Source: a bacterium (lineage in GTDB: Bacteria; Armatimonadota; Fimbriimonadia; Fimbriimonadales; Fimbriimonadaceae). From it: 64,000 nucleotides of DNA. Below the pieces are notes generated by a model that saw only the letters and a list, made by a program, of their open reading frames with translations, made no database searches and was not told the origin of the DNA. Of this stretch, positions 1 to 64,000 are shown piece after piece; within the stretch, counting starts at the first letter, position 1; each line of letters starts with the position of its first letter. Both the position numbers and the translations under genes were made by a program. The stretch lies in contig JAIXUN010000002.1 of assembly GCA_027483535.1 (NCBI GenBank), positions 620,001-684,000 of the forward strand, written 5' to 3'.

Positions 1-2
1 TG

Positions 3-146
3 GCGAGTCTGCTGGAGGTGCGTCGATCCCGCGAAGAATATCGAAGGGCCGCTACCGAAAACCTTGAGCAACTGGTTCTTGGCGTTTCTAAAGCGAAGCC
101 CCAAGATCGCGTCGAGCCGTCTACAGGTTCGCAGGAGCCGACTTGA
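3..146 (+). CDS. C-terminal end of an unidentified protein (partial)
   Basis: An open frame enters from the left edge and ends with TGA at 144-146, giving the last 47 residues of a protein. The visible part is rich in Glu and Arg and looks helical, then ends in a polar Ser/Pro/Thr tail. The TTG start of ribD overlaps this stop (TTGA), which suggests the two genes are co-transcribed and translationally coupled. There is no recognisable motif, so no function is offered. It could be chance open frame, but the stop/start overlap argues for a real upstream gene. Confidence 0.5.
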   Translation, partial: ASLLEVRRSREEYRRAATENLEQLVLGVSKAKPQDRVEPSTGSQEPT

Positions 147-1252
147 GCTTTTCTGAGAGCGACAAAGCTTTCATGCGCCGGGCCGTTGAACTGGCCGCCG
201 GAGGATTTCCTGCACCGAATCCTCACGTAGGTTGCGTCATCGTCTCGAAAGACGGAGAGATCGTTGGGGAAGGTTTCCACGAATACGCGGGTGGACCTCA
301 CGCGGAGGTCAACGCTCTCACCTACGCCGGCGATCGCGCAGAGGGTGGAACGGCTTACGTCACGCTCGAACCGTGCAATTCTCACGGGCGCACGCCTCCC
401 TGCGTCGATGCACTCCTCGCGGCAAAGGTCAGCCGAGTGGTGGTCTCCGTTCGAGATCCGAACCCCAAGATGGAGGGTGGCATCGAACGACTCGAAAGCA
501 AAGGAGTGGTCGTCCAACAGGGTTTGCTTTCCGAGGAAGGAGAATCTGTCAACAAGGCCTGGCTTACCGCCACACGATCGGGAAAGACCTACATGGTCGG
601 CAAAGCGGCAATGACCCTTGACGGCAAAGTTGCCCTCCCGAACGGAGCGAGCAAATGGATCACCGGAGAACTCGCCAGAACCCATGGACAAAGGCTTCGT
701 GCCGAGTGTGGGTCGGTCTTGGTGGGTGTGGGGACGGCAATCGCCGACAACCCGTTCCTGAACGTTCGCGACTTCCCAGTGGTCAATCAGCCCGTCAAGA
801 TGGTGCTCGACCCGAACGGTCGACTTTCAAGCCGGGTCCGAGGCGAAAACTTGCCGTACTTTGCTCAAGAGGGAAGGTGGATTCATTGGACCGCCCAAAC
901 CGAAGAGGGTAGGCAATCCATCGACAACTCGGGCAATATCCTCCCTCCAATCCCCCTTCAAAAAGACAAAACCGTGGATTGGGAAACGTTTCGCGCAATT
1001 CTATTTCAACAAGGGATAAATTCTTGCCTTCTTGAGGGCGGAAGTGTAACCCTGACGTCTGCAATCCGTCAAAGTAGCATAAGCAGATTGGAACTGTTTA
1101 TCGCACCGAAGCTTTTTGGCAACGGAGCGGACTGGTTCCGATTGGATGAGGATTTAGCCCCAACGATGATGAGCCAAGTGATGAGCCATCAAGTGGTAAG
1201 CGTATCCACCATTGGAGAAGATGTTTGGTTAACGATTCGACTCCAAAATTGA
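143..1252 (+). CDS. ribD: RibD, bifunctional riboflavin deaminase/reductase
   Basis: RibD catalyses two cytosolic steps of riboflavin synthesis: deamination of the pyrimidine formed by GTP cyclohydrolase II, then NADPH-dependent reduction of its ribosyl chain. The N-terminal half (about residues 5-125) is a cytidine-deaminase-like zinc domain with HAE at 53-55 and PCxxxGRTPPC at 77-87, so H53, C78 and C87 are the expected zinc ligands. The C-terminal half (about 150-365) is the DHFR-like reductase, opening with KAAMTLDGKVA. The length of 369 residues is normal. The TTG start overlaps the upstream stop; an ATG at 173 would remove the first helix and is less likely. No other rib genes lie nearby. 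Confidence 0.95.
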   Translation: MSFSESDKAFMRRAVELAAGGFPAPNPHVGCVIVSKDGEIVGEGFHEYAGGPHAEVNALTYAGDRAEGGTAYVTLEPCNSHGRTPPCVDALLAAKVSRVVVSVRDPNPKMEGGIERLESKGVVVQQGLLSEEGESVNKAWLTATRSGKTYMVGKAAMTLDGKVALPNGASKWITGELARTHGQRLRAECGSVLVGVGTAIADNPFLNVRDFPVVNQPVKMVLDPNGRLSSRVRGENLPYFAQEGRWIHWTAQTEEGRQSIDNSGNILPPIPLQKDKTVDWETFRAILFQQGINSCLLEGGSVTLTSAIRQSSISRLELFIAPKLFGNGADWFRLDEDLAPTMMSQVMSHQVVSVSTIGEDVWLTIRLQN

Positions 1253-1378
1253 ATCCCGACAATCCTCAAAGCTAAAGAATGTTGAGAGATTTTTGGAACC
1301 GGTAAAAGCCTCGTAAAGTCGAATAAATCGAAAGCACAACAAACGAGAGTTAGTTTTCTTTCCTCCTCCCTCCCCCAA

Positions 1379-1417
1379 GCCCCGCGCCTTTCCCCAAGGC
1401 CGGGGCCCTTAATTTTT
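1379..1417 (+). terminator. Rho-independent terminator after ribD
   Basis: GCCCCG at 1379-1384 pairs with CGGGGC at 1401-1406, and the inner GCCTT pairs with AAGGC around a TCCCC loop. A short T-run (1413-1417) follows. It lies about 125 nt after ribD on the + strand and just before the stop of the convergent pdxT. Confidence 0.7.
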
Positions 1418-1435
1418 GGCTAGCGATTTTTCGCT

Positions 1436-2020
1436 TTACAGGTCCAAAAACGCTTCGTGGAATCGAACGTCTTCGGTTAACTCGGGGTGGAACGACGTGC
1501 CTAGAAGTCGCCCTTGTCGGACCGCGACAACCTTCTCTTCGTAGTGAGAGATCGCCTCAACCCCTTCGCCCAGACGAGTCACGATCGGGGCGCGGATGAA
1601 CACGCCCATCGAGGCGAAATCCTCGGAGCCATCCTTGAGCGACTTCACCGAGACTTCGTCCTCAAAAGAGTGAACTTGGGCTCCAAAAGCGTTGCGGCGA
1701 ACGGTGACGTCCAGGATTCCCAGCGAGTATTGATCCGGGCGACCCTCGATCTCCTTCGCCATCAGAATCATGCCCATGCAGGTCCCCCAAACGGGCATCC
1801 CCTCCGAGGCGGCCTGGCGAAGAGCGTCGCCGAGCCCGAACCGTTGCATCAACAACCCAACCGTGGTCGATTCGCCCCCGGGAAGGATCACGCGCTCGAC
1901 GCTTGCGAGCTCTTCCGGAGTTCGGACTTCGGTGAGATTCAGTCCCTCTCGTCCGGTGGCGCGAAGAGAATTTAGATGCTTCTCAAAGTCGCCTTGCACC
2001 GCCACTACGCCAACGTTCAC
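1436..2020 (-). CDS. pdxT: PdxT, glutaminase subunit of PLP synthase
   Basis: PdxT hydrolyses glutamine and channels ammonia to PdxS for pyridoxal 5'-phosphate synthesis. At 194 residues it has the usual family length. It shows the VxVQGDFxxH N-terminus, PGGEST at 47-52, the nucleophile C81 in GTCMGM, and the HPE catalytic pair H178/E180 in SFHPELTED. These are the class I glutamine amidotransferase triad residues. The start is GTG, since no ATG lies upstream of the conserved N-terminus. PdxS is not adjacent and must be encoded elsewhere. The gene converges on ribD. Confidence 0.93.
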   Translation of the reverse strand: MNVGVVAVQGDFEKHLNSLRATGREGLNLTEVRTPEELASVERVILPGGESTTVGLLMQRFGLGDALRQAASEGMPVWGTCMGMILMAKEIEGRPDQYSLGILDVTVRRNAFGAQVHSFEDEVSVKSLKDGSEDFASMGVFIRAPIVTRLGEGVEAISHYEEKVVAVRQGRLLGTSFHPELTEDVRFHEAFLDL

Positions 2021-2091
2021 ACTCGATATGGTACCGGGTGCAGTGAGGAGCGCTCAGGCTTGGTCCGCCCCTAAACGGTATCCTTCCGAAC

Positions 2092-3021
2092 ATGATTGAG
2101 GTCATCGGCGCCCCCTTCGACTTGTGCGGCATGCGGCTTGGTAGTCGGCTAGGTCCGGCCGCGATTCGGCTCGCTGGGTTGCTTGAAGAACTCGAGAAGA
2201 TCGACCACGAGGTGTGGGATGCGGGCGATATCCCCGTGGAACTTCGACCCTCGACGGGCGACGGGCTTCGAAACTTTGAACCCCTTCTGCAAGCCGTCAA
2301 GGACCTGCGTGAGGCGACTCTCACCGCCCTTCAAAGAGAACATTTGCCCCTTATCCTCGGTGGCGAACACACGCTTGCCGTGGCCTCGGTCAGTGCGGCG
2401 CTCGAGCACTACGGTGACGACTTAGGCGTTCTTTGGATCGATGCTCACGCGGATATCAACACCCCCGGTGTCTCGGAGACGGGAAACATCCACGGGATGC
2501 CCATCGCCGCCCTGTGCGGTGAGCCGAGCGGCATTGAGGGAGGGAAGGACCGGGACTGGCGCCATCTCCTAGAAGCGCTCGGACCTGTACGGCTTCGTCC
2601 CGATCATGTGGCTTGGTACGGGTTGCGAGACGTTGACCGGTCGGAGGTCCCCCGACTGAAAGGACTCCCGATCACCATGCACGATATCGACCGAAAGGGG
2701 ATCGAGAACACCGTGAACATGGTGGTCGATCGCTACATCGAGCTTGGGATCAAGCATCTCTGGATTTCGTTTGATATCGACGCGCTCGATCCCGTTCTAG
2801 CCCCGGGAACAGGCACGGCGGTTCGCGGTGGACTCACCTTCCGAGAGAGCCAACTGGTCGCCGAAATCCTCCACGAGCGTCTGAGTGCCCCATCCTGCCC
2901 GTTCCGCTTGGTGGGCGTCGACTTTGTTGAGACCAACCCGATTCACGACCAAAACAATCAAACCGCAACGGTTGGAACGGAGTGGATCGCCTCGCTCTTC
3001 GGCAAGACCATTCTGGGCTGA
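2092..3021 (+). CDS. rocF: Arginase (ureohydrolase family)
   Basis: A ureohydrolase of 309 residues, expected to hydrolyse L-arginine to ornithine and urea with two manganese ions. Metal-ligand motifs are GGEHT (H93), DAHAD (D117, H119, D121) and SFDIDALDP (D228, D230). The segments INTP...GNIHGMP and [16 protein letters not shown] match arginases better than agmatinases, which is why arginase is preferred. GGEHT replaces the common GGDHS, a conservative change outside the histidine ligand. The gene is divergent from pdxT and ends 7 nt from the convergent recN stop. Agmatinase or a related ureohydrolase is the main alternative. Confidence 0.88.
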
Positions 3022-3028
3022 TTTCCGG

Positions 3029-4693
3029 TTACAGAAAACGGAGCATTTCGCGGGCGTTGGAAAGCGCGCCATCGGTGACCGCATCGCCCGCGAGCATGCG
3101 CGCAATCTCGTCGATGCGATCCTCTTTGGAGAGTCGCACCACGTCTGTGCTCACCCGACCCTCGCGCAGCCGTTTCTCTAGCCGCAGGTGTTCGGCAGCC
3201 TGCGATGCCACCTGGGGAAGGTGAGAAATGACGATCACCTGATAGTGGGCGGCAAGATCGGCGAGCTTTTTACCCATCGTCGCGGCGGCTCGACCACCGA
3301 GTCCAGTATCGACCTCGTCAAAGATCAGCGTTGGAGTTCCGGCTCGACCCGCAAGCGCAGATTTCAGAGCAAGCATCACGCGGGAGACTTCGCCGCCAGA
3401 CGCAATCTTTGCGAGCGGTTTAAGCGCCTCGCCCGGGTTGGCAGAAAACTGAAACTCGATATCATCCGCTCCGGCAGAGGTGGGCTCGACACTCCGGAAG
3501 AGGACATCGAGTTCGGCCTTGTCCATTGCCATTTCTTTTAAATGACCACGAACATCCTCGACGAACTTTCCGGCCACCGATTTTCGAAGCGCGGTGAGAT
3601 CCGCGCAGGCGGCTTGAAGCTTTTTGTGGGCTGCTTCTCGAGCCGTCGCCAGAGAATCCAGCGACTCCTCGGCATCTGAAAGCGCCGCATACTCTTCGCG
3701 AGCTTTCTCAAGATGCTCCAGCACCGCACGTTCCGAGTCGCCGTACTTGCGAAGCAAGCGTTTGATGGCATCGATCCGCTGGACCGTCTCGTCCAGCAAT
3801 TCCGGGTCCGATTCAAGCGAGGCCCGGTAACGGCTTAGGGCTCGACCCGCTTCGTCCATAGCTGCTAGTGCGGTTTGCAGTTGCTCAGAGACATCGGCAA
3901 GGGAAGAATCGAGCCGCAGTGCATCGGTTAAGTGCCGATCCGCACCCGCCGAAAGATCGTAGGCATTGGTTTCGCCCTCGCTCAGGGCTTCGAGGGCGAG
4001 CGTGATATCGGAGGAGAGTCGCTCGACGTTTTTCAATCGAGCCAAGCGATTCTCAAGGTCGGCCACTTCGCCCGGGGTGGGACTGACGGATTCAATTTCG
4101 TTGATCTGAAACTTGAGTAGGTCCAGTCGCTGCTCTCGGTCTCGAATGCCCCTTTGAAGCGCTTTGAGCTTAGAGTCGAGAGACGAATAGGCTTCCCATC
4201 GTTCGACCACCGCCGTTTTCAGGCGATCGACATCCGGCCCGATCCATCGGTCAAGGTACTCCACATGAGTGAGCGGATCGAGAAGGCTTTGGTGTCGATG
4301 CTGCCCGTGAAGGTCCACCAGGACCGCGCCGAGCTTCTTAAGTGTGCCGACCGCAGTTGGAACCCCGTTGATCCGACACGTCGATTTGCCCTCGGCAAGC
4401 ACTTCGCGGTGGATGGTGACGAGCCCTCCTTCCAGATCGATCCCCGCCTCTTCAAAAATGGGGTGCAAATCCGGTCGATGCGATAAGTCGATCGCCAGGC
4501 GAACCGTTGCTTTCTTCGTGCCCGTGCGAACCAACTCGGTATCGGCTCGCTCGCCGAGAGCCAGTTCGAGGGCATCGATCATCAGCGACTTGCCTGCGCC
4601 CGTTTCGCCGGTGAGAACGGTAAAACCGGGACCAAACGCCACTTGAGCGCCTTCAATAATCGCCAGATTTTCGACCTGCAGTTCAACGATCAT
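3029..4693 (-). CDS. recN: RecN, SMC-like DNA repair ATPase
   Basis: RecN is a cytosolic SMC-like ATPase acting at double-strand breaks. The 554 residues show Walker A GETGAGKS at 29-36, a long coiled-coil centre (about 160-370), the ABC-type signature ASGGEVSRVMLALK, and Walker B LIFDEVDTGLGG. The length is normal. Its ATG overlaps the stop of the HTTM gene upstream (ATGA, 4690-4693). RecN is therefore the last gene of a four-gene operon and its translation is probably coupled. No LexA-type box was seen directly before it, so its expression may follow the upstream genes. Confidence 0.95.
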   Translation of the reverse strand: MIVELQVENLAIIEGAQVAFGPGFTVLTGETGAGKSLMIDALELALGERADTELVRTGTKKATVRLAIDLSHRPDLHPIFEEAGIDLEGGLVTIHREVLAEGKSTCRINGVPTAVGTLKKLGAVLVDLHGQHRHQSLLDPLTHVEYLDRWIGPDVDRLKTAVVERWEAYSSLDSKLKALQRGIRDREQRLDLLKFQINEIESVSPTPGEVADLENRLARLKNVERLSSDITLALEALSEGETNAYDLSAGADRHLTDALRLDSSLADVSEQLQTALAAMDEAGRALSRYRASLESDPELLDETVQRIDAIKRLLRKYGDSERAVLEHLEKAREEYAALSDAEESLDSLATAREAAHKKLQAACADLTALRKSVAGKFVEDVRGHLKEMAMDKAELDVLFRSVEPTSAGADDIEFQFSANPGEALKPLAKIASGGEVSRVMLALKSALAGRAGTPTLIFDEVDTGLGGRAAATMGKKLADLAAHYQVIVISHLPQVASQAAEHLRLEKRLREGRVSTDVVRLSKEDRIDEIARMLAGDAVTDGALSNAREMLRFL

Positions 4694-5688
4694 GCCGGAT
4701 TTGGACTCAGTTTATCGGAAACCGAGTCCGGATCGGCAGGAGTTGGGGTCTCTTTCCCAAAACGCTTTTTCAGTCTCTCAAAGAAGGCACGAGTTTCCTC
4801 GCCTTCATAGAAAGTGACGTACATCGAACAAATGGCGAACGCAAAAAGCGGCACGTTCATCGACCACTCGATGTAGCCGTGCATCATCAGCCCGGCCAGT
4901 AGAACCCACTTGCGGTACGCCTTGAACCAGACCAAAACCCCCAGCGCAAACTCAACAAAAAGGGTTCCGTAAGTGGTGATGGTCACCATCGGAAAATCGT
5001 TGAGGAAGGATGGCACCGGGAGCCGCTTGAACTCGTTGAGTCGCGCCGGATACCAAGTGGCGGTCCCGTTCTTCCACAAGTTTCCGTACCACTTCGCCCA
5101 AGTGGTGGTGAAGTAAATCAGCGCAAGATTGTATTGCAGCAGTCTTTGCGGCCACATGGAGATCACGGGTCGGTCCGTTTCTGGTGTCAATCCGTTCTTC
5201 TTGCGATAGAGGATGCGATCGATCGAAAGGGCCAGCCCGCAAGGCGCAAGCGCCAAGTAGATCGCGGAATTGCGCATCACCGTATCGCCGCCGTACAACA
5301 CAAAACCACCGCGGTGGTGAATGGAAGTGAGCAGAATCGCGAGGGTGATTGCGGCGGCGCGCGTGCTCCAACCGACAATCGTCAAGATCGCCGCCAAGGT
5401 GGCAACGTTCAAAACGGTCCAACTCCACATTTCCGACGGGTAGCCGCCCAAAAGATTGAGTCGTGGAATGGTCGCGCCGCCCTGAAGTTCCACCAACGGC
5501 GACATGAATCGCTTGGCGAGATCGTGGTCGACAAATCCACGGTCGGTGTAGAAGTCGGTCCATTGGGAGCGCAAAACCAGGAGGTTCGCCAATATCACCG
5601 ATGCGGCAAGGATGCGGAAAACCGCGAGGGTGGTGGGGTCGCCAAACCCGAACCAAAACTTGTTGAGGTCCTTGAGGATTCCTTTCAC
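4690..5688 (-). CDS. HTTM-domain multi-pass membrane protein
   Basis: A membrane protein of 332 residues resembling the HTTM (horizontally transferred transmembrane) domain related to the membrane part of vitamin-K gamma-carboxylase. By eye there are about seven hydrophobic segments, and the stretch HHRGGFVLYGGDTVMR with a following LAPCGLALSIDR matches the HTTM core. The frame is open 79 codons further upstream, but that part is Arg/Ser-rich and lies over the preceding gene. GTG at 5688-5686, overlapping that gene's TGA (GTGA), is the likely start. The ending ATGA overlaps recN. The substrate is unknown. The partner gene upstream probably belongs to the same complex. Confidence 0.8.
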   Translation of the reverse strand: MKGILKDLNKFWFGFGDPTTLAVFRILAASVILANLLVLRSQWTDFYTDRGFVDHDLAKRFMSPLVELQGGATIPRLNLLGGYPSEMWSWTVLNVATLAAILTIVGWSTRAAAITLAILLTSIHHRGGFVLYGGDTVMRNSAIYLALAPCGLALSIDRILYRKKNGLTPETDRPVISMWPQRLLQYNLALIYFTTTWAKWYGNLWKNGTATWYPARLNEFKRLPVPSFLNDFPMVTITTYGTLFVEFALGVLVWFKAYRKWVLLAGLMMHGYIEWSMNVPLFAFAICSMYVTFYEGEETRAFFERLKKRFGKETPTPADPDSVSDKLSPNPA

Positions 5689-6524
5689 TTGGCAACCCCT
5701 TTTGGACCCTTCACGTCTAGCCACTTCCCTTGAAGCCTCATCTCGGCACGCAAAACCTTTTGGTCGACAACGTGCTCGAAGTAGCTGTACCGGTTGTAAC
5801 CCTTGGGCTCGGGACCGCCCGGTCGTTGAAGCTGCTGAAAATGTCGGTGAAGCACAATTTCCGTCGGGGGATTCTTCGGATCCTCCGCCATGAGAGCGGC
5901 GATTCTCTGAGCAAACCTTGGCCAACCTGCGTTGTTCACCTCTAAGTGAACGCGCTCAAAATGTTTGCGCCGACGCTCGTTGAGATACTTCGTCCAAAAA
6001 TCCATTTCAAGCATGCGCGCATACTTGTAATCCTTCTGGGTCCCGTCCAGATACTTCACCGTGGCCGTTCCGTAGTAGTCCGTTTGCGATGGGTCCGGGG
6101 CAAACATATCCCAATACTGCCAAGTACCTGTGCCAAGCACGTAACCCCGTAGAAGCGCATTCTGCTTCAGGACGTTGAAGTTCCAAACAAGAATGTGGTC
6201 GCTCCCACGCGCCGCAACCGTGCCGTCGCGAATACGATCCGGAGGGTTGGGAATCGCCCACACCGTGATGGCCAAAAGATGAAAGGCGACGAAGATCTTA
6301 ACGATCGGATGGACTCTTGCCGCGCCCAATCGGCGATCGTCGGTTTCGGGGGAAGTCAAATCCGCGGAGCGGATCGCCTCAGAAAACTCGGCACTGTCCA
6401 CATCGCTGTTCGCGACAACCACGTGGGGGTCTTGCACAAAAACAGGCGTGCCGAAGGACTTCGGGGGTCGATCCGAGGGCGCTTCCATGAACGCCCGGTC
6501 GCGACGTGAATTTTTCTTCGGCAC
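5685..6524 (-). CDS. Single-pass membrane protein, probable partner of HTTM protein
   Basis: A protein of 279 residues with a polar Asp/Ser-rich N-terminus (1-70), one hydrophobic segment near 72-93, and a soluble domain with the motif WQYWDMFAPDPS. A similar W-x-MFxPxP motif is common in proteins encoded beside HTTM or DoxX-like membrane proteins, so a shared complex is inferred. The frame's first start is a GTG 10 nt after the TPR gene; an ATG at 6488 is an alternative and no clear ribosome site decides. The stop overlaps the HTTM start. There is no catalytic motif and the function is unknown. Confidence 0.75.
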   Translation of the reverse strand: MPKKNSRRDRAFMEAPSDRPPKSFGTPVFVQDPHVVVANSDVDSAEFSEAIRSADLTSPETDDRRLGAARVHPIVKIFVAFHLLAITVWAIPNPPDRIRDGTVAARGSDHILVWNFNVLKQNALLRGYVLGTGTWQYWDMFAPDPSQTDYYGTATVKYLDGTQKDYKYARMLEMDFWTKYLNERRRKHFERVHLEVNNAGWPRFAQRIAALMAEDPKNPPTEIVLHRHFQQLQRPGGPEPKGYNRYSYFEHVVDQKVLRAEMRLQGKWLDVKGPKGVAK

Positions 6525-6534
6525 GCTATTTATC

Positions 6535-8373
6535 TTAACGATCGATTTCGGCGAAGAGGTTGTTTACCTCTGCAAGCCAGTCCTGATTTTCCTTGACGGC
6601 CTCTCGAATGCTGGCCGCGAGAGCCTTTGCCTGCTCCGATTGACCCGCTCGGTGAGCCGCAATCGCAAGGTTGATGTGGATGCTAAGGCTTTGCGGATTG
6701 GCCATGGCGACGTTCTGCATCACCTGATACGCCTCTTCGTGTCGGCCCTGACCGTTGAGCGCCTCTCGGTACTCGCCGTAAGCGGGTTCGCAACCGGGGA
6801 ACATCTCGATCAAACGTCGCGAAGACTCTTCGGCCTCGGCATGCATGCCTGCTCGGTTGTACGCGGAGCTGAGGAGCGCCCACATCTTCCAATAGTCGGC
6901 AAGCCAGTTTCGAAGCGGCTTCAGCTCTCGAAGCGCGCCATCGATGTCGCCCGAATCAAGCTTTTGCTGAGCGTTGGCAACGCTCTCGACCCGCTTCGGC
7001 TGCTCGATCTCGATCAACCAGGCGTTGGTGTTTGCTCGGGTGTTGGGGTCCGGATTTGCCTTCAGAACGTTCTGAAGAACGGCCGGAATCTCGAAGTCTC
7101 GCTCAGCCGCCTGAAGGGTTTGAGCGTATTCGAGCAGCAACGGGATATCGGCGGGAGCGACGTCGATGCAGTCCTCATAGAAGTCCATCGCTCGGTCGAG
7201 GTCGCCCTTTTGCACCAGGTAAGGCGCATAGAACCGCTTCACAAAAGTGTTGTCTTCAACCGTTTCGAGTCCGCGCTCGAAGACCTTCTCTCCCTCTTCG
7301 GCCTTCTCATTGTTGATGAGCGCGATGGCGTACTTGGTGAGGTGAGCCGCGTTGGTCGGATACTGGTCCACCAGTCCCTTCCAAAGGGCGGGAATCTCGT
7401 GGGCTCGTCCGGTGCTCGCAAGAACCTGTGCCAGGAAGTCCATGCTGGCTTTCTCTTCGCCTTCCATCTCAACCGCCTTGCGGAAGTTGCGCTCGGCGTT
7501 GACGGGCATGTTGTTGGCCATCTGGGCGTTGCCAAGTCGATTCAGAATGGCAGGGTCCTCGGTGTTCTTCTGAGCCGCCGCTTCGAAGTAATCGACCGCG
7601 CGGTTCATGTCGCCCACCTTTTGGTAGAGCTCGCCGAGAGCAAAGTAAGCCGCGAAGTCATCCGGGACGACCTCGGTGAGCTTCTTCAGCACTCGGTCGC
7701 AAAGCTCAAATCCGCCAATGTTGTAGGCCATGCAGGCTCGGTTCAAACCTACGAGGACCTGATACGGTCCTTCGAAATCCGGATCCTGTTCGACCGCCTG
7801 GAGAAGCACTTCCATCGGAGGCTCGGCGTTGAACTCCAGCGCGACCATTCCGTCCGCTTGCTGGATGTAGTTGAGGGCGTCGAACCCTTCGAGGAACTTC
7901 AGGAACACCTCCGCGTTGTCCGTTCCAAATTCCATCGAATCGCCTGCTAACTCGGCAGGAAGCGTGACTCCGGCGGCTGCGGCCGTCTTCTTCACCAGCG
8001 AGTGAAGAACGGTAAAGATTTCCGGTGTTTCAAAAGCAATGGTCTCAACTTCTGGTTCGCTTCCCGGCTTCAAAAATCGAATCGTGAGCTCATGCTTATC
8101 GTCGACGCTCTTGAACAAACCGTCGACGCTGAGGTCCGCACCCGATTGCTCGAAGAGGCCGCTGAGCTGCTCGACCTCAAGCATCGCATCGCCGATATTG
8201 ACGAACGCGGTGCGAAGTTGACCTTGTTGCTCCACCTGGGTAAGGAGGCTCACCGTTTGGATATCCGCATCGGAAGCGTTGCGGATCTGCTCGCCAACGA
8301 ATGCGGCAATCTGTCGACCCAATTGGGGCTTTGCGCCTTCGGCGGCGTTAAAAGGCAAAACGGCGATTCTCAT
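6535..8373 (-). CDS. Tetratricopeptide-repeat protein
   Basis: A protein of 612 residues with no signal peptide. Residues 1-150 form an alpha/beta domain beginning IAVLPF, resembling nucleotide- or TolB-N-like domains used in scaffold proteins. From about residue 195 onward there are repeated TPR-like units; AAYFALGELYQKVGDMNRAVDYF and ILNRLGNAQMANNMPVNAERNF are clear examples. It is probably a protein-interaction scaffold. It is first in the operon with the two membrane proteins and recN, 10 nt before the next start. The partners are unknown, and the role in the operon is inferred only from position. Confidence 0.85.
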   Translation of the reverse strand: MRIAVLPFNAAEGAKPQLGRQIAAFVGEQIRNASDADIQTVSLLTQVEQQGQLRTAFVNIGDAMLEVEQLSGLFEQSGADLSVDGLFKSVDDKHELTIRFLKPGSEPEVETIAFETPEIFTVLHSLVKKTAAAAGVTLPAELAGDSMEFGTDNAEVFLKFLEGFDALNYIQQADGMVALEFNAEPPMEVLLQAVEQDPDFEGPYQVLVGLNRACMAYNIGGFELCDRVLKKLTEVVPDDFAAYFALGELYQKVGDMNRAVDYFEAAAQKNTEDPAILNRLGNAQMANNMPVNAERNFRKAVEMEGEEKASMDFLAQVLASTGRAHEIPALWKGLVDQYPTNAAHLTKYAIALINNEKAEEGEKVFERGLETVEDNTFVKRFYAPYLVQKGDLDRAMDFYEDCIDVAPADIPLLLEYAQTLQAAERDFEIPAVLQNVLKANPDPNTRANTNAWLIEIEQPKRVESVANAQQKLDSGDIDGALRELKPLRNWLADYWKMWALLSSAYNRAGMHAEAEESSRRLIEMFPGCEPAYGEYREALNGQGRHEEAYQVMQNVAMANPQSLSIHINLAIAAHRAGQSEQAKALAASIREAVKENQDWLAEVNNLFAEIDR

Positions 8374-8494
8374 TACAGGGTCAGTTTACCAACGCCGCCC
8401 TGGAATGAGACGCAGAACGGCATTTCCTCAAGTCCTTTCGTCACGCTCGGGTGCCACCGGGCGGGCAAGAAAGGCTAAATTGCCCGTCGCACCC

Positions 8495-9307
8495 TCACCG
8501 ACTGGGCTTTCGCATCCACCAGCCGTGTACGGAGAGGGACCGGAAAAATGGGGTGATGTCGGTGAAACCTACCTTTTGAAGCAGATCAACTTCCATTCGA
8601 GCAGAGAGCCAGGGCATGTCCTCGCGGACGTGTCGCCCACTTTCGCTCGCCGCCGTTTCTGAGGCGCCTAGGAGCACCAACCGTTTGACCCAATCTCCGA
8701 GCATCCACTCCGGATAACTTCCACGCGCACCCTCCTCGGTCGAATCGGTATCGGGGGCGATATCGGCGACAATGACCAATCCGCCGGGTCGAACCAGTTG
8801 ATGCACCTCTCGAAGGAGAACTTCTTTCGCGTCAAGCGGAAGAAAGTGGAGGGTCAGCATCACCGTTGCGACGTCAAAGTCTCCCAGGAGCACCCCGCGC
8901 CCAACCGCTTCCAAGGTGTCGGCAAGATATTCGGTGCGCCACGTCAGTCGAAGCTCCTTCTCGCTTCCGAGAACCGCCTTCATCGCTCGGCGCACCGCCG
9001 CCGTCCCAGTACGGCGCATCTCCACGCTCGGTTCGACCGCCACCACTTCCGAGCCAGAGGCAAGGAGTCCGGCGTGAACGCCATGGGCGATCGTCACGAC
9101 CTCCGCCCCGCTACCCGCACCCACGACCAAAACCCGAATCGGTTTATCTCCGTAGACGTTGCTCATCCGAGCCACCGCCAACTCGTGCAGAGCTTCGTAG
9201 CCGGGAATGATTTTTCGCACCCTTTGGTCGTATCGAAAGGCCCGCTCTTTGTCGTACACAAACGCTCCGTAACGAGCGGGATCGTCGAGTTTCGGGGCGG
9301 ACATCAT
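8495..9307 (-). CDS. SAM-dependent class I methyltransferase
   Basis: A protein of 270 residues with the Rossmann methyltransferase core: motif I VLVVGAGSGAE near 59-69, an acidic residue closing strand 2 (VVAVEPS), and LVRPGGLVIVADI for motif post-I/III. The opening ARYGAFVYDKERAFRYDQRVRKIIPGY resembles tRNA-modifying CmoA and similar cytosolic methyltransferases, but the substrate cannot be named. Two ATGs stand in tandem at the start. It precedes the TPR-HTTM-recN operon on the same strand with a 121-nt gap, so co-transcription is possible. tdh diverges from it. Confidence 0.85.
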   Translation of the reverse strand: MMSAPKLDDPARYGAFVYDKERAFRYDQRVRKIIPGYEALHELAVARMSNVYGDKPIRVLVVGAGSGAEVVTIAHGVHAGLLASGSEVVAVEPSVEMRRTGTAAVRRAMKAVLGSEKELRLTWRTEYLADTLEAVGRGVLLGDFDVATVMLTLHFLPLDAKEVLLREVHQLVRPGGLVIVADIAPDTDSTEEGARGSYPEWMLGDWVKRLVLLGASETAASESGRHVREDMPWLSARMEVDLLQKVGFTDITPFFRSLSVHGWWMRKPSR

Positions 9308-9365
9308 CCATCATTCTGCACCTTATTTCTCCGTCCGAACGATCACTCGGTACACTCTCGCTTCC

Positions 9366-10394
9366 GTGAAAGCGATCGCGAAGGTGCGTCCCGAACCAGG
9401 CGTCGAGGTCATCGACGTCGCCGAACCCTCTGCGGGTCCTGGCCAAGTAAAGATCAAGCTGGAGGCAGCCTCGGTTTGTGGCACCGATCTCCACATTTAC
9501 AACTGGGATGCCTGGGCATCGGGTCGGATGAAGCCGCCCGTGATCATCGGTCACGAGTTCTGCGGCACCATCGTGGAGCTTGGAGAGGGCGTCACGCAGC
9601 GAGCCGTCGGCCAGTTCGTAGCGAGCGAGTCGCACATTATTTGCGGCGAGTGTTTGCAGTGCCGAGCCGGGCAAGGGCACGTGTGCGTCAACACCAAGAT
9701 TCTTGGAGTGGATGTGGATGGCGGATTTGCCGAGTACGCCGTGATCCCTTGGGAAAATGCTCGCCCCACCCCGCAAGGGGTCTCGCCGTTGATCGCCGCC
9801 TTTCAAGACGCGCTCGGGAACGCGGTGCACACCGCCACTTCCGGCCCGGTCAAAGACCAAACGATCCTCATCACGGGCATGGGTCCCATTGGCCTTTTCG
9901 CGGTGAGCGTTTGTAAAGCGATGGGCGCGGCAAAGATTTACGCGACCGAGGTCAGCCCGTTTCGTGCCGATCTCGCTCGCCAGGTCGGCGTGGACCGAGT
10001 GATCATGCCCGAGGACGGCGACGCTCTCACGGTGATCAAAGAACTCGCTCCGCTTGGAGTGGACGGCGTTTTGGAAATGTCGGGTCACCCCAGCCAGTTG
10101 GCTCTCGCGATCGAAGCGGTAAGGCCTGGGGGCCGCGTTTCTCTGTTGGGCGTCTACGCGAATCCCCACCAGACGCTCGACCTCAATCAGGTCATCTTCA
10201 AAGGGGTCGATCTTCAGGGGATTGTCGGCAGAAAGCTGTGGCGGACCTGGGACGAGATTTCGGAGCTTCTCTCGGGAGGCAAACTGCACCTCGATCCGGT
10301 GGTCACGCACGTCATGCATTTCACCGAGTTCCAAACTGCGATGGAGTTGATGAAGGCAGGGAAGGCGGGCAAGGTCGTCTTCACCTTCAACTAA
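9366..10394 (+). CDS. tdh: Zinc-dependent L-threonine 3-dehydrogenase
   Basis: A medium-chain zinc dehydrogenase of 342 residues that oxidises L-threonine to 2-amino-3-ketobutyrate with NAD. The catalytic zinc site is C38 with H63/E64 (CGTDLHIYNWD and GHEFCG). The structural zinc cysteines are C93, C96, C99 and C107. The Rossmann motif is GMGPIG near 170. CGTDLHIYNWDxW is characteristic of Tdh rather than general alcohol dehydrogenases. The start is GTG. The partner ketobutyrate ligase (kbl) is not adjacent. The last 8 nt overlap the end of the convergent DprA-like gene. Confidence 0.9.
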   Translation: MKAIAKVRPEPGVEVIDVAEPSAGPGQVKIKLEAASVCGTDLHIYNWDAWASGRMKPPVIIGHEFCGTIVELGEGVTQRAVGQFVASESHIICGECLQCRAGQGHVCVNTKILGVDVDGGFAEYAVIPWENARPTPQGVSPLIAAFQDALGNAVHTATSGPVKDQTILITGMGPIGLFAVSVCKAMGAAKIYATEVSPFRADLARQVGVDRVIMPEDGDALTVIKELAPLGVDGVLEMSGHPSQLALAIEAVRPGGRVSLLGVYANPHQTLDLNQVIFKGVDLQGIVGRKLWRTWDEISELLSGGKLHLDPVVTHVMHFTEFQTAMELMKAGKAGKVVFTFN

Positions 10395-12177
10395 CTTGCC
10401 GGATAGGTACGGACTCGTTCAATCGACCCGTTTTTACGATTTTCTCGCTGCCCGCCGCCCGGTGCGCAGTTTGAACATGGTGAGCAGGGTGAGCAGGATG
10501 GGAAGATGGAGTGCACGCCCCCCTTCCAGCAATAGAACTTCCACCAATAGAACTTCCAGCCGTAGAAAAGTCTTGCTCGAACCGGAGAGGCACCGCGCCT
10601 AGCCGCATAAGCGCCCGAAAGGCGGAATCCGACCTTTCCGCTTTGGTCTCCAAACACCCTTCCGGACCGGACAACGAGACCGATCGGGCGGAAAAATCGG
10701 GCGGGACGGCAACCCGTACCACCCGACCCTCGCGCAGCGCCGCCACCGCTCCGCCCCAGGTCCCGCCGACCCCCAAGCGGCAACTAAACACGATCGTCTC
10801 GTCGGCAAAGGCGTAGATCAACCGGTTTCGAAGCATCGCCGCCGTCCCACTGAAGCCGGCGCGCCAACCAAACGCGCTGATCCACCGGATCCCACGCGAA
10901 TCTCCCTGCGCAATATTGGAGCAACCCTCGATCCCACCCCTCTCGTTTCGATCGTGAATCCCGTTCGCCACAACGCTCAACCCCTGAGGCAAGATCACCC
11001 ATCGGCGACAGTCCGAACTTGTGCTCCCGCCGAGATCACCCATGAAGGCGGAATCGATTCCTCGCGCCCCGCCGCTCACCATCCCGAAACTCCCCCCTGA
11101 ATCGCCCTCTGAACGGCCTTCAGAACCTAACAGGGGCTCGACTTCGTCCGCGGGGGTAGAGCCCAAGCGCGATCCTAATCCCCATCCCAGCAGTTTCCCT
11201 CCGAGGGATCTCGCCCGCGCCGTTTCCTCGGGGGCAGGTTCGCGCGATCCAACTCCGCCAATGATTCCCGAACGCTCATTCCCCAGTCCTCCGACTTTGC
11301 GACCATCGTGCTCCAAACCACCGGGATCCACACCACCGGGCGAATTTTCCTTCGAACCCGAGTGTCCCCCGACCCCGGCCCGATTCCCAGTACCAACAAC
11401 ATCGATCGGTGGCCAAACCCAAACGCAAGCCGGCCCATTGAACAACCCCCAGCGATCACCAGAATGCCCGAGGCCGCCATGATCGCCCCCGTCACCAAAG
11501 TCAACTCCGCCAAGCAATGCCTTTGGCGAAACCAACGGATCGTCCTCTGAGCCAGACATTCCAAGGAGCGGACCCTCGCCTCCCCCCATCGAATCCGCCT
11601 CAAACAAACTCGGATGCAGCGACTTCTGACCACTTCTCCGCAACCGCTTCCGCCACCGATTTGGATAAGCCGGGCACTCGCAACTCACCACCACTCCGCT
11701 CAGCAGGGCAACCATCGCCGCCCGAAGGCGCTCCTCTTCTTGCAATCCAAGCAGCACGCGATCCACCGCCCCACTCATTCGCTCGAAGGGCGTCTCCCCG
11801 CGAACCCGCAGTCGCATGCCTCGCACTTCATTCACGAAAGCATCCGCAATGAAACGCGAAGTGCCTAGGTTCCAATCACCTTCACCCCAACTACCCTCCA
11901 CGATGGGTTGAATCTGGGCTTCCAGATTCACCACCGACTCAACGGGCAGTGCCGCCTTCAGCCACGGGAGAAACTCGACCGCTTCCGGGGCGGTAAGGAT
12001 CGCCCGAGCCAAGCGATGACCGGCCGCGGGTCGAATCGTTCTCGAAGATATTGGGCTGGGCTCGAAAGACCCCGATTCGTGACGGAGCATTCCGCCGCAC
12101 GTGAACAGATCCAAATCGGGCGAACAAGCCACCACAACCAACCCTCTCGCCAACCACACATCTGAATAATAACACAA
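10387..12177 (-). CDS. DprA-like (SLOG-fold) protein with glycine-rich insertions
   Basis: The C-terminal half shows the DprA/Smf nucleotide-binding fold: GSREPAPEE, SGGARGIDSAFM, then RNRLIYAFAD and GGTWGGAVAALREG. In the family this fold binds single-stranded DNA or nucleotides. The GGTW-type motif places it with non-canonical DprA-like proteins rather than competence DprA. Between about residues 200 and 300, and again within the fold, lie long Gly/Ser/Asp-rich stretches absent from ordinary DprA. The C-terminus adds a Ser/His/Ala-rich tail containing a 15-nt tandem repeat (10530-10559). The first start is TTG; GTG at 12159 or a later ATG are alternatives. There is no winged-helix C-terminal domain. 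A decaying gene is possible, but the frame is intact for 1.8 kb. Confidence 0.7.
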   Translation of the reverse strand: MCYYSDVWLARGLVVVACSPDLDLFTCGGMLRHESGSFEPSPISSRTIRPAAGHRLARAILTAPEAVEFLPWLKAALPVESVVNLEAQIQPIVEGSWGEGDWNLGTSRFIADAFVNEVRGMRLRVRGETPFERMSGAVDRVLLGLQEEERLRAAMVALLSGVVVSCECPAYPNRWRKRLRRSGQKSLHPSLFEADSMGGGEGPLLGMSGSEDDPLVSPKALLGGVDFGDGGDHGGLGHSGDRWGLFNGPACVWVWPPIDVVGTGNRAGVGGHSGSKENSPGGVDPGGLEHDGRKVGGLGNERSGIIGGVGSREPAPEETARARSLGGKLLGWGLGSRLGSTPADEVEPLLGSEGRSEGDSGGSFGMVSGGARGIDSAFMGDLGGSTSSDCRRWVILPQGLSVVANGIHDRNERGGIEGCSNIAQGDSRGIRWISAFGWRAGFSGTAAMLRNRLIYAFADETIVFSCRLGVGGTWGGAVAALREGRVVRVAVPPDFSARSVSLSGPEGCLETKAERSDSAFRALMRLGAVPLRFEQDFSTAGSSIGGSSIAGRGACTPSSHPAHPAHHVQTAHRAAGSEKIVKTGRLNESVPIRQVS

Positions 12178-12275
12178 ATACTATCTCTAAAATACTATTT
12201 CACTTTTCCACAACCGATTCCCGCCAACCCTCTCCTCGCAACACGGTCGGTAAACTCCCGCCTAGGAATCGACCT

Positions 12276-15200
12276 ATGCTCAAGCATCACGATCTAACCC
12301 GTCGCCGAATCAATCTCTTCCTTGGTGAACTCAAACCACTGATCTACACCGATCACGTTCCCCTAGAAATTGAAATTTGCGAGGTTCCGCACAAAGATCA
12401 GCAGGCGGCGATGAACGGCCCCTGGAAAAAGGTCGAGAAGGGTTTCAAGTACGGTCCGGCGTACACCGTGTTTTGGTTCCGACTCCGGGGCACGATTCCA
12501 CAAGCCTTCGCAGGAAAGCAGGTAGTGGTCTTTGCCGAAGTTGGGAGCGAGCGCACCCTCTGGAAGAACAATTCGCCTTGGCTGGGGGTCGACCACGAGC
12601 ACAGTGATTTTGGAGCCATCGACGGCGGACATTTTCCGGTTGGAACCGCCGAAGGTGGCGAGCCCGTCGAGTACATCATTCAGGCTTACACGAAGAACCC
12701 GCAGACCCGGGTCCATGGTCGAGAACCGAAGCGGGACGAACTGGTCGAGACCGTCGATCACGCCGATCTCACTCTCATCGACATCGAACTCAAAGGACTC
12801 TACTTCGACGTTGATTTCGCCGCCAACCTCCTCGACGCGCTCCACAAAGACGAGCCTTCCTACGCCACGATCCTTCGCGCGGTCAACGAAGTGATCAACC
12901 TGTGGGCTCGCGACGGTCGAGACGCCATCCCGAGAGCACGTAAGCTCCTCCGCGACACGCTCGCGGGTCTCAACGGAGAGCTCAAGCACACGATCTATCC
13001 GGTCGGTCACGCCCACCTCGATACCGCATGGCTCTGGCCGCTCGACATCACCCATCTTAAGATGGCGCACACCACCGCCACTCAGCTCAACCTGATGGAG
13101 CGGTACCCCGAGTACACCTTCGTGCACTCTCAGGCAAGCCAATACGAATGGCTTGAAAAGGAGTACCCCCAACTTTTCGAGCGTGTGAAAGCCGCCATCG
13201 CTCGCGGACAGTGGGAACCCGTTGGCAGCATGTGGGTGGAGGCGGATTGCAACCTCACGGGTGCGGAGTCGTTGGTGCGCCAATTCCTCTACGGTCGCCG
13301 CTACTTCCGAGAAAAGCTCGGCTACCAAACCCACGACATGTGGCTCCCCGACGTGTTCGGCTACTCCGCCGCACTGCCGCAGATCCTTAACAAGTTCAAT
13401 ATCGAATACTTCCTCACCCAGAAGATCAGCTGGAACCAGTTCAACAAGTTCCCGCACCACACCTTCTGGTGGCAGGGAATTGACGGCTCGCGAATCTGGA
13501 GCCATTTCCCACCTGCCGACACCTACAACGCCAACGGCGAGCCCAAAGAGGTTCTGCAGTCGGTCCGGAACTACAAGGACCAGGCCCGCATGGATCAATC
13601 GCTGTACGTTTTCGGATTCGGCGATGGTGGCGGAGGACCTACCGAGCGGCACATCGAGTTCTTGCGACGAGGACAGCTCGCGCCGAACTATCCCGATGTC
13701 GCTCTCGGCAAGCGGGCGATCGACTTCTTCCGAGAGTCCAAGGCGAAATCGAAGGACCTCCTCACCTGGTCGGGCGAACTGTATCTCGAACTCCACCGAG
13801 GAACCTACACCAGCCAAGCCGCGAACAAGAAGAACAACCGGTACACGGAATTTCTCCTGCGCGATGCCGAACTTCTGTCGGTATTCAGCCCGCAGTTCCC
13901 CAAAGATTATCCGGCGCAAGAGCTGGAAGCGGCCTGGAAACTGGTGCTTCTCAACCAGTTCCACGACATCATCCCCGGCTCGTCGGTCAACGAAGTCTAT
14001 CGCGACAGCGATCGGGATTACGCCGAGGTCAAGCGCGTCGGTGAGGCGATCATCGAAGAACGTCTCAAAAAGGTTGCCGCCAATTTGGACACCTCTTCCA
14101 TGAGCCGACCGGTGGCGCTCTTTCAGAACGCGGAAATGATCACCCAGGGCTCAGTCGCTTGGGAGGAAGAAACCGCGCCCACCGTTCTGGTCTGTGGTGG
14201 CGAAACCCTTCCCGTCCAGCAGGTGGAAGAGTTTGGCGAGCGAAAGCTCATCTTCCCGGTTCCGGCAGCCGCTCTCGGATCGGTGGCGGTCGGCGACTTC
14301 CAAGAGGGCCCCACCGCGCCTCGAACGAGGCTGAAGGCAGGCGCCCGAAAACTCGAAAACGGCGAACTCGCGGTCCGCTTCGATGTCAACGGTAACATCA
14401 GCTCCATCCAAAGCCTCGACGACGGCACCGAGTTTTTGGAACCGGGCAAGCTCGGCAACGTCTTCCAACTGCTCGACGACAAGCCCTTGTTCTGGAGCGC
14501 CTGGGATGTCGACGTGTACGCGTATGAAACCGCCCAAGACCTGCTCAAGAGCGAGTCGTTCGAGATCGTGGAGCGCGGTCCGGTGAGAATCGCCGCCGAA
14601 GTGGTGAAGCGATTCGGAAACTCGACCATCCGTCAGCGCATCAGCCTTGGACCCACGCCCGGAATCCGGTTCGACACCGAAATCGACTGGCGCGAGGAAG
14701 ACAAGATGCTCAAGGTGGCGTTCCCCATCAACGTCAATGCCAACCGAGCCACTTACGAAATCCAGTTCGGTAACGTGGAGCGACCCACGCACATGAACAC
14801 CTCTTGGGACATGGCCCGGTTTGAAGTGTGCGCCCAAAAGTGGGTGGACCTCAGCGAAGCCGAGCAGGGCGTCGCGCTCATCAACGATGGCAAGTACGGT
14901 CACGACATTCAGCAGAACGTCATGCGCCTCTCCTTGCTTCGATCACCCAAGGCACCGGACCCCGAGTGCGACATGGGAGTCCACCGATTCTCGTATACGT
15001 TGGTTCCGCACTTTGGACCGTACAACCTGGCGGGGATTGTCCAAGCCGCCTACGCCCACAACGCTCCCTTGCGAACCGCCTGGGTCGACAAGCACGCAGG
15101 GATCGCCGCCGATCTCCCCGGCTTTGTGGTTCTCGACAATCGGAATCTCATCGTCGAATCGGTCAAGAAGGCGGAGGATTCCAACGCGATCATCGTCCGA

Positions 15201-15377
15201 CTTTACGAATGCCACAACTCCCGAGGCATGGGCGAAATCTCGTGCGCAAGGGAATTGAAGGGCGCCTTCCTCTGCGATCTTGAGGAGAACGAGATCGGAG
15301 AATTGGAGGTCGAAGATGGTCTTCTTCGCTTCCAGTACAAGCCGTTCGAGATTCTCACGCTCAAGCTGGTGGTTTGA
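12276..15377 (+). CDS. Alpha-mannosidase, glycoside hydrolase family 38
   Basis: A protein of 1,033 residues, normal for bacterial GH38. The zinc site begins with HAHLDTAWLWPLD at 245-257, and the nucleophile is D359 in WLPDVFGYSAALPQ. NQFHDIIPGSSVNEVY is another family landmark. An N-terminal beta domain (1-230), the catalytic alpha/beta barrel, a helical domain and a C-terminal beta-sandwich follow in order. No signal peptide is present, so it is probably a cytosolic enzyme that trims imported mannosides. It is monocistronic, with a strong terminator directly downstream. Confidence 0.95.
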   Translation: MLKHHDLTRRRINLFLGELKPLIYTDHVPLEIEICEVPHKDQQAAMNGPWKKVEKGFKYGPAYTVFWFRLRGTIPQAFAGKQVVVFAEVGSERTLWKNNSPWLGVDHEHSDFGAIDGGHFPVGTAEGGEPVEYIIQAYTKNPQTRVHGREPKRDELVETVDHADLTLIDIELKGLYFDVDFAANLLDALHKDEPSYATILRAVNEVINLWARDGRDAIPRARKLLRDTLAGLNGELKHTIYPVGHAHLDTAWLWPLDITHLKMAHTTATQLNLMERYPEYTFVHSQASQYEWLEKEYPQLFERVKAAIARGQWEPVGSMWVEADCNLTGAESLVRQFLYGRRYFREKLGYQTHDMWLPDVFGYSAALPQILNKFNIEYFLTQKISWNQFNKFPHHTFWWQGIDGSRIWSHFPPADTYNANGEPKEVLQSVRNYKDQARMDQSLYVFGFGDGGGGPTERHIEFLRRGQLAPNYPDVALGKRAIDFFRESKAKSKDLLTWSGELYLELHRGTYTSQAANKKNNRYTEFLLRDAELLSVFSPQFPKDYPAQELEAAWKLVLLNQFHDIIPGSSVNEVYRDSDRDYAEVKRVGEAIIEERLKKVAANLDTSSMSRPVALFQNAEMITQGSVAWEEETAPTVLVCGGETLPVQQVEEFGERKLIFPVPAAALGSVAVGDFQEGPTAPRTRLKAGARKLENGELAVRFDVNGNISSIQSLDDGTEFLEPGKLGNVFQLLDDKPLFWSAWDVDVYAYETAQDLLKSESFEIVERGPVRIAAEVVKRFGNSTIRQRISLGPTPGIRFDTEIDWREEDKMLKVAFPINVNANRATYEIQFGNVERPTHMNTSWDMARFEVCAQKWVDLSEAEQGVALINDGKYGHDIQQNVMRLSLLRSPKAPDPECDMGVHRFSYTLVPHFGPYNLAGIVQAAYAHNAPLRTAWVDKHAGIAADLPGFVVLDNRNLIVESVKKAEDSNAIIVRLYECHNSRGMGEISCARELKGAFLCDLEENEIGELEVEDGLLRFQYKPFEILTLKLVV

Positions 15378-15379
15378 AC

Positions 15380-15417
15380 AAATGACGCGGGCTCCTGAAA
15401 AGGAGCCCGCGTCATTT
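15380..15417. terminator. Strong hairpin terminator between GH38 gene and response regulator
   Basis: A 17-bp perfect stem (15380-15396 with 15401-15417) closes on a GAAA tetraloop. The ends are AAA and TTT, so it can serve the + strand alpha-mannosidase gene and possibly the convergent response regulator gene as a bidirectional terminator. It begins 2 nt after the GH38 stop. Confidence 0.85.
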
Positions 15418-15449
15418 CAAGCGGAAGAACCGCTCTCTACGGGTTGTCG

Positions 15450-16121
15450 CTAGCCGACAAACTTGTATCCGATGCCACGGACCGTCACCAGACGCTCCGG
15501 TTGATTCGCATCCGTCTCAATGCGCATTCGAAGCCACCGAATGTGGACGTCGACCGTTCGCGAAGAAACGTATGCGTCTTTGCCCCAAACTCGGTCGAGA
15601 AGTGCCTCTCGGGTGAACACCTGGCCGGAATTACGCGCCAAGAAGTACAGCAGGGCGAACTCTTTCGGGGAGAGGTTCATCGGCTCTCCATCCAGTTGGG
15701 CAAGGTGGGTTCGCGGATCGATGCGAAGGTTCCCCCGCTCGATGATGTCCTGAACGGGTTCGCCCGTGGAGCGCCGCAGAATCGCCTTCACTCGTGCCAC
15801 GAGCTCGGACATGTTGAAAGGCTTCGTAACGTAGTCGTCCGCCCCCATTTCGAGTCCCTTGATGCGATCCCCTTCATCAGCGCGAGCGCTCACAAAAATG
15901 ATCGGGGTCGCGAATTCTTTTCGGACCGCTCGGCAGAGATCGAACCCGCTCCGATTCGGGAGCATGATGTCCAGAATGATGAGGTCAGGCTTCACGCGCT
16001 TGAAGAGGCGCATGCCTTCTTCGGCGGAGTCTGCAACAAAGGTGGAGAAGCCCTCTTTTCGAAACTTTGCTTCCAGCGTTTCAGTAATCGCTGGTTCATC
16101 GTCAATGATCAACAACTTCAT
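15450..16121 (-). CDS. OmpR/PhoB-family response regulator
   Basis: A two-component regulator of 223 residues from the chosen start. The receiver domain has phospho-acceptor D51 in LIILDIMLPN, S79 and K100 (TKPF). The C-terminal winged helix contains LSPKEFALLYFLARN and RTVDVHIRWLRMRI, ending RGIGYKFVG. The ATG at 16121 is preferred over one 48 nt upstream because the receiver fold begins there (MKLLIIDDEP) and GGGAGG lies 8 nt before it. No kinase gene is adjacent. The kinase at 26808-28097 is a possible partner. A long inverted repeat lies in the leader. Confidence 0.93.
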   Translation of the reverse strand: MKLLIIDDEPAITETLEAKFRKEGFSTFVADSAEEGMRLFKRVKPDLIILDIMLPNRSGFDLCRAVRKEFATPIIFVSARADEGDRIKGLEMGADDYVTKPFNMSELVARVKAILRRSTGEPVQDIIERGNLRIDPRTHLAQLDGEPMNLSPKEFALLYFLARNSGQVFTREALLDRVWGKDAYVSSRTVDVHIRWLRMRIETDANQPERLVTVRGIGYKFVG

Positions 16122-16176
16122 TGGAGCCGCCTCCCGGATTGTCCTTTCTAGCGCGTCGGCAATTGCCATCGATGTC

Positions 16177-16219
16177 CCTTTGAACGGGATAGCTTGAAGG
16201 CAATATCCCGTTGCAAAGG
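16177..16219. repeat. Inverted repeat in the leader of the response regulator gene
   Basis: CCTTTGAACGGGA at 16177-16189 is the inverse of TCCCGTTGCAAAGG at 16206-16219, apart from one bulged base, with a 16-nt spacer. It lies 55-98 nt upstream of the regulator's ATG. It could be an operator or an RNA stem in the 5' leader. It is not followed by a T-run on either strand. Confidence 0.6.
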
Positions 16220-16295
16220 TTTTACTTACCGTCGGTTAAGAAATCGTAAAGGAAGCGGGGTTTTCACCGGAATCCCCCACGAGTTGTTAACAATG

Positions 16296-17420
16296 CTAGC
16301 CCGCGACGATCTCGACGTTCGCCCGCGGAATCGTGACTTCCTCACCGTCTGCCAGCTTCGCTCGAAGAACCCGGACCGTTGTTCCCGACTCCAGAGTCAC
16401 CAATTCGGCAGGCAGATCGCTCACCGAACCAAGCATTCCGAAGAAAGGTTCGCGAATCATTCGAACCTGCGCGCCCAGTTTCAGCTCCAGAGGCTCACCG
16501 TCTTGCCCGGCGTGACCCGTATGACCAGGATCGGGAACGATGATCTCCGGCCGGATAACGCCCGCACGAATCTGCGTCGCGCCGTTGATCGAAGCTTTTT
16601 TGCCCGCAAGTGTTTTCAGCAGCGCAAAAGTTCGGTCTGCCATTGGCAAGAATCCAAAACCTTCGGTGACCATCAATGTGAGCTTAATGTTCTCCTGACC
16701 CGTGATCGCAACGCCGATGTCGTAACCGAGGAACTCGATCAGGTCGCTATCCTTAACGCCACCCGCGATGAGACCGGTCACGCCCAGTTCGCTCGCCTTG
16801 CGGATTGCGGCGGCGGTAAAGCCGGAACCGCCCACGAGAATCTGACCTGCGTCAGACGCCTGAATGTGCTGAACATCCAGCACTTCGTTTGGACCGCTGA
16901 CAGCAATGCGAATCACGCCTTGCCGCTCGCCACCCACGCCGAAGATGCCTTGGACCATGGCGCCACGGGTTTCGACCACTGCGCCCTCGTCCGGCATAAC
17001 GTCCACAATCGTGCCCTGAATGTAGGAGTTGATATCGATCGGGATCGAGGGCTCGCGTACCAGAAGGTTGCCCGTGACGTCAGAAAACGACTCGTAGGTG
17101 CCCGCGTGATCGGATTCAACCGTCGGTGCCTTGAAGAAACCGAACAGCTTCTTACCCTCAGCGATCAGCTGACCTTTTTCGATCTTGTCGCCTTCTTTGA
17201 TCTTCAGGAACTGCGGGGCGTCTTTGGCATCGACACCGAGCTTGTCGGCAAGCTTGATGGTCTGCAAAACACCCGGCAAAAGGGCGCGAGCCACCACCGT
17301 GTCCGGGCTAACCGTTTGCCCGACCTGAACAAGGACTTCGCCTTTGATCGGGAGTCGTCGAATGCGACGAACGACGATGTCGCCGCTAACGGTTAAACCT
17401 GGTGTGTATGCGCTACCCAA
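16296..17420 (-). CDS. Conserved-looking protein with lipoyl-like and KOW-like segments
   Basis: A protein of 374 residues that I cannot assign to a named family. Near its N-terminus IKGEVLVQVGQTVSPDTVVA resembles a biotinyl/lipoyl-like half barrel, and a second such segment (IQGTIVDVMPDEGAVVETRG) occurs mid-protein. The centre (ILVGGSGFTAAAIRKASELGVTGLIAGG) looks like an alpha/beta domain. The C-terminus has a KOW-like turn, IREPFFGMLGSVSDLP. No signal peptide or membrane segment is seen. The TTG at 17420 is preferred because GAGGA lies 7 nt before it; an in-frame TTG at 17444 has no such site. It may bind nucleic acid, but that is speculative. Confidence 0.75.
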   Translation of the reverse strand: MGSAYTPGLTVSGDIVVRRIRRLPIKGEVLVQVGQTVSPDTVVARALLPGVLQTIKLADKLGVDAKDAPQFLKIKEGDKIEKGQLIAEGKKLFGFFKAPTVESDHAGTYESFSDVTGNLLVREPSIPIDINSYIQGTIVDVMPDEGAVVETRGAMVQGIFGVGGERQGVIRIAVSGPNEVLDVQHIQASDAGQILVGGSGFTAAAIRKASELGVTGLIAGGVKDSDLIEFLGYDIGVAITGQENIKLTLMVTEGFGFLPMADRTFALLKTLAGKKASINGATQIRAGVIRPEIIVPDPGHTGHAGQDGEPLELKLGAQVRMIREPFFGMLGSVSDLPAELVTLESGTTVRVLRAKLADGEEVTIPRANVEIVAG

Positions 17421-17454
17421 TTGTCGATCCTCAGTCGGACGCAAGGCCCGAAAT

Positions 17455-17498
17455 CTTGTCCCGTGAGTTTACAACACTAGCCTCGTCTTCGGGACAAG
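17455..17498. repeat. Inverted repeat upstream of the KOW-like gene
   Basis: CTTGTCCCG at 17455-17463 is the exact inverse of CGGGACAAG at 17490-17498, with 26 nt between the arms. It lies 35-78 nt upstream of the minus-strand start at 17420. It may be an operator or a leader stem. Confidence 0.5.
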
Positions 17499-17501
17499 CA
17501 A

Positions 17502-17524
17502 CCCCGGCGAGAGGCTCGCCGGGG
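17502..17524 (-). terminator. Terminator-like hairpin after the C39-like PEP-CTERM gene
   Basis: CCCCGGCGAG at 17502-17511 pairs perfectly with CTCGCCGGGG at 17515-17524 around a 3-nt loop. On the minus strand it lies 26 nt after the stop at 17550. The downstream side is only moderately T-rich, so termination efficiency is uncertain. Confidence 0.55.
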
Positions 17525-17549
17525 AAGGAAAGACCGAATAATCGGTGTC

Positions 17550-18740
17550 TTACTGTTTGCGTCGTCGGCGAAGGGCCAGGCAGCCAATTCCGAGCGCCAC
17601 AAGCGTCGCCGGTTCCGGGACGGGTGAGGTCGCTACAACTGCCAGCAAGGTCTCTGCACCATTGCCGATATTGATCGTCCGGGTGGTCGGATCGTAAGGC
17701 GCATATTGCCATCGCTTGTCAATGATCCCCTGCTGCTGGGCGGTGGTTGCGGCACCCTTCTGGAAGGGGTCGTCTCGGTAGGCGATGAACTTCTGATCGC
17801 CGATCGTCACCAAGCCCGCGCCGACAACCCAGTGGGTCTTCGTCATGAACATCAGGTCTTGGCCGCGGTCGTATTCGCCCTTGATCCAATCCCAGGTGAT
17901 AGGACCGTCTCGCTTGGCTGTCCCGTATCCGTTAGGGCTCACATAATCGCCCATCGCTTTCTCGCCGCCCGCGTAGTGAACGTAAAACGGAAGTTTCTGC
18001 TCCTTGATGTAGCGGAGTTTGCCCTCCATTTGATCGTTGTCCCAATTGCCGTCGTTGTTGTTCCCCATGTAGGGGGCAAGGGTCGTCATGATCGTGCTGG
18101 CAGAATCTTTGAGCATGACTCCGTTCTCTGCCGCCAGCCAGACGAGGCTGTTTGCCGCCGCTCCGGGACCGCAGTAGTTCTTCTGTTGGGTCACGTTTGG
18201 CATGTTGTTGCGAACATTGGCGGTGAAGTTGACTCCAGCAAAATTCGTGTTTACGTTCAGGTTGTTCGGCTGATCCGTCGAAGGAACGCCGCCGTTCTTG
18301 AACTTAGATCGGGCGTTGACCGCCACACCACCCACAACCCCGGCTCCCGCATCGGTCACGATGGGCGCGGAGGTGATCGACGTTCGCGCAACGAGCGACG
18401 AAACGGGCGAGGAAAAGGCGCTTCCCAGGTTCCAATAAGACCCCACCGTCAAAGGTGAGGAGCTACCCCAGTAAGAACTTCCGAGCAGCGGCATGTTTCG
18501 GACCGCCCAGATTGGCCCTGAAGACGTCTCGATGGAGATGTTCAGGAACTCGGTCGAAGCCCCGGGAGAGTAGTTGACGTTGAACTCGAAAGTGCTCGAC
18601 GGAGAGGTCGTCTCGAGAGGGTCAAAGTTGTCGTAGTAGTGGATCTGGTTAAAGTCCACCGTTTGTGCCTCGGCTAAGGCTGTCCCCAAAAACAGGAGTC
18701 CGGTTGCGACTCCAAAAGTAAAGTGAAGGTTTGGTTTCAT
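17550..18740 (-). CDS. Secreted C39-like cysteine-peptidase-fold protein with PEP-CTERM tail
   Basis: A protein of 396 residues with an N-terminal signal peptide (hydrophobic stretch to about residue 25, ending ALAEAQ). The central region has NYCGPGAAANSLVWLA, followed about 120 residues later by KTHWVVGAG and then YRDDPF. This Cys-His-Asp arrangement matches the C39-like peptidase fold. The C-terminus carries the PEP-CTERM signal PEPATLVALG, a hydrophobic helix and RRRR. It is probably exported and anchored or processed at the cell surface. Whether it cleaves peptides is unproven. No exosortase gene is in the window. Confidence 0.85.
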   Translation of the reverse strand: MKPNLHFTFGVATGLLFLGTALAEAQTVDFNQIHYYDNFDPLETTSPSSTFEFNVNYSPGASTEFLNISIETSSGPIWAVRNMPLLGSSYWGSSSPLTVGSYWNLGSAFSSPVSSLVARTSITSAPIVTDAGAGVVGGVAVNARSKFKNGGVPSTDQPNNLNVNTNFAGVNFTANVRNNMPNVTQQKNYCGPGAAANSLVWLAAENGVMLKDSASTIMTTLAPYMGNNNDGNWDNDQMEGKLRYIKEQKLPFYVHYAGGEKAMGDYVSPNGYGTAKRDGPITWDWIKGEYDRGQDLMFMTKTHWVVGAGLVTIGDQKFIAYRDDPFQKGAATTAQQQGIIDKRWQYAPYDPTTRTINIGNGAETLLAVVATSPVPEPATLVALGIGCLALRRRRKQ

Positions 18741-18857
18741 AGCGTCACCACCCTCATCCTATTGCAGTTTTGTCACGTGATCATTAACCCTGAGTAAAGA
18801 TAAAAAGATCAGTAAATTTACCGGTCGTCATTTTGTGAAATAAAAGCTCAAATCTAT

Positions 18858-18873
18858 TGCGAAACGTTTCGCA
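18858..18873. promoter_or_regulatory. Perfect 16-bp LacI/GalR-type palindrome
   Basis: TGCGAAACGTTTCGCA is a perfect palindrome with the central CG and AAACGTTT core typical of LacI/GalR-family operators. It ends 31 nt before the ATG of the secreted glycosidase gene at 18905, where it would overlap the promoter or transcription start. No LacI-family gene is in the window. Confidence 0.7.
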
Positions 18874-18904
18874 GGAAGAAGTTATCCTGAATTCAGAACG
18901 AAAG

Positions 18905-20131
18905 ATGGTTACTCCTGCGCTGCTCCTCACCGTTATGTTCGGAACCGGGTTAGATCACCCTCGGGAACCCGGAACGACCGTAAAGATCGTGGAGACTGCG
19001 GACGGTTTCGGCCTTCAGCGAAACGGGGTGCCGTTCTTCGTCAAAGGAGCGGGTGCCCAAAGAGATCTTTCAACGCTTGCGAAGTCCGGCGGGAATTCTG
19101 TTCGCACTTGGGGCACCGATCAAAAGACCGGGGCGTTCCTCGACCGTTGCCAAGCCGTTGGACTAACGGTGACCGTCGGCTTCTGGCTCAACAAGAGCCA
19201 CGAATTCGACTACGCCTCGCCCGTGAAACTAGCCCAACAAAAGGAAGAGATTCTTGGCTGGGTCAAAAAGTACAAGAATCACCCCGCGGTGCTCATGTGG
19301 GCCATTGGCAACGAAATGGAACTCGGAGCCTCGCCCCAGAACTCGGCGAGAATTTGGAAACACATCGATGAGATCGCTCGGGCCGTTAAGGCGGAAGACA
19401 AGAACCGTCACCCGGTTATTTCCGTGGTGGCCGACATGTGGGATCAGAAAATGGACGACATCCTGACCTACGCTCCCAATCTCGATGCGTTGGGCGTGAA
19501 CTCCTACGGTGGTTTGCCGACTCTTGCCGGACGAATGGAGCGCTGGAAAAAGCCGTACTTCGTCACCGAATTCCAACTCCCGAATCCTACCGATGGCAAG
19601 GGCGAGCCATACGGCCTCCCGAAGGAGCCCACTTCCACCGAAAAGGCCGCGACATGTGAGGAGCACTACCGAACCGGGATTCTTGCTCATCCCGGGCGGG
19701 TGCTCGGCAGCTATGTCTTCTATTGGGATAGAAGCGGCAACCAAACCGCAAGTTGGTACAACATGCACCTAAAAACCGGAGAGGCGCTGGAATCGGTGGA
19801 GCGGATGACCCAACTCTGGACGGGGAAACTTCCGCGCAATCGAGCCCCGCAGATCACAAGCGCCGAATGGACGAACTTCGCCGGCGCGGTCAAAGTCGTG
19901 GACCCGGATGGTGATCCGCTTTCTCTACAACTTGAGATCGTCAATGAAGACAAACCTCGATTCGAAGGAGACTTTGAGAAGGATCTTGGCGTGGAGGTTC
20001 GGCAGAAGGTGGCGTCGAGCTTCACGTTTCCGAAGAACCTAAAGCCGGGTCGATACCGCGCCTACATTTTGGTCCGCGACGGCAAAGGAGCCGCTGCCGT
20101 CGCGAACCACGTCTTCAAAGTGGAACCCTAG
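18905..20131 (+). CDS. Secreted glycosidase-like TIM-barrel protein
   Basis: A protein of 408 residues with a short signal-like N-terminus. The barrel region has GNSVRTWGTD, MWAIGNEMEL (E as likely acid/base) and KPYFVTEFQLP (E as likely nucleophile). This spacing resembles GH2/GH5-type clan A enzymes. The last 90 residues form a beta domain with a VVDPDGDPLSL motif like cadherin or Ig folds. The ATG at 18905 is preferred because AGAACGAAAG precedes it. An upstream in-frame TTG (18857) lies inside the operator palindrome. The exact substrate is unknown. The palindrome suggests sugar-responsive control. Confidence 0.8.
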   Translation: MVTPALLLTVMFGTGLDHPREPGTTVKIVETADGFGLQRNGVPFFVKGAGAQRDLSTLAKSGGNSVRTWGTDQKTGAFLDRCQAVGLTVTVGFWLNKSHEFDYASPVKLAQQKEEILGWVKKYKNHPAVLMWAIGNEMELGASPQNSARIWKHIDEIARAVKAEDKNRHPVISVVADMWDQKMDDILTYAPNLDALGVNSYGGLPTLAGRMERWKKPYFVTEFQLPNPTDGKGEPYGLPKEPTSTEKAATCEEHYRTGILAHPGRVLGSYVFYWDRSGNQTASWYNMHLKTGEALESVERMTQLWTGKLPRNRAPQITSAEWTNFAGAVKVVDPDGDPLSLQLEIVNEDKPRFEGDFEKDLGVEVRQKVASSFTFPKNLKPGRYRAYILVRDGKGAAAVANHVFKVEP

Positions 20132-20137
20132 CCGGTC

Positions 20138-21151
20138 TTACTTGCTCAGTTCAAGATCGGAGCTGTGGCCCGGGAACAACTTCGCCGATGGGTCGAGCCG
20201 AGTCTTTGCGAAACAAACCGCGGTTGCGGCTTCGCCCACACCCGTGGCGATCAATTTGAGCTTGCTACCAAAGGTGCAAACGTCGCCGACGGCGAACACA
20301 CCCTCTAGATTGGTCTCGTACTTCGAGTCGACCTTGATCTGGTTCTTCTCGATTTCAAGACCCCACTCCTTGATCGGTCCCAAACTGGATTTGAACCCGA
20401 TGTTCACGACGACCGCATCGCAGTCGACGTATTCGGTCTCCTTGGTTTGAGTGTTTTCCAAGGTGACGCCTGTCAGCTTGTCGTCTCCGTGAAGCTCCTT
20501 GATCACGTACCAGAGCTTCATGGGGGTGCCCATTGCCTTCACCTTCTCGATGCTGTCCTCGTGGGCCTTAAACACGTCGCGTCGGTGTACGAGCGAGATC
20601 GACTCCGCCACGTCGCAAAGGTTCAAACACCAGTCGAAAGCCGAGTCGCCGCCGCCCACGATGAGCAGCTTCTTTCCGGCAAAAGTGGCCTTGTCCTTAA
20701 CTCCGTAGTAAACGCCCTTGCCGACCAAATCGTCCTCTCGAGCGACTCCGATCTTCGTGGGCGAAAACGCACCCGCACCCGCAGAGATGATCACCGTCTT
20801 CGTCGGGAATTCATCGCCTTTGGCGGTACCGAGCACGTAGCCCTCGTCGGTTTTGGTGAGCGACGTCGCCGTTTGCTCAAGAGCGAGTTCGGGGTGGAAC
20901 TGCGTCCCTTGTTCAATCAGAGCCTTCGCAAGGTCCTTGGCGTAAACCTGAGGGAACCCCGGCATGTCGTAAACAAACTTCTCGGGATAGAGGGCCATCA
21001 ACTGACCCCCGAGTTCAGGGAGCGAATCGATAATGCGCACGCTCATGCCCCGGAGTCCGGCGTAAAAGGCGGCAAAGAGTCCGCAGGGACCACCACCAAT
21101 GATGGTGACATCGACAAGGGCAGGAGAGCCGTTCGGCGCGACAGCGTTCAT
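20138..21151 (-). CDS. Ferredoxin/flavodoxin--NADP reductase, thioredoxin-reductase-like
   Basis: A flavoprotein of 337 residues. The FAD site is IIGGGPCGLFAAFYAG near 16-32, and the NADPH site is LLIVGGGDSAFDW near 160-172. The closing FAD motif is FAVGDVCTF. The redox CxxC of thioredoxin reductase is absent, and the motif ELGGQLxALYPEKFxYDxPGF fits type 2 ferredoxin--NADP reductases (YumC/Fdr). It is expected to transfer electrons between NADPH and ferredoxin in the cytosol. Its stop lies 6 nt from the convergent glycosidase gene. No ferredoxin gene is adjacent. Confidence 0.92.
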   Translation of the reverse strand: MNAVAPNGSPALVDVTIIGGGPCGLFAAFYAGLRGMSVRIIDSLPELGGQLMALYPEKFVYDMPGFPQVYAKDLAKALIEQGTQFHPELALEQTATSLTKTDEGYVLGTAKGDEFPTKTVIISAGAGAFSPTKIGVAREDDLVGKGVYYGVKDKATFAGKKLLIVGGGDSAFDWCLNLCDVAESISLVHRRDVFKAHEDSIEKVKAMGTPMKLWYVIKELHGDDKLTGVTLENTQTKETEYVDCDAVVVNIGFKSSLGPIKEWGLEIEKNQIKVDSKYETNLEGVFAVGDVCTFGSKLKLIATGVGEAATAVCFAKTRLDPSAKLFPGHSSDLELSK

Positions 21152-21228
21152 AGTGTTTCTAGCGACTCAGCGCGCGCCGTTGGACGCCGAGGACTGCTAG
21201 TTTAACAAATTTTCGTAGCCGCGCAACG

Positions 21229-22881
21229 TCAGCTTGCCGGTCGGGCGCGATTGCTCGCCCAGTCCCGCAGTGCGGCAACGCCTTCCGCCATCATCACCGA
21301 GAGCGGCACCACCGCTTCCGTCTCCGTCATCAAGTCTTTTTGAGTGATGTCCCGGTTCTCATCGAACGCGAGGTAGAGCGATGCCACCACGACCTGCTCG
21401 ATCTCGGCGCCGTTGAACCCATCGGAGGCTTCGGCCAGCTTCTTCAAGTCGAACAGCTTCGGATCTCGACCCCGCTTCTGAAGGTGGATTCGGTAGATCT
21501 GCTCTCGCTCGTCAAACTCAGGGAGGTCGATGAAGAAAATCTCGTCGAATCGTCCTTTGCGCAACATTTCAGGAGGCAACTTAGACACATCGTTCGCCGT
21601 CGCGATCAAGAAAACGGGCTTCGTCTTTTCTTGCATCCATGTTAAAAACGTCGCGAAGACGCGCGCTGTCGTGCCGCTGTCGCCAACAGATCCGACGCCG
21701 GCAAACCCTTTCTCCAGCTCATCCGCCCACAAGATACAGGGTGCGATCGACTCCGCCGTCGCAATCGCCTTGCGGATGTTCTCTTCCGACTGGCCAACTA
21801 GCGACCCAAAAATGCGACCCACGTCCAGCTTCAGCATCGGAAGTCTCCACGTGGCGGCGATCGCCTTGGCAACCAGAGACTTTCCGCAACCCTGAACACC
21901 CAGAAGCAAAACGCCCTTCGGAGCCGGGATCCCAAACTCTCGTGCCCGGTCAGAGAAACTCGAGTTCCGTTTGTCGAGCCACTCCTTCAAAGTTTCCATG
22001 CCTCCCACGTCCGACATGTTGCTGCTCGGCGGGTAGTACTCCAGCAATCCCGACTTGCGAATGATCTGCTGTTTCTCGTCCAGAATCACCGCTTGGTCGA
22101 ATCGCTTTTTCTCGACGAGAGACCTTGCGATCACCGACTCGATCTCTTCAAGCGTCAGCCCTTGAGCGGTTTTGATCAGCGTCTCCCGCTCCACGGGTTC
22201 TAGCTTCACGTCTACAGAATCGTGGCCCTCGAAATTCTTAATCGCCTTGTCGAACACCTCGGCGATCTCTTTGTGGCTTGGCAGAGGGAAGTCCACCACG
22301 TTCACGTCCTTCTCAAGGTCGGGCGGAAGCACGAGGGTTGGACCCATCAAGATGATTGCCTGAGACTTCCCGCGCATGCGAACCGAAAGATCGCGAATCA
22401 ACCGAATGACGCGGTGGTCCCGCATGTAGTGGTGGAAGTCTTTAAGAAGAAAAATCGTCTTGTCCGGCGCGTCGATCACCTGGGCAAGTGCATCCAGCTC
22501 TCCCGGAAGCGGTTTTTCGCTTCGTTTCACGCCGGGAACATCCGGCTTCATCCCCTGGGTGAGGGTCCAGGTGTGCAGCGTTCGCCCCAGGTTTTTGCCG
22601 ATGCTTCCGAGCAACTCCTCGACGCGTCGCTCTTCCCATGACACGACGTAGAGCACCGGATACTTCGCGCGAATCATCACCTCGATCTCGTGCCGAGCGG
22701 TGTCGGCCTCGTTTGTCTTCACGACCGAAGGAGTAGGAGCAGCCTGGGCCGGAGCGGCCTGAGGAGGAGCGGCCTCGGATGCAGCGGGCGACGTCACCTC
22801 GGCAGACTTCTTCTTCGGCGACTTCGCTTCCGCTTTCGGGGCGGTCGATCGCTTGATTGCGGGCTTCTTTTCGCTGCTCAT
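21229..22881 (-). CDS. AAA+ ATPase of the Ycf46 type
   Basis: A protein of 550 residues. The Lys/Ala/Pro-rich N-terminal tail (1-60) is probably disordered. A degenerate AAA domain without a clear Walker A follows (about 65-290), then an active AAA+ module with GVLLLGVQGCGKSLVAKAI, Walker B CILWADELEKGF, and LRKGRFDEIFFIDLP bearing arginine fingers. This two-part layout matches Ycf46-like ATPases, whose role is poorly known. The ATG at 22881 has GGAGAGGA just upstream and is preferred over a start 45 nt earlier. The leader contains a terminator-like hairpin. Confidence 0.85.
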   Translation of the reverse strand: MSSEKKPAIKRSTAPKAEAKSPKKKSAEVTSPAASEAAPPQAAPAQAAPTPSVVKTNEADTARHEIEVMIRAKYPVLYVVSWEERRVEELLGSIGKNLGRTLHTWTLTQGMKPDVPGVKRSEKPLPGELDALAQVIDAPDKTIFLLKDFHHYMRDHRVIRLIRDLSVRMRGKSQAIILMGPTLVLPPDLEKDVNVVDFPLPSHKEIAEVFDKAIKNFEGHDSVDVKLEPVERETLIKTAQGLTLEEIESVIARSLVEKKRFDQAVILDEKQQIIRKSGLLEYYPPSSNMSDVGGMETLKEWLDKRNSSFSDRAREFGIPAPKGVLLLGVQGCGKSLVAKAIAATWRLPMLKLDVGRIFGSLVGQSEENIRKAIATAESIAPCILWADELEKGFAGVGSVGDSGTTARVFATFLTWMQEKTKPVFLIATANDVSKLPPEMLRKGRFDEIFFIDLPEFDEREQIYRIHLQKRGRDPKLFDLKKLAEASDGFNGAEIEQVVVASLYLAFDENRDITQKDLMTETEAVVPLSVMMAEGVAALRDWASNRARPAS

Positions 22882-22989
22882 GAAAATCCTCTCCTTGGTC
22901 CATGCCGAACGGAACGTTCCGGGCAAAGTGCAACTAGTTTACGGGACGACGCCCCTTGCGTTGCAGCTTCGATCAAGGACTCCTGAAGC

Positions 22990-23022
22990 AAAAAAAAGCG
23001 ACCGCCTTGGCGGACGGTCGCT
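22990..23022 (-). terminator. Intrinsic terminator in the leader of the AAA+ gene
   Basis: On the minus strand an 8-bp stem (AGCGACCG with CGGTCGCT, 22997-23022) extends inward by two pairs past a bulged A and is followed at once by eight T residues. It lies about 110 nt upstream of the AAA+ start and downstream of no minus-strand gene, since proS is on the other strand. Two further small stem-loops lie upstream at 23048-23060 (GAGCG/CGCTC) and 23102-23122 (CCGGG/CCCGG). An attenuator leader or a short RNA ending here are both possible. Confidence 0.6.
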
Positions 23023-23150
23023 GGATTTGGGTTCTGACTTGGAGAATGAGCGTTTCGCTCTTGCGTCATCCATCGCAACCCCGTTCGTCACCAAAAGGTT
23101 CCCGGGTAAAGAAAATTCCCGGTTGGCATATCAGCCAAAATACACAACTG

Positions 23151-24653
23151 ATGAGCAGCAATTTGGGAATTCCCACTCGGAGCGAAAATTTCTCCGAGTG
23201 GTACAACGAACTGGTCGTAAAGGCTGACCTTGCCGACCACTCCTCCGTCCGTGGATGCATGGTGATCAAACCGCATGGCTATGCCCTGTGGGAAAACATG
23301 CAACGCGCTCTGGACGATATGTTCAAGGCAACCGGACACGTCAACGCCTACTTCCCGCTGTTCATCCCAAAATCCTATCTTGAGAAGGAGGCCGATCACG
23401 TTGAGGGGTTCGCCAAAGAGTGCGCGGTCGTTACTCACTACCGGTTGAAGTCCAATCCCAATGGTTCCGGTCTCATTCCCGACCCGGATTCGCAACTTGA
23501 AGAGCCGCTCGTGGTCCGACCGACTAGCGAGACCATCATTTGGAACACATACTCCAAGTGGATTCAGAGCTATCGCGACCTCCCTCTGTTGATCAACCAA
23601 TGGGCGAACGTCGTTCGCTGGGAGATGCGCACCCGCCTGTTCCTCCGCACCACCGAGTTCCTCTGGCAAGAAGGACACACCGCTCACGCAACCTTTGAAG
23701 AAGCGGAAGAGGAATGCCTCACCATCCTTCACGAGTGCTACGGCAAGTTCGCTACCGATTGGTTGGCAGTGCCTGTTGTGAAAGGTCTCAAGTCGGAAGG
23801 AGAGAAGTTCCCCGGCGCGGATCACACCTACTGCCTGGAGTCGATGACTCAGGACCTTCGGGCCATTCAGTTCGGAACCTCGCACCACCTGGGCCAAAAC
23901 TTTGCCAAGGCGTTCGACACCAAATTCCAATCCAAGGAAGGGAAGCTCGAATACGTTTACGCCACCTCTTGGGGCGTCTCCACTCGAATGATCGGCGCGC
24001 TGATCATGACCCACTCCGACGATAAGGGTCTGGTTTGCCCGCCCAAAGTCGCCCCGATTCAGGTCGTGATCGTCCCGATGGGCCGAGACGAAGAGACTCG
24101 GGAGAAGACTCATGGAGTCAGCGACGACCTCGCCAAGCAACTTCGAGAAAAGGGTGTTCGGGTCAAGGTCGATAAGCGCGAGAAAGAATCGCCCGGGTTC
24201 AAATACAACTACTGGGAGATGCGCGGAGTCCCCGTTCGCATCGAAGTGGGTCCGCGCGACCTAGAAGCCGGTGCCCTAACCGTGGCTCGTCGAGACACGG
24301 GAGAAAAAGAGACGGTCGCGCTTGATAATGTCGTGGATCGCGCCTTTTCGCTCCAAACCGAGATTCAGGACGCTCTCTTTGCGAAGGCTCTTCAATTCCG
24401 AGAAGAGAACACGCATCGAATCGACACCTGGGAAGAGTTCCAATCCGTATTTGCCGGAGAAGGTGGAGGAGGATTCGTCCTTGCTCACTGGGATGGCACG
24501 ACGGAGACCGAGGACAAAATTTCCGAAGCAACCAAGGCAACCATTCGCTGCATCCCGTTGGAACCGTTGCACCCGTCCGACGCCGAGCCCGGTGTCTGCG
24601 TGTTCTCCGGAAAGCCGAGCAAGCAGCGCGTTGTTTTTGCTAAGGCATACTAA
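23151..24653 (+). CDS. proS: Prolyl-tRNA synthetase, archaeal/eukaryal-type
   Basis: ProS charges tRNA-Pro in the cytosol. The chosen product is 500 residues, matching the short archaeal-type class II enzyme that lacks the bacterial editing insertion. Motif 2 is REMRT-like [20 protein letters not shown], with TSETIIW before it. Motif 3 is [21 protein letters not shown]. An anticodon-binding domain and zinc-type C-terminal domain ending [10 protein letters not shown] follow. The open frame continues 65 codons upstream, but that part is unlike any ProS; the ATG at 23151 begins the conserved [10 protein letters not shown] region. No clear ribosome site is seen. Confidence 0.95.
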
Positions 24654-24868
24654 GCAAACTCGGTAAGAACCCGGCATTATTGCTAGCTGAAAGAATCTTG
24701 CACCGCTGAAGCACTTGCGGCAACAACGGGGCGAAGAAGCTAGAGACTGCCGGTTCAAAAGGCCGATACTTAAAGCGAAGGGGAATCCCCGTCAATCCGA
24801 CGAGGATTCTTCTTTATTCGTGCAAAGGTCAGCCTCTTGCATGAAACAAACCACCGAAGGATCCACCG

Positions 24869-26788
24869 ATGACACTGATTCCAACTGCAATGCTCTTCCT
24901 CATGGGCCAAATTGGCGGTGTCGTGGTTCCAACCACCAAGCAAAACGCTTCCTCGCAAGGTCCGGCCGTGAGAAAAGACGAAACCCCTGAGCCACGACCG
25001 CTTGGATCCGGCATTCCAATGTCCGGATACGAGATCGACCCGGTGATGCTGAGCACGCGCCTTCCGGCCACGGGCCAAAGTAGATTTCAACCTGCCTATC
25101 CACTCGTGGATTTGCCCGCGATCAAGATCGACAGCTTCCTCGATGTCCTGGGAGCCACCAAAGATATCGCGCGTCGAAACAACCTGCAGGGGCGAATCAT
25201 GTGGATCGACTGCACCGCCAACATCGATCGCTACAACGAGGAAGGGAAGATTGTCGACCTCGTGGCTCGAATCAAGAAAGCGGGATTCAACACGATTGTT
25301 CTCGACGTCAAGCCGATCAGCGGACAGGTCATCTATCCCAGCAAGCACGCTCCCAAGCTCAGAGAGTGGCGAGGCAAAATGCTGCCCGAGGAGTTCGACC
25401 CCGTTCGCATTTTCGAACGAGAGTGCAAGCGAGAAGGCATGCCGATCTATGCGGCAATGAACGCCTTTTCCGATGGTCACCGGCTATTCAACGCGGGCCC
25501 AGGCTTTGAAAGACTCGATGAAGTGAGTGTGGTTTACGAATCGGAGGCACAGGTCAAAAGCGGGCTGCTCACCATCAACATGGGCGCCAAGCCGAACTAC
25601 GATACGGTGGGCGTCTCCGCTGTAGGCACCGCTACTAAGACTCCCGTTTCGTTCCCCGTCGCAGGCAACGTCGTGGTGATGAAGCCAACTGGCGAAGTCG
25701 TCCAATATCTGGAAGATGCCGGAGCGTCCAACCCAACCGAACTGGTCGTCCCGAAAAACGGTTTCATCCTGAGCGGCATTGGCAGAAGCGCCGAGTGGCT
25801 AAAGCGAAACGCCCAGATCGGCACGAAGCTTGAAACCGCCGCGACGGCTCGGTTCGTCAAGCTCAGCGAGTCCACCGACAAGCAGTATCCGCTGATGACC
25901 AGCCCGACGAATCCGTATGTTCGGCGGAGGCTCTTCCAGATCGGCGAGGAGTTCATCTCCAACTACGAATTCAACGGAATCATCTTTGATGACCGCCTGC
26001 GATACACCGGCCTCAACGGCGACTTCAGCGATATCACCCGCGATCTCTTCGAGCGCCATGTGGGCAAAAAGCTGAACTGGCCAGACGACATTTTCCGCTT
26101 CACCTACTCGTTCTCGCTGAACAAGGGAGTCCAGCCCGGTCCGTATTACGAGGACTGGCTGAGCTGGCGCGCCAACGTCATCACGACCTTCATCTCGCAG
26201 TTTCGCGCCCACATTCAAAAGTTCCGACCGAAAGCCCAACTCGGGGTCTACGCGGGCTCTTGGTTCGGCGAGTACCAATCGTACGGCAACAACTGGGGCT
26301 CAGACGACTTCGATGCCGGTTTCTGGTTCCTCACCCGCAACTACGCGGCGACCGGAATGGCCGATGAACTCGACTTCTTGGTAACGGGGTGCTACTACCC
26401 AACCGCTACGGTGTACGACGCAATGACCCAGGGCAAGCCGATCGGACCAACCGTCGAAGCCGCCGGATACCTTTCTTACCGAGCCGTGAACGACAAAACG
26501 TGGTCGTACGCGGGCATCGCTCTGGATCAGTTCAAAGACGACCCAGTCGGCCTTGGCAACGCACTGCAAGCAGCGGTGGCATCCACCAACGGCGTCATGG
26601 TGTTCGACCTCTCGCACGATATCGAACCCATGTGGGGCGTGTTTGAAAAGGCGTTCAGCCAGCCAAAAGTGGCCCCGCATACCCGCCCCGACTTGCTCAC
26701 CGAAGCTCGGCGACGGAACAAGAACAAGTCGCTCTATCCCAAGCCGCCCGTGATCATCTCGGCGGGCTCAAGCGGCGTCGGCTTCTAA
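24869..26788 (+). CDS. Secreted GHL-type (family-10-like) glycosidase-like protein
   Basis: A protein of 639 residues with a short hydrophobic N-terminus. The barrel region starts with RIMWIDCTANIDRY and AGFNTIVLDVKPISGQVIYPS, then YAAMNAFSDGH and NGIIFDDRLRY. These resemble the GHL6/GHL10 glycoside-hydrolase-like groups, which also include the 35149 gene, though the two share only the general pattern. An inserted beta domain appears at about 215-300. AAGGAT lies 7 nt before the ATG. The substrate is unknown, and no catalytic pair can be assigned with confidence. It converges on the histidine kinase gene. Confidence 0.75.
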   Translation: MTLIPTAMLFLMGQIGGVVVPTTKQNASSQGPAVRKDETPEPRPLGSGIPMSGYEIDPVMLSTRLPATGQSRFQPAYPLVDLPAIKIDSFLDVLGATKDIARRNNLQGRIMWIDCTANIDRYNEEGKIVDLVARIKKAGFNTIVLDVKPISGQVIYPSKHAPKLREWRGKMLPEEFDPVRIFERECKREGMPIYAAMNAFSDGHRLFNAGPGFERLDEVSVVYESEAQVKSGLLTINMGAKPNYDTVGVSAVGTATKTPVSFPVAGNVVVMKPTGEVVQYLEDAGASNPTELVVPKNGFILSGIGRSAEWLKRNAQIGTKLETAATARFVKLSESTDKQYPLMTSPTNPYVRRRLFQIGEEFISNYEFNGIIFDDRLRYTGLNGDFSDITRDLFERHVGKKLNWPDDIFRFTYSFSLNKGVQPGPYYEDWLSWRANVITTFISQFRAHIQKFRPKAQLGVYAGSWFGEYQSYGNNWGSDDFDAGFWFLTRNYAATGMADELDFLVTGCYYPTATVYDAMTQGKPIGPTVEAAGYLSYRAVNDKTWSYAGIALDQFKDDPVGLGNALQAAVASTNGVMVFDLSHDIEPMWGVFEKAFSQPKVAPHTRPDLLTEARRRNKNKSLYPKPPVIISAGSSGVGF

Positions 26789-26807
26789 GGCCGATTCATC
26801 GGTTAGG

Positions 26808-28097
26808 CTAGCCTTCTCGTAGGTGACGTTGGAACACTTCGACGTCACCCACTGGGAGCGTGACCTCAAAAGTCGAGCCCGAGTTCAAGGTGCTACGGAC
26901 TTTCACGTGTCCGCCATGCGCTTCAACGATATGCTTCACAATCGCCAGGCCCAGACCTGTGCCTCCCGACTGGCGGCTTCGACCCTTATCCACGCGGTAG
27001 AAGCGCTCGAAGATGCGACTGATGTGGTCGCTCGCGATTCCAATACCGGTGTCGGTGACCCTCAGCGTGACAATGCCGTCCGATCCGTCGTCAGCCGGGG
27101 CGATGAGTTCGACATGCACCGTCCCCGATGGGGTGTATTTGATCGCGTTCTCAATGAGGTTCAAACACACCTGCATCATTTGCGACCCATTCGCCTCGAT
27201 CACGAAGTGCTTGGGACCGTCATAGCTCAGTTGCAAATCCTTCTCGTCGGCCTTTGTCGTGAGCTGGCTGACCGTCGCTCGGACCGTATCCGCAAAATCG
27301 CACGGAGCCTTTCGCACCGGACCGCTTTCTGCACTGGAGAGAACAAGAAGGTCTTGCGTGATCGAACTCAGCCGGTCGACCTCGGTGATGATCCGAGGCA
27401 GATAGCGTTGCCGCAATTCGGGATCGTCATCGTCCAACATCGTCTCTGCGTTGGCTCGGATGATCGTCATGGGGGTGCGAAGCTCGTGCGAGACGTTCGC
27501 AACGAAGTCCTTTCGAATCCGTTCGAGTCGTCGAAGATCGGAGATGTCGAAAAGAGAAAGGTAAATGCGACCCGGAGAAGCTGAATGCTTCCACGCTTTG
27601 CCGAGCGCGATCCGGTCGGAAGGGTAGCTAAAGGAGAGTTCTCCCTCTTGAGGATCTTCGCCCGAGGCGGCGGAAAGCACCAACTGCTCCAGGTCGACAC
27701 TCAGCGTGATCGCAAGGAGGGTCTTTCCCTGAGGGCGATCAATGTTGAACATCTCTCGGGCTAAGCGGTTGGCGTATTCGATGGTCGCCCGGCGATCGCA
27801 CACAAAGATCGCGACATCGAGACCATCCGCGAAGGCGTCCACCGCATTTTTCTGCTCGCGGGTCTGCAACAGAAGATCGTCGAGCTGTTCTTGCTTCCTA
27901 CCCGCCTCGCGCTCGTAGCCGTCGAAAAGCTGCATCATGTGTGCCGCAAGCGCACCCGCAATGGCTCCGGTTGCCACCAGAATCCAGCCCGGGTTAAACC
28001 CTTTTCGCATCGACACCCACGCCAATCCCGCCGCAACGGCACACACCGCAACCGCAAGAAGTGCGCGAAAGGGCCAACGGAAGCCGGAACGAGGCAT
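26808..28097 (-). CDS. PhoR-like sensor histidine kinase
   Basis: A kinase of 429 residues. Two N-terminal membrane helices (about 10-30 and 36-57) have almost no periplasmic loop, so the signal is probably sensed in the membrane or cytosol. A coiled linker and PAS domain (about 85-190) follow. HisKA has the phospho-acceptor H204 in NVSHELRTPM. HATPase motifs are NLIENAIKYTP, DTGIGI and GGTGLGLAIVKHI. This layout is that of PhoR/WalK-type kinases. No regulator gene is adjacent. The regulator at 15450-16121 is a plausible partner. It is divergent from the PII gene. Confidence 0.92.
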   Translation of the reverse strand: MPRSGFRWPFRALLAVAVCAVAAGLAWVSMRKGFNPGWILVATGAIAGALAAHMMQLFDGYEREAGRKQEQLDDLLLQTREQKNAVDAFADGLDVAIFVCDRRATIEYANRLAREMFNIDRPQGKTLLAITLSVDLEQLVLSAASGEDPQEGELSFSYPSDRIALGKAWKHSASPGRIYLSLFDISDLRRLERIRKDFVANVSHELRTPMTIIRANAETMLDDDDPELRQRYLPRIITEVDRLSSITQDLLVLSSAESGPVRKAPCDFADTVRATVSQLTTKADEKDLQLSYDGPKHFVIEANGSQMMQVCLNLIENAIKYTPSGTVHVELIAPADDGSDGIVTLRVTDTGIGIASDHISRIFERFYRVDKGRSRQSGGTGLGLAIVKHIVEAHGGHVKVRSTLNSGSTFEVTLPVGDVEVFQRHLREG

Positions 28098-28233
28098 GAC
28101 ATATTGGACGGTTGAACCCGGGGTGACTGCACCACGGAAACCGCGACTCTTAACGCGAACCGCCTATTTCTATCGTCTAAACTCTCAGCCCAAGTCAAAC
28201 TAAAGGGCAGTTAGAAGTTAAGCCGATTCCGCC

Positions 28234-28575
28234 ATGAAGAAAATCGAAGCCTTTGTCCGGGTTAACAAACTCGAGGAAGTGAAGAATGCCCTGGAAGAAG
28301 TGGGTCTGTTCGGCATGAGCTGCGAACAGGTTCGCGGATACGGTCGGCAGTTGGGTCGAACCGACAAGTATCGCGGCAGCACGTACGCGCTCAACCTGCT
28401 CCCCAAGATGCGCATCGAGGTGGTTGTGAAGGATGAAGAACTGGAAAGCGCCATCGAAGCGATCGTTTCGGCAACTCACACGGGCGAAATCGGCGATGGC
28501 AAAATCATTGTCACGGAAGTTCTTGACGCGATTCGAATCCGGACGGGCGAGCGCGGCGAATCGGCTCTCTCCTAA
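28234..28575 (+). CDS. glnB: PII nitrogen regulatory protein (GlnB/GlnK family)
   Basis: A trimeric signal protein of 113 residues that senses ATP/ADP and 2-oxoglutarate. The T-loop runs from RGYGRQLGR to TYALNLLPK, with Q39 and the conserved Y51. The ATP-binding TGEIGDGKIIV signature is intact. In the family such proteins control nitrogen transport or glutamine synthetase. Here neither amtB nor glnA is nearby. Instead it is followed, 18 nt on, by a DNA-alkylation repair gene and a transposase relative. GlnK cannot be told from GlnB by sequence alone. Confidence 0.93.
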   Translation: MKKIEAFVRVNKLEEVKNALEEVGLFGMSCEQVRGYGRQLGRTDKYRGSTYALNLLPKMRIEVVVKDEELESAIEAIVSATHTGEIGDGKIIVTEVLDAIRIRTGERGESALS

Positions 28576-28593
28576 CCCAAAGCCAAGCCCGAT

Positions 28594-29391
28594 ATGTCCA
28601 ACTCTCAGCCGACAAAGGGGTACGCATCGCTCAAAGCGATTCCTCGCGAATATCTCGATCGGCTAGAGCGCGGGGAAATCGAGACGCGAACCCTCTCTGA
28701 AGGGCTTGCGATCAACTACCAAACGCTTTTTTGCAACGTCCTTCCCGGGCACGAAGGCGCCGTCGATGAGGCTTTTCGAGACGCGGGGGCGATCGTGAGC
28801 AAAATGCAGGTTGGCGGCAAATTGCTGTACGAATTGTCTTTCGAGGGCAAGATCGACCTCTTCGATTTCGCGCATCACCGGTCAGATATCCTCCGATGCT
28901 GCGCGGCGTACGCCTATCAGGCGATGCCCCTAGAGAACATCCGCGACCGACTCTGGGCGAATCGACCCTTCGCCGCCGATCCTCACTTTGGCGTCCGGGA
29001 AGTGGCGTGGCTGTCAGTAAGGCCGCACCTGCTGGAAGACGATACGTTAAGGGCGGCGCTGATCGAACTTGAACTCTTCGTTCAAGACACCGACGAGGGC
29101 GTTCGCCGGTTTGCCACCGAACTCACTCGACCACGCGGAGTGTGGTGCGCCCACCTAAAGCTGCTCAAGCAGAGCCCCGAACTCGGTTTCCCGCTCTTAG
29201 ATCCCCTTAAGGCGGACCCCTCGCTCTACGTTCGAAACTCGGTGGCGAACTGGCTGAACGATGCTTCTAAAACCCACCCCGATTGGGTTCAAACCGTGAC
29301 CGATGAGTGGCTAAAAGTGAGCCCGACAAAGGAGACAAATGCGCTCGTCAATCGGGCAATGCGCACCTTGCGCAAGAAGGCGAAACAATAA
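28594..29391 (+). CDS. AlkC-like HEAT-repeat DNA alkylation repair protein
   Basis: A helical protein of 265 residues. The segment LYVRNSVANWLNDASKTHPDW (about 212-232), with the following DEWLK and ALVNRAMRTLRKK, is the landmark of the AlkC/AlkD superfamily of HEAT-repeat DNA glycosylases. These remove N3- or N7-alkylated purines in the cytosol. The C-terminus stops soon after RTLRKK, so it is slightly short. The middle (FGVREVAWLSVRPHLLED) is also HEAT-like. No catalytic residue can be assigned with certainty. The gene lies 18 nt after the PII gene, and its TAA overlaps the next ATG (TAATG). Glycosylase activity is inferred. Confidence 0.75.
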   Translation: MSNSQPTKGYASLKAIPREYLDRLERGEIETRTLSEGLAINYQTLFCNVLPGHEGAVDEAFRDAGAIVSKMQVGGKLLYELSFEGKIDLFDFAHHRSDILRCCAAYAYQAMPLENIRDRLWANRPFAADPHFGVREVAWLSVRPHLLEDDTLRAALIELELFVQDTDEGVRRFATELTRPRGVWCAHLKLLKQSPELGFPLLDPLKADPSLYVRNSVANWLNDASKTHPDWVQTVTDEWLKVSPTKETNALVNRAMRTLRKKAKQ

Positions 29392-29876
29392 TGTCTCGCT
29401 GGGATAACTTCCACATATGGCGCGGGCGATTGCCTCACTGGCGCGCCGACGACGTGACCTACTACGTCACTTTCAAGCACCGGCGACCGCTCACCGAAGC
29501 GGAACGGGTGATCCTCTTCAAAGACCTTCTCCGGGCGGACGGTCGAAAGTGGAACGTCGATATCCTGTGCGTGCTTCCCGAGCAAACCGACCTCCTTTTC
29601 CGTGTCGAAAGCGACCGTGAGGGGCGCCCTTACGAACTCAGCGACATCGTCGAGAAAGCGAAAACCAAAGCGGGGAAGCGGATCATGAAGCTCACCGAAG
29701 AGCGGTATTCGCCCTTCTACACCGAAAGTTTCGACCGCATCGTTCGAGACGAATCGGAAGAAGGGATGCTGTTTGAAGTCATCTTGGCGGGTCCGGTCGA
29801 CCATGAATTATGCGAAGACCCAGAGGAGTACCGCACCCTCTGGGTCGCCAACGCGCCGATCGGAATCGACGACTAA
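29391..29876 (+). CDS. REP-associated tyrosine transposase (RAYT) relative lacking catalytic residues
   Basis: A protein of 161 residues matching the Y1/RAYT transposase fold: RGRLPHW at 11-17, TYYVTF at 23-28, FYTESFDRIVRDE at 109-121, and PEEYRTLW near the C-terminus. In active members the HUH motif PNHVHLL supplies two metal-binding histidines. Here it reads PEQTDLL (63-69), so both are lost. The catalytic Tyr of the YIxxNPV segment is Val130 in VILAGPV. The start overlaps the stop of the AlkC-like gene. An open frame upstream of 29391 belongs to another reading of that gene. It is probably a domesticated DNA-binding protein. No flanking REP-like palindromes were found. Confidence 0.85.
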   Translation: MSRWDNFHIWRGRLPHWRADDVTYYVTFKHRRPLTEAERVILFKDLLRADGRKWNVDILCVLPEQTDLLFRVESDREGRPYELSDIVEKAKTKAGKRIMKLTEERYSPFYTESFDRIVRDESEEGMLFEVILAGPVDHELCEDPEEYRTLWVANAPIGIDD

Positions 29877-29886
29877 CTATTGCAGG

Positions 29887-30720
29887 TTAGAATCCGCCGG
29901 GCTTGGTGTTCTTGGTCGTTCGACCCACCAACTCGACTTCAAAAGTGAGGTCCGAGTTCGCCGGGATGATCGATCCCTTCTTGATATCACCCTCGTCCTG
30001 AGCCGGAATCTCGCGCTTGCCGTAGCCAAGCTCGGCCGGGATCACGAACTTGCGTCGCTCGCCGACCTTGATGCCCGCCAAACCCTGCGTGAAGCCGGGA
30101 ATCACGCGACCACCGAACGGGAAGCGTAGCGCGGGGCGAGAGCCGTCCATGTTTTGGTCGAACTCCTTACCGTCCTTCAGGGTGCCTCGGTAGCGCACTT
30201 CCAAAGTGTCGCCGACCTGAATCGGGTCTCCCGATCCTTCCTTCAAAATCTCGACCTTCACGCGCGTGGCGATGCGAATCACCTTCACATCGAAAACCAG
30301 CGTGGCGTTCGGCGGAATGTCATCCCCCGCGCCTTGCTCGCCGTAAGCGAGCTTGGAAGGAATGGTCAGGGTGCGCTCGCCCTTTTCGGCGATGCCCATC
30401 ATTCCAATTTCCCAACCCGCAATGACCGAGCCAACGCCAATCTGGAAGGAGAACGTTTTGCCGCCCTCGGTTTTGTCAAAAACCTTGCCGTCCAGCAGTT
30501 TGCCGACGTATTCGACCTCGATCAGGTCGAAAGGTTGAACTTTAAGACCGGAACCTTCCTTTTTCTCGACGATCTTTACCGTCTCATCGGGCTTGGCATC
30601 CGGCTTGGTTGGGGGGGTGGTGTCTTGGGACATAAGCATTCCACCCGGATAGATCGGGGCCTCGCTTGGCGCCGAAAAGGCGCTGGTAAGTGCGAGGGCG
30701 CAAAAGAGCGTCGCGGGCAT
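29887..30720 (-). CDS. Tandem-domain FKBP-type peptidyl-prolyl isomerase, exported
   Basis: A protein of 277 residues with a signal peptide (about 1-16, AFSA). A Pro/Lys-rich linker follows, then two FKBP domains. Domain 1 (about 55-150) has VEYVGKLLDGKVFDKT, and GMMGIAEKGERTLTIPSKLAYGEQGAG. Domain 2 (about 155-265) has VRYRGTLKDGKEFDQN and GLAGIKVGERRKFVIPAELGYG. These are the usual active-site framework residues. It probably folds exported proteins in the periplasm. It converges on the RAYT-like gene with 10 nt between stops. The tandem arrangement is less common than a single domain. Confidence 0.92.
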   Translation of the reverse strand: MPATLFCALALTSAFSAPSEAPIYPGGMLMSQDTTPPTKPDAKPDETVKIVEKKEGSGLKVQPFDLIEVEYVGKLLDGKVFDKTEGGKTFSFQIGVGSVIAGWEIGMMGIAEKGERTLTIPSKLAYGEQGAGDDIPPNATLVFDVKVIRIATRVKVEILKEGSGDPIQVGDTLEVRYRGTLKDGKEFDQNMDGSRPALRFPFGGRVIPGFTQGLAGIKVGERRKFVIPAELGYGKREIPAQDEGDIKKGSIIPANSDLTFEVELVGRTTKNTKPGGF

Positions 30721-30760
30721 AGTCGCATTATGACGACCCGCGCGAAATTTGGTTACTCCC

Positions 30761-31186
30761 CTATTCCTTCAAAGCTTTGCCGAAGATGAGGTAGTCCAAC
30801 GAATACTTCCCGCCACCCGCAATGAGGAAGAAGAGGGAAACCACTAGGTAAATGCTCGCCAGCTCAGAGGTCGGTCCCTTCCCGATCCAAGCGTGACCTT
30901 GCCCCGAGTGACCCATCACCGCGACGAACATCGTCGCAAAGATCCCCAGGCAGCAGAGCGGAGTGAGCAAGCCGAGCATGAGACCGACTCCACCGACAAA
31001 TTCGGCCACTGCGGCAAGCGCTTGTAAGAACTGCGGAAACTGGTCGCCCGCCCAGCCCATGGGATCTTGAATCTTGGGATAGCCGTGGACCGCCATCGCC
31101 AAACCGGCGACCGCGCGCATGAGAACCAGCCCTAGTCCGATACGGCCCCCGACAAACGTTCCAAAAACTTTGTGCGTTCTATTCAT
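30761..31186 (-). CDS. DoxX-family membrane protein
   Basis: A membrane protein of 141 residues with four hydrophobic segments by eye. It shows the DoxX pattern GLVLMRAVAGLAMAVHGYPK near 20-40, and AEFVGGVGLMLGLLTPL. DoxX proteins are often tied to redox and oxidative stress complexes, but the role here is unknown. The ATG at 31186 is chosen because GGAGGA lies just before it. A frame extending 90 nt further upstream is Arg-rich and polar. It lies 40 nt upstream of the FKBP gene on the same strand, so the two may form an operon. Confidence 0.88.
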   Translation of the reverse strand: MNRTHKVFGTFVGGRIGLGLVLMRAVAGLAMAVHGYPKIQDPMGWAGDQFPQFLQALAAVAEFVGGVGLMLGLLTPLCCLGIFATMFVAVMGHSGQGHAWIGKGPTSELASIYLVVSLFFLIAGGGKYSLDYLIFGKALKE

Positions 31187-31320
31187 TCGTTCCTCCAGTA
31201 GCCACGGCTCAAGCCGGCGCCGAGTGTATCCCACGTCATTTTGCGGAGTTGGCACCAATTCCGCAAGGGTTTCCACGTTGCCGCCTAAAGGAGAAATCGT
31301 GGTCTGTCACAATCTTAATC

Positions 31321-32469
31321 ATGAATCCCCTTTCCGGTCCGGCGGTCCGCCCCAACATTCTGGAGATGACCCCGTACTCCCCGGGCAAGCCGATCGACGA
31401 AGTCAAGCGTGAACTCGGGCTAGACCGCGTGGTCAAACTTGCGAGCAATGAGAACCCGCTCGGCCCCTCTCCCAAAGCGATCGAGGCGATCGCGGAGGCG
31501 GCAAAGTCTTTGCACATCTATCCGGATGGGAGTTCTTACAACCTTCGACACAAGCTGTCGGAACGGTTTGACCTGCCGATGAATCAGGTCATCGTCGGCA
31601 ACGGATCGGACGAGCTTCTGCATCTCATCGGACTCCTCTTCCTGGATGGTCCCAACGACAACATCATTGTTGGCTACCCCTCCTTCAGCCGATACGACGC
31701 CTCGGCTCACCTCGCGAACGCGGAACTGATTCGAGTCCCGCTCGACGGAGACTACGTGCACGATCTGCAAGCCATGGCCGACGCCGTGAACGAGCACACG
31801 CGATTGGTCTATGTCGCGAATCCGAACAACCCCACCGGAACCATCGTGACCAAGGCCGAATTCGATGCATTCCTGGATCGCATCCCCGAGCGGGTGATGG
31901 TGATTCTGGACGAGGCTTACTTCGAGTTCGCCGCCGACCAGTCCGAGTACCCAAACTCCATCGACTACGTGAAGGCGGGTCGAAACGTGATCGGCATGCG
32001 CACCTTCAGCAAGGCGTACGGTCTGGCCGGGATTCGACTGGGATACGCCTTCGTGCCCGACTACATCTGCGACGCCATCGACCGGGCCCGCGAGCCGTTC
32101 AACGTGAACCTCCTCGCGCAGGCTGCCGGAGTGGCCGCCATTGGGGATGACGAGTACGTGGCGAGAACCGTCGCCGTGAATCGCGAAGGTCTCGATCGAC
32201 TCAACGCTGCCTTTGAGAAGGTGGGCGCCAAGCCCGTGAAGAGCTTTGCGAACTTCGTTTTTGCCGATCTCGGTCAACCCGCGAAGCCGATTTTCGAAGC
32301 CCTCCTAAAGGAAGGAGTGATCACGCGATCTGGGCACGTTTTGGGTGCCCCCAACTGCCTCCGAGTGAGCATTGGAACGCCCGACGAGATGGACTACTTC
32401 ATCGAAAAGCTATTCAAGGTCATGAACGTTTCGCCTGTTGGTGAAGCGGTGGCCGCAGCATCCCGCTAA
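31321..32469 (+). CDS. hisC: Histidinol-phosphate aminotransferase
   Basis: A class II PLP aminotransferase of 382 residues for histidine synthesis (imidazole-acetol phosphate plus glutamate). PLP-site features are VYVANPNNPTG near 163-173, LDEAYFEF near 197-203, and the PLP lysine K231 in RTFSKAYGLAGIRLGYA. The opening LASNENPLGPSP is typical of HisC. The ATG at 31321 begins the conserved N-terminus; the open frame upstream does not. The next gene is DAHP synthase, so this HisC may also serve aromatic amino acid transamination, a known side activity. It lies divergent from DoxX. Confidence 0.92.
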   Translation: MNPLSGPAVRPNILEMTPYSPGKPIDEVKRELGLDRVVKLASNENPLGPSPKAIEAIAEAAKSLHIYPDGSSYNLRHKLSERFDLPMNQVIVGNGSDELLHLIGLLFLDGPNDNIIVGYPSFSRYDASAHLANAELIRVPLDGDYVHDLQAMADAVNEHTRLVYVANPNNPTGTIVTKAEFDAFLDRIPERVMVILDEAYFEFAADQSEYPNSIDYVKAGRNVIGMRTFSKAYGLAGIRLGYAFVPDYICDAIDRAREPFNVNLLAQAAGVAAIGDDEYVARTVAVNREGLDRLNAAFEKVGAKPVKSFANFVFADLGQPAKPIFEALLKEGVITRSGHVLGAPNCLRVSIGTPDEMDYFIEKLFKVMNVSPVGEAVAAASR

Positions 32470-32547
32470 CCTTTGCGAGTAGCCGTTGGCAAGAGGTCAA
32501 CGGCTATACTCCAACCTGCGAACAAGGTCGTTCGCTGAGAACAAAGA

Positions 32548-33585
32548 ATGAGACCCACCGACGACCTTAGGATTATCGACGCCCGTCCGATGCTGCCTCC
32601 TGCCATCCTGCAAGAGGAGTATCCGGTGACGGATACGGCGAGCGAGATCGTCGCAAAAACGCGCGAATCCATCGCGAACGCTCTCCACGGCAAAGATCCT
32701 CGGCTGGTGGTGGTGGTCGGACCTTGCAGCATTCACGACACCGGAGCCGCGACCGAATACGCAGAAAAACTGAAGCCCGTCGCCGACCGCCTGAGCGACG
32801 ACCTCATCGTGGTGATGCGCGCCTACTTCGAAAAGCCTCGCACCAGCGTGGGCTGGAAAGGGCTCATCAACGACCCCGACCTCGACGAGAGCTTCCACAT
32901 CAACAAGGGTCTCCGGCTGGCTCGAAAGCTACTCAGCGATGTGAACGCGATGGGTCTCCCAACCGGATCGGAGTTCCTAGACCTTCAACTTCCGCAGCAC
33001 ATCGCCGACCTCACGTCGTGGGTCGCCATTGGCGCTCGAACCACTGAGAGTCAAGTGCACCGAGAGCTGAGCAGCGGTCTTTCTATGCCTGTCGGATTCA
33101 AGAACACCACCGAAGGCAACGTTCAGCGAGCGGTCGAAGCGGTGATTTCCAGCCGACAATCGCACTGGTTCCCGTCCATCACCAAGCAAGGCGTCTCGTC
33201 TTTGTTCAAGACCTCCGGCAATGCCGACTGCCACATCATTCTGCGCGGCGGAACCCAAACCGGGCCGAATTACGAGCGCAGCTTTGTTGCGGACGCGATC
33301 GGTCTTCTTGAAAAGAATGGACTGCCTGCCAAGGTCATGATCGACTGCTCCCACGGCAACAGCAACAAAGACCATCGGAACCAAGCGAAGGTGATTCAAA
33401 GCATCTGCGAACAGCTTCAAAATACCGATCACGGCATTTTGGGCGTGATGGTCGAGAGCCACTTGGTAGAGGGTCGTCAGGAGATTTCGAGCAACCTCAC
33501 CTACGGGCAAAGTGTCACCGATGCCTGCATCGATCTCACCCAAACCATCCAGCTTTTAGAAGATCTGGCACGCGCCAAGAAGTAA
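32548..33585 (+). CDS. aroG: 3-deoxy-D-arabino-heptulosonate 7-phosphate synthase, class I
   Basis: An enzyme of 345 residues that condenses phosphoenolpyruvate and erythrose 4-phosphate, the first step of the shikimate pathway. It has VVVGPCSIHD near 58-67, MRAYFEKPRTSVGWKG, AIGARTTESQ, GFKNTTEGN, IILRGG and DCSHGNSNKDH, all class I DAHP synthase signatures. The N-terminal extension (DDLRIIDARPMLPPA) is that used in allosteric control of AroFGH enzymes. Which aromatic amino acid inhibits it cannot be read from sequence, so the symbol is a family label. It follows hisC by 78 nt on the same strand. Confidence 0.93.
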   Translation: MRPTDDLRIIDARPMLPPAILQEEYPVTDTASEIVAKTRESIANALHGKDPRLVVVVGPCSIHDTGAATEYAEKLKPVADRLSDDLIVVMRAYFEKPRTSVGWKGLINDPDLDESFHINKGLRLARKLLSDVNAMGLPTGSEFLDLQLPQHIADLTSWVAIGARTTESQVHRELSSGLSMPVGFKNTTEGNVQRAVEAVISSRQSHWFPSITKQGVSSLFKTSGNADCHIILRGGTQTGPNYERSFVADAIGLLEKNGLPAKVMIDCSHGNSNKDHRNQAKVIQSICEQLQNTDHGILGVMVESHLVEGRQEISSNLTYGQSVTDACIDLTQTIQLLEDLARAKK

Positions 33586-33674
33586 AAGTCGGGGTTTCGG
33601 CCCCTGGATTTGTGAAAAGTGAGCTTTGGGAACGAATTGTTCCCAAAAAACGCTCTATATTAATTGAGTAACGT

Positions 33675-34373
33675 ATGGAACTCTACGATCAGATTTACTC
33701 CCGCTACACCGTAGCTGAGGAGTCGAACGAAGTCCGGACACAGTTTTACAAGCGAACCTACGCTTGGCTGGCAGGTGCGATTGCGGCGTTTGCGGTCTTG
33801 GAGGCCCTTGCGTTGCAAACGCCTCTTCCCACCGCCCTCATGGGCTTGCTGAGCGGCAAAGGCGGCGTGCTTGTCTTCATGCTCGGTTACATGGGCATCG
33901 CGTGGGTCGCCGAAAACATGGCGAACAGCGCCACTTCTCGACCCGTGGCCGTTGCAGGCATGAGCCTGTACGTTCTGCTTCAGGTGGTGCTCTTTGCTCC
34001 GCTCTTGATGATCCTCACCAAGACGGGCGGTGGAACCGTTATTCCCGCAGCCGCGGTTCTAACCGGCGCCATCTTCATGGGTCTCACCGTGACCGCGTTC
34101 ACCACGAAGCAAGACTTCTCGTTCATGCGAGCAGGTCTCACGATTTTCGGATTCGTCGCCCTGGGCCTTATCATCTGCTCCATCGCCTTTAACTTGGCTC
34201 TTGGAATCTGGTTCAGCGCGATCATGATCATCTTCGCGTCGCTCTGCATCCTGTACCAAACCAGCCAGATCATCCACAAGTATCGGGCAGACCAAGAGAT
34301 CGCCGCGGCGCTCTCGCTGTTCTCCAGCGTGATGCTCCTCTTCTGGTACATCCTTCGCTTCATGCGACGGTAA
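33675..34373 (+). CDS. Bax-inhibitor-1 / YccA-family membrane protein
   Basis: A membrane protein of 232 residues with about seven hydrophobic helices. The family pattern appears in VRTQFYKRTYAWLAGAI near the N-terminus, GYMGIAWVAENM, and LTGAIFMGLTVTAF. The C-terminus has ILYQTSQIIHKYRAD, then a last helix and FMRR. Relatives are pH-sensitive calcium leak channels or modulators of the FtsH protease. The specific role here is unknown. It is monocistronic with a strong terminator downstream. Confidence 0.9.
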   Translation: MELYDQIYSRYTVAEESNEVRTQFYKRTYAWLAGAIAAFAVLEALALQTPLPTALMGLLSGKGGVLVFMLGYMGIAWVAENMANSATSRPVAVAGMSLYVLLQVVLFAPLLMILTKTGGGTVIPAAAVLTGAIFMGLTVTAFTTKQDFSFMRAGLTIFGFVALGLIICSIAFNLALGIWFSAIMIIFASLCILYQTSQIIHKYRADQEIAAALSLFSSVMLLFWYILRFMRR

Positions 34374-34398
34374 GCCGACTGGTCGCTTCGCAAGCCAA

Positions 34399-34429
34399 AG
34401 CCCTCGGGAAGTTCTCCCGAGGGCTTTTT
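34399..34429 (+). terminator. Rho-independent terminator after the Bax-inhibitor gene
   Basis: AGCCCTCGGGA at 34399-34409 pairs perfectly with TCCCGAGGGCT at 34415-34425, and a run of T follows to 34429. It lies 25 nt after the stop. Confidence 0.9.
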
Positions 34430-34484
34430 GCATTTAGACCCAAATTTTCGAAAAATCGGGCCAATTTTGGAACGTGATAGTATA

Positions 34485-34513
34485 AGGCTCACGTTATATA
34501 GCTATGTAAGCCT
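34485..34513. promoter_or_regulatory. Imperfect dyad in the hsp20 promoter region
   Basis: AGGCTCAC at 34485-34492 faces GTAAGCCT at 34506-34513, with one mismatch between the arms and an AT-rich centre. It ends 19 nt before the hsp20 ATG. It is not the CIRCE sequence. It could be an operator for a heat-shock repressor or a leader stem; the promoter itself could not be placed with confidence. Confidence 0.4.
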
Positions 34514-34532
34514 CAATTAGAGAGCAACAACC

Positions 34533-35081
34533 ATGAGAAACATGATCGCTATCCACCCAATCGTCGGCCGAAACATCGCTTCCGAGAACCCGCTTCGCGA
34601 GTTGGCACGCATGGAGCGAGCATTTGAGCGACTGTTCGAATCCTTCCAGCCCACCGGAAACGAACAAAGCCGAACCGAAACCGTTCACCCGATTTCCGCG
34701 AACGTCACCGAGATCGACGGTCGGTTTGAGATTCAAGCCGCTCTGCCCGGATTCGGACAAGAAGACGTGGAGGTCACGCTTGAAAAAGGCATCCTGAAGA
34801 TTCAGGCGGGATTCCGAACCGAGCCCGTTTCGGAGACAACCGAAAGCCCGTCTGAGATGGAAGAGTCCCCCAAAGTCGAAACGGCCCACGCAAAGATCTG
34901 GCGACGAGAACTGCTCCAAGGCAAGTTCCAACGATCCTTCCAACTGCCGGAAGACCTGGACCCCGCGACCCTGCAAGCCAGCATGAAGAACGGAATGCTC
35001 ACCGTCTCCTTCCGCCGCCTAGAGCCGCTGCAACCCGAGACCGTGCGAATCCCGATCGCATTCGACGGCTCCTCGAACTAA
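34533..35081 (+). CDS. Hsp20-family small heat-shock protein
   Basis: A small chaperone of 182 residues that holds unfolding proteins. The alpha-crystallin domain spans about 55-160: FEIQAALPGFGQEDVEVTLEKGILKIQA, then after a Glu/Ser-rich insertion (about 95-120) FQRSFQLPEDLDPATLQASMKNGMLTVSF. The N-terminus has the usual LARMERAFERLFE helix. The insertion loop is longer than in most bacterial members. It sits between two terminators and behind a dyad, so it is probably its own heat-induced unit. Confidence 0.92.
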   Translation: MRNMIAIHPIVGRNIASENPLRELARMERAFERLFESFQPTGNEQSRTETVHPISANVTEIDGRFEIQAALPGFGQEDVEVTLEKGILKIQAGFRTEPVSETTESPSEMEESPKVETAHAKIWRRELLQGKFQRSFQLPEDLDPATLQASMKNGMLTVSFRRLEPLQPETVRIPIAFDGSSN

Positions 35082-35110
35082 ACCCTAGCTCAGCAAGCTC
35101 GCTTAATCGA

Positions 35111-35140
35111 AAGACCCTGGCAAGAACGCCGGGGTCTTTT
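35111..35140 (+). terminator. Rho-independent terminator after hsp20
   Basis: AAGACCCTGGC at 35111-35121 pairs with GCCGGGGTCTT (35128-35138; one T-G wobble) and ends in TTTT. It lies just 8 nt before the ATG of the next gene, so that gene's promoter must overlap it or depend on read-through. Confidence 0.85.
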
Positions 35141-35148
35141 CACGTATC

Positions 35149-36714
35149 ATGAAAAGGATGACGTTAGCCGCAGTAATGATGCTGGGCGCCCTCAGTTTGG
35201 GACCCCTTTCGCCGGAACCATCCGGTGCTTCCAGCCTCTCTTTGCAGGATCTTCAAAAGACCCTCCCCGAGATCAAGCGAGAGTTTCGCGGCGTATGGGT
35301 TGCCACCGTCGACAACATCGACTTTCCGTCCAAGCGAACGCTTTCCACCAACGAACAGAAAGCCGAGCTGATCCGCATCTTCAACGTTTGCAAGGCGATG
35401 AACCTCAACGCGGTCATCTTCCAGATTCGCCCCAGTGCAGATGCGCTCTACAACTCCAAGCTCGAGCCGTGGTCGGCGTACCTCACGGGCACCCAGGGCG
35501 AGGCGCCGAACCCCTATTACGATCCTCTGGCCTTTGCCGTGGAAGAAGCGCACAAGCGCGGAATCGAGCTGCACTGCTGGTTCAACCCGTACCGAGCCAC
35601 CCACCCAGCGCAGAAGTCGCCCAACGCCAAAAGCCACGTGAGCAACTCCAACCCCTCGGCGGTGCGCAAGTACGGCACCTACGAGTGGATGGACCCCGCG
35701 AACCCGTTTGTCCAAAAGCGATCGCTAGACGTGATGCTGGACGTGGTGAAGCGCTACGACATCGACGGCGTCCACATCGACGACTACTTCTATCCCTACC
35801 CCATCACCGACGAGAGCAAAAAGAAGGTTCCGTTCCCAGATTCCGACCTCTATTCGGCTTACAAGAGCAAAGGCGGAAGCCTGGGGCTCAACGACTGGCG
35901 CCGGAAGAATGTCGATGATTTCATCGAAAAGTTGTACAAAGGCATCAAGTCCACCAAGCGATGGGTGAAGTTCGGCATCTCGCCGTTCGGCATCTATCGA
36001 CCCGGGTATCCGGAAGGGATCAAGGCCGGAATCGATCAGTACGATGAGCTGTACGCCGATGCGCTGAAGTGGTTCGAAAAGGGCTGGTGCGATTACTACA
36101 CGCCTCAGCTTTACTGGCCCATCGCCCAAACCCCGCAGAGCTACCCTAAGCTTTACGACTGGTGGCTCAAGCAAAACAAATCCAATCGACACCTTTGGCC
36201 GGGCAACTACACGGGCAGAACCAACCCCAAAGACGGCAACTGGCAAGCCCAAGAGGTCATCGACCAAATCGCCATCACGCGAAAGGGAACCGACGATTCC
36301 GGCAACATCCACTTCAGCATGAAGGCGTTCCTGAACAACTACAACGGAATCTTCGACGCGCTGAAGACGGGTCCTTATAAGGAACCCGCGCTGGTGCCAG
36401 AGAGCCGATGGCTGGGCGATAAGAAGCCGGAACGACCCGTGTACGGCGTCTCGGTCGATCTGCCGGACGGCGGTCCCGACAAACTTCGCATCGTGGTGAA
36501 GAGCGATCGCTACGGCCAAAAGACAGAGGACATGTTTGCCTACTCGGTGGGCACCAGCCGTGTGAACGGCGTTAGTTGGACACCGTGGGATACATTCGGC
36601 ACCAAGGAGCTGATCGTCTCTGGGAAGGGGCTCGGCAAGCCGACCCATGTCGCTGTGCGAGCGATCTCGAAGACGGGCGTAGCGTCCGATCCGTTCATCG
36701 TCGAACTCAAATAG
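35149..36714 (+). CDS. GHL10/YngK-type glycoside-hydrolase-like secreted protein
   Basis: A protein of 521 residues with a signal peptide (to about residue 27). The core matches GHL10 (DUF187): REFRGVWVATVDNIDFPS, MNLNAVIFQIRPSADALY, SAYLTGTQG, GIELHCWFNPYRA, DIDGVHIDDYFYPYP and KFGISPFGIYRP. The final 100 residues form a beta domain. Family members are thought to act on extracellular or cell-wall polysaccharide, but the substrate is not known. Two ATGs (35149 and 35158) are possible starts. A paralogous-type protein is encoded at 24869-26788. Confidence 0.92.
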   Translation: MKRMTLAAVMMLGALSLGPLSPEPSGASSLSLQDLQKTLPEIKREFRGVWVATVDNIDFPSKRTLSTNEQKAELIRIFNVCKAMNLNAVIFQIRPSADALYNSKLEPWSAYLTGTQGEAPNPYYDPLAFAVEEAHKRGIELHCWFNPYRATHPAQKSPNAKSHVSNSNPSAVRKYGTYEWMDPANPFVQKRSLDVMLDVVKRYDIDGVHIDDYFYPYPITDESKKKVPFPDSDLYSAYKSKGGSLGLNDWRRKNVDDFIEKLYKGIKSTKRWVKFGISPFGIYRPGYPEGIKAGIDQYDELYADALKWFEKGWCDYYTPQLYWPIAQTPQSYPKLYDWWLKQNKSNRHLWPGNYTGRTNPKDGNWQAQEVIDQIAITRKGTDDSGNIHFSMKAFLNNYNGIFDALKTGPYKEPALVPESRWLGDKKPERPVYGVSVDLPDGGPDKLRIVVKSDRYGQKTEDMFAYSVGTSRVNGVSWTPWDTFGTKELIVSGKGLGKPTHVAVRAISKTGVASDPFIVELK

Positions 36715-36752
36715 TGAAATCCGGCGAGGATTTGCTCGCCTATTCCATAATC

Positions 36753-36795
36753 ATTCAGGCCGACCCATTTCAATAGGAAACGGGTCGGCCTGAAT
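36753..36795. repeat. Long inverted repeat between the GHL10 gene and prfC
   Basis: A 14-bp perfect stem (36753-36766 with 36782-36795; ATTCAGGCCGACCC) encloses a 15-nt loop, 36 nt before the prfC ATG. There is no T-run. A smaller stem (GGCGAG/CTCGCC, 36723-36740) precedes it. It may terminate the upstream transcript weakly, or regulate prfC as a leader stem. Confidence 0.6.
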
Positions 36796-36831
36796 CACGT
36801 CTGCCGATCCATCCAGGCAGCAGGGAAGAGA

Positions 36832-38418
36832 ATGAAAGGCCTCGTCGAAGAAATCCAGCGTCGTAAGACCTTTGCCATCATCTCGCACCCCGACGCCGGA
36901 AAGACCACCCTTACCGAGAAGCTGCTCCTTTACGGAGGTCAGATTCAAATGGCAGGGTCGGTAAAGGCGCGCCGCAACCAGCAGAAGGCGACCTCCGACT
37001 GGATGGAACTAGAGAAGCAGCGCGGAATCTCGGTCACCTCCACCGTTCTCCAGTTTGAATACGAAGGGTACGTGCTGAACCTCCTGGACACCCCCGGCCA
37101 CAACGACTTCAGCGCCGACACCTATCGCACCCTCACCGCTGCCGATAGCGCGGTGATGCTCATCGATAACGCAAAAGGAGTGGAGACGCAAACCAAAAAG
37201 CTCTTCGCAGTTTGTCGACAGCGAGGGATCCCCATCTTCACGTTCATCAACAAGATGGACCACCCTGGAATCGGTCCGCTACCGCTCCTAACCGAGGTTG
37301 AGGACGTGCTCGGTATTCGAAGCGTCCCCGTGAACTGGCCCATCGGCCAGGGCGATGAGTTCCGAGGCGTGTTAGACCGACACACCCGCCAAGTGCACTT
37401 GTTCGAAAAGACCGCTCACGGTGCCACCAAGGCGGCGACGACGGTCCTGGATCTAGACGATCCCGAATTGATCACGTTGCTCGGCGAAAAACTTTACGAC
37501 CAGCTTCAAGAAGACATCGAACTCCTGGATATCGCGGGCGAAGAGCTCGACATGGATCGCGTGCTTCGCGGCGAACTCACCCCGGTGTTCTTCGGCTCGG
37601 CCATTACCAACTTCGGCGTCGAGCCGTTTTTGAAGCGATTTCTGCAGATGGCCCCTGGGCCCACCCCTCGTCCGACCGACAAAGGCGAGATGGCCACCGA
37701 CGCGCCGTTTAGCGGGTTCGTCTTCAAAATTCAGGCGAACATGGACCCGAACCACCGAGACCGGATTGCGTTCATGCGAATTGTGAGCGGGAAGTTCGAG
37801 AAGGATATGGACGCCGTCCACACTCGAACAGGCAAGAAACTACGACTATCGCGACCGCAACGCCTCTTCGCTCAGAGCCGAGAGACGGTGGAAGAAGCCT
37901 ACGCCGGAGACATTATCGGTCTCTCCAACGTCGGCGCGTTCTTGCTCGGCGACACGCTGGTAGCGGAAGGCAAGCAGGTCTTTAACGAAGTCCCGCACTT
38001 CATGGCGGAAACGTTTGTGCTGTTGCGATCGCTCGATATTGGTCGATTGAAGCACTTTGAAAAAGGCGTTTCTCAGCTTTGCGAAGAGGGTCTGGTCGAC
38101 CTGTATTGGGACAAGCGATCCCAATCTCGCGACCCGATTCTTGGGGCCGTCGGTCGTTTGCAGTTCGACGTTGTGCAGTTCCGACTAGAGGTCGAATATG
38201 GGGTTCGCACCGTCGCCGAGCCGCTGAGCTTTGAAATTTTCCGCTGGATCGAAGGCGATTGGGATTCGGTGAAGGGCGTTTATTGGGCGCAGTACGGTCG
38301 CCCCGTGGAGGACGATCACGGCAATCTGGGTGTCTTGTTGCAGAACGAGCGGTCGATGAATTTCTTGCTCGCTAACAACAAGGGCCTGACCTTCCTTGAG
38401 AGAAGACCAGGCACCTAG
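36832..38418 (+). CDS. prfC: Peptide chain release factor 3 (GTPase)
   Basis: RF3 is a ribosomal GTPase that removes RF1/RF2 after peptide release. The 528 residues have the normal length. G1 is SHPDAGKTT at 18-26, followed by QRGISVTSTVLQFEY, DTPGHNDFSADTYR (G3) and INKMDHP (G4). The RF3-type downstream domains include VPHFMAETFVLLRS and FDVVQFRLEVEYGV. The ribosome site GGGAAGAG precedes the ATG. Other FusA-like GTPases are excluded by these C-terminal motifs. It follows a long inverted repeat that may affect its expression. Confidence 0.95.
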   Translation: MKGLVEEIQRRKTFAIISHPDAGKTTLTEKLLLYGGQIQMAGSVKARRNQQKATSDWMELEKQRGISVTSTVLQFEYEGYVLNLLDTPGHNDFSADTYRTLTAADSAVMLIDNAKGVETQTKKLFAVCRQRGIPIFTFINKMDHPGIGPLPLLTEVEDVLGIRSVPVNWPIGQGDEFRGVLDRHTRQVHLFEKTAHGATKAATTVLDLDDPELITLLGEKLYDQLQEDIELLDIAGEELDMDRVLRGELTPVFFGSAITNFGVEPFLKRFLQMAPGPTPRPTDKGEMATDAPFSGFVFKIQANMDPNHRDRIAFMRIVSGKFEKDMDAVHTRTGKKLRLSRPQRLFAQSRETVEEAYAGDIIGLSNVGAFLLGDTLVAEGKQVFNEVPHFMAETFVLLRSLDIGRLKHFEKGVSQLCEEGLVDLYWDKRSQSRDPILGAVGRLQFDVVQFRLEVEYGVRTVAEPLSFEIFRWIEGDWDSVKGVYWAQYGRPVEDDHGNLGVLLQNERSMNFLLANNKGLTFLERRPGT

Positions 38419-38436
38419 GTTAGAACTTGTCGTGGT

Positions 38437-39096
38437 TTAGTTCTTGCGCCGTCGTCTGACGACTGCAAGGAGCCCAAGACCAAGGGCTGTCATCGTTGCC
38501 GGCTCCGGCACAGCTGCAGGACCATACTCCAGATTATCGAGTCCCCACTCACCGTCTCCGCCGGTGACGCTGATGAATTCGACCAAAGAAATGGCAGGTC
38601 CCGAGGCTCGGTGTATCCCCCAGAATTCTGCACTCTCGCCGCCAGAGGCGGTGATGTCGCTTGAGAAAGTGTGAACGGAGTTGTCCGTAAGGGTAACGCG
38701 AATCGTTCCGGCGGGCTTGTCAATATCGTATCCACCCACGTAATCCACCGGATTGGCGAAGGTGAGAACAGCTCCAACCGCTCCTTCACCCAAAGCCAGC
38801 GCCTTCTGCCCGATTGGATTCGACGATCCGAAGAAACTCGGTAAGGATTGCACGAGGGCGTTGCCCGAAGGATGGGTGATGGTCAATCCACCAACAAGGT
38901 TTACGCCGTTAAGGTTTGTGCCAACGGTGTCGCTCTCAAAGTCCACGAAAAATGTTCCGCCCGTGATGCCGCTTGCCAAGAGCCACGAGTCGCGCGTCGA
39001 TGCCGAGTTTCCGTTCGACGTAGCGTTGAAGTAGGTGGGTGCGGCGGAGGCCATCACGCCCAAGCCAGCGAGTACTAACACTGATTCCAGTTTCAT
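38437..39096 (-). CDS. PEP-CTERM exported protein
   Basis: A protein of 219 residues. The signal peptide (1-17, LAGLGVMASA) is followed by a mature beta-rich domain with no recognised catalytic motif. The C-terminus ends VPEPATMTALGLG, hydrophobic helix and RRRRKN, which is the PEP-CTERM sorting signal. The ATG at 39096 is the better start because the 13 codons upstream are polar and unlike a signal peptide. It converges on prfC with 18 nt between stops. It is probably surface-exposed. No exosortase is in the window. Confidence 0.88.
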   Translation of the reverse strand: MKLESVLVLAGLGVMASAAPTYFNATSNGNSASTRDSWLLASGITGGTFFVDFESDTVGTNLNGVNLVGGLTITHPSGNALVQSLPSFFGSSNPIGQKALALGEGAVGAVLTFANPVDYVGGYDIDKPAGTIRVTLTDNSVHTFSSDITASGGESAEFWGIHRASGPAISLVEFISVTGGDGEWGLDNLEYGPAAVPEPATMTALGLGLLAVVRRRRKN

Positions 39097-39209
39097 AACA
39101 AATCCAAAACTGTACGGTCGAGCACTCCTGGCCACTTGGACCTATCCTCTCCCGTACCTTTACAGGGTACTCCTTAAATCCAAGAGAGATTTACCAGGTT
39201 TAACCTTAC

Positions 39210-42200
39210 TTAGCGCGCGCGTGCTTCCAGGATCAAAATCGATCCCGCCGGGACGGTTACCTGCAAATTTCCGTTCACGGTGCCGATCTCCTTGGAAACG
39301 ATCTGCACCTTCATCGACTCTCGATTCGTCGCCCGTGGATCACCCGCCAACCGGTGTTCGGTGACTTGCAACGCGCCGGAAACCGGCAGCTTGATCCGAA
39401 CCGGAACATCACCCGATAGCCGTCGGGAAAGCAGTACCACCGACCACTTGTTTCCATCGCGCAGGGCGTAGGCGCCGATCGCATCAAAGGTGTCCTTGCC
39501 GCGAGTCACCTTCGGCGAACCGGTAACGGTCAGCGACATCAGATCGCCCGAAGCGAACTTGTTTCGCATCTTCAAAGCCAACCAACCGGGAGTCGGTCGG
39601 AAGCCCCGCGCGAAATCGGTATGACTGTTCCAGTATGCCCCCTGACCGTAACCCAGAAACGCCTGATCGGTATAGCCGTACGCGTACGATCCCATCCAGC
39701 CGTCCAGCGCCGCAACCGCCATCGCCAGGCTCTTGCCGTACCGCTCGTTGACCTCTACCACGTCCGGTGGGGCCGAACCCGGAAGCGCGTAACCGCTCGG
39801 ACCGCCTTCGTAAGCGAGCAGATCGTAAACCCGACCCGATTCGTTCAACTTGCGCCAAGGCTTGCTCCAACCCTTCACGCTCGGTTCCATCCCTTGCACC
39901 CAGCTCAGCAGAGTCGCCTGAATGCCCGCGTCGTCGTAGGTTTTCTGACTGGAATCGCCCGTTTCCCACTTAGGACCCACGTAGTTGGCATGGCCCAATC
40001 CGTCCACGTGAGGGTTTCTAACCAGCGCCTCTTCGCCATAGCCCGAGACCTTGCCGGAATCGTCGATGTCGCCGTTGTAGAACGCACCCAGCACGAACTT
40101 GATCTTGTTATCCAGCTTCAGGGCTGCCCACTCCGGGCGGCGCTTCATGCTCTCCACAATGTGGCGAGTGAACATTCCGTATTCCGGACCGCCCTGAGTC
40201 ACCGCCTGCCGAGTAGCGAATCCCAACCAATCGTCCGTAACCGCGCCGTTGTGCCAAGTCTCGTTTCCGAACTCGATTCGGATGTGCCGGAAGGTGTCGG
40301 TCCACGGTTTTCCATGACCTCGCTGCGTGTACCTTCGATACGCCCACGGCTTGCCCTTCGGAACATCCTTCGCGGGGTCGTAGGGCATTGCCAAATACTC
40401 CACCAGGTTCGACCAGTCCTGCTCGGAATGCAAAATGTGCTGGAGCACCAGGTACGGAGTCATGCGCGTCTCCGGTGAATCCCCGGTTTGCTCGTCGAAC
40501 ATCAGCGCCATGGGGAGGGTCATCTCCATGGTCTCGCTCACTTGGGTGTACCAATCCACCTGCACGTTCGAGTTCGCGTGCCAACTCAGAATCGAGTCCA
40601 TCGTGGCGTTGCGATTCAAGAACCAAATGCGGTGAGTACCTTTGCGACCCGTGCTCGGCTGGCTATCAATGAGCTCCTGCAGAACGGTCTTGTTCGGCGA
40701 ATACGGCTTGGTGAGTTCCGATGGATCATCCACTCGAAACACCCGGGCGTTATCCATCCACAGGGTTCCAGGTGCCGAAAACTCAAGCCGTTGCCCGAAA
40801 TGCCAAACGTTCTTGGGTCGCTCCGGGCCCGTGAAGTCGTAGGTGAATCGCTGCCACTTGCCCGTGACCTGCCAGTCCGACCGCAATCCCGGATACCCGT
40901 TCCCGAACGAGAAGCTGACCTTGCCCCCGTTGCCCAGCCCTTCCTGCCGAAGCCAGAACTCGGCGCGGTACCGCTTGCCCGGTTCCAACTGTCCGTACCA
41001 AAGCCCCTCGAACGGAATGGCGGGGGCGATCATGGTGAATTGGTGAATGTTCTGCACGCCAGAGAATCCAGGATCCGGCTGAATGCGCAGGCATGACTTA
41101 CCAGGTTCGACCATATCGACCGGCAGTTCAACGTTGTGCGGCGCAAAAGACTGTTGAATGGTCGCGGGCTCTGCTCGCCAAGGCATGTTGGGACGGTCGA
41201 TCGGGCTACCAATCCCTCGCACGCGAGCGTTCACGGTTGAGACCGGGAAGTTCTGCCAATCCTTCTCAACGACCACGTAGTCCCACCGACGCAGTTTGGG
41301 AGCACCCGCCGGGAGGTACGCGCGGTTCTCTTGAGCCGAAGCGGGCGCGGTCGAGCGCAGAATTCGGTAGCCCGCCGCGCCGGGCACCGCCGTCCAAGTC
41401 AACTTCACTCCTTTACCAAAGGCGGCCGCCTTCACCCCGGTTGCCCCCGGCAATGTTCCTTGTCGCAGTTGAGGAGGTTGCGCGCCGTAGGTTCTGGTGA
41501 AGCTCTTTCCGGTTGAGTCGGCAACTTTCAGGGTCACTTTCTCGTCTCCGGTAAACGCTTCGGGTCGACCGGATAACTGCCCGTTCTCCGGGTTGAGAGA
41601 GAGTCCTTTGGGGAGCACACTCACCGCACTGAATCGGTAAGGAAGCTTCCCGCCCGTGACCTCGGGAGTCCACCAAATGTCTTCACCTCTCCTGATCGGG
41701 ATGCCGTTATCGTTGGGCATGATGCCCAGCACAGGACCCGCGTCCGCCGATCCCGCCGTGACCGAAACCTCGGCACTTAGGCCCGAATCTTCACCCTTAG
41801 TCGTGACCGTTTGAATGCGGTACCAATACGTTCGACCCGGCTCAAGGCCGGAAACATCCACAATCTCGGTCGAGCCTCTAACGATATTGCCGCGAACCGG
41901 GACGTATCGGTTGGCGATCCATCCACCGTCGGGGAACCCTTTTTCGCCCGCCTTGACGATGTTGGTGGAGCCAACCAGATTGGCCGAATCAGCCTTGGAA
42001 GAATCGGGACTGCCCCCGGTTTCGGGAATGGGGTTGGAGCTTGAATCCAGCAGGCGATAAATCCGCACCTGCGCGCCGCTCAGAAAACCCGACCCCCAAA
42101 GGTCGAACCAACTCACTCCGCCACCGTCGATCTCGAACCACTGAGTGCCGTTCGGTCCCGCGCCTGTCGCGGTGACTCGGTGCAAATTGCGCCAATGAAT

Positions 42201-42422
42201 CTGTTCGTTGCCCGAGTTCTGAACAAAGTTGTTGGCGGCGTACTCGACGGCTCCAATCCGACCCCAGTTGTTCGCCCCAATCGGTGGAACCTTGGCTGCG
42301 GGCCTCAAGATGTTTGCCGACACGGAGACCTCGGTAGTCGGGGCTTGTTGGGGGAGGCACCCCAATACAAAGGACAGCGTTGTCAGAAACATCAGAATCT
42401 CCCGAGGCAAGCGTCGACGCAT
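39210..42422 (-). CDS. Large glycosidase-like lipoprotein with fibronectin and carbohydrate-binding-like domains
   Basis: A protein of 1,070 residues. A lipobox (FVLGC, C22) indicates a lipoprotein. Two fibronectin-III-like segments (ending PGRTYWYRIQTV and AAGYRILRST) flank an Ig-like putative domain (LPKGLSLNPENGQLSG). A carbohydrate-binding-like beta domain (about 465-580) precedes a barrel with IRIEFGNETWHNG (probable acid/base E) and YDLLAYEGGPSGY (probable nucleophile E), then a C-terminal beta-sandwich. The pattern resembles clan A hydrolases such as GH51/GH39, but the family is not certain. AGGAGG lies 5 nt before the ATG. Confidence 0.8.
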   Translation of the reverse strand: MRRRLPREILMFLTTLSFVLGCLPQQAPTTEVSVSANILRPAAKVPPIGANNWGRIGAVEYAANNFVQNSGNEQIHWRNLHRVTATGAGPNGTQWFEIDGGGVSWFDLWGSGFLSGAQVRIYRLLDSSSNPIPETGGSPDSSKADSANLVGSTNIVKAGEKGFPDGGWIANRYVPVRGNIVRGSTEIVDVSGLEPGRTYWYRIQTVTTKGEDSGLSAEVSVTAGSADAGPVLGIMPNDNGIPIRRGEDIWWTPEVTGGKLPYRFSAVSVLPKGLSLNPENGQLSGRPEAFTGDEKVTLKVADSTGKSFTRTYGAQPPQLRQGTLPGATGVKAAAFGKGVKLTWTAVPGAAGYRILRSTAPASAQENRAYLPAGAPKLRRWDYVVVEKDWQNFPVSTVNARVRGIGSPIDRPNMPWRAEPATIQQSFAPHNVELPVDMVEPGKSCLRIQPDPGFSGVQNIHQFTMIAPAIPFEGLWYGQLEPGKRYRAEFWLRQEGLGNGGKVSFSFGNGYPGLRSDWQVTGKWQRFTYDFTGPERPKNVWHFGQRLEFSAPGTLWMDNARVFRVDDPSELTKPYSPNKTVLQELIDSQPSTGRKGTHRIWFLNRNATMDSILSWHANSNVQVDWYTQVSETMEMTLPMALMFDEQTGDSPETRMTPYLVLQHILHSEQDWSNLVEYLAMPYDPAKDVPKGKPWAYRRYTQRGHGKPWTDTFRHIRIEFGNETWHNGAVTDDWLGFATRQAVTQGGPEYGMFTRHIVESMKRRPEWAALKLDNKIKFVLGAFYNGDIDDSGKVSGYGEEALVRNPHVDGLGHANYVGPKWETGDSSQKTYDDAGIQATLLSWVQGMEPSVKGWSKPWRKLNESGRVYDLLAYEGGPSGYALPGSAPPDVVEVNERYGKSLAMAVAALDGWMGSYAYGYTDQAFLGYGQGAYWNSHTDFARGFRPTPGWLALKMRNKFASGDLMSLTVTGSPKVTRGKDTFDAIGAYALRDGNKWSVVLLSRRLSGDVPVRIKLPVSGALQVTEHRLAGDPRATNRESMKVQIVSKEIGTVNGNLQVTVPAGSILILEARAR

Positions 42423-42563
42423 GTGGCCTCCTGATCAACTATAAGCGGTTGTGCGTGGAATCGAACAAAAATCTCACAAATATGGACAAGGGGCATTCAA
42501 AGTCTTCCGCCAGAGACGTTCCTCGCCGAAGCGCCCTAAGAGGGTGAACGCGAGCGAGGGCAA

Positions 42564-43397
42564 TCAGGATCTTCCCTTCACTTGCTCTGAGGCATAAACC
42601 AGGACGAGCCCAATTGTTGCAAGTGTGAAGAACCAACGGGTGTTTGCGGTACGAAGCGAGTTCCACACTCTGGTGGTCGCATTCTCTCCCTGGCGCAAAG
42701 TCTCTTCGTACCTTTCGTTTATGCCCATCCGCAGCGCCGCCAGGGGCACCTCTTGTTCCTCTTCGGGCAGGAGTTTGATGCGATCAAGCTCGTCTTCGAC
42801 TAGGCGAACTTCACCTTCACTTTTCTTTAGAAACTCATAGTCCTGCTTCGAAATAGTGCGGTCGCGATCCACTGTCCAGACCAAGGCTGCTAGTTTCCCA
42901 CTTATAACGGTTGCAAATCCGAGCGCAAGCAAGCCTTTCGAAAAAGCCTCGGTAAAAGCCCACATGATAGGCACGAACCACAGGCCAACTCCAACCATTA
43001 CAGCCGCCAATGGACTCGTCGTGCGATACGGGGTCCAAATCGACCCGATCACGATAATGATTCCAAAAATAACGTGGAGCGCTAACCGCCTTGCCGTAAG
43101 AACATCAAGAGGGATGATAAGCAGAAGGAGCCCTAAGAGTACAGAGCCGAGAGCCGCCCATAGCCACACCCGCTGCATGGTCTCAGGGCTGGGAATTCCA
43201 CTCCGAATCGCCTGCTCGATGAGCTTGAGTTTCTTTTCGGATTTCTGCCTTGCCCTCGCGAAGTGGCGGACCAAAACTGGGTCCTTAAATCCCTGGAATC
43301 CTTCAGTGTCCGAGGAACGTTCGATCTCTCTTCGAGTGAGTTGAGCGTAATCCTCGAGGTCGACGCCATCAAGAGAGTGCAGTATAGGAATCTTCAC
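42564..43397 (-). CDS. Multi-pass membrane protein of unknown function
   Basis: A protein of 277 residues that I do not recognise. The N-terminal 75 residues are charged, with an Arg/Lys-rich coil. About five hydrophobic segments cover 77-170, then a charged coil (about 180-250) and a last helix (256-270). The only start at the open frame's edge is GTG. It lies between the glycosidase-like lipoprotein and the ABC transporter operon, on the same strand as both, but with gaps above 90 nt. Its codon use looks like its neighbours. Its function is unknown. Confidence 0.7.
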   Translation of the reverse strand: MKIPILHSLDGVDLEDYAQLTRREIERSSDTEGFQGFKDPVLVRHFARARQKSEKKLKLIEQAIRSGIPSPETMQRVWLWAALGSVLLGLLLLIIPLDVLTARRLALHVIFGIIIVIGSIWTPYRTTSPLAAVMVGVGLWFVPIMWAFTEAFSKGLLALGFATVISGKLAALVWTVDRDRTISKQDYEFLKKSEGEVRLVEDELDRIKLLPEEEQEVPLAALRMGINERYEETLRQGENATTRVWNSLRTANTRWFFTLATIGLVLVYASEQVKGRS

Positions 43398-43440
43398 GGC
43401 GTTGAATCATTATAGGTACTTTTCGTAGTCCAAATGGAAC

Positions 43441-43472
43441 CAAAAACACCCCGGCGACAAGTCGTCGGGGTG
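43441..43472 (-). terminator. Rho-independent terminator of the ABC transporter operon
   Basis: On the minus strand CACCCCGACGAC pairs with GTCGCCGGGGTG (43447-43472, one G-T wobble) with an extremely short loop, followed by a TTTTT run at 43442-43446. It lies 26 nt after the substrate-binding protein gene. Confidence 0.85.
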
Positions 43473-43497
43473 CTCTTAGAAAAAGCCTTAGTGCTTC

Positions 43498-44523
43498 TTA
43501 GTAGATCGAATCCGGGAAGTAGAAGTCCTTCGCGTTCGCCGCTTCCACCAGATCGATCTTGATATCGATGTTCTTCGGCTTCCAGTTCTTCAGCTCATCC
43601 GGAGTTGCCTTCGTGAGCGTCTCAACCGCGACCTTAATGCCCTCGGCGATCATGCTCGGAGGGTAGGTGACGTTTGCCGGATACATAGGATCCTTCTCCA
43701 TCACGCGCTTGATGATGTCCTTCATGCCCGCGCCGCCAAGAATCCAGACGTTGGTAACGCCTGCTTCCTTCATCGCCTTCTCAACGCCCAGAGCCATGTC
43801 GTCGTCTTGAGCCCAAACCGCATCGAATTCCTTGTGCTTCACCAACATCGTTTGCATCACGTCAAACGCTTTTTGCTGGTTCCACATGCCGCTTTGCGAG
43901 TCCAGAATCTTGATGTCCGGGAACTTGGCGAAAACCGCCTTGGCTGCCTCAACCCGGTCGGTATTGACCGTGCAGGGGATGCCTTCCAGAACCAAGATCT
44001 TGCCCTTGCCGCCAAGCTTCTTCGCCATAAACTCAGCCGAGATTTGGCCGAACTTCTTGTTGTCGCCCGCAAGGAAGATGTCGGCGATCGGCTCGGTAAA
44101 GCCGCGGTCGACGTTGACAATGAAGACGCCTTGCTCTTTCAGCTTCTTAGCCGCCGGGGTGACCGGGGAGCTCTCGGTGGCAAGAATGACAATTCCGTCC
44201 ACTTGCTTGGCGCCCATGCTCTCCAAGCTAGCGATCTGCTTATCCGGACTCTCGGCCGTTTGATACACAAACTCCACGTCTGGATACTTCTTCATCTCTT
44301 GCTCGGCCCAATACTTCACGCCTGCCGTCCAACCGTGGTCGGCGGCAGGAATAGAAATGCCGATCTTGAGCTTCTTACCGCCCGCGCTTGCGCTGGGAGA
44401 AGCTCCTTCTTTAGCTGGTTCCGCCGGAGCGTTGGAGTCAGTTTGAGACCCGCTGCCGCATCCGATCATCGCCGAGAGCGCAAGGGCCAGAAGCCCCGTT
44501 TTGAGAAATTGGATTGGTTTCAT
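43498..44523 (-). CDS. Ribose-type ABC transporter substrate-binding lipoprotein
   Basis: A protein of 341 residues with a lipobox (SAMIGC, C22) and a Pro/Ala/Ser linker. The periplasmic-binding fold starts KKLKIGISIPAADHGWTAG. Further landmarks are DGIVILATESSPVTPAAKKL, VNVDRGF, and DIFLAGDNKKFGQISAEF. These match the RbsB-like (PBP type 1) group that binds ribose, galactose or similar sugars. The exact ligand is unknown. It is last in the operon, 8 nt after the permease stop. The ATG at 44523 starts the signal peptide; an in-frame start 75 nt upstream does not fit. Confidence 0.92.
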   Translation of the reverse strand: MKPIQFLKTGLLALALSAMIGCGSGSQTDSNAPAEPAKEGASPSASAGGKKLKIGISIPAADHGWTAGVKYWAEQEMKKYPDVEFVYQTAESPDKQIASLESMGAKQVDGIVILATESSPVTPAAKKLKEQGVFIVNVDRGFTEPIADIFLAGDNKKFGQISAEFMAKKLGGKGKILVLEGIPCTVNTDRVEAAKAVFAKFPDIKILDSQSGMWNQQKAFDVMQTMLVKHKEFDAVWAQDDDMALGVEKAMKEAGVTNVWILGGAGMKDIIKRVMEKDPMYPANVTYPPSMIAEGIKVAVETLTKATPDELKNWKPKNIDIKIDLVEAANAKDFYFPDSIY

Positions 44524-44531
44524 CGTTGAAC

Positions 44532-45530
44532 TTACGCGTTTTGTCGATTGGCCCTCTGGAGCAGCACGGCCAAAAGGATGATAACACCCTTCACGCACCC
44601 CTGCCAGTTAGGATCAACCGAAGCTGTGATTAGCATGTTGGAAATGATTCCTAAAAGAAAAACTCCTAAGATAGTGGTGCCGATTTGACCCTTGCCGCCG
44701 CTGAGACTCGTTCCGCCGATAACCACCGCCGCAATCGCGTCGAGCTCGTAGTTCATTCCCAGCGAAGAGGGCGAAACGCTGCTGAGTCGTGAAGCCTGGC
44801 ACAAACCGGCGAGTCCGGCACAGAAGCCCAGAAACGCATAGGAGGCAACTTTCACCCGAGCGGTATTGATGCCGCTGTAAATGGCGGCTTGCTCGTTGGC
44901 GCCCGTTGCGATCAGGCGCCGACCGTAAACCGACTTGTTCAGCACCCACGCCGCGACCCCCGCCAGGATGAAGAAAAGGAAGATCGGCCATTGGACGACA
45001 AACGGAAGCCCCCGCGAACCAACCGTGAGACCGGGGATCGTGATTCCATCGCCCGCGATCTTGCCAAACGTCTCGAGTCCCGACTTGGCTGTCTGCTCGC
45101 TTGCTTGCGTGAGCGCCAAACCTACCGACCGGAAGGCGACCAACCCTGCGAGCGTCGCAACGAACGGAGGAACTCGACCCGCCGAGATGATCAGTCCGTT
45201 CACCAAACCGGCAACCGTTCCGAAACTAAGGGCGACAAATGCGGCGGCAAAAGTGGCATTGGGATCGGTGCCGACCTTATTCAAGGTGAGCATGGTGAAC
45301 ACACCCACCAGGCCCATCATAGAGCCCACCGAAAGGTCGATTCCGCCGCCGATGATCACCAGCGTCATGCCAACCGCGATCATGCCCACATAAGCGTTTT
45401 GGCTAAGGATGTTGCGAAGGTTGACCGGATCAAGAAACACCTGACCCTGCCAAACAATGTTCACCACGATCAAAACAATGAGCGCAATGAGCACGCCGTG
45501 CTTGGCAACAATCTTTTTGAACTTATCCAT
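44532..45530 (-). CDS. Ribose-type ABC transporter permease
   Basis: A membrane protein of 332 residues with about nine to ten hydrophobic helices, as in RbsC. Family landmarks are GMTLVIIGGGIDLSVGSMMGLVG near 55-77, ALSFGTVAGLVNGLIISAGRVPPFVATLA near 100-128, GLCQASRL and LDAIAAVVIGGTSLSGGKGQIGGTT-like text near 250. It forms the membrane channel with the ATPase encoded 36 nt upstream and the binding protein encoded 8 nt downstream. Confidence 0.92.
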   Translation of the reverse strand: MDKFKKIVAKHGVLIALIVLIVVNIVWQGQVFLDPVNLRNILSQNAYVGMIAVGMTLVIIGGGIDLSVGSMMGLVGVFTMLTLNKVGTDPNATFAAAFVALSFGTVAGLVNGLIISAGRVPPFVATLAGLVAFRSVGLALTQASEQTAKSGLETFGKIAGDGITIPGLTVGSRGLPFVVQWPIFLFFILAGVAAWVLNKSVYGRRLIATGANEQAAIYSGINTARVKVASYAFLGFCAGLAGLCQASRLSSVSPSSLGMNYELDAIAAVVIGGTSLSGGKGQIGTTILGVFLLGIISNMLITASVDPNWQGCVKGVIILLAVLLQRANRQNA

Positions 45531-45566
45531 CCCCGAATCTTCTCCTTAAGGTCTCTCTATCAACAA

Positions 45567-47006
45567 TTAAGCGGCACCGCTCTCCGACTTTCCGAGCCCG
45601 GCAGCAAGCGCCATGATGCTGGACTCCGAAAGCTCCTCTCGGTCCAATTCCCCAACCGGGGCAAAATCTTTGAACACCACCACTCGGTGACTCAGACCGA
45701 TCAGTTCCGGCAACTCGCTGGAAATCAAAATCACCGCCGTTCCGTTGGCGGCTAGGTCGGCAATGATCTGGTAAATCTCCGCCTTGGCTCCCACGTCCAC
45801 GCCCCGAGTCGGCTCGTCCAGAATCAGCAGTTCGGGCTGAATGGTGAGCCACTTGGCAATAGAGCACTTTTGCTGGTTGCCGCCCGAAAGGGAAGTCATC
45901 GGCAATTCCGGAGTCTTGGTTTTGATCCCGAGCTTTGCAATCCATTCGTCGGCGTTCGCCTTTCGCTTGGCATTGGTGTTGAGGGTGCCCAGGTTGGCAA
46001 GGCCGATGTTGTCGATGATCGACATGGAGGTCACCAGACCTTTGCCTTTGCGATCCTCGCTGACGTAACCGATCCAGCCTGCCTCGTTCACACTTCGAAA
46101 TTGGTGCGTTTTTCCGCCGCGCTTCACCCACTTCTTAGGCGACCTCAGTCCGAGTAAGCCCTCGCAAAACTCGGTTCGACCCGAGCCGATCAACCCGCCC
46201 AGCCCCAGAATCTCGCCTTTGCGAACAAAGAAACCTTCGAACTCCGCAAACGGCTCGTCGGAGGTCGCTTGTCCTTTGGGCGGGTAGACATCCTCAATCG
46301 AACGACCCACCATCATGTCGGCCAGTTGCCGCTCGGTCATTTGCTTCGGGTCGGCCTCGCCGACCTTCACGCCGTCTCGCAAGCAAACCAGCCGATCGCA
46401 GAGCCGCAGAATCTCGGGCAGTCGGTGGCTCACATACAGAACCGATATCCCTTCTGCCTTCAGGTCGAAGATGAGTTGGAAGAGCTTCTCGGACTCCACA
46501 TCGCTCAGCACGGCCGTGGGCTCGTCGAAGATCACTAACTTGGCGTTCTCGCTCACTGCTTTGGCGATCTCGACCAGTTGCTGCTCGGCAACACTCAGCT
46601 CTCTGCAGAGAGTTTGGGGGGCAAATTTTGCGCCTACTCGGGCAAGAAGCTTTTCGGCCTTGACCCGAGTCTCCGCCCGGTTCACGGTGACACCGCCGAT
46701 CTCCCGCCCAAGGAACAGGTTGTCCTCCACGCTCAGGGTGGGGATCAGGTTCAGCTCTTGGTGAACCATCGCAATGCCCGCGTGCATGGCGTCCACGGGT
46801 TTTTTGAAGTGCATCGGCTTGCCGAAGAGCTCGATGGAGCCGGAAGTCGGCGAGACGATCCCGCTGAGCAGCTTCATCAGGGTGCTCTTGCCCGCGCCGT
46901 TTTCGCCGATGACGCCGATGACTTCGCCCGGTTGAACGTCGAAAGCAAAGTCGCGTAAAGCAACCGTCGCGTCGTACGCCTTCGTCAACCCACGGGTCGA
47001 TAGCAT
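45567..47006 (-). CDS. Ribose-type ABC transporter ATPase, double domain
   Basis: A protein of 479 residues with two fused nucleotide-binding domains like RbsA/MglA. Domain 1 has Walker A GENGAGKS, signature LSVAEQQLVEIA and Walker B LVIFDEPTAVL. Domain 2 has the degenerate Walker A GLIGSGRTE, signature LSGGNQQKCSIAKWL, and LILDEPTRGVDVGAK. The first gene of the operon, it is transcribed ahead of the permease and binding protein. It powers import of a sugar that cannot be named. The fusion and degeneracy of the second Walker A are usual for the family. Confidence 0.93.
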   Translation of the reverse strand: MLSTRGLTKAYDATVALRDFAFDVQPGEVIGVIGENGAGKSTLMKLLSGIVSPTSGSIELFGKPMHFKKPVDAMHAGIAMVHQELNLIPTLSVEDNLFLGREIGGVTVNRAETRVKAEKLLARVGAKFAPQTLCRELSVAEQQLVEIAKAVSENAKLVIFDEPTAVLSDVESEKLFQLIFDLKAEGISVLYVSHRLPEILRLCDRLVCLRDGVKVGEADPKQMTERQLADMMVGRSIEDVYPPKGQATSDEPFAEFEGFFVRKGEILGLGGLIGSGRTEFCEGLLGLRSPKKWVKRGGKTHQFRSVNEAGWIGYVSEDRKGKGLVTSMSIIDNIGLANLGTLNTNAKRKANADEWIAKLGIKTKTPELPMTSLSGGNQQKCSIAKWLTIQPELLILDEPTRGVDVGAKAEIYQIIADLAANGTAVILISSELPELIGLSHRVVVFKDFAPVGELDREELSESSIMALAAGLGKSESGAA

Positions 47007-47068
47007 CGTGGGCGTAATTTACCCGCGATCAACGATGTATCGGGCGGGTAGGGGGCTGCTAAAGTCAG

Positions 47069-47554
47069 CTACTCTCGCAGAAGATCGGGGTGATGCTGTC
47101 GCAAGTAGGTCAAGGCCTCGTCTATCGTCTTGTCCATTCCCTGGAAAGTGACAACAAGCGGCGAGACGCCGATTGACGGGTTTGCGCGAGCAAACGCCGC
47201 GCGATACTTTGGGAGCCGAGCAATATAGGGCTCGGGGTCGCTCACCTCTATCTTTAAAAACCTTTGCCCCTGGATTCGGGTCTCGGAGATCGCTCGAATC
47301 TCCTTCCAAGGAATTGTCCCATATTCGATCGCGTAGCTATGAATCCCAACATCGTCGAAAACTACGAGCGGTTGAGTGTTCAAGAATTGCTTTGTAAGGA
47401 TAAATGAGCCAAGCCCAAAAAATGCGGTTCCAAACAGCCCCGTGGTGCGCATCCTCAGGTCAGGCGTTGCGACGCAGTACAGGCACACCCCGACGAAAAG
47501 AAGGGCGAGTAGAAGGAGCAATCCGGTTTGACGCTTGGAAGTTCGGAACTCCAT
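47069..47554 (-). CDS. Small two-helix membrane protein with PH-like soluble domain
   Basis: A protein of 161 residues from the chosen ATG. Two hydrophobic helices (about 12-30 and 36-55) are followed by a soluble domain with VVFDDVGIHSYAIEYGTIPWKEIRAIS, which resembles bacterial PH-like domains. The frame also opens with a GTG 24 nt upstream. Its function is unknown. It stands upstream of the ABC operon on the same strand with a 62-nt gap, but nothing ties it to transport. Confidence 0.65.
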   Translation of the reverse strand: MEFRTSKRQTGLLLLLALLFVGVCLYCVATPDLRMRTTGLFGTAFFGLGSFILTKQFLNTQPLVVFDDVGIHSYAIEYGTIPWKEIRAISETRIQGQRFLKIEVSDPEPYIARLPKYRAAFARANPSIGVSPLVVTFQGMDKTIDEALTYLRQHHPDLLRE

Positions 47555-47611
47555 GATGGCTTGAATGCAAGTTATCACGCGAGAAGATTCTTGATCAAGA
47601 CGCCGCGTTGC

Positions 47612-48088
47612 TCAAGCCTCGACCGTCAACCACGGCATCGGTGACGGCTCTCCCGCCTTCACCCCATCCTTCCACCACTGAACGTTCGTCACCCCTTTTG
47701 CCGAGCCCAGAATCTCGGTGGTTTTGATGATGACCTTGTCCATCAGCGCCGCGCCCATGGGTCGGAGCTTCTTGTTGAATACCGCCTTCAGCGCAGAGAT
47801 GCGATCATCAAAGCTAAGGCAAGTGAAAGCGGGTTCTCCGTCCTCGGCCTCGTAGAAAGCGACCGTGATCATCACCACATCCGATCCAAGGTCGATGGGA
47901 ATGTCGAGCACCCATCCGAAATCTTCCTGATAGAAGTCGATGTTGGTATCGGGGAGCGCAAAGCACAACTCTCGATGAAACCACCGACCAAAATCCTCCG
48001 CCGCGCAGCAAGAGTTGATGTGCTCCTCTTGCAACTCGACCGAAAACCCGGGTGTATCAAACGTCGCAAAGCGAGCAAGGGTTGGCAT
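47612..48088 (-). CDS. Uncharacterised cytosolic protein
   Basis: A protein of 158 residues with no signal peptide or membrane helix. It has alternating strands such as GWVLDIPIDLGSDVVMITVAFYEAE, and the polar C-terminus ends PSPMPWLTVEA. I do not recognise a family. The ATG at 48088 is the only sensible start. It is followed on the same strand by the PH-like membrane protein gene with a gap of about 60 nt. Confidence 0.65.
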   Translation of the reverse strand: MPTLARFATFDTPGFSVELQEEHINSCCAAEDFGRWFHRELCFALPDTNIDFYQEDFGWVLDIPIDLGSDVVMITVAFYEAEDGEPAFTCLSFDDRISALKAVFNKKLRPMGAALMDKVIIKTTEILGSAKGVTNVQWWKDGVKAGEPSPMPWLTVEA

Positions 48089-48227
48089 TGGCGTTAGTAT
48101 CTAATTAATGAATTTGTTCAATCAAGATAAATCAGAGATAGAGTGCTCCCATTTTTAGGTAACGCATGTTTCCAGCGGTTAGGAGTCCTTCCTGATCGCA
48201 TTACTAACACTTTTAGGCACTAATGCG

Positions 48228-48251
48228 GGGTGGGGAAAGATTCCCCCACCC
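48228..48251. other. Hairpin downstream of the repeat-containing lipoprotein gene
   Basis: GGGTGGGG at 48228-48235 pairs with CCCCACCC at 48244-48251 around an 8-nt loop. It lies about 30 nt after the minus-strand stop at 48283. No T-run follows, so termination is unproven. Between here and 48088 the only other feature is a weak GCATTA/TAATGC dyad (48198-48226). Confidence 0.35.
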
Positions 48252-48282
48252 GGCTTGGCCCTTCGGTCTCCCCTTTGACCGC

Positions 48283-49464
48283 CTAGAACGAGCTTCCTCC
48301 GGTTGGGGGGCTACTGGAAGTAGAAGCACGAACCACAGAGATATCGTTCACCCCGACGCCCGGCAGCGTGATCTTTGCAACCTGCACAAAAGAAGAGCCT
48401 TGTTGCTTGAACGCGAGGATGTTGGCCGTTGTTGTTGGTGCATCCGGCGGTGTCTGCTGACCACAGGCGAACACAATCTCGTCGCCGGGCTCGAAGACGT
48501 TTTGCGCAACCTGCAATCCGGCAGAAGAAAACCCTGTCATTGCGCTCAATCCAATCAACCCGAACGAGGAGTTCAGGTGAACAAGTTGTCCCTTATCCCG
48601 CTCGACCATCAGGAAGGTGCCGTCGCGAAGTTCGACCGTACTCCCGGCTCGAAAACCGAGGATTCGGGAATCCATCACCGTTCTATCCAGCACCGGCGCG
48701 GTTGCACTCCACGTGTACCGATTCGTAATGGTTTGGTTGGCGCCGTTCCAAAGCGTCAACAGGAACGATCCGTCGCGAAGAGGGGTGATCCGAGCATCCG
48801 ACCCGCCACCGCCCGATCGAGAGAATCGGTATCCGGTCGGTACAGGCAATGCGTTGATGCTCAACGTGGCGCCCGCCGAACTGTTTAGCATAATCGCGAC
48901 GTTGTCTTTGCTTGCCACCCTCATATGAGAGGCAACGACCATCGAGCCATCCGGCAGAATCGCCGTTCCCGGCTGGTGACCGTCGCTGGCGTACGCAAGA
49001 GAGCCCATGCTCGATATTCCTGCATTGAATCGAATGTTCTCCTTAGCCCCATGATGGGTGACGTAGAACTCGGCCCACAAATCGCCGGAAACGCTCTTGG
49101 AGGAGCGCACGTTTCTGGTCACCGGAATGCCATGCCCAGAGATGTCCTGCACCTTGTATTCGAGCTTTCCATTCTTGGGGGTTACGCTAATGGCTTCGGT
49201 TGGCGAGACCCCAACAATCTGAACGTTGGAGACGAAAGTCGTGCCGCCCGTTGTCGAGCCCCCCGCCCCTAAGCCGCCCGCCCCTAAGCCGCCCGTACCG
49301 GTGCCGCCCGTACCGGTGCCGCCCGTAGTAGAGCCATCTGCTCCCATTGCGTCGCCAGAAGTCGATCCGGTAACCGGTGATCCCGCCCCTCCACCACAAG
49401 CAATGATCGTCATAAAGAGTGCGCCGACAGCAACACCAGAGATCCATTTTCTAGTCGTTTTCAT
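48283..49464 (-). CDS. Lipoprotein with repeat linker and beta-propeller-like domain
   Basis: A protein of 393 residues with a lipobox (TIIAC, C23). The next 55 residues form a Gly/Thr-rich linker with short repeats, encoded by four 15-nt units. The remainder is beta-rich; phrases such as GTAILPDGSMVVASHMRV, ITPLRDGSFLLTLWNG and STVELRDGTFLMVERD recur and suggest blades of a propeller. It is probably anchored in a membrane and exposed to the periplasm or outside. No catalytic motif was seen. The C-terminus is Ser/Pro/Gly-rich. Confidence 0.7.
   Translation of the reverse strand: MKTTRKWISGVAVGALFMTIIACGGGAGSPVTGSTSGDAMGADGSTTGGTGTGGTGTGGLGAGGLGAGGSTTGGTTFVSNVQIVGVSPTEAISVTPKNGKLEYKVQDISGHGIPVTRNVRSSKSVSGDLWAEFYVTHHGAKENIRFNAGISSMGSLAYASDGHQPGTAILPDGSMVVASHMRVASKDNVAIMLNSSAGATLSINALPVPTGYRFSRSGGGGSDARITPLRDGSFLLTLWNGANQTITNRYTWSATAPVLDRTVMDSRILGFRAGSTVELRDGTFLMVERDKGQLVHLNSSFGLIGLSAMTGFSSAGLQVAQNVFEPGDEIVFACGQQTPPDAPTTTANILAFKQQGSSFVQVAKITLPGVGVNDISVVRASTSSSPPTGGSSF
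49265..49324. repeat. Four 15-nt tandem units, in AABB order, in a lipoprotein linker
   Basis: GCCCCTAAGCCGCCC occurs twice (49265-49294), followed by GTACCGGTGCCGCCC twice (49295-49324). On the coding (minus) strand they encode Gly/Thr-rich linker residues. The arrangement suggests replication slippage of two neighbouring units. Confidence 0.9.
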
Positions 49465-49533
49465 TTCGTTCTAACCTGCTCGCCGCCCTTTTTTGAGTAG
49501 GCAACGGTTGTTAGATGAAATGGTGAGGCCAGA

Positions 49534-49567
49534 ACAAAAAACGGCCTGTGAGCATCCTCACAGGCCG
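49534..49567 (-). terminator. Rho-independent terminator after the VOC dioxygenase gene
   Basis: CGGCCTGTGAG at 49542-49552 pairs with CTCACAGGCCG at 49557-49567 around a 4-nt loop. On the minus strand it is followed by a T-run (49535-49541). It lies about 20 nt after the stop of the 49590 gene. Confidence 0.88.
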
Positions 49568-49589
49568 CATGTGATCTCACCCGAAGCGG

Positions 49590-50510
49590 TTACTTCGAGC
49601 CGTAACTCGGGGCCGGAAGCGGTCGCAGACCCGCTTCGATCGCCTCCCGACGATCTGCCATGAACGGCGGAATAGAAACCTTCTCGCCCAGCGATTCCAG
49701 AGGCTCGTCGATGTGCATCCCTGGACCGTCCGTCGCGATCTCGAACAGCACCCCGCCCGGCTCCCTGAAGTAGAGCGAATGGAAGTAGTAGCGATCGACA
49801 TAGCCGCTGGTTCGAAAACCAACGCCCTCTAATCGCTCCTGAATCTCGCGCATGTGGTCGTCGTCCACGGCTCGGAAAGCCACGTGGTGAACGCCACCCG
49901 CACCCGAAAAACCGCGCTGCGCCGAGCCCGTGACTCGGACCTGAGCCACCGAATCCTCGGTGCGAACCTCAAAAACGTCATCGTCCACCTGAGCAAAGCC
50001 CAGCATCTGAACCAAAGTCGCCGCAGTTGCTTGTGGGTTCGCCGAATCCAGGTCGACCCCCAAAATGCCTTGCAGAGCGTGCTCCGCAGGGACCGATTTG
50101 TCCCAAGGAACGATCTCGCCGGGGAAGCCCTCATTAGAAACAAGTGCCAATCGTTGACCCTCGGGATCGGAAGCGAGAATGCGAATCTCTTCCCGATCCA
50201 CAAAGGCGTCTACCGCCTTGAGTCGTTCTTCCCAGAAGTCAAAAGACTCCGGATTCACCCGAAGCGAGGTCAAACCGACCGTGCCCGCCCCTGGACGGGT
50301 TTCGCCCGAATTCGGCCAATCGAAAAACGTAAAGTCGGTCCCGGGCGAACCGACCGCATCGGCATAGAACAGGTGATACGCCTGCACATCGTCTTGGTTG
50401 ATGCTCTTCTTCACCAACCGAAATCCCATGACTCCGGTGTAGAAGTCGAGGTTCTTCTCGATATTGGCACTGATGGCGGTGACGTGGTGGATGCCAAGAA
50501 CGGGTCTCAT
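49590..50510 (-). CDS. VOC-family ring-cleaving dioxygenase (MhqO-like)
   Basis: A protein of 306 residues with two vicinal-oxygen-chelate modules. It opens MRPVLGIHHVTAIS, and the second module has GGVHHVAFRAVDDD. GVLFEIATDGPGM near the C-terminus supplies the third metal ligand (E). These features fit MhqO-type quinone- or catechol-cleaving enzymes, which handle quinone stress. The ATG at 50510 is preferred as it begins the conserved region. An in-frame start 18 nt upstream is possible. Direct and inverted ACGGT-type motifs lie in the divergent upstream region. Confidence 0.85.
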   Translation of the reverse strand: MRPVLGIHHVTAISANIEKNLDFYTGVMGFRLVKKSINQDDVQAYHLFYADAVGSPGTDFTFFDWPNSGETRPGAGTVGLTSLRVNPESFDFWEERLKAVDAFVDREEIRILASDPEGQRLALVSNEGFPGEIVPWDKSVPAEHALQGILGVDLDSANPQATAATLVQMLGFAQVDDDVFEVRTEDSVAQVRVTGSAQRGFSGAGGVHHVAFRAVDDDHMREIQERLEGVGFRTSGYVDRYYFHSLYFREPGGVLFEIATDGPGMHIDEPLESLGEKVSIPPFMADRREAIEAGLRPLPAPSYGSK

Positions 50511-50604
50511 GTTTGCTCTTGCTTCCATCCTACGCGCCGCAAGTCCGGTGGGTCTGTATCCCCAACTACAAACCTTTCACACTCGTCGATCGCCTACAAA
50601 CGAA

Positions 50605-50632
50605 ACCGTTTTTACGGTGAAACGTTTACGGT
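50605..50632. promoter_or_regulatory. Cluster of ACGGT-type repeats in a divergent promoter region
   Basis: ACCGT (50605-50609) is the inverse of ACGGT (50614-50618) around TTTT. TTTACGGT occurs twice, at 50611-50618 and 50625-50632, 14 nt apart, and an AAACGTTT palindrome lies between. Such spacing of three related motifs suggests a regulator binding site for the VOC dioxygenase gene or the short ORF at 50637. Confidence 0.4.
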
Positions 50633-50636
50633 TGGT

Positions 50637-50768
50637 ATGGAAGAGCAATCCCAATCCCGAATCCTAGATGTTGTTGGGTCTACGGTGGACTGCGTTTTTA
50701 GCATCGGCGAGGTTGTATGGTCGCTGATTGTTGTTGTCGGCGAGTGCTTGGGCAGTATGATCCCCTAG
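50637..50768 (+). CDS. Possible small single-helix membrane protein
   Basis: A 43-residue open frame starting with ATG. A polar N-terminus (MEEQSQSRIL) is followed by one hydrophobic stretch of about 25 residues (DCVFSIGEVVWSLIVVVGE) and LGSMIP. It is too short to identify. No strong ribosome site precedes it. It lies between the dioxygenase and YjbR genes, just after the ACGGT motif cluster. It may be chance. Confidence 0.3.
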   Translation: MEEQSQSRILDVVGSTVDCVFSIGEVVWSLIVVVGECLGSMIP

Positions 50769-50800
50769 CCTGCCTGATCCCTTTGCCTGCCTGATCCCTT
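50768..50800. repeat. Direct repeat of 16 nt upstream of the YjbR gene
   Basis: GCCTGCCTGATCCCTT occurs at 50768-50783 and again at 50785-50800, a 17-nt period. It ends 18 nt before the YjbR start. A partial third copy (GATCCC) lies just upstream. Confidence 0.8.
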
Positions 50801-50818
50801 AGACTGTTTGAAGTCTCT

Positions 50819-51196
50819 ATGACCACTCACGACGACCTGCGAACAATTTGCCTCGCCCTCCCTGGCTCTATCGAAGGCGAAGATCGATTCGGTTTCGGGG
50901 TGGAGGTGAAGGGCAAGGTAAAGGGCTATTGCTGGACCTGGTTGGAACGGCTAGAACCAAAGAAGGCTCGCGTTCCCAACGATCGCGTGCTGGCAATTAA
51001 AACGCCAAGCCTGCAAGCCAAAGAACTTCTGCTGGCCTCCGAACCCGTCCGATTCTTTACCGAGGATCACTACAACGGCTACCCGGCGATCATGGTGAGA
51101 CTTGATCTGGTCGAGCCGGAGGAATTGGTCGACCTTCTCCAGCAAGCGCACGAATCGGTACTTCCCAAGCCAAAAGGGAAGAGAAACGGCCTGTGA
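50819..51196 (+). CDS. MmcQ/YjbR-family protein
   Basis: A protein of 125 residues matching the YjbR/MmcQ fold: an N-terminal helix with LRTICLALPGSIEGEDRF, a beta sheet with FGVEVKGKVKGYCWTW, and the C-terminal GYPAIMVRLDLVEPEELVDLLQQAHESV. Family members fold like the CyaY/DUF419 group and probably bind DNA or proteins, but the role is not defined. A short basic tail (KPKGKRNGL) ends it. The neighbour on the other strand is a nucleotidyltransferase; the two converge with a 27-nt gap. Confidence 0.82.
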   Translation: MTTHDDLRTICLALPGSIEGEDRFGFGVEVKGKVKGYCWTWLERLEPKKARVPNDRVLAIKTPSLQAKELLLASEPVRFFTEDHYNGYPAIMVRLDLVEPEELVDLLQQAHESVLPKPKGKRNGL

Positions 51197-51223
51197 AACA
51201 CCCGGAACGGACCCCCTCAAAAG

Positions 51224-52036
51224 TTAAGGGTTAACCGCTAACTTCAGCGTGGATCGGAAGAACTCATTGAGACAGTCATTGTTCACGTGCCGCGCCGGTG
51301 TCTGCCGCTCTAGAGTGGCTATCGCTTCTTCTAGCCACTCCATCTGGCCCGCGATGAATGTGTCCAGCACCTGGTTGGGACTTCCCGCGCCCACCTCAGA
51401 AGTCACCTTTTTCACAGTGAGCAACGCTTCGATTTCCGCCATGACCTCAGTTTCGGATCTGATCAAATCAAGGAGCTTGCCAAACTCAATCGGTGGAATC
51501 GAACGATGATCAAGGATCCACCGGGCGGCCAAAAGAGCTCGGAGTACATAGAAGTACTTCTTCAGCTTCACCGACCCTTCTTCCATGCCACGCCGAAGAA
51601 GCGCTTCGTTGCTCTTTGCCATGCTGAAGTAGTGCTTCGAGCCTGCAAGAGGCGAGTAAGTCGATTCGAGCAACCGTAAGAGATCCGCTCGAAAGCCCTC
51701 TTGTTGCCGATACACGATGGGAGATTGGAGCCACTCCACCAAACTTGGATTACTCTTCGCCATCAGGTTGAGAGCTTTTCTAATATCCCAGCCACTGATG
51801 TCCATGTCGTCCACCAGGGGATACTCGATCACATCTCGCTTAGCAGCAACATCAATAGATAGGTAGTAGTCGGTGGGATGGATGTAAACAAATCGGACGT
51901 CATAGTCGCTGTCCGGAGACGCAAAACCCCATGCGCGACTACCCGACTCGATGGCGAACAACACCCGCACACCATGTTCTCGTTCGGCGATTTCAAGCCG
52001 CTTCAGCGCTTCATCATGAGCTCGTTTGTCGACCAT
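51224..52036 (-). CDS. Predicted nucleotidyltransferase (RlaP/YcgL-like)
   Basis: A protein of 270 residues. The nucleotidyltransferase signature is GSRAWGFASPDSDYDVRFVY (near residue 33), followed by VIEYPLVDDMDISGWDIRKALNLM and NPSLVEWLQSPIVY. These match the RlaP-type family, which is linked to RNA repair in some genomes. The ATG at 52036 is preferred because relatives begin near it; a GTG 24 nt upstream is possible. A matching ligase gene is not in the window. Whether it acts on RNA or a protein is unknown. Confidence 0.82.
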   Translation of the reverse strand: MVDKRAHDEALKRLEIAEREHGVRVLFAIESGSRAWGFASPDSDYDVRFVYIHPTDYYLSIDVAAKRDVIEYPLVDDMDISGWDIRKALNLMAKSNPSLVEWLQSPIVYRQQEGFRADLLRLLESTYSPLAGSKHYFSMAKSNEALLRRGMEEGSVKLKKYFYVLRALLAARWILDHRSIPPIEFGKLLDLIRSETEVMAEIEALLTVKKVTSEVGAGSPNQVLDTFIAGQMEWLEEAIATLERQTPARHVNNDCLNEFFRSTLKLAVNP

Positions 52037-52117
52037 AAGAGGGAGTATGACTTGGTCCACCCTGATCTCGTTTCTGACTAGGAGGAGATGAGCTCATGGG
52101 AAGAGTGCTTCTCCTTT

Positions 52118-52525
52118 CTAGTCTGGATTAACTTGCTGCGGCTTGTATCTAGGCATCTGAGAAACCGAAATTGCGGACATGTGGACCGGGCAGAGTACGG
52201 TGAGGATAAAGGCGACCAAGATAAAAAGGAACAGTTTGGCGAATTGGAATTTCCGCTGAAGTTGCCGATCTACGAGGAAGCCTGTGAAGTACCAGGCGGT
52301 TAGGAATCCTCCGGCGACCCAATACTCGTCTCTAACCGTGAATGCGGTTCGAGGAATCCCGAGGCTTTTCTGAACGGGAGTCCAGAGCAAAAAAACGGCA
52401 ACCCACACACCGAAAATGATGAGGGGAAGAAAGCCAAGGACCGAGCCGGATTTTGACGACGGTGATCGCGATGTCTCCGCCCGCTCCGGGACAGAGTCCT
52501 GATCATGGCTTGCTTCCTTGTTCAT
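52118..52525 (-). CDS. Small membrane protein of unknown function
   Basis: A protein of 135 residues. A polar, Ser-rich N-terminus (1-28) is followed by three hydrophobic segments (about 30-50, 72-85, 95-115). The start is the ATG at 52525. No family is recognised. It lies upstream of the nucleotidyltransferase gene on the same strand with an 81-nt gap, so a link is possible but unproven. Confidence 0.65.
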   Translation of the reverse strand: MNKEASHDQDSVPERAETSRSPSSKSGSVLGFLPLIIFGVWVAVFLLWTPVQKSLGIPRTAFTVRDEYWVAGGFLTAWYFTGFLVDRQLQRKFQFAKLFLFILVAFILTVLCPVHMSAISVSQMPRYKPQQVNPD

Positions 52526-52580
52526 TTACTCGACTTGAACGAAGCGTAAACCCGACTTTACGAAGCGGTCAATGTTCGTC

Positions 52581-53768
52581 TCACCGTTTCAACAAAAAGA
52601 GACAAACCTCCAACGGGGCAAAGTCTAGCGTCGCGGTTCGGTCGTTGATCTTCACTGCGGACCCGTTCATCAAGTTGCTTCCGGTCTTAAATGTATCGGG
52701 GAGTTGCACCCTCACGCCGGAAGAGGGTTGTCGGGAAGGATTGACGAGCACTAAAAGCATCCCCTCATCGGTCTTCCGCCACCCACATTCAATCGGTGAA
52801 GAAACCTTCGGTGCAATTGGATTAGGGTTGATCTCACCTTGTAACACCGCTCCTAGTTGTTTGAGCAACGCATTTTGTTTCTTCATCTCCGCAACCAATT
52901 CCGGCGGGGCACCATCAAACCGAAACCCACTTTTGCCTACTACGGCGGGGAAGTAGAACAGCCCTCTCACTCCATGAACAATGGCGTACCAAATCTGGGC
53001 GCGAACTTCTGGCGCTGTCGGGCATCTTGCCCCCGCAACGTTTCCCTTTTCGATCTCACTCAGTTCGATAAAGCAGAACTGGGGTTTGTTTGTCAGGCGC
53101 CGAATGGCTTTGATCGGGTCGGCAAGGAGGGCGATATCCCCTCGTCTGCTGGCATGAGCCTGATTCAAATATCCGCCGGACGGATAGAGGTCGTTGGCAA
53201 CCCAATCTGTCACTGCCAAAAGTCGGGGATAGTAGCTCGCATACTCCTTTGAATATGAATCCGTGCGACTAAGAAACCACGAAACATCGGGTCCCGCTAG
53301 GTTGAGAAAAACCTTTCGAGTGGGATCCACCTGTCTCCATTCTTTAAAGGTCCGTTCAAACGCAGGTGTCCATTGCGGGGCTCGGCCCGCAGCATCCGGT
53401 TCGTCCCAATGCGACCAAGCCAGCAGGTCCTTGCGACCCTTATCAGCTTTCCCATCTCCAAGGGGTCGGCGGATAATTCGGAAACCGAATTGTTGAGCGG
53501 TACGGTCCCAAGCAACTGGATCATGATTCTGCGGAACCTCTAAGAGCGTATTGATTCCACGCTCTTTCCACTTTGGAAACGACTCTAGCGGTTGGGAGAA
53601 AACTCCAATCGGGAAAAAGCCGTTCAGGAATAAGTCGGAGTCCGCCTCCGATTGGCGGCCCGACAACCCAGACCGCGTAGTCACCCCTCCAGGGGCGCAA
53701 CCAAAAAAGCCCGCTCCAACTGTCGAACTCACCAAACAAAGGGCAACCAGTCCTGATTGATTGGGCAC
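52581..53768 (-). CDS. Glycosidase-like lipoprotein with TIM-barrel-type fold
   Basis: A protein of 395 residues. The GTG start gives a signal peptide ending in a lipobox (GFFGC, C24). The barrel-like core has FFPIGVFSQPLESFPKWKERGINTLLEVP, LAWSHWDEPDA (two acidic residues), and VRGLFYFPAVVGKSGFRF; the C-terminus is a beta-sandwich that begins near CGWRKTDEGMLLVLVNPSR. It resembles clan A hydrolase-like surface proteins, but the catalytic pair is uncertain and the substrate unknown. Confidence 0.72.
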   Translation of the reverse strand: MPNQSGLVALCLVSSTVGAGFFGCAPGGVTTRSGLSGRQSEADSDLFLNGFFPIGVFSQPLESFPKWKERGINTLLEVPQNHDPVAWDRTAQQFGFRIIRRPLGDGKADKGRKDLLAWSHWDEPDAAGRAPQWTPAFERTFKEWRQVDPTRKVFLNLAGPDVSWFLSRTDSYSKEYASYYPRLLAVTDWVANDLYPSGGYLNQAHASRRGDIALLADPIKAIRRLTNKPQFCFIELSEIEKGNVAGARCPTAPEVRAQIWYAIVHGVRGLFYFPAVVGKSGFRFDGAPPELVAEMKKQNALLKQLGAVLQGEINPNPIAPKVSSPIECGWRKTDEGMLLVLVNPSRQPSSGVRVQLPDTFKTGSNLMNGSAVKINDRTATLDFAPLEVCLFLLKR

Positions 53769-53803
53769 AAAGAGCAGACGGAGGCGGGCTTAATGAAAGT
53801 TCT

Positions 53804-54544
53804 TTACTTCTTCTTTCGCCGCTTGATCAATGCCAGCGCGCCCATGCCGAGGGCGACCATCGTGCCAGGTTCCGGAACCGCCTCTAGCGAGTAGTTCCAA
53901 CTGGACTCTTTGGTTTCATTCCCACTCGCCTTTGACGTCGCAAACGCCTCAAATCGATAAGTTCCTGCGGTGAGAGAAAGTATCTGATCCCAAGAGGTAT
54001 TCGGAAGCTTCACCATAAAGACGCTCCAACCCGATCCGTTCCATCGGTAGGCGTAGATGGAACTGGTAACCAGGTTCGCCGGAAGCTCCGATTCTAAGGA
54101 CCCTCGGAATCGAAAATCTTGGCCGGTGGCAAGCGTGATGTCGATTTTCGAAAGGTTGCCGGGCTGCAACGAAGACGTTTCTGCCGTGCATCCGGCGGAA
54201 GAGATGCCGTTGAACACCGAACCACTCGAAACCAGTTTGGTCGCGGAGGCTACCGTTCCCGTCAAAGCGTAAGACTGCGTCACGTTCCACGTGGACGTGC
54301 CCGTCCAGTTGTTGTCGGTCGGGGCGTAGTATCCGGACCCCGTGAAACTGTCGACCACCTCGGTCGTGTCAGCAACGTCGAGCGTTGCTTCGGTGAGCGA
54401 ATCGGTGCTTTCGAAAAGATCACCCGCGTAGCCGATGAAGTACTTCGCTTGCGTCTCCGAATATCGACCGACGAGCGAAAAGTTTGCGAGGGCGCTTGCT
54501 CCAAGCGTGGCCATCCCCAACCCAAGAAAGAATAAGCGATTCAT
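53804..54544 (-). CDS. PEP-CTERM exported protein
   Basis: A protein of 246 residues. The signal peptide (1-20, LGMATLGASALA) is followed by a beta-rich mature domain with many Ser/Thr/Gly turns. The C-terminus carries PEPGTMVALGMGALALIKRRKK, the sorting signal. The ATG at 54544 is the better start; a frame running 48 nt upstream contains two cysteines and a hydrophobic stretch unlike a signal peptide. It is one of three PEP-CTERM genes in 2.6 kb. Its role is unknown. Confidence 0.85.
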   Translation of the reverse strand: MNRLFFLGLGMATLGASALANFSLVGRYSETQAKYFIGYAGDLFESTDSLTEATLDVADTTEVVDSFTGSGYYAPTDNNWTGTSTWNVTQSYALTGTVASATKLVSSGSVFNGISSAGCTAETSSLQPGNLSKIDITLATGQDFRFRGSLESELPANLVTSSIYAYRWNGSGWSVFMVKLPNTSWDQILSLTAGTYRFEAFATSKASGNETKESSWNYSLEAVPEPGTMVALGMGALALIKRRKKK

Positions 54545-54698
54545 AAGAACATCCTTAATGCAAAAAAGACATTGCAAAAAGGATGTTAACACGACCGGCT
54601 TCTCTTGCCAAACCTTTTGGGCTCAGGCAGTCTGCGCAACGGTAGTATCTGGCAAATTTACCGTCCGACCATTCACCGTTTTCCGGTCGGAGAGTCGT

Positions 54699-55442
54699 TC
54701 AGCTTTTCTGTCGCCGACGAAGAACCGCAAGCGCGCCCATGCCGAGGGCAAGAACCGTAGCGGGCTCTGGGACGACCACGAACTCGACGATCAGCGGGTC
54801 GACAAATCCGGATGGGGTCGCGGCAAAACCGCCTCCGTTGGTTGCAAAAATGGCGTCGGCTCCTTGGCCAGACGTCCAATTTGTGTAAGCGCGCGTCGCT
54901 GCTGGGAAGTTCGATGAGTCCAAAGTCGAATCACCGCCGGGGTGCGTAAACCCAAAAAGAAGTCCCGCCGCCGTGCTCGTGTTGTAAGTGAACGGGGTGT
55001 CGAACAGGACGGTGGGCGTCCATTGACCGGTCTGCCAGAAGTTGCGACCCATTGTGAGCGCGCCCGATCGGACCGTTGTCAAACTGGTGGACCAGCTATC
55101 GAAGGTATTCAGCGTCGTAGAGAACTCGCCCGCAGAAATGAGCGCGTTCGAAGGGAGCCCAAGGACAATATTAAAGTCGCTGAAGTTGATCGTCGCGTCC
55201 GTTAGCGCCTGAGTGAGAGAGGTTGCATTGGCGGTCCCGCGGAATCGGACGCCAATGATCTGTGCGACTCCCGTTACGCCGGTGAGCGTCTCGTTTTCGT
55301 AAGCCGCCAGATAAGTTCGGCCAGCGGATCGAATGGGCGTATTCAGCGAACCCGTCTCTGTGCCGTTCACTTGTAACTGCGCGCTCGAGATGCCGGTAAG
55401 GGCCATTGTTAGAAACAAAACGGACGATTTTGAAGCCTTCAT
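54699..55442 (-). CDS. PEP-CTERM exported protein
   Basis: A protein of 247 residues with a signal peptide (1-20, LTMALTGISSA). The mature beta-rich domain has an N-terminal LQVNGTETGSLN and repeated Thr/Ser-rich strands. The C-terminus VPEPATVLALGMGALAVLRRRQ is the PEP-CTERM signal. The ATG at 55442 has GGTGA 7 nt upstream; a TTG one codon earlier is possible. It shares no clear similarity with its PEP-CTERM neighbours besides the tail. It is probably surface-exposed, of unknown function. Confidence 0.85.
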   Translation of the reverse strand: MKASKSSVLFLTMALTGISSAQLQVNGTETGSLNTPIRSAGRTYLAAYENETLTGVTGVAQIIGVRFRGTANATSLTQALTDATINFSDFNIVLGLPSNALISAGEFSTTLNTFDSWSTSLTTVRSGALTMGRNFWQTGQWTPTVLFDTPFTYNTSTAAGLLFGFTHPGGDSTLDSSNFPAATRAYTNWTSGQGADAIFATNGGGFAATPSGFVDPLIVEFVVVPEPATVLALGMGALAVLRRRQKS

Positions 55443-55817
55443 CAATTGTCACCAAATAGGGTTGAAAGAAAGTCCAACCCTGCAATGCCTACAGTATAAG
55501 CATTGTCGTCTCGTGGCGTAATGACGTTGTGGATGCCACTCAACCCTGCGAAAATCTCCCGTAAATATACGGGGAGTAATCGGCTTAGCACGAGATCACA
55601 TCTGGATTCAGCTTCAAACGGTCAAAAGTGTCGTGGTTCCAAGAAGAAGACACCCCCTTCTACGGCCAATGCCAAGAAAGAAGGTCTCGAAAGATTGGCC
55701 AATAAACCCGCAAATATACTAGAGAAAAAAGTTTTCGATACGATTCGCGAAACGATTCTATATGATGAAGCCGGAGACTTGTTGAAAGTGCTCCGGTGTT
55801 TTCAACGAGGAAAACCA
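55443..55817. other. Gene-free region with promoter-like and hairpin elements
   Basis: This 375-nt gap between two divergent PEP-CTERM genes holds no gene I can support; an open frame that continues the downstream gene upstream is polar and unlike a signal peptide. It contains a CTCCCGTA/TACGGGGAG hairpin (around 55556-55577), a TTCGCGAA palindrome (55743-55760 region), and a TATATGAT element near 55760 that could be a -10 box for the 55818 gene. Confidence 0.5.
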
Positions 55818-56447
55818 ATGAAAAAAATTCTAGGGATTTTTGCAGCAGGAACAATGCTGTTCTGCAACGTAACGACGGCTCAGGCGGTCGAACTAACAAC
55901 CAACGGCGGTTTTGAAACCGGTGACTATACAGGCTGGGCTCAGTTCCCAACCGGTGCAGGCCAACAAACCATCACGAACGTCAACCCATCTGGAGGGACA
56001 TTCGCAGCATCGTTGAATAACGATGTTGTCACCAGTAATTCGCTCATTAAGCAGGCGAACATCGGAATCGGCACGGTCACTCCGGGCATGATGATTCTCA
56101 TCTCGTTCGATGCTCGTGGATCCTACGCGTCTCCGGGCGGAGTTGCGTTCGCTGAATTCTTCTCCGAACTTTCCGGTGGTGGCACCTCTAAGTCGGAGAT
56201 TCTGGGTGGAGCTCCGCTTGCCCTCGATGCGGACCCCAACAAGTGGAAGACCTTCTCGTTCATGACGACAGCCGGACCAAATGTTAGCGGTGGCGTGACC
56301 CTTCAGCTCGGAGCCGTTAACGGCCCTGCCGCAGGAACGCACATGTTCTTCGACAATGTCTCGGTACAAGCTGTGCCAGAGCCCGCGACCATGGCCGCTC
56401 TTGGCCTAGGCGCACTTGCCATTCTTCGAAAGAAGCGCAACAAGTAA
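55818..56447 (+). CDS. PEP-CTERM exported protein with NGGFETGDYTGW domain
   Basis: A protein of 209 residues. The signal peptide (1-24, ending TTAQA) is followed by LTTNGGFETGDYTGWAQF, a motif seen at the start of many beta-jelly-roll PEP-CTERM proteins. The jelly roll continues through MILISFDARGSY and GTHMFFDNVSVQ. The sorting signal is VPEPATMAALGLGALAILRK. The ATG at 55818 has GAGGAAAA 5 nt upstream and begins the signal peptide. It is divergent from the other two. Carbohydrate binding is plausible but unproven. Confidence 0.88.
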   Translation: MKKILGIFAAGTMLFCNVTTAQAVELTTNGGFETGDYTGWAQFPTGAGQQTITNVNPSGGTFAASLNNDVVTSNSLIKQANIGIGTVTPGMMILISFDARGSYASPGGVAFAEFFSELSGGGTSKSEILGGAPLALDADPNKWKTFSFMTTAGPNVSGGVTLQLGAVNGPAAGTHMFFDNVSVQAVPEPATMAALGLGALAILRKKRNK

Positions 56448-56457
56448 ATCGATGAAG

Positions 56458-56488
56458 CGAGCCGGATTCCTTCCAGAATCCGGCTTCG
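56458..56488 (+). terminator. Terminator-like hairpin after the PEP-CTERM gene
   Basis: CGAGCCGGATTC at 56458-56469 pairs with GAATCCGGCTTCG at 56476-56488, with one bulged base and a 6-nt loop. No T-run follows. It lies 11 nt after the stop. Confidence 0.5.
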
Positions 56489-56664
56489 TACCCCGAAACC
56501 TCAGTTCAGCCAAGGTCAAAGTTCGGCACGATTGGGGTCGAGTCATCACGCTACAGAACGTGTCGCTGAATACAGCAGGCGAGGACCCCCGTTCGCGCCA
56601 AAGCCGAAACACGTTCACATTCCTTTCAAACCTCTCATGACGAGTCCTGTATCTTTGATAGCGG

Positions 56665-58740
56665 ATGGCAGTCGGACCTGCACTCATATTGCTCGCGTTT
56701 TCAACCGCCCAGGTACAGGTGGCGCCAAGTGGAGTTAAGTTCGGAACCTGGGTGCAGGCAACTCCCATTGAGATCGAGATTGTTCGTTCCGATCGGTCTG
56801 CAACCTGGGTCCGAGCCGCTTATCAGAGCGTAAAAGATGGCCGAGCACAAGGAGTGATCAACACTCCGGGTGGATCAAGTTTGTTGGTCACCGATCAGTA
56901 TCAAAACGTCGCATCCGGTTTTGTGATCGACCGCACCGTTCGGGTGCTCACCGTCGGGACGGATAAAGCCTTCGCTTCTCGATTCTCGCTGGTTCACTCC
57001 ACGCCTTCAAGAATCCGCGAGAACGAGTTCTTCGTCCCCGGGGTTTGGTACAAACGCAACGAATCGGTGCCCAAAAACGCCCTTGCGGCCGACCCAGACG
57101 CCGAGGTTGTTCTTGTTCGAGAAGACCGCCTTCCGCTTCCGATCGCACTGGTAAGAAACCCGCAAAACGGTAACACGCTGGAACTATCCCATCTCAACCC
57201 AGACGGTTCTGCATTCGCGGGAGAAGATCACCGCCCGCGCATTGTGGACGGTCGCATGCAGTTTGGTTCGATCGGTTTTTTGAACAGCGGCAAACTCGCC
57301 ATCGCGTTTCAATTCCCTGGTTCGGAAGGAGATCGCACCTACATCGGTGGACCCGGGAATGCTTGGGCACTGCGTAGCCACCCAATGGAACTCGGTTTCA
57401 AGCACCAATACAGGCTACGGGTCACTGCAGATTCCGCTACTAACTTTGCCACCGCCGTTCAAGCCGCTTGGCGTCGAGCTTTTGAGGAAGCCGCCCCAAA
57501 AGTTCCGAAGGCGAATCAGGCAGTTGCTTATCGCGAGAGTCTCAACTTACTCGCGCGGGTCGGGGTTCGATACAACGGAGTCCCCAGCATGCCATTTCAG
57601 GTTCGAGTCCCTACGGGTGAGGTGAGCGACACCAGCAGCCAGATGGGGTTTGTTGGTAAGGCGCTCCCAGCGGCGGCACTTCTTCTGAAAGATGGTTTGG
57701 AAGCCAAAAACACAGGGCGAGTGCAGCAAGCTGAAGACCTCATCAACTTCTGGGTGAAGAACTCCATGAACCCAAACGGGGTGCCCAAGACCTGGTACGA
57801 CATTCAAAAAGAGGGAACCGTAACCTGGCGGACCGAACCCACTCACCTTCGCATCGCAAGCGATGGAATGATCGGCGTATTGGATGCCTGGCGTCTTACG
57901 AAGCGTTCCGATTGGCTGAACTTTGCTCGCAAGTTCGGCGATTTCCTCGTTGCGAATCAAGGGGAAGACGGCTCCGTCGCCGGGTTATGGAACTGGGACG
58001 GAACTCCTAACAAGGCGTTCAAAAATGTCTCCTACCATGTTGTTCCGTTCTTAGTAGCCTTGCATCATGCTACCGGTGACCCTCGCTATAGCAAAGCGGC
58101 GATTCGGGTCGGCGAGTATGCCCTATCAACCGTGCACTCCGCGTGTGCATACTCCGGTGGAGCGCCGGACAACCCCAACGTCACCGATAAAGAAGCGGGA
58201 ATTCTTGCCATGCAGGCGTTTTTAGCGCTGAATGGTCTCACTGGGGAAGAGAGGTGGATTGAGCCCGCTGCCCAGGCCGGCACTTTCTGCGAAACCTGGA
58301 CCTACGCCTGGAACGTGCCGCTCCCCAAAGATGACCCGCTTGTGATCTACCCGCGCAATCGAACCACCCTCGGACTCAGCATCATCGCCACGGGGCACTC
58401 TGGCGCAGATAACTGCATGGCCCTGACCGTTTACGATTACTACCGGCTTTGGCTACTAACAAAAGACCCACACTTTCTCCGTTTCGCTCGATTCCTGGCT
58501 GATTCCACGAAGCAAATGATGGATTGGGATGGATCTTTGGGATATGCCCATCGAGGACTACTAACAGAGGTTCTCACTCTCTCGCCGCCTCACGGTCAGG
58601 GGCTTCACGGATGGCTTCCGTGGCTTTCCGTGGCGATCCTTGAGCCGATGGTAAAGATGAAAGATGCGTTCGGTACGTTCGAGATCGATGAGATTGAGAA
58701 GATGCCTTTGTCGGAGAGGCTGAAACGGATTCGGCAGTAG
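56665..58740 (+). CDS. Secreted alpha/alpha-barrel-like glycosidase-like protein
   Basis: A protein of 691 residues with a short signal-like start (ALILLAFSTAQ). The N-terminal 290 residues are beta-rich. From about residue 310 the protein is helical with paired patterns such as LRIASDGMIGVLDAWRLTKRSDWL, GSVAGLWNWDGTPN, AALHHATGDPRYSKAAIRVGEY and TYAWNVPLPKDD, typical of (alpha/alpha) barrels of polysaccharide lyases and hydrolases. No catalytic pair is assigned. The 3' end is duplicated as a fragment at 59600-59848. The start ATG has no strong ribosome site. A similar fold, without close similarity, is encoded at 59918-62458. Confidence 0.75.
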   Translation: MAVGPALILLAFSTAQVQVAPSGVKFGTWVQATPIEIEIVRSDRSATWVRAAYQSVKDGRAQGVINTPGGSSLLVTDQYQNVASGFVIDRTVRVLTVGTDKAFASRFSLVHSTPSRIRENEFFVPGVWYKRNESVPKNALAADPDAEVVLVREDRLPLPIALVRNPQNGNTLELSHLNPDGSAFAGEDHRPRIVDGRMQFGSIGFLNSGKLAIAFQFPGSEGDRTYIGGPGNAWALRSHPMELGFKHQYRLRVTADSATNFATAVQAAWRRAFEEAAPKVPKANQAVAYRESLNLLARVGVRYNGVPSMPFQVRVPTGEVSDTSSQMGFVGKALPAAALLLKDGLEAKNTGRVQQAEDLINFWVKNSMNPNGVPKTWYDIQKEGTVTWRTEPTHLRIASDGMIGVLDAWRLTKRSDWLNFARKFGDFLVANQGEDGSVAGLWNWDGTPNKAFKNVSYHVVPFLVALHHATGDPRYSKAAIRVGEYALSTVHSACAYSGGAPDNPNVTDKEAGILAMQAFLALNGLTGEERWIEPAAQAGTFCETWTYAWNVPLPKDDPLVIYPRNRTTLGLSIIATGHSGADNCMALTVYDYYRLWLLTKDPHFLRFARFLADSTKQMMDWDGSLGYAHRGLLTEVLTLSPPHGQGLHGWLPWLSVAILEPMVKMKDAFGTFEIDEIEKMPLSERLKRIRQ

Positions 58741-58800
58741 CGACGTCAGGATTGTGACTTTTTGGATGCCCGATCATGAGGTCTTCGTGTCAAACAAGCG

Positions 58801-59037
58801 TTATCGACCGATCAACTCTCGAATCTTGACTGCGCTCTTCCAGCCCTTAACCTCCAACTCCCGCCTAGTGGCAGCAGCTTTGGAAGGAAATTCTCCCGCT
58901 TGAACGAGGTTCGACGGTTTCTGCATTTCGCCTCGGACCGGAAGAGCCTTGATTGACCATTGGCCCGATTGGGTACACGCCCATCGGTTGCCTAGGGACG
59001 GCTCGGTCGGAGCCGAAACGGAAGTGCTGACCTTCAC
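58801..59037 (-). pseudogene. Degenerate GIY-YIG nuclease-domain gene
   Basis: The C-terminal part reads RRELEVKGWKSAVKIRELI, which matches the end of the GIY-YIG protein at 62531-62779 (REAEIKKWKSAIKIRELI). The DNA of the 3' ends is also alike (CTCGAATCTTGA and neighbours). Upstream, the frame lacks the GIY and YIG residues and reads unlike a nuclease (TSVSAPTEPSLGNRW). Codons above the GTG at 59037 continue the open frame briefly, with no good start. It is probably a decayed copy; a divergent functional protein is less likely. Confidence 0.6.
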
Positions 59038-59138
59038 CGGAGCCCGCTCCTTCAGGAGATATGCGGATGCGATGGAATAGGCAACAAATGTCTACTAAAA
59101 TCTTGACGCTCAAGGGTTGCAGTCGGTAGCCTTACTTC

Positions 59139-59555
59139 ATGGATGGATTGACCAACCTCCGAGCACTTCTCGACGACGCTCAGTATCAGCTCGAGCAGGT
59201 CGTAAGCGGCATGACCGAGTCTCAGCTCGACCATCGCCTTGTTTCGACCGCGATGACCCCCCGAGAGACGCTCGTCCACGTGACGGAGTGCTATGTCGCC
59301 GGCTGCGCGTCCGCGGAAGGCCGGGAGCACGAGTGGGGCTCTTATCAGGCAGCCAGTTCGGATCTTCCTTCGCTTCTTGAGGCCTACCGGACCGAAAGAG
59401 CCAAGGCCGTCGAGGAACTGGTTGTCGCCGATGAAGGCCGCATTCGTGTAGCCAACTGGTTGATTGGGCACGACTACTACCACGTGGGTCAGCTAGCCGC
59501 GACGCGCCTTGCGACCGATCCGGAGTGGGACACCTTCTCGATCTACCGCGGTTAG
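59139..59555 (+). CDS. DinB/DUF664-like four-helix protein
   Basis: A protein of 138 residues with the DinB fold's metal-binding histidines: H47 (LVHVTE), H111 and H115 (GHDYYHVGQLA). The family has varied roles, including thiol-dependent transferases; the metal triad supports a folded, active protein but not a reaction. It sits between the degraded GIY-YIG copy and the duplicated gene fragment, and may have been moved with the surrounding rearrangement. Confidence 0.85.
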   Translation: MDGLTNLRALLDDAQYQLEQVVSGMTESQLDHRLVSTAMTPRETLVHVTECYVAGCASAEGREHEWGSYQAASSDLPSLLEAYRTERAKAVEELVVADEGRIRVANWLIGHDYYHVGQLAATRLATDPEWDTFSIYRG

Positions 59556-59599
59556 AGATCGAACGGGGAGCCCTGCTACGGCTTGGCTCCTTGCTTCGA

Positions 59600-59848
59600 G
59601 CTGATTCCACAAAGCAAATGATGGATTGGGATGGATCTTTGGGATATGCCCATCGCGGACTACTAACAGAGGTTCTCACTCTCTCGCCGCCGCACGGTCA
59701 GGGGCTTCACGGATGGCTTCCGTGGCTATCGGTCGCGATCGTTCAACCCAGGTCCAAGATGCAGGAAGCGTTCGGCACGTTCGAGATTGATGAGATTGAG
59801 AAGATCCGTCTCTCGGAAAGACTGAATCGCATCGCAAAAGTCTTTTGA
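59600..59848 (+). pseudogene. Duplicated 3' fragment of the 56665-58740 gene
   Basis: From about 59600 the DNA is nearly identical to the 3' end of the secreted alpha/alpha-barrel gene (58500-58735), through STKQMMDWDGSLGYAHRGLL, then GWLPWLSVAI, and GTFEIDEIEK. It loses identity only in the last 30 codons. It has no start of its own, no signal peptide and no upstream part of the parental gene. It is a truncated duplicate, probably a remnant. Confidence 0.9.
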
Positions 59849-59917
59849 CTGTAGCGCCCCGAACGGTGCTCTCTGCAAAGAACGCCCGATCAAAAGCGAC
59901 AAAAAGCCTCGAAAACC

Positions 59918-62458
59918 TTAACGCAACGATTCCGCCGCCTTCTTTGCTTCCGAAAGTTGATTCGAACGGTACATGTCCATCGCCTTCTTGAATCCCGCAG
60001 CGAGCGGGAATGAACGTTCAATGGGCATAAGATGCAACCGGGCGTAGGCGGAGGCCAGCCCCTTCTGAGCGACCGTTTGCTCCGCGACTCTTGCCGAAAC
60101 TTTGGGATCGAGATTCCGAACCCTTATCTCGGTCACCGCATTCGGTCCAAGACCAAACCCCACCGCCGATCCTTTCTCCAGCGCAGAAGAATCGAACCTT
60201 CCCAAGGTCGACCACCTGCCATTCGAGAGGCGTTCAACAAGGTATGTCCCTTTGGGAAGGCCGTTCATCTGGAGGCGGCACTCTTCCATTTTCCCGGAAG
60301 AGTTGTGCAGAAGGAACCTTCGTTCCGCCCCAGAAAGGGCAGCTTCATAGCCATCCAGCGCAGCTAGATTCAGCACCATGATCGCCGGATTGGAGCATTT
60401 CGCAAGCGCTTCATAGAGCCAGTAATTCCACAGAGAAGTGGAAGAGTAGAGAATCGGCGCCCCGGTGTGACCTCCGGGCGCTTCAAAAGTGTAGAAGGGC
60501 TCGATAGGAAGAAACAGGTTCTTCATCGGTTCCGGTCCTGCGTGGTTCTGAACCGTTGGCGACCAGTTAGCGGGGAAGAACCCGAAGCTGTTCACGCGAT
60601 TCAGGTTGCTGAGTTGAACCAGAAGCTGTCGGTACGGCGCGTTTGGAACATTGGCCAGCACCCAAGCGATGCACAGATTGGCTTCCGTGGTTTCCCAAGG
60701 GGTGGGGTTGTACGCCCCTCCGTGTGGGTAGAAAAGGCCCAGGCTGGAAAGGTCGGAGGCCACGGGGCCAATCTGGTCTTCGTACCATGGAGTGAGTCGC
60801 AAAAGGGTCGCCAAAAACCTCCGACCGTACTCCTTAAACCTCTGATCCTTGGTGATCGCATGAATCTTATAGCTTGCGACCGCTCCGTAAGCGTTGCCGA
60901 ACAGCTCGGCGATCGGGAAGTCTGCCGGGTCGGAATACGATCGTTCGTATCGAGCGTTTTTGACTTGGAAACGGACCGTCTCGAACAACGCTGCAAGAGA
61001 CCGCTTCGCCTCGGCGAGTTTGCTCGCGTCCTTATCGATCTCGTGAGCCCGGGCGAGAATGTAAGCGTACTGACCAACCTGCCAAGGTTCATAAACCACT
61101 CCGAGGTCGGGCACATCGTTCTGAATGGCGGGCAGTTTGGAATCGGGATACCACCATTGAGGAAAGGCGTACGCGCTCTTCTTCGCCAACTCTTCCAAGC
61201 CCTGGGCACCCATCAAAAATCGGCCCGCGACGCTCGGGTTGAACTCGCCCGGCTCCGAAACCTCCGAGGCGCGGAGGGTTTCGATGGCGAACCAAAGCGT
61301 TTGCCAACTCATCGCCAGCGATCCCGTTCCGTACGGGTTCCACCCAATAAACTTGCCCTGATCGTTGAAGTAAATCGGGAGCTGATTCACCTTTTGCCTA
61401 GCCAATTCAAGATCGGCGATGTTCGGGTTAACGCGTAGGTAAAGCAGCGACGGCGAAAGGTGATTGTTCGTTGTCGAGAAATCGGAACCGAGTTGCCCAA
61501 CGTGCGATGGGTGCGTCACGACTTTCTGAATCGGTGGCACAAGCCCTAGTGCCCCATCGTTCCAAGGACGATCGATCACCGCCCCAGCATCGGACCTTCG
61601 AAGGGTGGCAATAAGATCTTTTGCGTACTCCTTCCACGATCCCAAGCTCTTTGGCGCTTTCTGGGAGGGGTGCAGCGGTGCTACCAGATCAACGGATCGG
61701 GCGAGCGCTTCTATCCGACTCGGCTGGGATTGGCTGATACGAGTTGCAACGTGCCAAACCAGTTTGATTTGCCCTGGACCGATCTGCGTGGAATGCCCCG
61801 CGAAAGAACGAAAACCTAACTCCGATCCGTTTTCTAGGGGTCGAGCCACCACTCGGGCGTCGAGGTGCCGTCGAGGGGTGGCGGGTCCAAACCAAGTTGC
61901 ATGGGTTAGGTCGAAGAACACGGCGGTCTCAACTCCCGGCTGCCAGGCATAAGAGACCGGAAAACCCGCCCCATAGATATTGCCGCCGTAGATGCTCATC
62001 GGACCCTGGTCGCTGGTGACCTTGGCGTTGGGTACGAGCATTCCCAGAAGGGTGGTTTCGCCCGTGATCGGGACGGGTTTTTCTAGGTTGGCGGTTAGCA
62101 CAAATCGAATCGAGGGCCCGCCAAGATTCGCCTCCGATCGAAGCGACCAACCCGATCCGCGCATTTCGAGCGTCTTCTTTCCGGCCGTCGTCTCTACGCC
62201 AACCACCCGACCCTCGCCGCCCGCAATCGGCGTTTGAATGCCGCTCATCACGCGCTGCCACTTTTCCCCCACCCACGCGTCGACCGAGACCTCCGTCAAG
62301 GCTCTGCCAAACTTGACTCGAACCACGCCGCTTTCAAGTCCTTGCGTGAGTTCCGCTTGGACCGCCGCTTTTGGCAATGAGATCGCTGCCGCGCCGCTCT
62401 GCGATGCTAGCGAACCAAATCCGAGGAGAATCGAAAGTAGGGCAGCCATCCACCCCAT
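59918..62458 (-). CDS. Large secreted alpha/alpha-barrel-like protein
   Basis: A protein of 846 residues with a signal peptide (1-24, ending SQSGAA). The N-terminal third is beta-rich (jelly-roll-like). The helical domain (about 370-760) contains SWQTLWFAIETLRAS, LGVVYEPWQVGQYAYILARAHEID, and PWYEDQIGPVASDLSSLGLFYPHGG, typical of (alpha/alpha) barrels. A beta domain near 740-800 and a short helical tail follow. No family can be named with certainty. It is probably a surface glycosidase or lyase. It shares the fold type with the 56665 gene. Confidence 0.75.
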   Translation of the reverse strand: MGWMAALLSILLGFGSLASQSGAAAISLPKAAVQAELTQGLESGVVRVKFGRALTEVSVDAWVGEKWQRVMSGIQTPIAGGEGRVVGVETTAGKKTLEMRGSGWSLRSEANLGGPSIRFVLTANLEKPVPITGETTLLGMLVPNAKVTSDQGPMSIYGGNIYGAGFPVSYAWQPGVETAVFFDLTHATWFGPATPRRHLDARVVARPLENGSELGFRSFAGHSTQIGPGQIKLVWHVATRISQSQPSRIEALARSVDLVAPLHPSQKAPKSLGSWKEYAKDLIATLRRSDAGAVIDRPWNDGALGLVPPIQKVVTHPSHVGQLGSDFSTTNNHLSPSLLYLRVNPNIADLELARQKVNQLPIYFNDQGKFIGWNPYGTGSLAMSWQTLWFAIETLRASEVSEPGEFNPSVAGRFLMGAQGLEELAKKSAYAFPQWWYPDSKLPAIQNDVPDLGVVYEPWQVGQYAYILARAHEIDKDASKLAEAKRSLAALFETVRFQVKNARYERSYSDPADFPIAELFGNAYGAVASYKIHAITKDQRFKEYGRRFLATLLRLTPWYEDQIGPVASDLSSLGLFYPHGGAYNPTPWETTEANLCIAWVLANVPNAPYRQLLVQLSNLNRVNSFGFFPANWSPTVQNHAGPEPMKNLFLPIEPFYTFEAPGGHTGAPILYSSTSLWNYWLYEALAKCSNPAIMVLNLAALDGYEAALSGAERRFLLHNSSGKMEECRLQMNGLPKGTYLVERLSNGRWSTLGRFDSSALEKGSAVGFGLGPNAVTEIRVRNLDPKVSARVAEQTVAQKGLASAYARLHLMPIERSFPLAAGFKKAMDMYRSNQLSEAKKAAESLR

Positions 62459-62530
62459 TCTATCGGGGTTTCGTACAGGTGTCAGTGCGGCGCCCTTGCC
62501 TTGATACGATTAGATTTGGGAGGTCCTGGT

Positions 62531-62779
62531 TCACTCTGTCGATTCGATGAGTTCTCGAATCTTGATTGCGCTCTTCCACTTCTTGATTTCCGCTTCTCGC
62601 TTCATGGCTTCTCCACGGGTATCAAATCTCTCGGAGTAGACCAGTTTCCAAGGGCCTCTTCGTGCCGTATAGTGAGATTGACCAGTGTTGTGAAAATCGA
62701 GCCTTTGCTCGATGTCATCGGTCTGGCCAACGTAGAAGCGAGCGCTTGTGTCGCTCTGAATGATGTACATGAAGAACAT
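62531..62779 (-). CDS. GIY-YIG nuclease-domain protein
   Basis: A protein of 82 residues, just the GIY-YIG domain: YIIQS, FYVGQT (the YIG-like pair), R in EQRLDFHN, and E in YSERF, closing with REAEIKKWKSAIKIRELI. Members of this UPF0213-like group are small and may act in repair or restriction; the reaction is unproven. An ATG three codons in (MYIIQS) is a possible start. It lies 9 nt beyond the end of the tRNA-Val gene on the same strand. A decayed relative is at 58801-59037. Confidence 0.88.
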   Translation of the reverse strand: MFFMYIIQSDTSARFYVGQTDDIEQRLDFHNTGQSHYTARRGPWKLVYSERFDTRGEAMKREAEIKKWKSAIKIRELIESTE

Positions 62780-62788
62780 CAGGGAAGA

Positions 62789-62863
62789 TGGTGGGCGGTA
62801 CAGGACTTGAACCTGTGACCCCTACAGTGTCATTGTAGTGCTCTACCACTGAGCTAACCGCCC
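62789..62863 (-). tRNA. tRNA-Val (anticodon GAC)
   Basis: Read on the minus strand, the molecule has a 7-bp acceptor stem (GGGCGGT with ACCGCCC), D-arm GCTCAGTGGTAGAGC, an anticodon arm CTACA/TGTAG with loop ATGACAC (anticodon GAC, valine), variable GGGTC, and a T-arm ACAGG/CCTGT with TTCAAGT. ACCA, including CCA, is encoded at the 3' end (62789-62792). Three tandem repeats made from its 5' part lie directly upstream. Confidence 0.95.
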
Positions 62864-63115
62864 GAAACCTTATTTTCATCGAGAGGTTACCGTCTTGTGG
62901 TGACCCTCCCGATTCGTCGGGATGCTCTACCACTGAGCTAACCGCCCGAAACCTTATTTTCATTGAGAGGTTACCGTCTTGTGGTGACCCTCCCGATTCG
63001 TCGGGATGCTCTACCACTGAGCTAACCGCCCGAAACCTTTCTTTCATTGGGAGATTACCGTCTTGTGGTGACCCTCCCGATTCATCGGGATGCTCTACCA
63101 CTGAGCTAACCGCCC
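62864..63115 (-). repeat. Three tandem 84-nt repeats derived from the tRNA-Val 5' part
   Basis: Copies end at 62947, 63031 and 63115 (5' ends on the minus strand), an exact 84-nt period. Each begins GGGCGGTTAGCTCAGTGGTA and runs through the D-arm as in tRNA-Val, then carries a different anticodon-like hairpin (TCCCGA, loop CGAA, TCGGGA; the copy furthest upstream, ending at 63115, has loop TGAA). It then rejoins GGGTCAC of the variable region. No T-arm or 3' acceptor follows; instead a shared tail of about 30 nt leads into the next copy. They are not CRISPR repeats. Confidence 0.9.
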
Positions 63116-63283
63116 GAAGCAAAGAGTATACCATTCGACTTCGCGGAAATCTCAACCTTCCCCAACCGCCCTTCGACCGGCAATCTCAACAACAAGTTCC
63201 GCAGGTGTGATATGGAACACACCCCAGCGGTGACTCCCAACCCAGGCCGAGATCGCCAGAAAGCAGACAATTTTGGTGTAGCC

Positions 63284-64000
63284 ATGAAGACCCGCAATCA
63301 ACACCAAAACCTAAGACCCGCATTCTCCAAAGGGCTGCTCTTGGCATCGGCAATGGGATTGGTTGCCCTCACCGGAGTCGCTCAAGCCGCAACCGCAAGC
63401 TCCAACAAGGCCCCAAACAAAACTAAGATCGCGCTTGGCGCGAACATCACCGTTCTTGGCAAGGCGGGACAAACCCTGCTCTGCGGCAAGACCGACGGCA
63501 GCATCGAAGCCCGCGACCTCGAATCCGGTACCGAGCTACAGGTCTGGCGATCCGAAGAAGCGGGCAAAGTGAAGGACGTCATCGAGCACGACGGATTCAC
63601 CTGCTGGATCCAAGAAGGCACGCGCAAACTGATTCTGGGCAACCGAGCCGGACAAGTCGGCGAGATCACTCTCGCCCCTTACTCGGCCCACGCGCCCGTT
63701 CGACTCTCTGGCTGGAAAGATGGCGTGTTCGTTCACTTCCCGGGTCAAACCGTTTTGGTCAATCCTCGCACGCTGCGAGTCCAAACGCTGCGGCAAGCCC
63801 TTCCCGAGAGGATCGCTGCCATCGCCGAACAAGGTCCGGTTCTCAGCACTTGGGACGGCAAAACGGGCATGATCGTCGGAGTCCGAAGGTTCGGAAAGCG
63901 GCAGCAACCGCTGGTACCGGGCGGATTTGAAGAGATCAGCATGGTCACCGCGTGGTCGCCAACTGCAAAGGGCGACCTCCAAATGAAAGGCGCGTTCACC
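63284..64000 (+). CDS. Secreted protein, beta-propeller-like (partial)
   Basis: The gene runs off the right edge; 239 residues are visible. An N-terminal signal peptide (hydrophobic segment about 18-33, ending AQAATA) is followed by repeated beta motifs (VLGKAGQTLLCGKTDGSIEA; GNRAGQVGEITL) of a propeller type. An in-frame ATG at 63212 would add 24 polar residues and is less likely. No catalytic motif is visible. The upstream gap (63116-63283) has no gene. Confidence 0.7.
   Translation, partial: MKTRNQHQNLRPAFSKGLLLASAMGLVALTGVAQAATASSNKAPNKTKIALGANITVLGKAGQTLLCGKTDGSIEARDLESGTELQVWRSEEAGKVKDVIEHDGFTCWIQEGTRKLILGNRAGQVGEITLAPYSAHAPVRLSGWKDGVFVHFPGQTVLVNPRTLRVQTLRQALPERIAAIAEQGPVLSTWDGKTGMIVGVRRFGKRQQPLVPGGFEEISMVTAWSPTAKGDLQMKGAFT

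Follow-up and report, generated by a model that had tools for sequence, protein, structure and literature searches.

REP-associated tyrosine transposases (RAYTs) are transposases of the Y1/HUH type. They have been described as domesticated and yet as enzymes that cut, with no clear benefit to the host. TnpA-REP has been proposed to be a domesticated RAYT (PMC6006769, PMC8266576). Sequences without the core motifs have been set aside as non-functional, and the metal-binding Asn of the 'NP' motif corresponds to N119 in the E. coli RAYT (PMC6006769). Here we describe a RAYT-derived protein, for brevity called the dead RAYT, that is encoded in a 64,000-nucleotide stretch of DNA (the window) from a 3.77-Mb, 99% complete genome of the Fimbriimonadaceae, and we compare it with these systems throughout the family.

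Layout of the locus and descent of the protein

The dead RAYT gene (29391..29876, + strand) encodes 161 amino acids and is the last of three genes on the same strand. It is preceded by a gene for a 265-amino-acid AlkC-like HEAT-repeat protein (28594..29391, + strand), and this in turn by the gene for a PII nitrogen-regulatory protein (28234..28575, + strand; Pfam P-II, 1.8e-24), which usually lies upstream of the dead RAYT. The last A of the AlkC-like TAA (29389-29391) is the first base of the RAYT-like ATG, so that a TAATG stop/start overlap can be read directly at 29389..29393 (+ strand), and 18 nt separate PII from the AlkC-like gene. The first-pass annotation had reported both this overlap and this spacing, and the coordinates agree exactly. 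Its AlkC-like label was also upheld, by a PDB match to AlkC (5VHV/5VI0) at 9e-33 and by AlkC being the top fold match as well. On the opposite strand lie a sensor histidine kinase gene in front of PII (28097 to 26808) and an FKBP-type gene behind the trio (30720 to 29887), both named from sequence reading.

The window protein matched the NCBIfam model NF047646 (REP_Tyr_transpos) at 1.6e-6 and 28 bits, which is below the curated cut-off of 80 bits, and the same model matched 45 of 54 orthologues, the best at 8e-12. Pfam Y1_Tnp gave no match to the protein, and a Colicin_Pyocin Pfam match at 0.004, under its cut-off, was dismissed. In a Foldseek search with the AlphaFold model (pLDDT 86), the top PDB match (2.5e-6) was 4ER8, in which the E. 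coli RAYT sits on a REP hairpin, and VIA-align superposed the two with a Z of 13.7 and an rmsd of 3.5 over 139 residues. The intact RAYT fold that had been proposed for this protein was thus confirmed, with 4ER8 as the best solved match. The closest sequences from outside the family were RAYTs of Deltaproteobacteria, Nitrospinales and others, in which MPDHVHLL and YIxxNP are intact. The window protein is a RAYT by descent, with homology beyond chance.

Loss of the active site and retention in the Fimbriimonadaceae

In the alignment with HUH-intact RAYTs, the former HUH motif, which is P-D/N-H-V-H-L-L in active relatives, reads PEQTDLL at residues 63-69 (29577..29597, + strand), and the site of the catalytic tyrosine is occupied by Val130 (codon at 29778..29780, + strand), a position that is Tyr in 22 of 22 scorable active relatives. 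Both substitutions had been read from the window sequence, and both agree with the alignment to active relatives. The loss of all catalytic residues that had been claimed extends to a fourth one, the metal-binding Asn of 'NP', which is present in 100% of the active relatives, is Gly134 here (codon at 29790..29792, + strand), and is mostly Ser in the orthologues. When about 76 orthologues were aligned with active cousins, position 65 (the first His) was variable, position 67 (the second His) was Glu or Asp in most orthologues, and no orthologue had both HUH histidines or a Tyr at position 130; lone histidines occurred in two of them (L081 at 65, L066 at 67). Two alignment rows with H, H and Y are separate active RAYTs that lie near the dead gene in genomes G005 and G056, and are not orthologues. 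The aligned sequences from outside the family had HUH and Tyr intact wherever this region was covered, and no homologue with intact HUH and Tyr was found in the same setting.

About twenty framework positions are common to dead and active RAYTs, including the LPHW motif (residues 14-17; 29430..29441, + strand), which is at least 80% identical in both groups, the lysine K91, and the ESxDRIxRDxxE segment, whose ESFDRIVRD part (residues 112-120; 29724..29750, + strand) contains the residues E112, I117 and R119 that are invariant in 54 orthologues. W10, R18, A19, H30, R32, T66, E82, E88, E104 and P108 are near-invariant in the dead RAYTs and not in the active ones, and these roughly ten newly near-invariant positions point to a new constraint on the protein. 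The most divergent dead RAYTs, L066 and L165 (Fimbriimonadia bins), occur in reduced genomes (1.5 Mb for L066); in L066 the gene is directly followed by DnaK, and its one remaining histidine is at position 67.

A profile search found the dead RAYT in 80 of 85 Fimbriimonadaceae genomes, including all 70 with a completeness of 90% or more and a contamination of 5% or less, and the five genomes without a match are all under 90% complete. With a single protein as query it was detected in 59 of 61 family genomes; a contig scan with a single protein gave no matches, and one based on the alignment gave matches. In the order's sister families it was missing, and other lineages of the phylum gave only weaker, RAYT-level matches, if any. 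The dead sequences formed one clade with a branch support of 100/100. For the seven close pairs in which dN/dS could be computed, six ratios were between 0.03 and 0.10 and that of the most distant pair was 0.15, several of these values being rough because dS is near saturation. Divergence of the dead RAYT (0.65) was similar to that of prolyl-tRNA synthetase (0.57) and correlated with it, with a Mantel r of 0.52 that was equalled or exceeded in 18 of 5000 permutations. Retention in 70 of 70 genomes, the single clade and the low dN/dS together indicate an ancient, clade-wide domestication; the view of the first-pass annotation that a transposase fold had been domesticated here is therefore backed by retention, single origin and strong purifying selection.

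Neighbours, active relatives and rival explanations

The catalytic residues are gone, as they would be in a decaying transposase remnant without function, but retention across the family as one orthologue per genome, dN/dS values of 0.03-0.10 and invariant motifs have already refuted that reading, and its chance of being right is negligible. The earlier proposal was instead that the fold had been domesticated to bind DNA structures or REPs in partnership with the AlkC-like glycosylase, which would fit the stop/start overlap in the window genome and the fact that adjacency with overlap recurs, in the same slot, in five genomes of two genera. Of these five genomes, with the order PII, AlkC-like gene, RAYT, four belong to one genus and have the downstream FKBP gene in common, and the fifth, G044, is from another; support in the AlkC tree is too weak to tell one filling of the slot from two. 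Across the family, however, the AlkC-like gene was found in only 12 of 85 genomes and adjoins the dead RAYT in only those 5, as against the presence of the dead RAYT in every good genome, and the AlkC-like copies that were read elsewhere had no RAYT beside them. As a neighbour the AlkC-like gene is accessory and confined to a few lineages. The dead RAYT is much more ancient and more widespread than the combination of the two, so that a partnership is unsupported as a general role; the pair was mostly absent when related genomes were searched, which refuted it as a general system. The REP-binding half of the proposal found no support either, as GTAG-tagged hairpins were at chance level in the 464 kb of the 3.77-Mb window genome that was sampled (6, against 4 in one shuffled copy), and the abundant palindrome of this genome, described below, goes with a DUF559 gene. 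We consider the AlkC partnership very improbable.

Somewhat less improbable, yet still unlikely, is that the dead RAYT is a dominant-negative silencer, which would occupy the hairpins of active RAYTs without cutting them and so protect the genome. Active RAYTs scoring above the NF047646 cut-off were found in 45 of 85 family genomes, and in G005 and G056 copies with HUH and Tyr intact (G005:C109:51262-51630, L077; G056:C2:406385-406744, L096) are no more than about 1.5 kb away from the dead gene; in G056 the copy belongs to an open frame of 853 aa. However, when genomes were judged by their highest NF047646 score, about 30 of the 70 good ones, 1.5-Mb genomes and the window genome among them, keep the dead RAYT without any active RAYT, so that silencing active relatives is not its general role, and the active copies of the family are distant in the tree. 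We regard as the most serious rival, although a doubtful one, the reading that the fold has become a PII-controlled regulator or a PII receptor, that is, a partner in PII signalling, which would account for the frequent pairing of the two genes. Among loci with enough flank for gene order to be counted, 36 of about 57, from 17 genera, had PII no more than 1.2 kb upstream and on the same strand, many of these pairs overlapping or lying within 12 nt, and several loci keep PII while other neighbours have changed; such a neighbour hints at a possible link of the dead RAYT to nitrogen control. On the other hand, about a third of the loci have no PII in this position, DnaK is also a recurrent neighbour (downstream in 16 loci of 12 genera), and some of the linkage may simply reflect a local gene order passed on by descent, as further genes of the block have been kept as well. 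A divergent histidine kinase was found near the dead RAYT in 26 loci. In L048, L050, L056 and L062, which have no AlkC-like gene, a one-base overlap (TGATG) joins PII to the start of the dead RAYT, a coupling of the kind seen between the AlkC-like gene and the RAYT in the window genome.

The palindrome of the window genome is an arrangement of its own, and is independent of the dead RAYT finding. The genome has 133 copies of a two-hairpin palindrome with the core CACCCCTCC-N3-GAGGGGAAT (control pattern, 0), often as inverted pairs, and copies closely flank both of its intact DUF559 (PF04480) genes; examples are at L243:3600-4400, L303:1099-1432 and L304:1402-2049. By their listed coordinates, DUF559 genes lie between palindrome copies in G004, G033 and G045 too. 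This looks like a REP/REPIN-type arrangement in which a DUF559 (Vsr-like) nuclease may take the place of the RAYT. As a general partner of the dead RAYT the palindrome was rejected, being present in only 9 of 85 genomes and flanking DUF559 genes. At position 53682 of the window there is a partial copy of the motif, CACCCCTCCA, which lacks the second hairpin arm and is possibly due to chance.

Proposed role and comparison with described systems

The reading that we favour, to which we assign a probability of roughly 60%, is that the dead RAYT is a non-cutting, RAYT-derived protein that arose by a single loss, became a core gene of the whole family, and binds single-stranded hairpins of DNA or RNA, probably in a regulatory role. 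In this reading one ancient RAYT was stripped, a single time, of its entire metal and tyrosine active site, either in the ancestor of the Fimbriimonadaceae or earlier. Vertical descent has since carried it on in one copy as a housekeeping gene, which in most cases follows PII. As judged from the residues present, the protein should not cut, since it is without any metal ligand or nucleophile, and DNA cleavage by the HUH mechanism would be impossible for it. With the remainder of the fold intact, binding would be the most economical function: the retained RAYT core, comprising the N-terminal LPHW segment, the central sheet, the hairpin-binding helix with its lysine and the ESYDRIxRDxxE segment, would recognise folded single-stranded DNA or RNA, and the protein may act as a regulator or a protector. 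The most conserved N-terminal segment, in which residues 1-9 and 15-17 were modelled with low confidence, could serve protein binding instead. Also weighing against this reading, PII is absent from its place beside the dead RAYT in about a third of the loci, GTAG hairpins show no excess in the sampled 464 kb of the window genome, and a search of 35 loci for a conserved hairpin in front of PII, where the alignment was poor, found none. A stronger version, in which the whole family depends on a dead HUH transposase that was exapted purely for binding, fixed in every species, and turned into a core regulator that binds nucleic acid and is linked to nitrogen signalling by PII, we put forward as a tentative possibility. 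With cutting lost once and the protein kept in every species, binding would have been separated from cleavage, in a natural case of separation of function which suggests that such a protein can be retained for its binding alone, or for a new partner.

Among the known proteins to which this locus can be compared, the AlkC glycosylase (5VHV/5VI0) and AlkD2 (6M9M/4X8Q) have the HEAT-repeat domain that is matched by the AlkC-like gene. The AlkC-like protein differs in being shorter and in being accessory in the Fimbriimonadaceae; in one alignment to 5VHV the E152 and W160 positions are kept and the Glu117 position is Trp. The TnpA of IS200/IS605 (a Y1 transposase; 2A6M, 2VJV, 2XMA) has a related HUH/Y1 fold with a VIA Z of about 10, but the match covers about two thirds of the dead RAYT, whereas that to 4ER8 spans the whole of it, and in contrast to this TnpA the dead RAYT lacks the catalytic residues and no element ends were seen.

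The closest systems are the RAYTs themselves. With RAYT/TnpA-REP (NF047646, E. coli TnpA-REP, PDB 4ER8) the dead RAYT has in common the fold over the full core and an occurrence as one copy per genome, and with its nearest active cousins the framework LPHW...TYYVTFR and ESYDRIxRDxxE. It differs from them in that its orthologues lack the HUH His pair, the catalytic Tyr and the metal-binding Asn, in its new invariant residues, and in that no REP-like partner repeats were found in the sampled part of the window genome. We found no description of a family-wide, catalytically dead RAYT in the literature searched, the coverage of which was incomplete; what is new here is that such a protein is kept across a whole family. 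Like the domesticated TnpA-REP, the dead RAYT is a single-copy, transposase-derived gene that behaves as a host gene, but the described domesticated RAYTs keep HUH and Tyr (PMC6006769, PMC8266576), and the dead RAYT does not.
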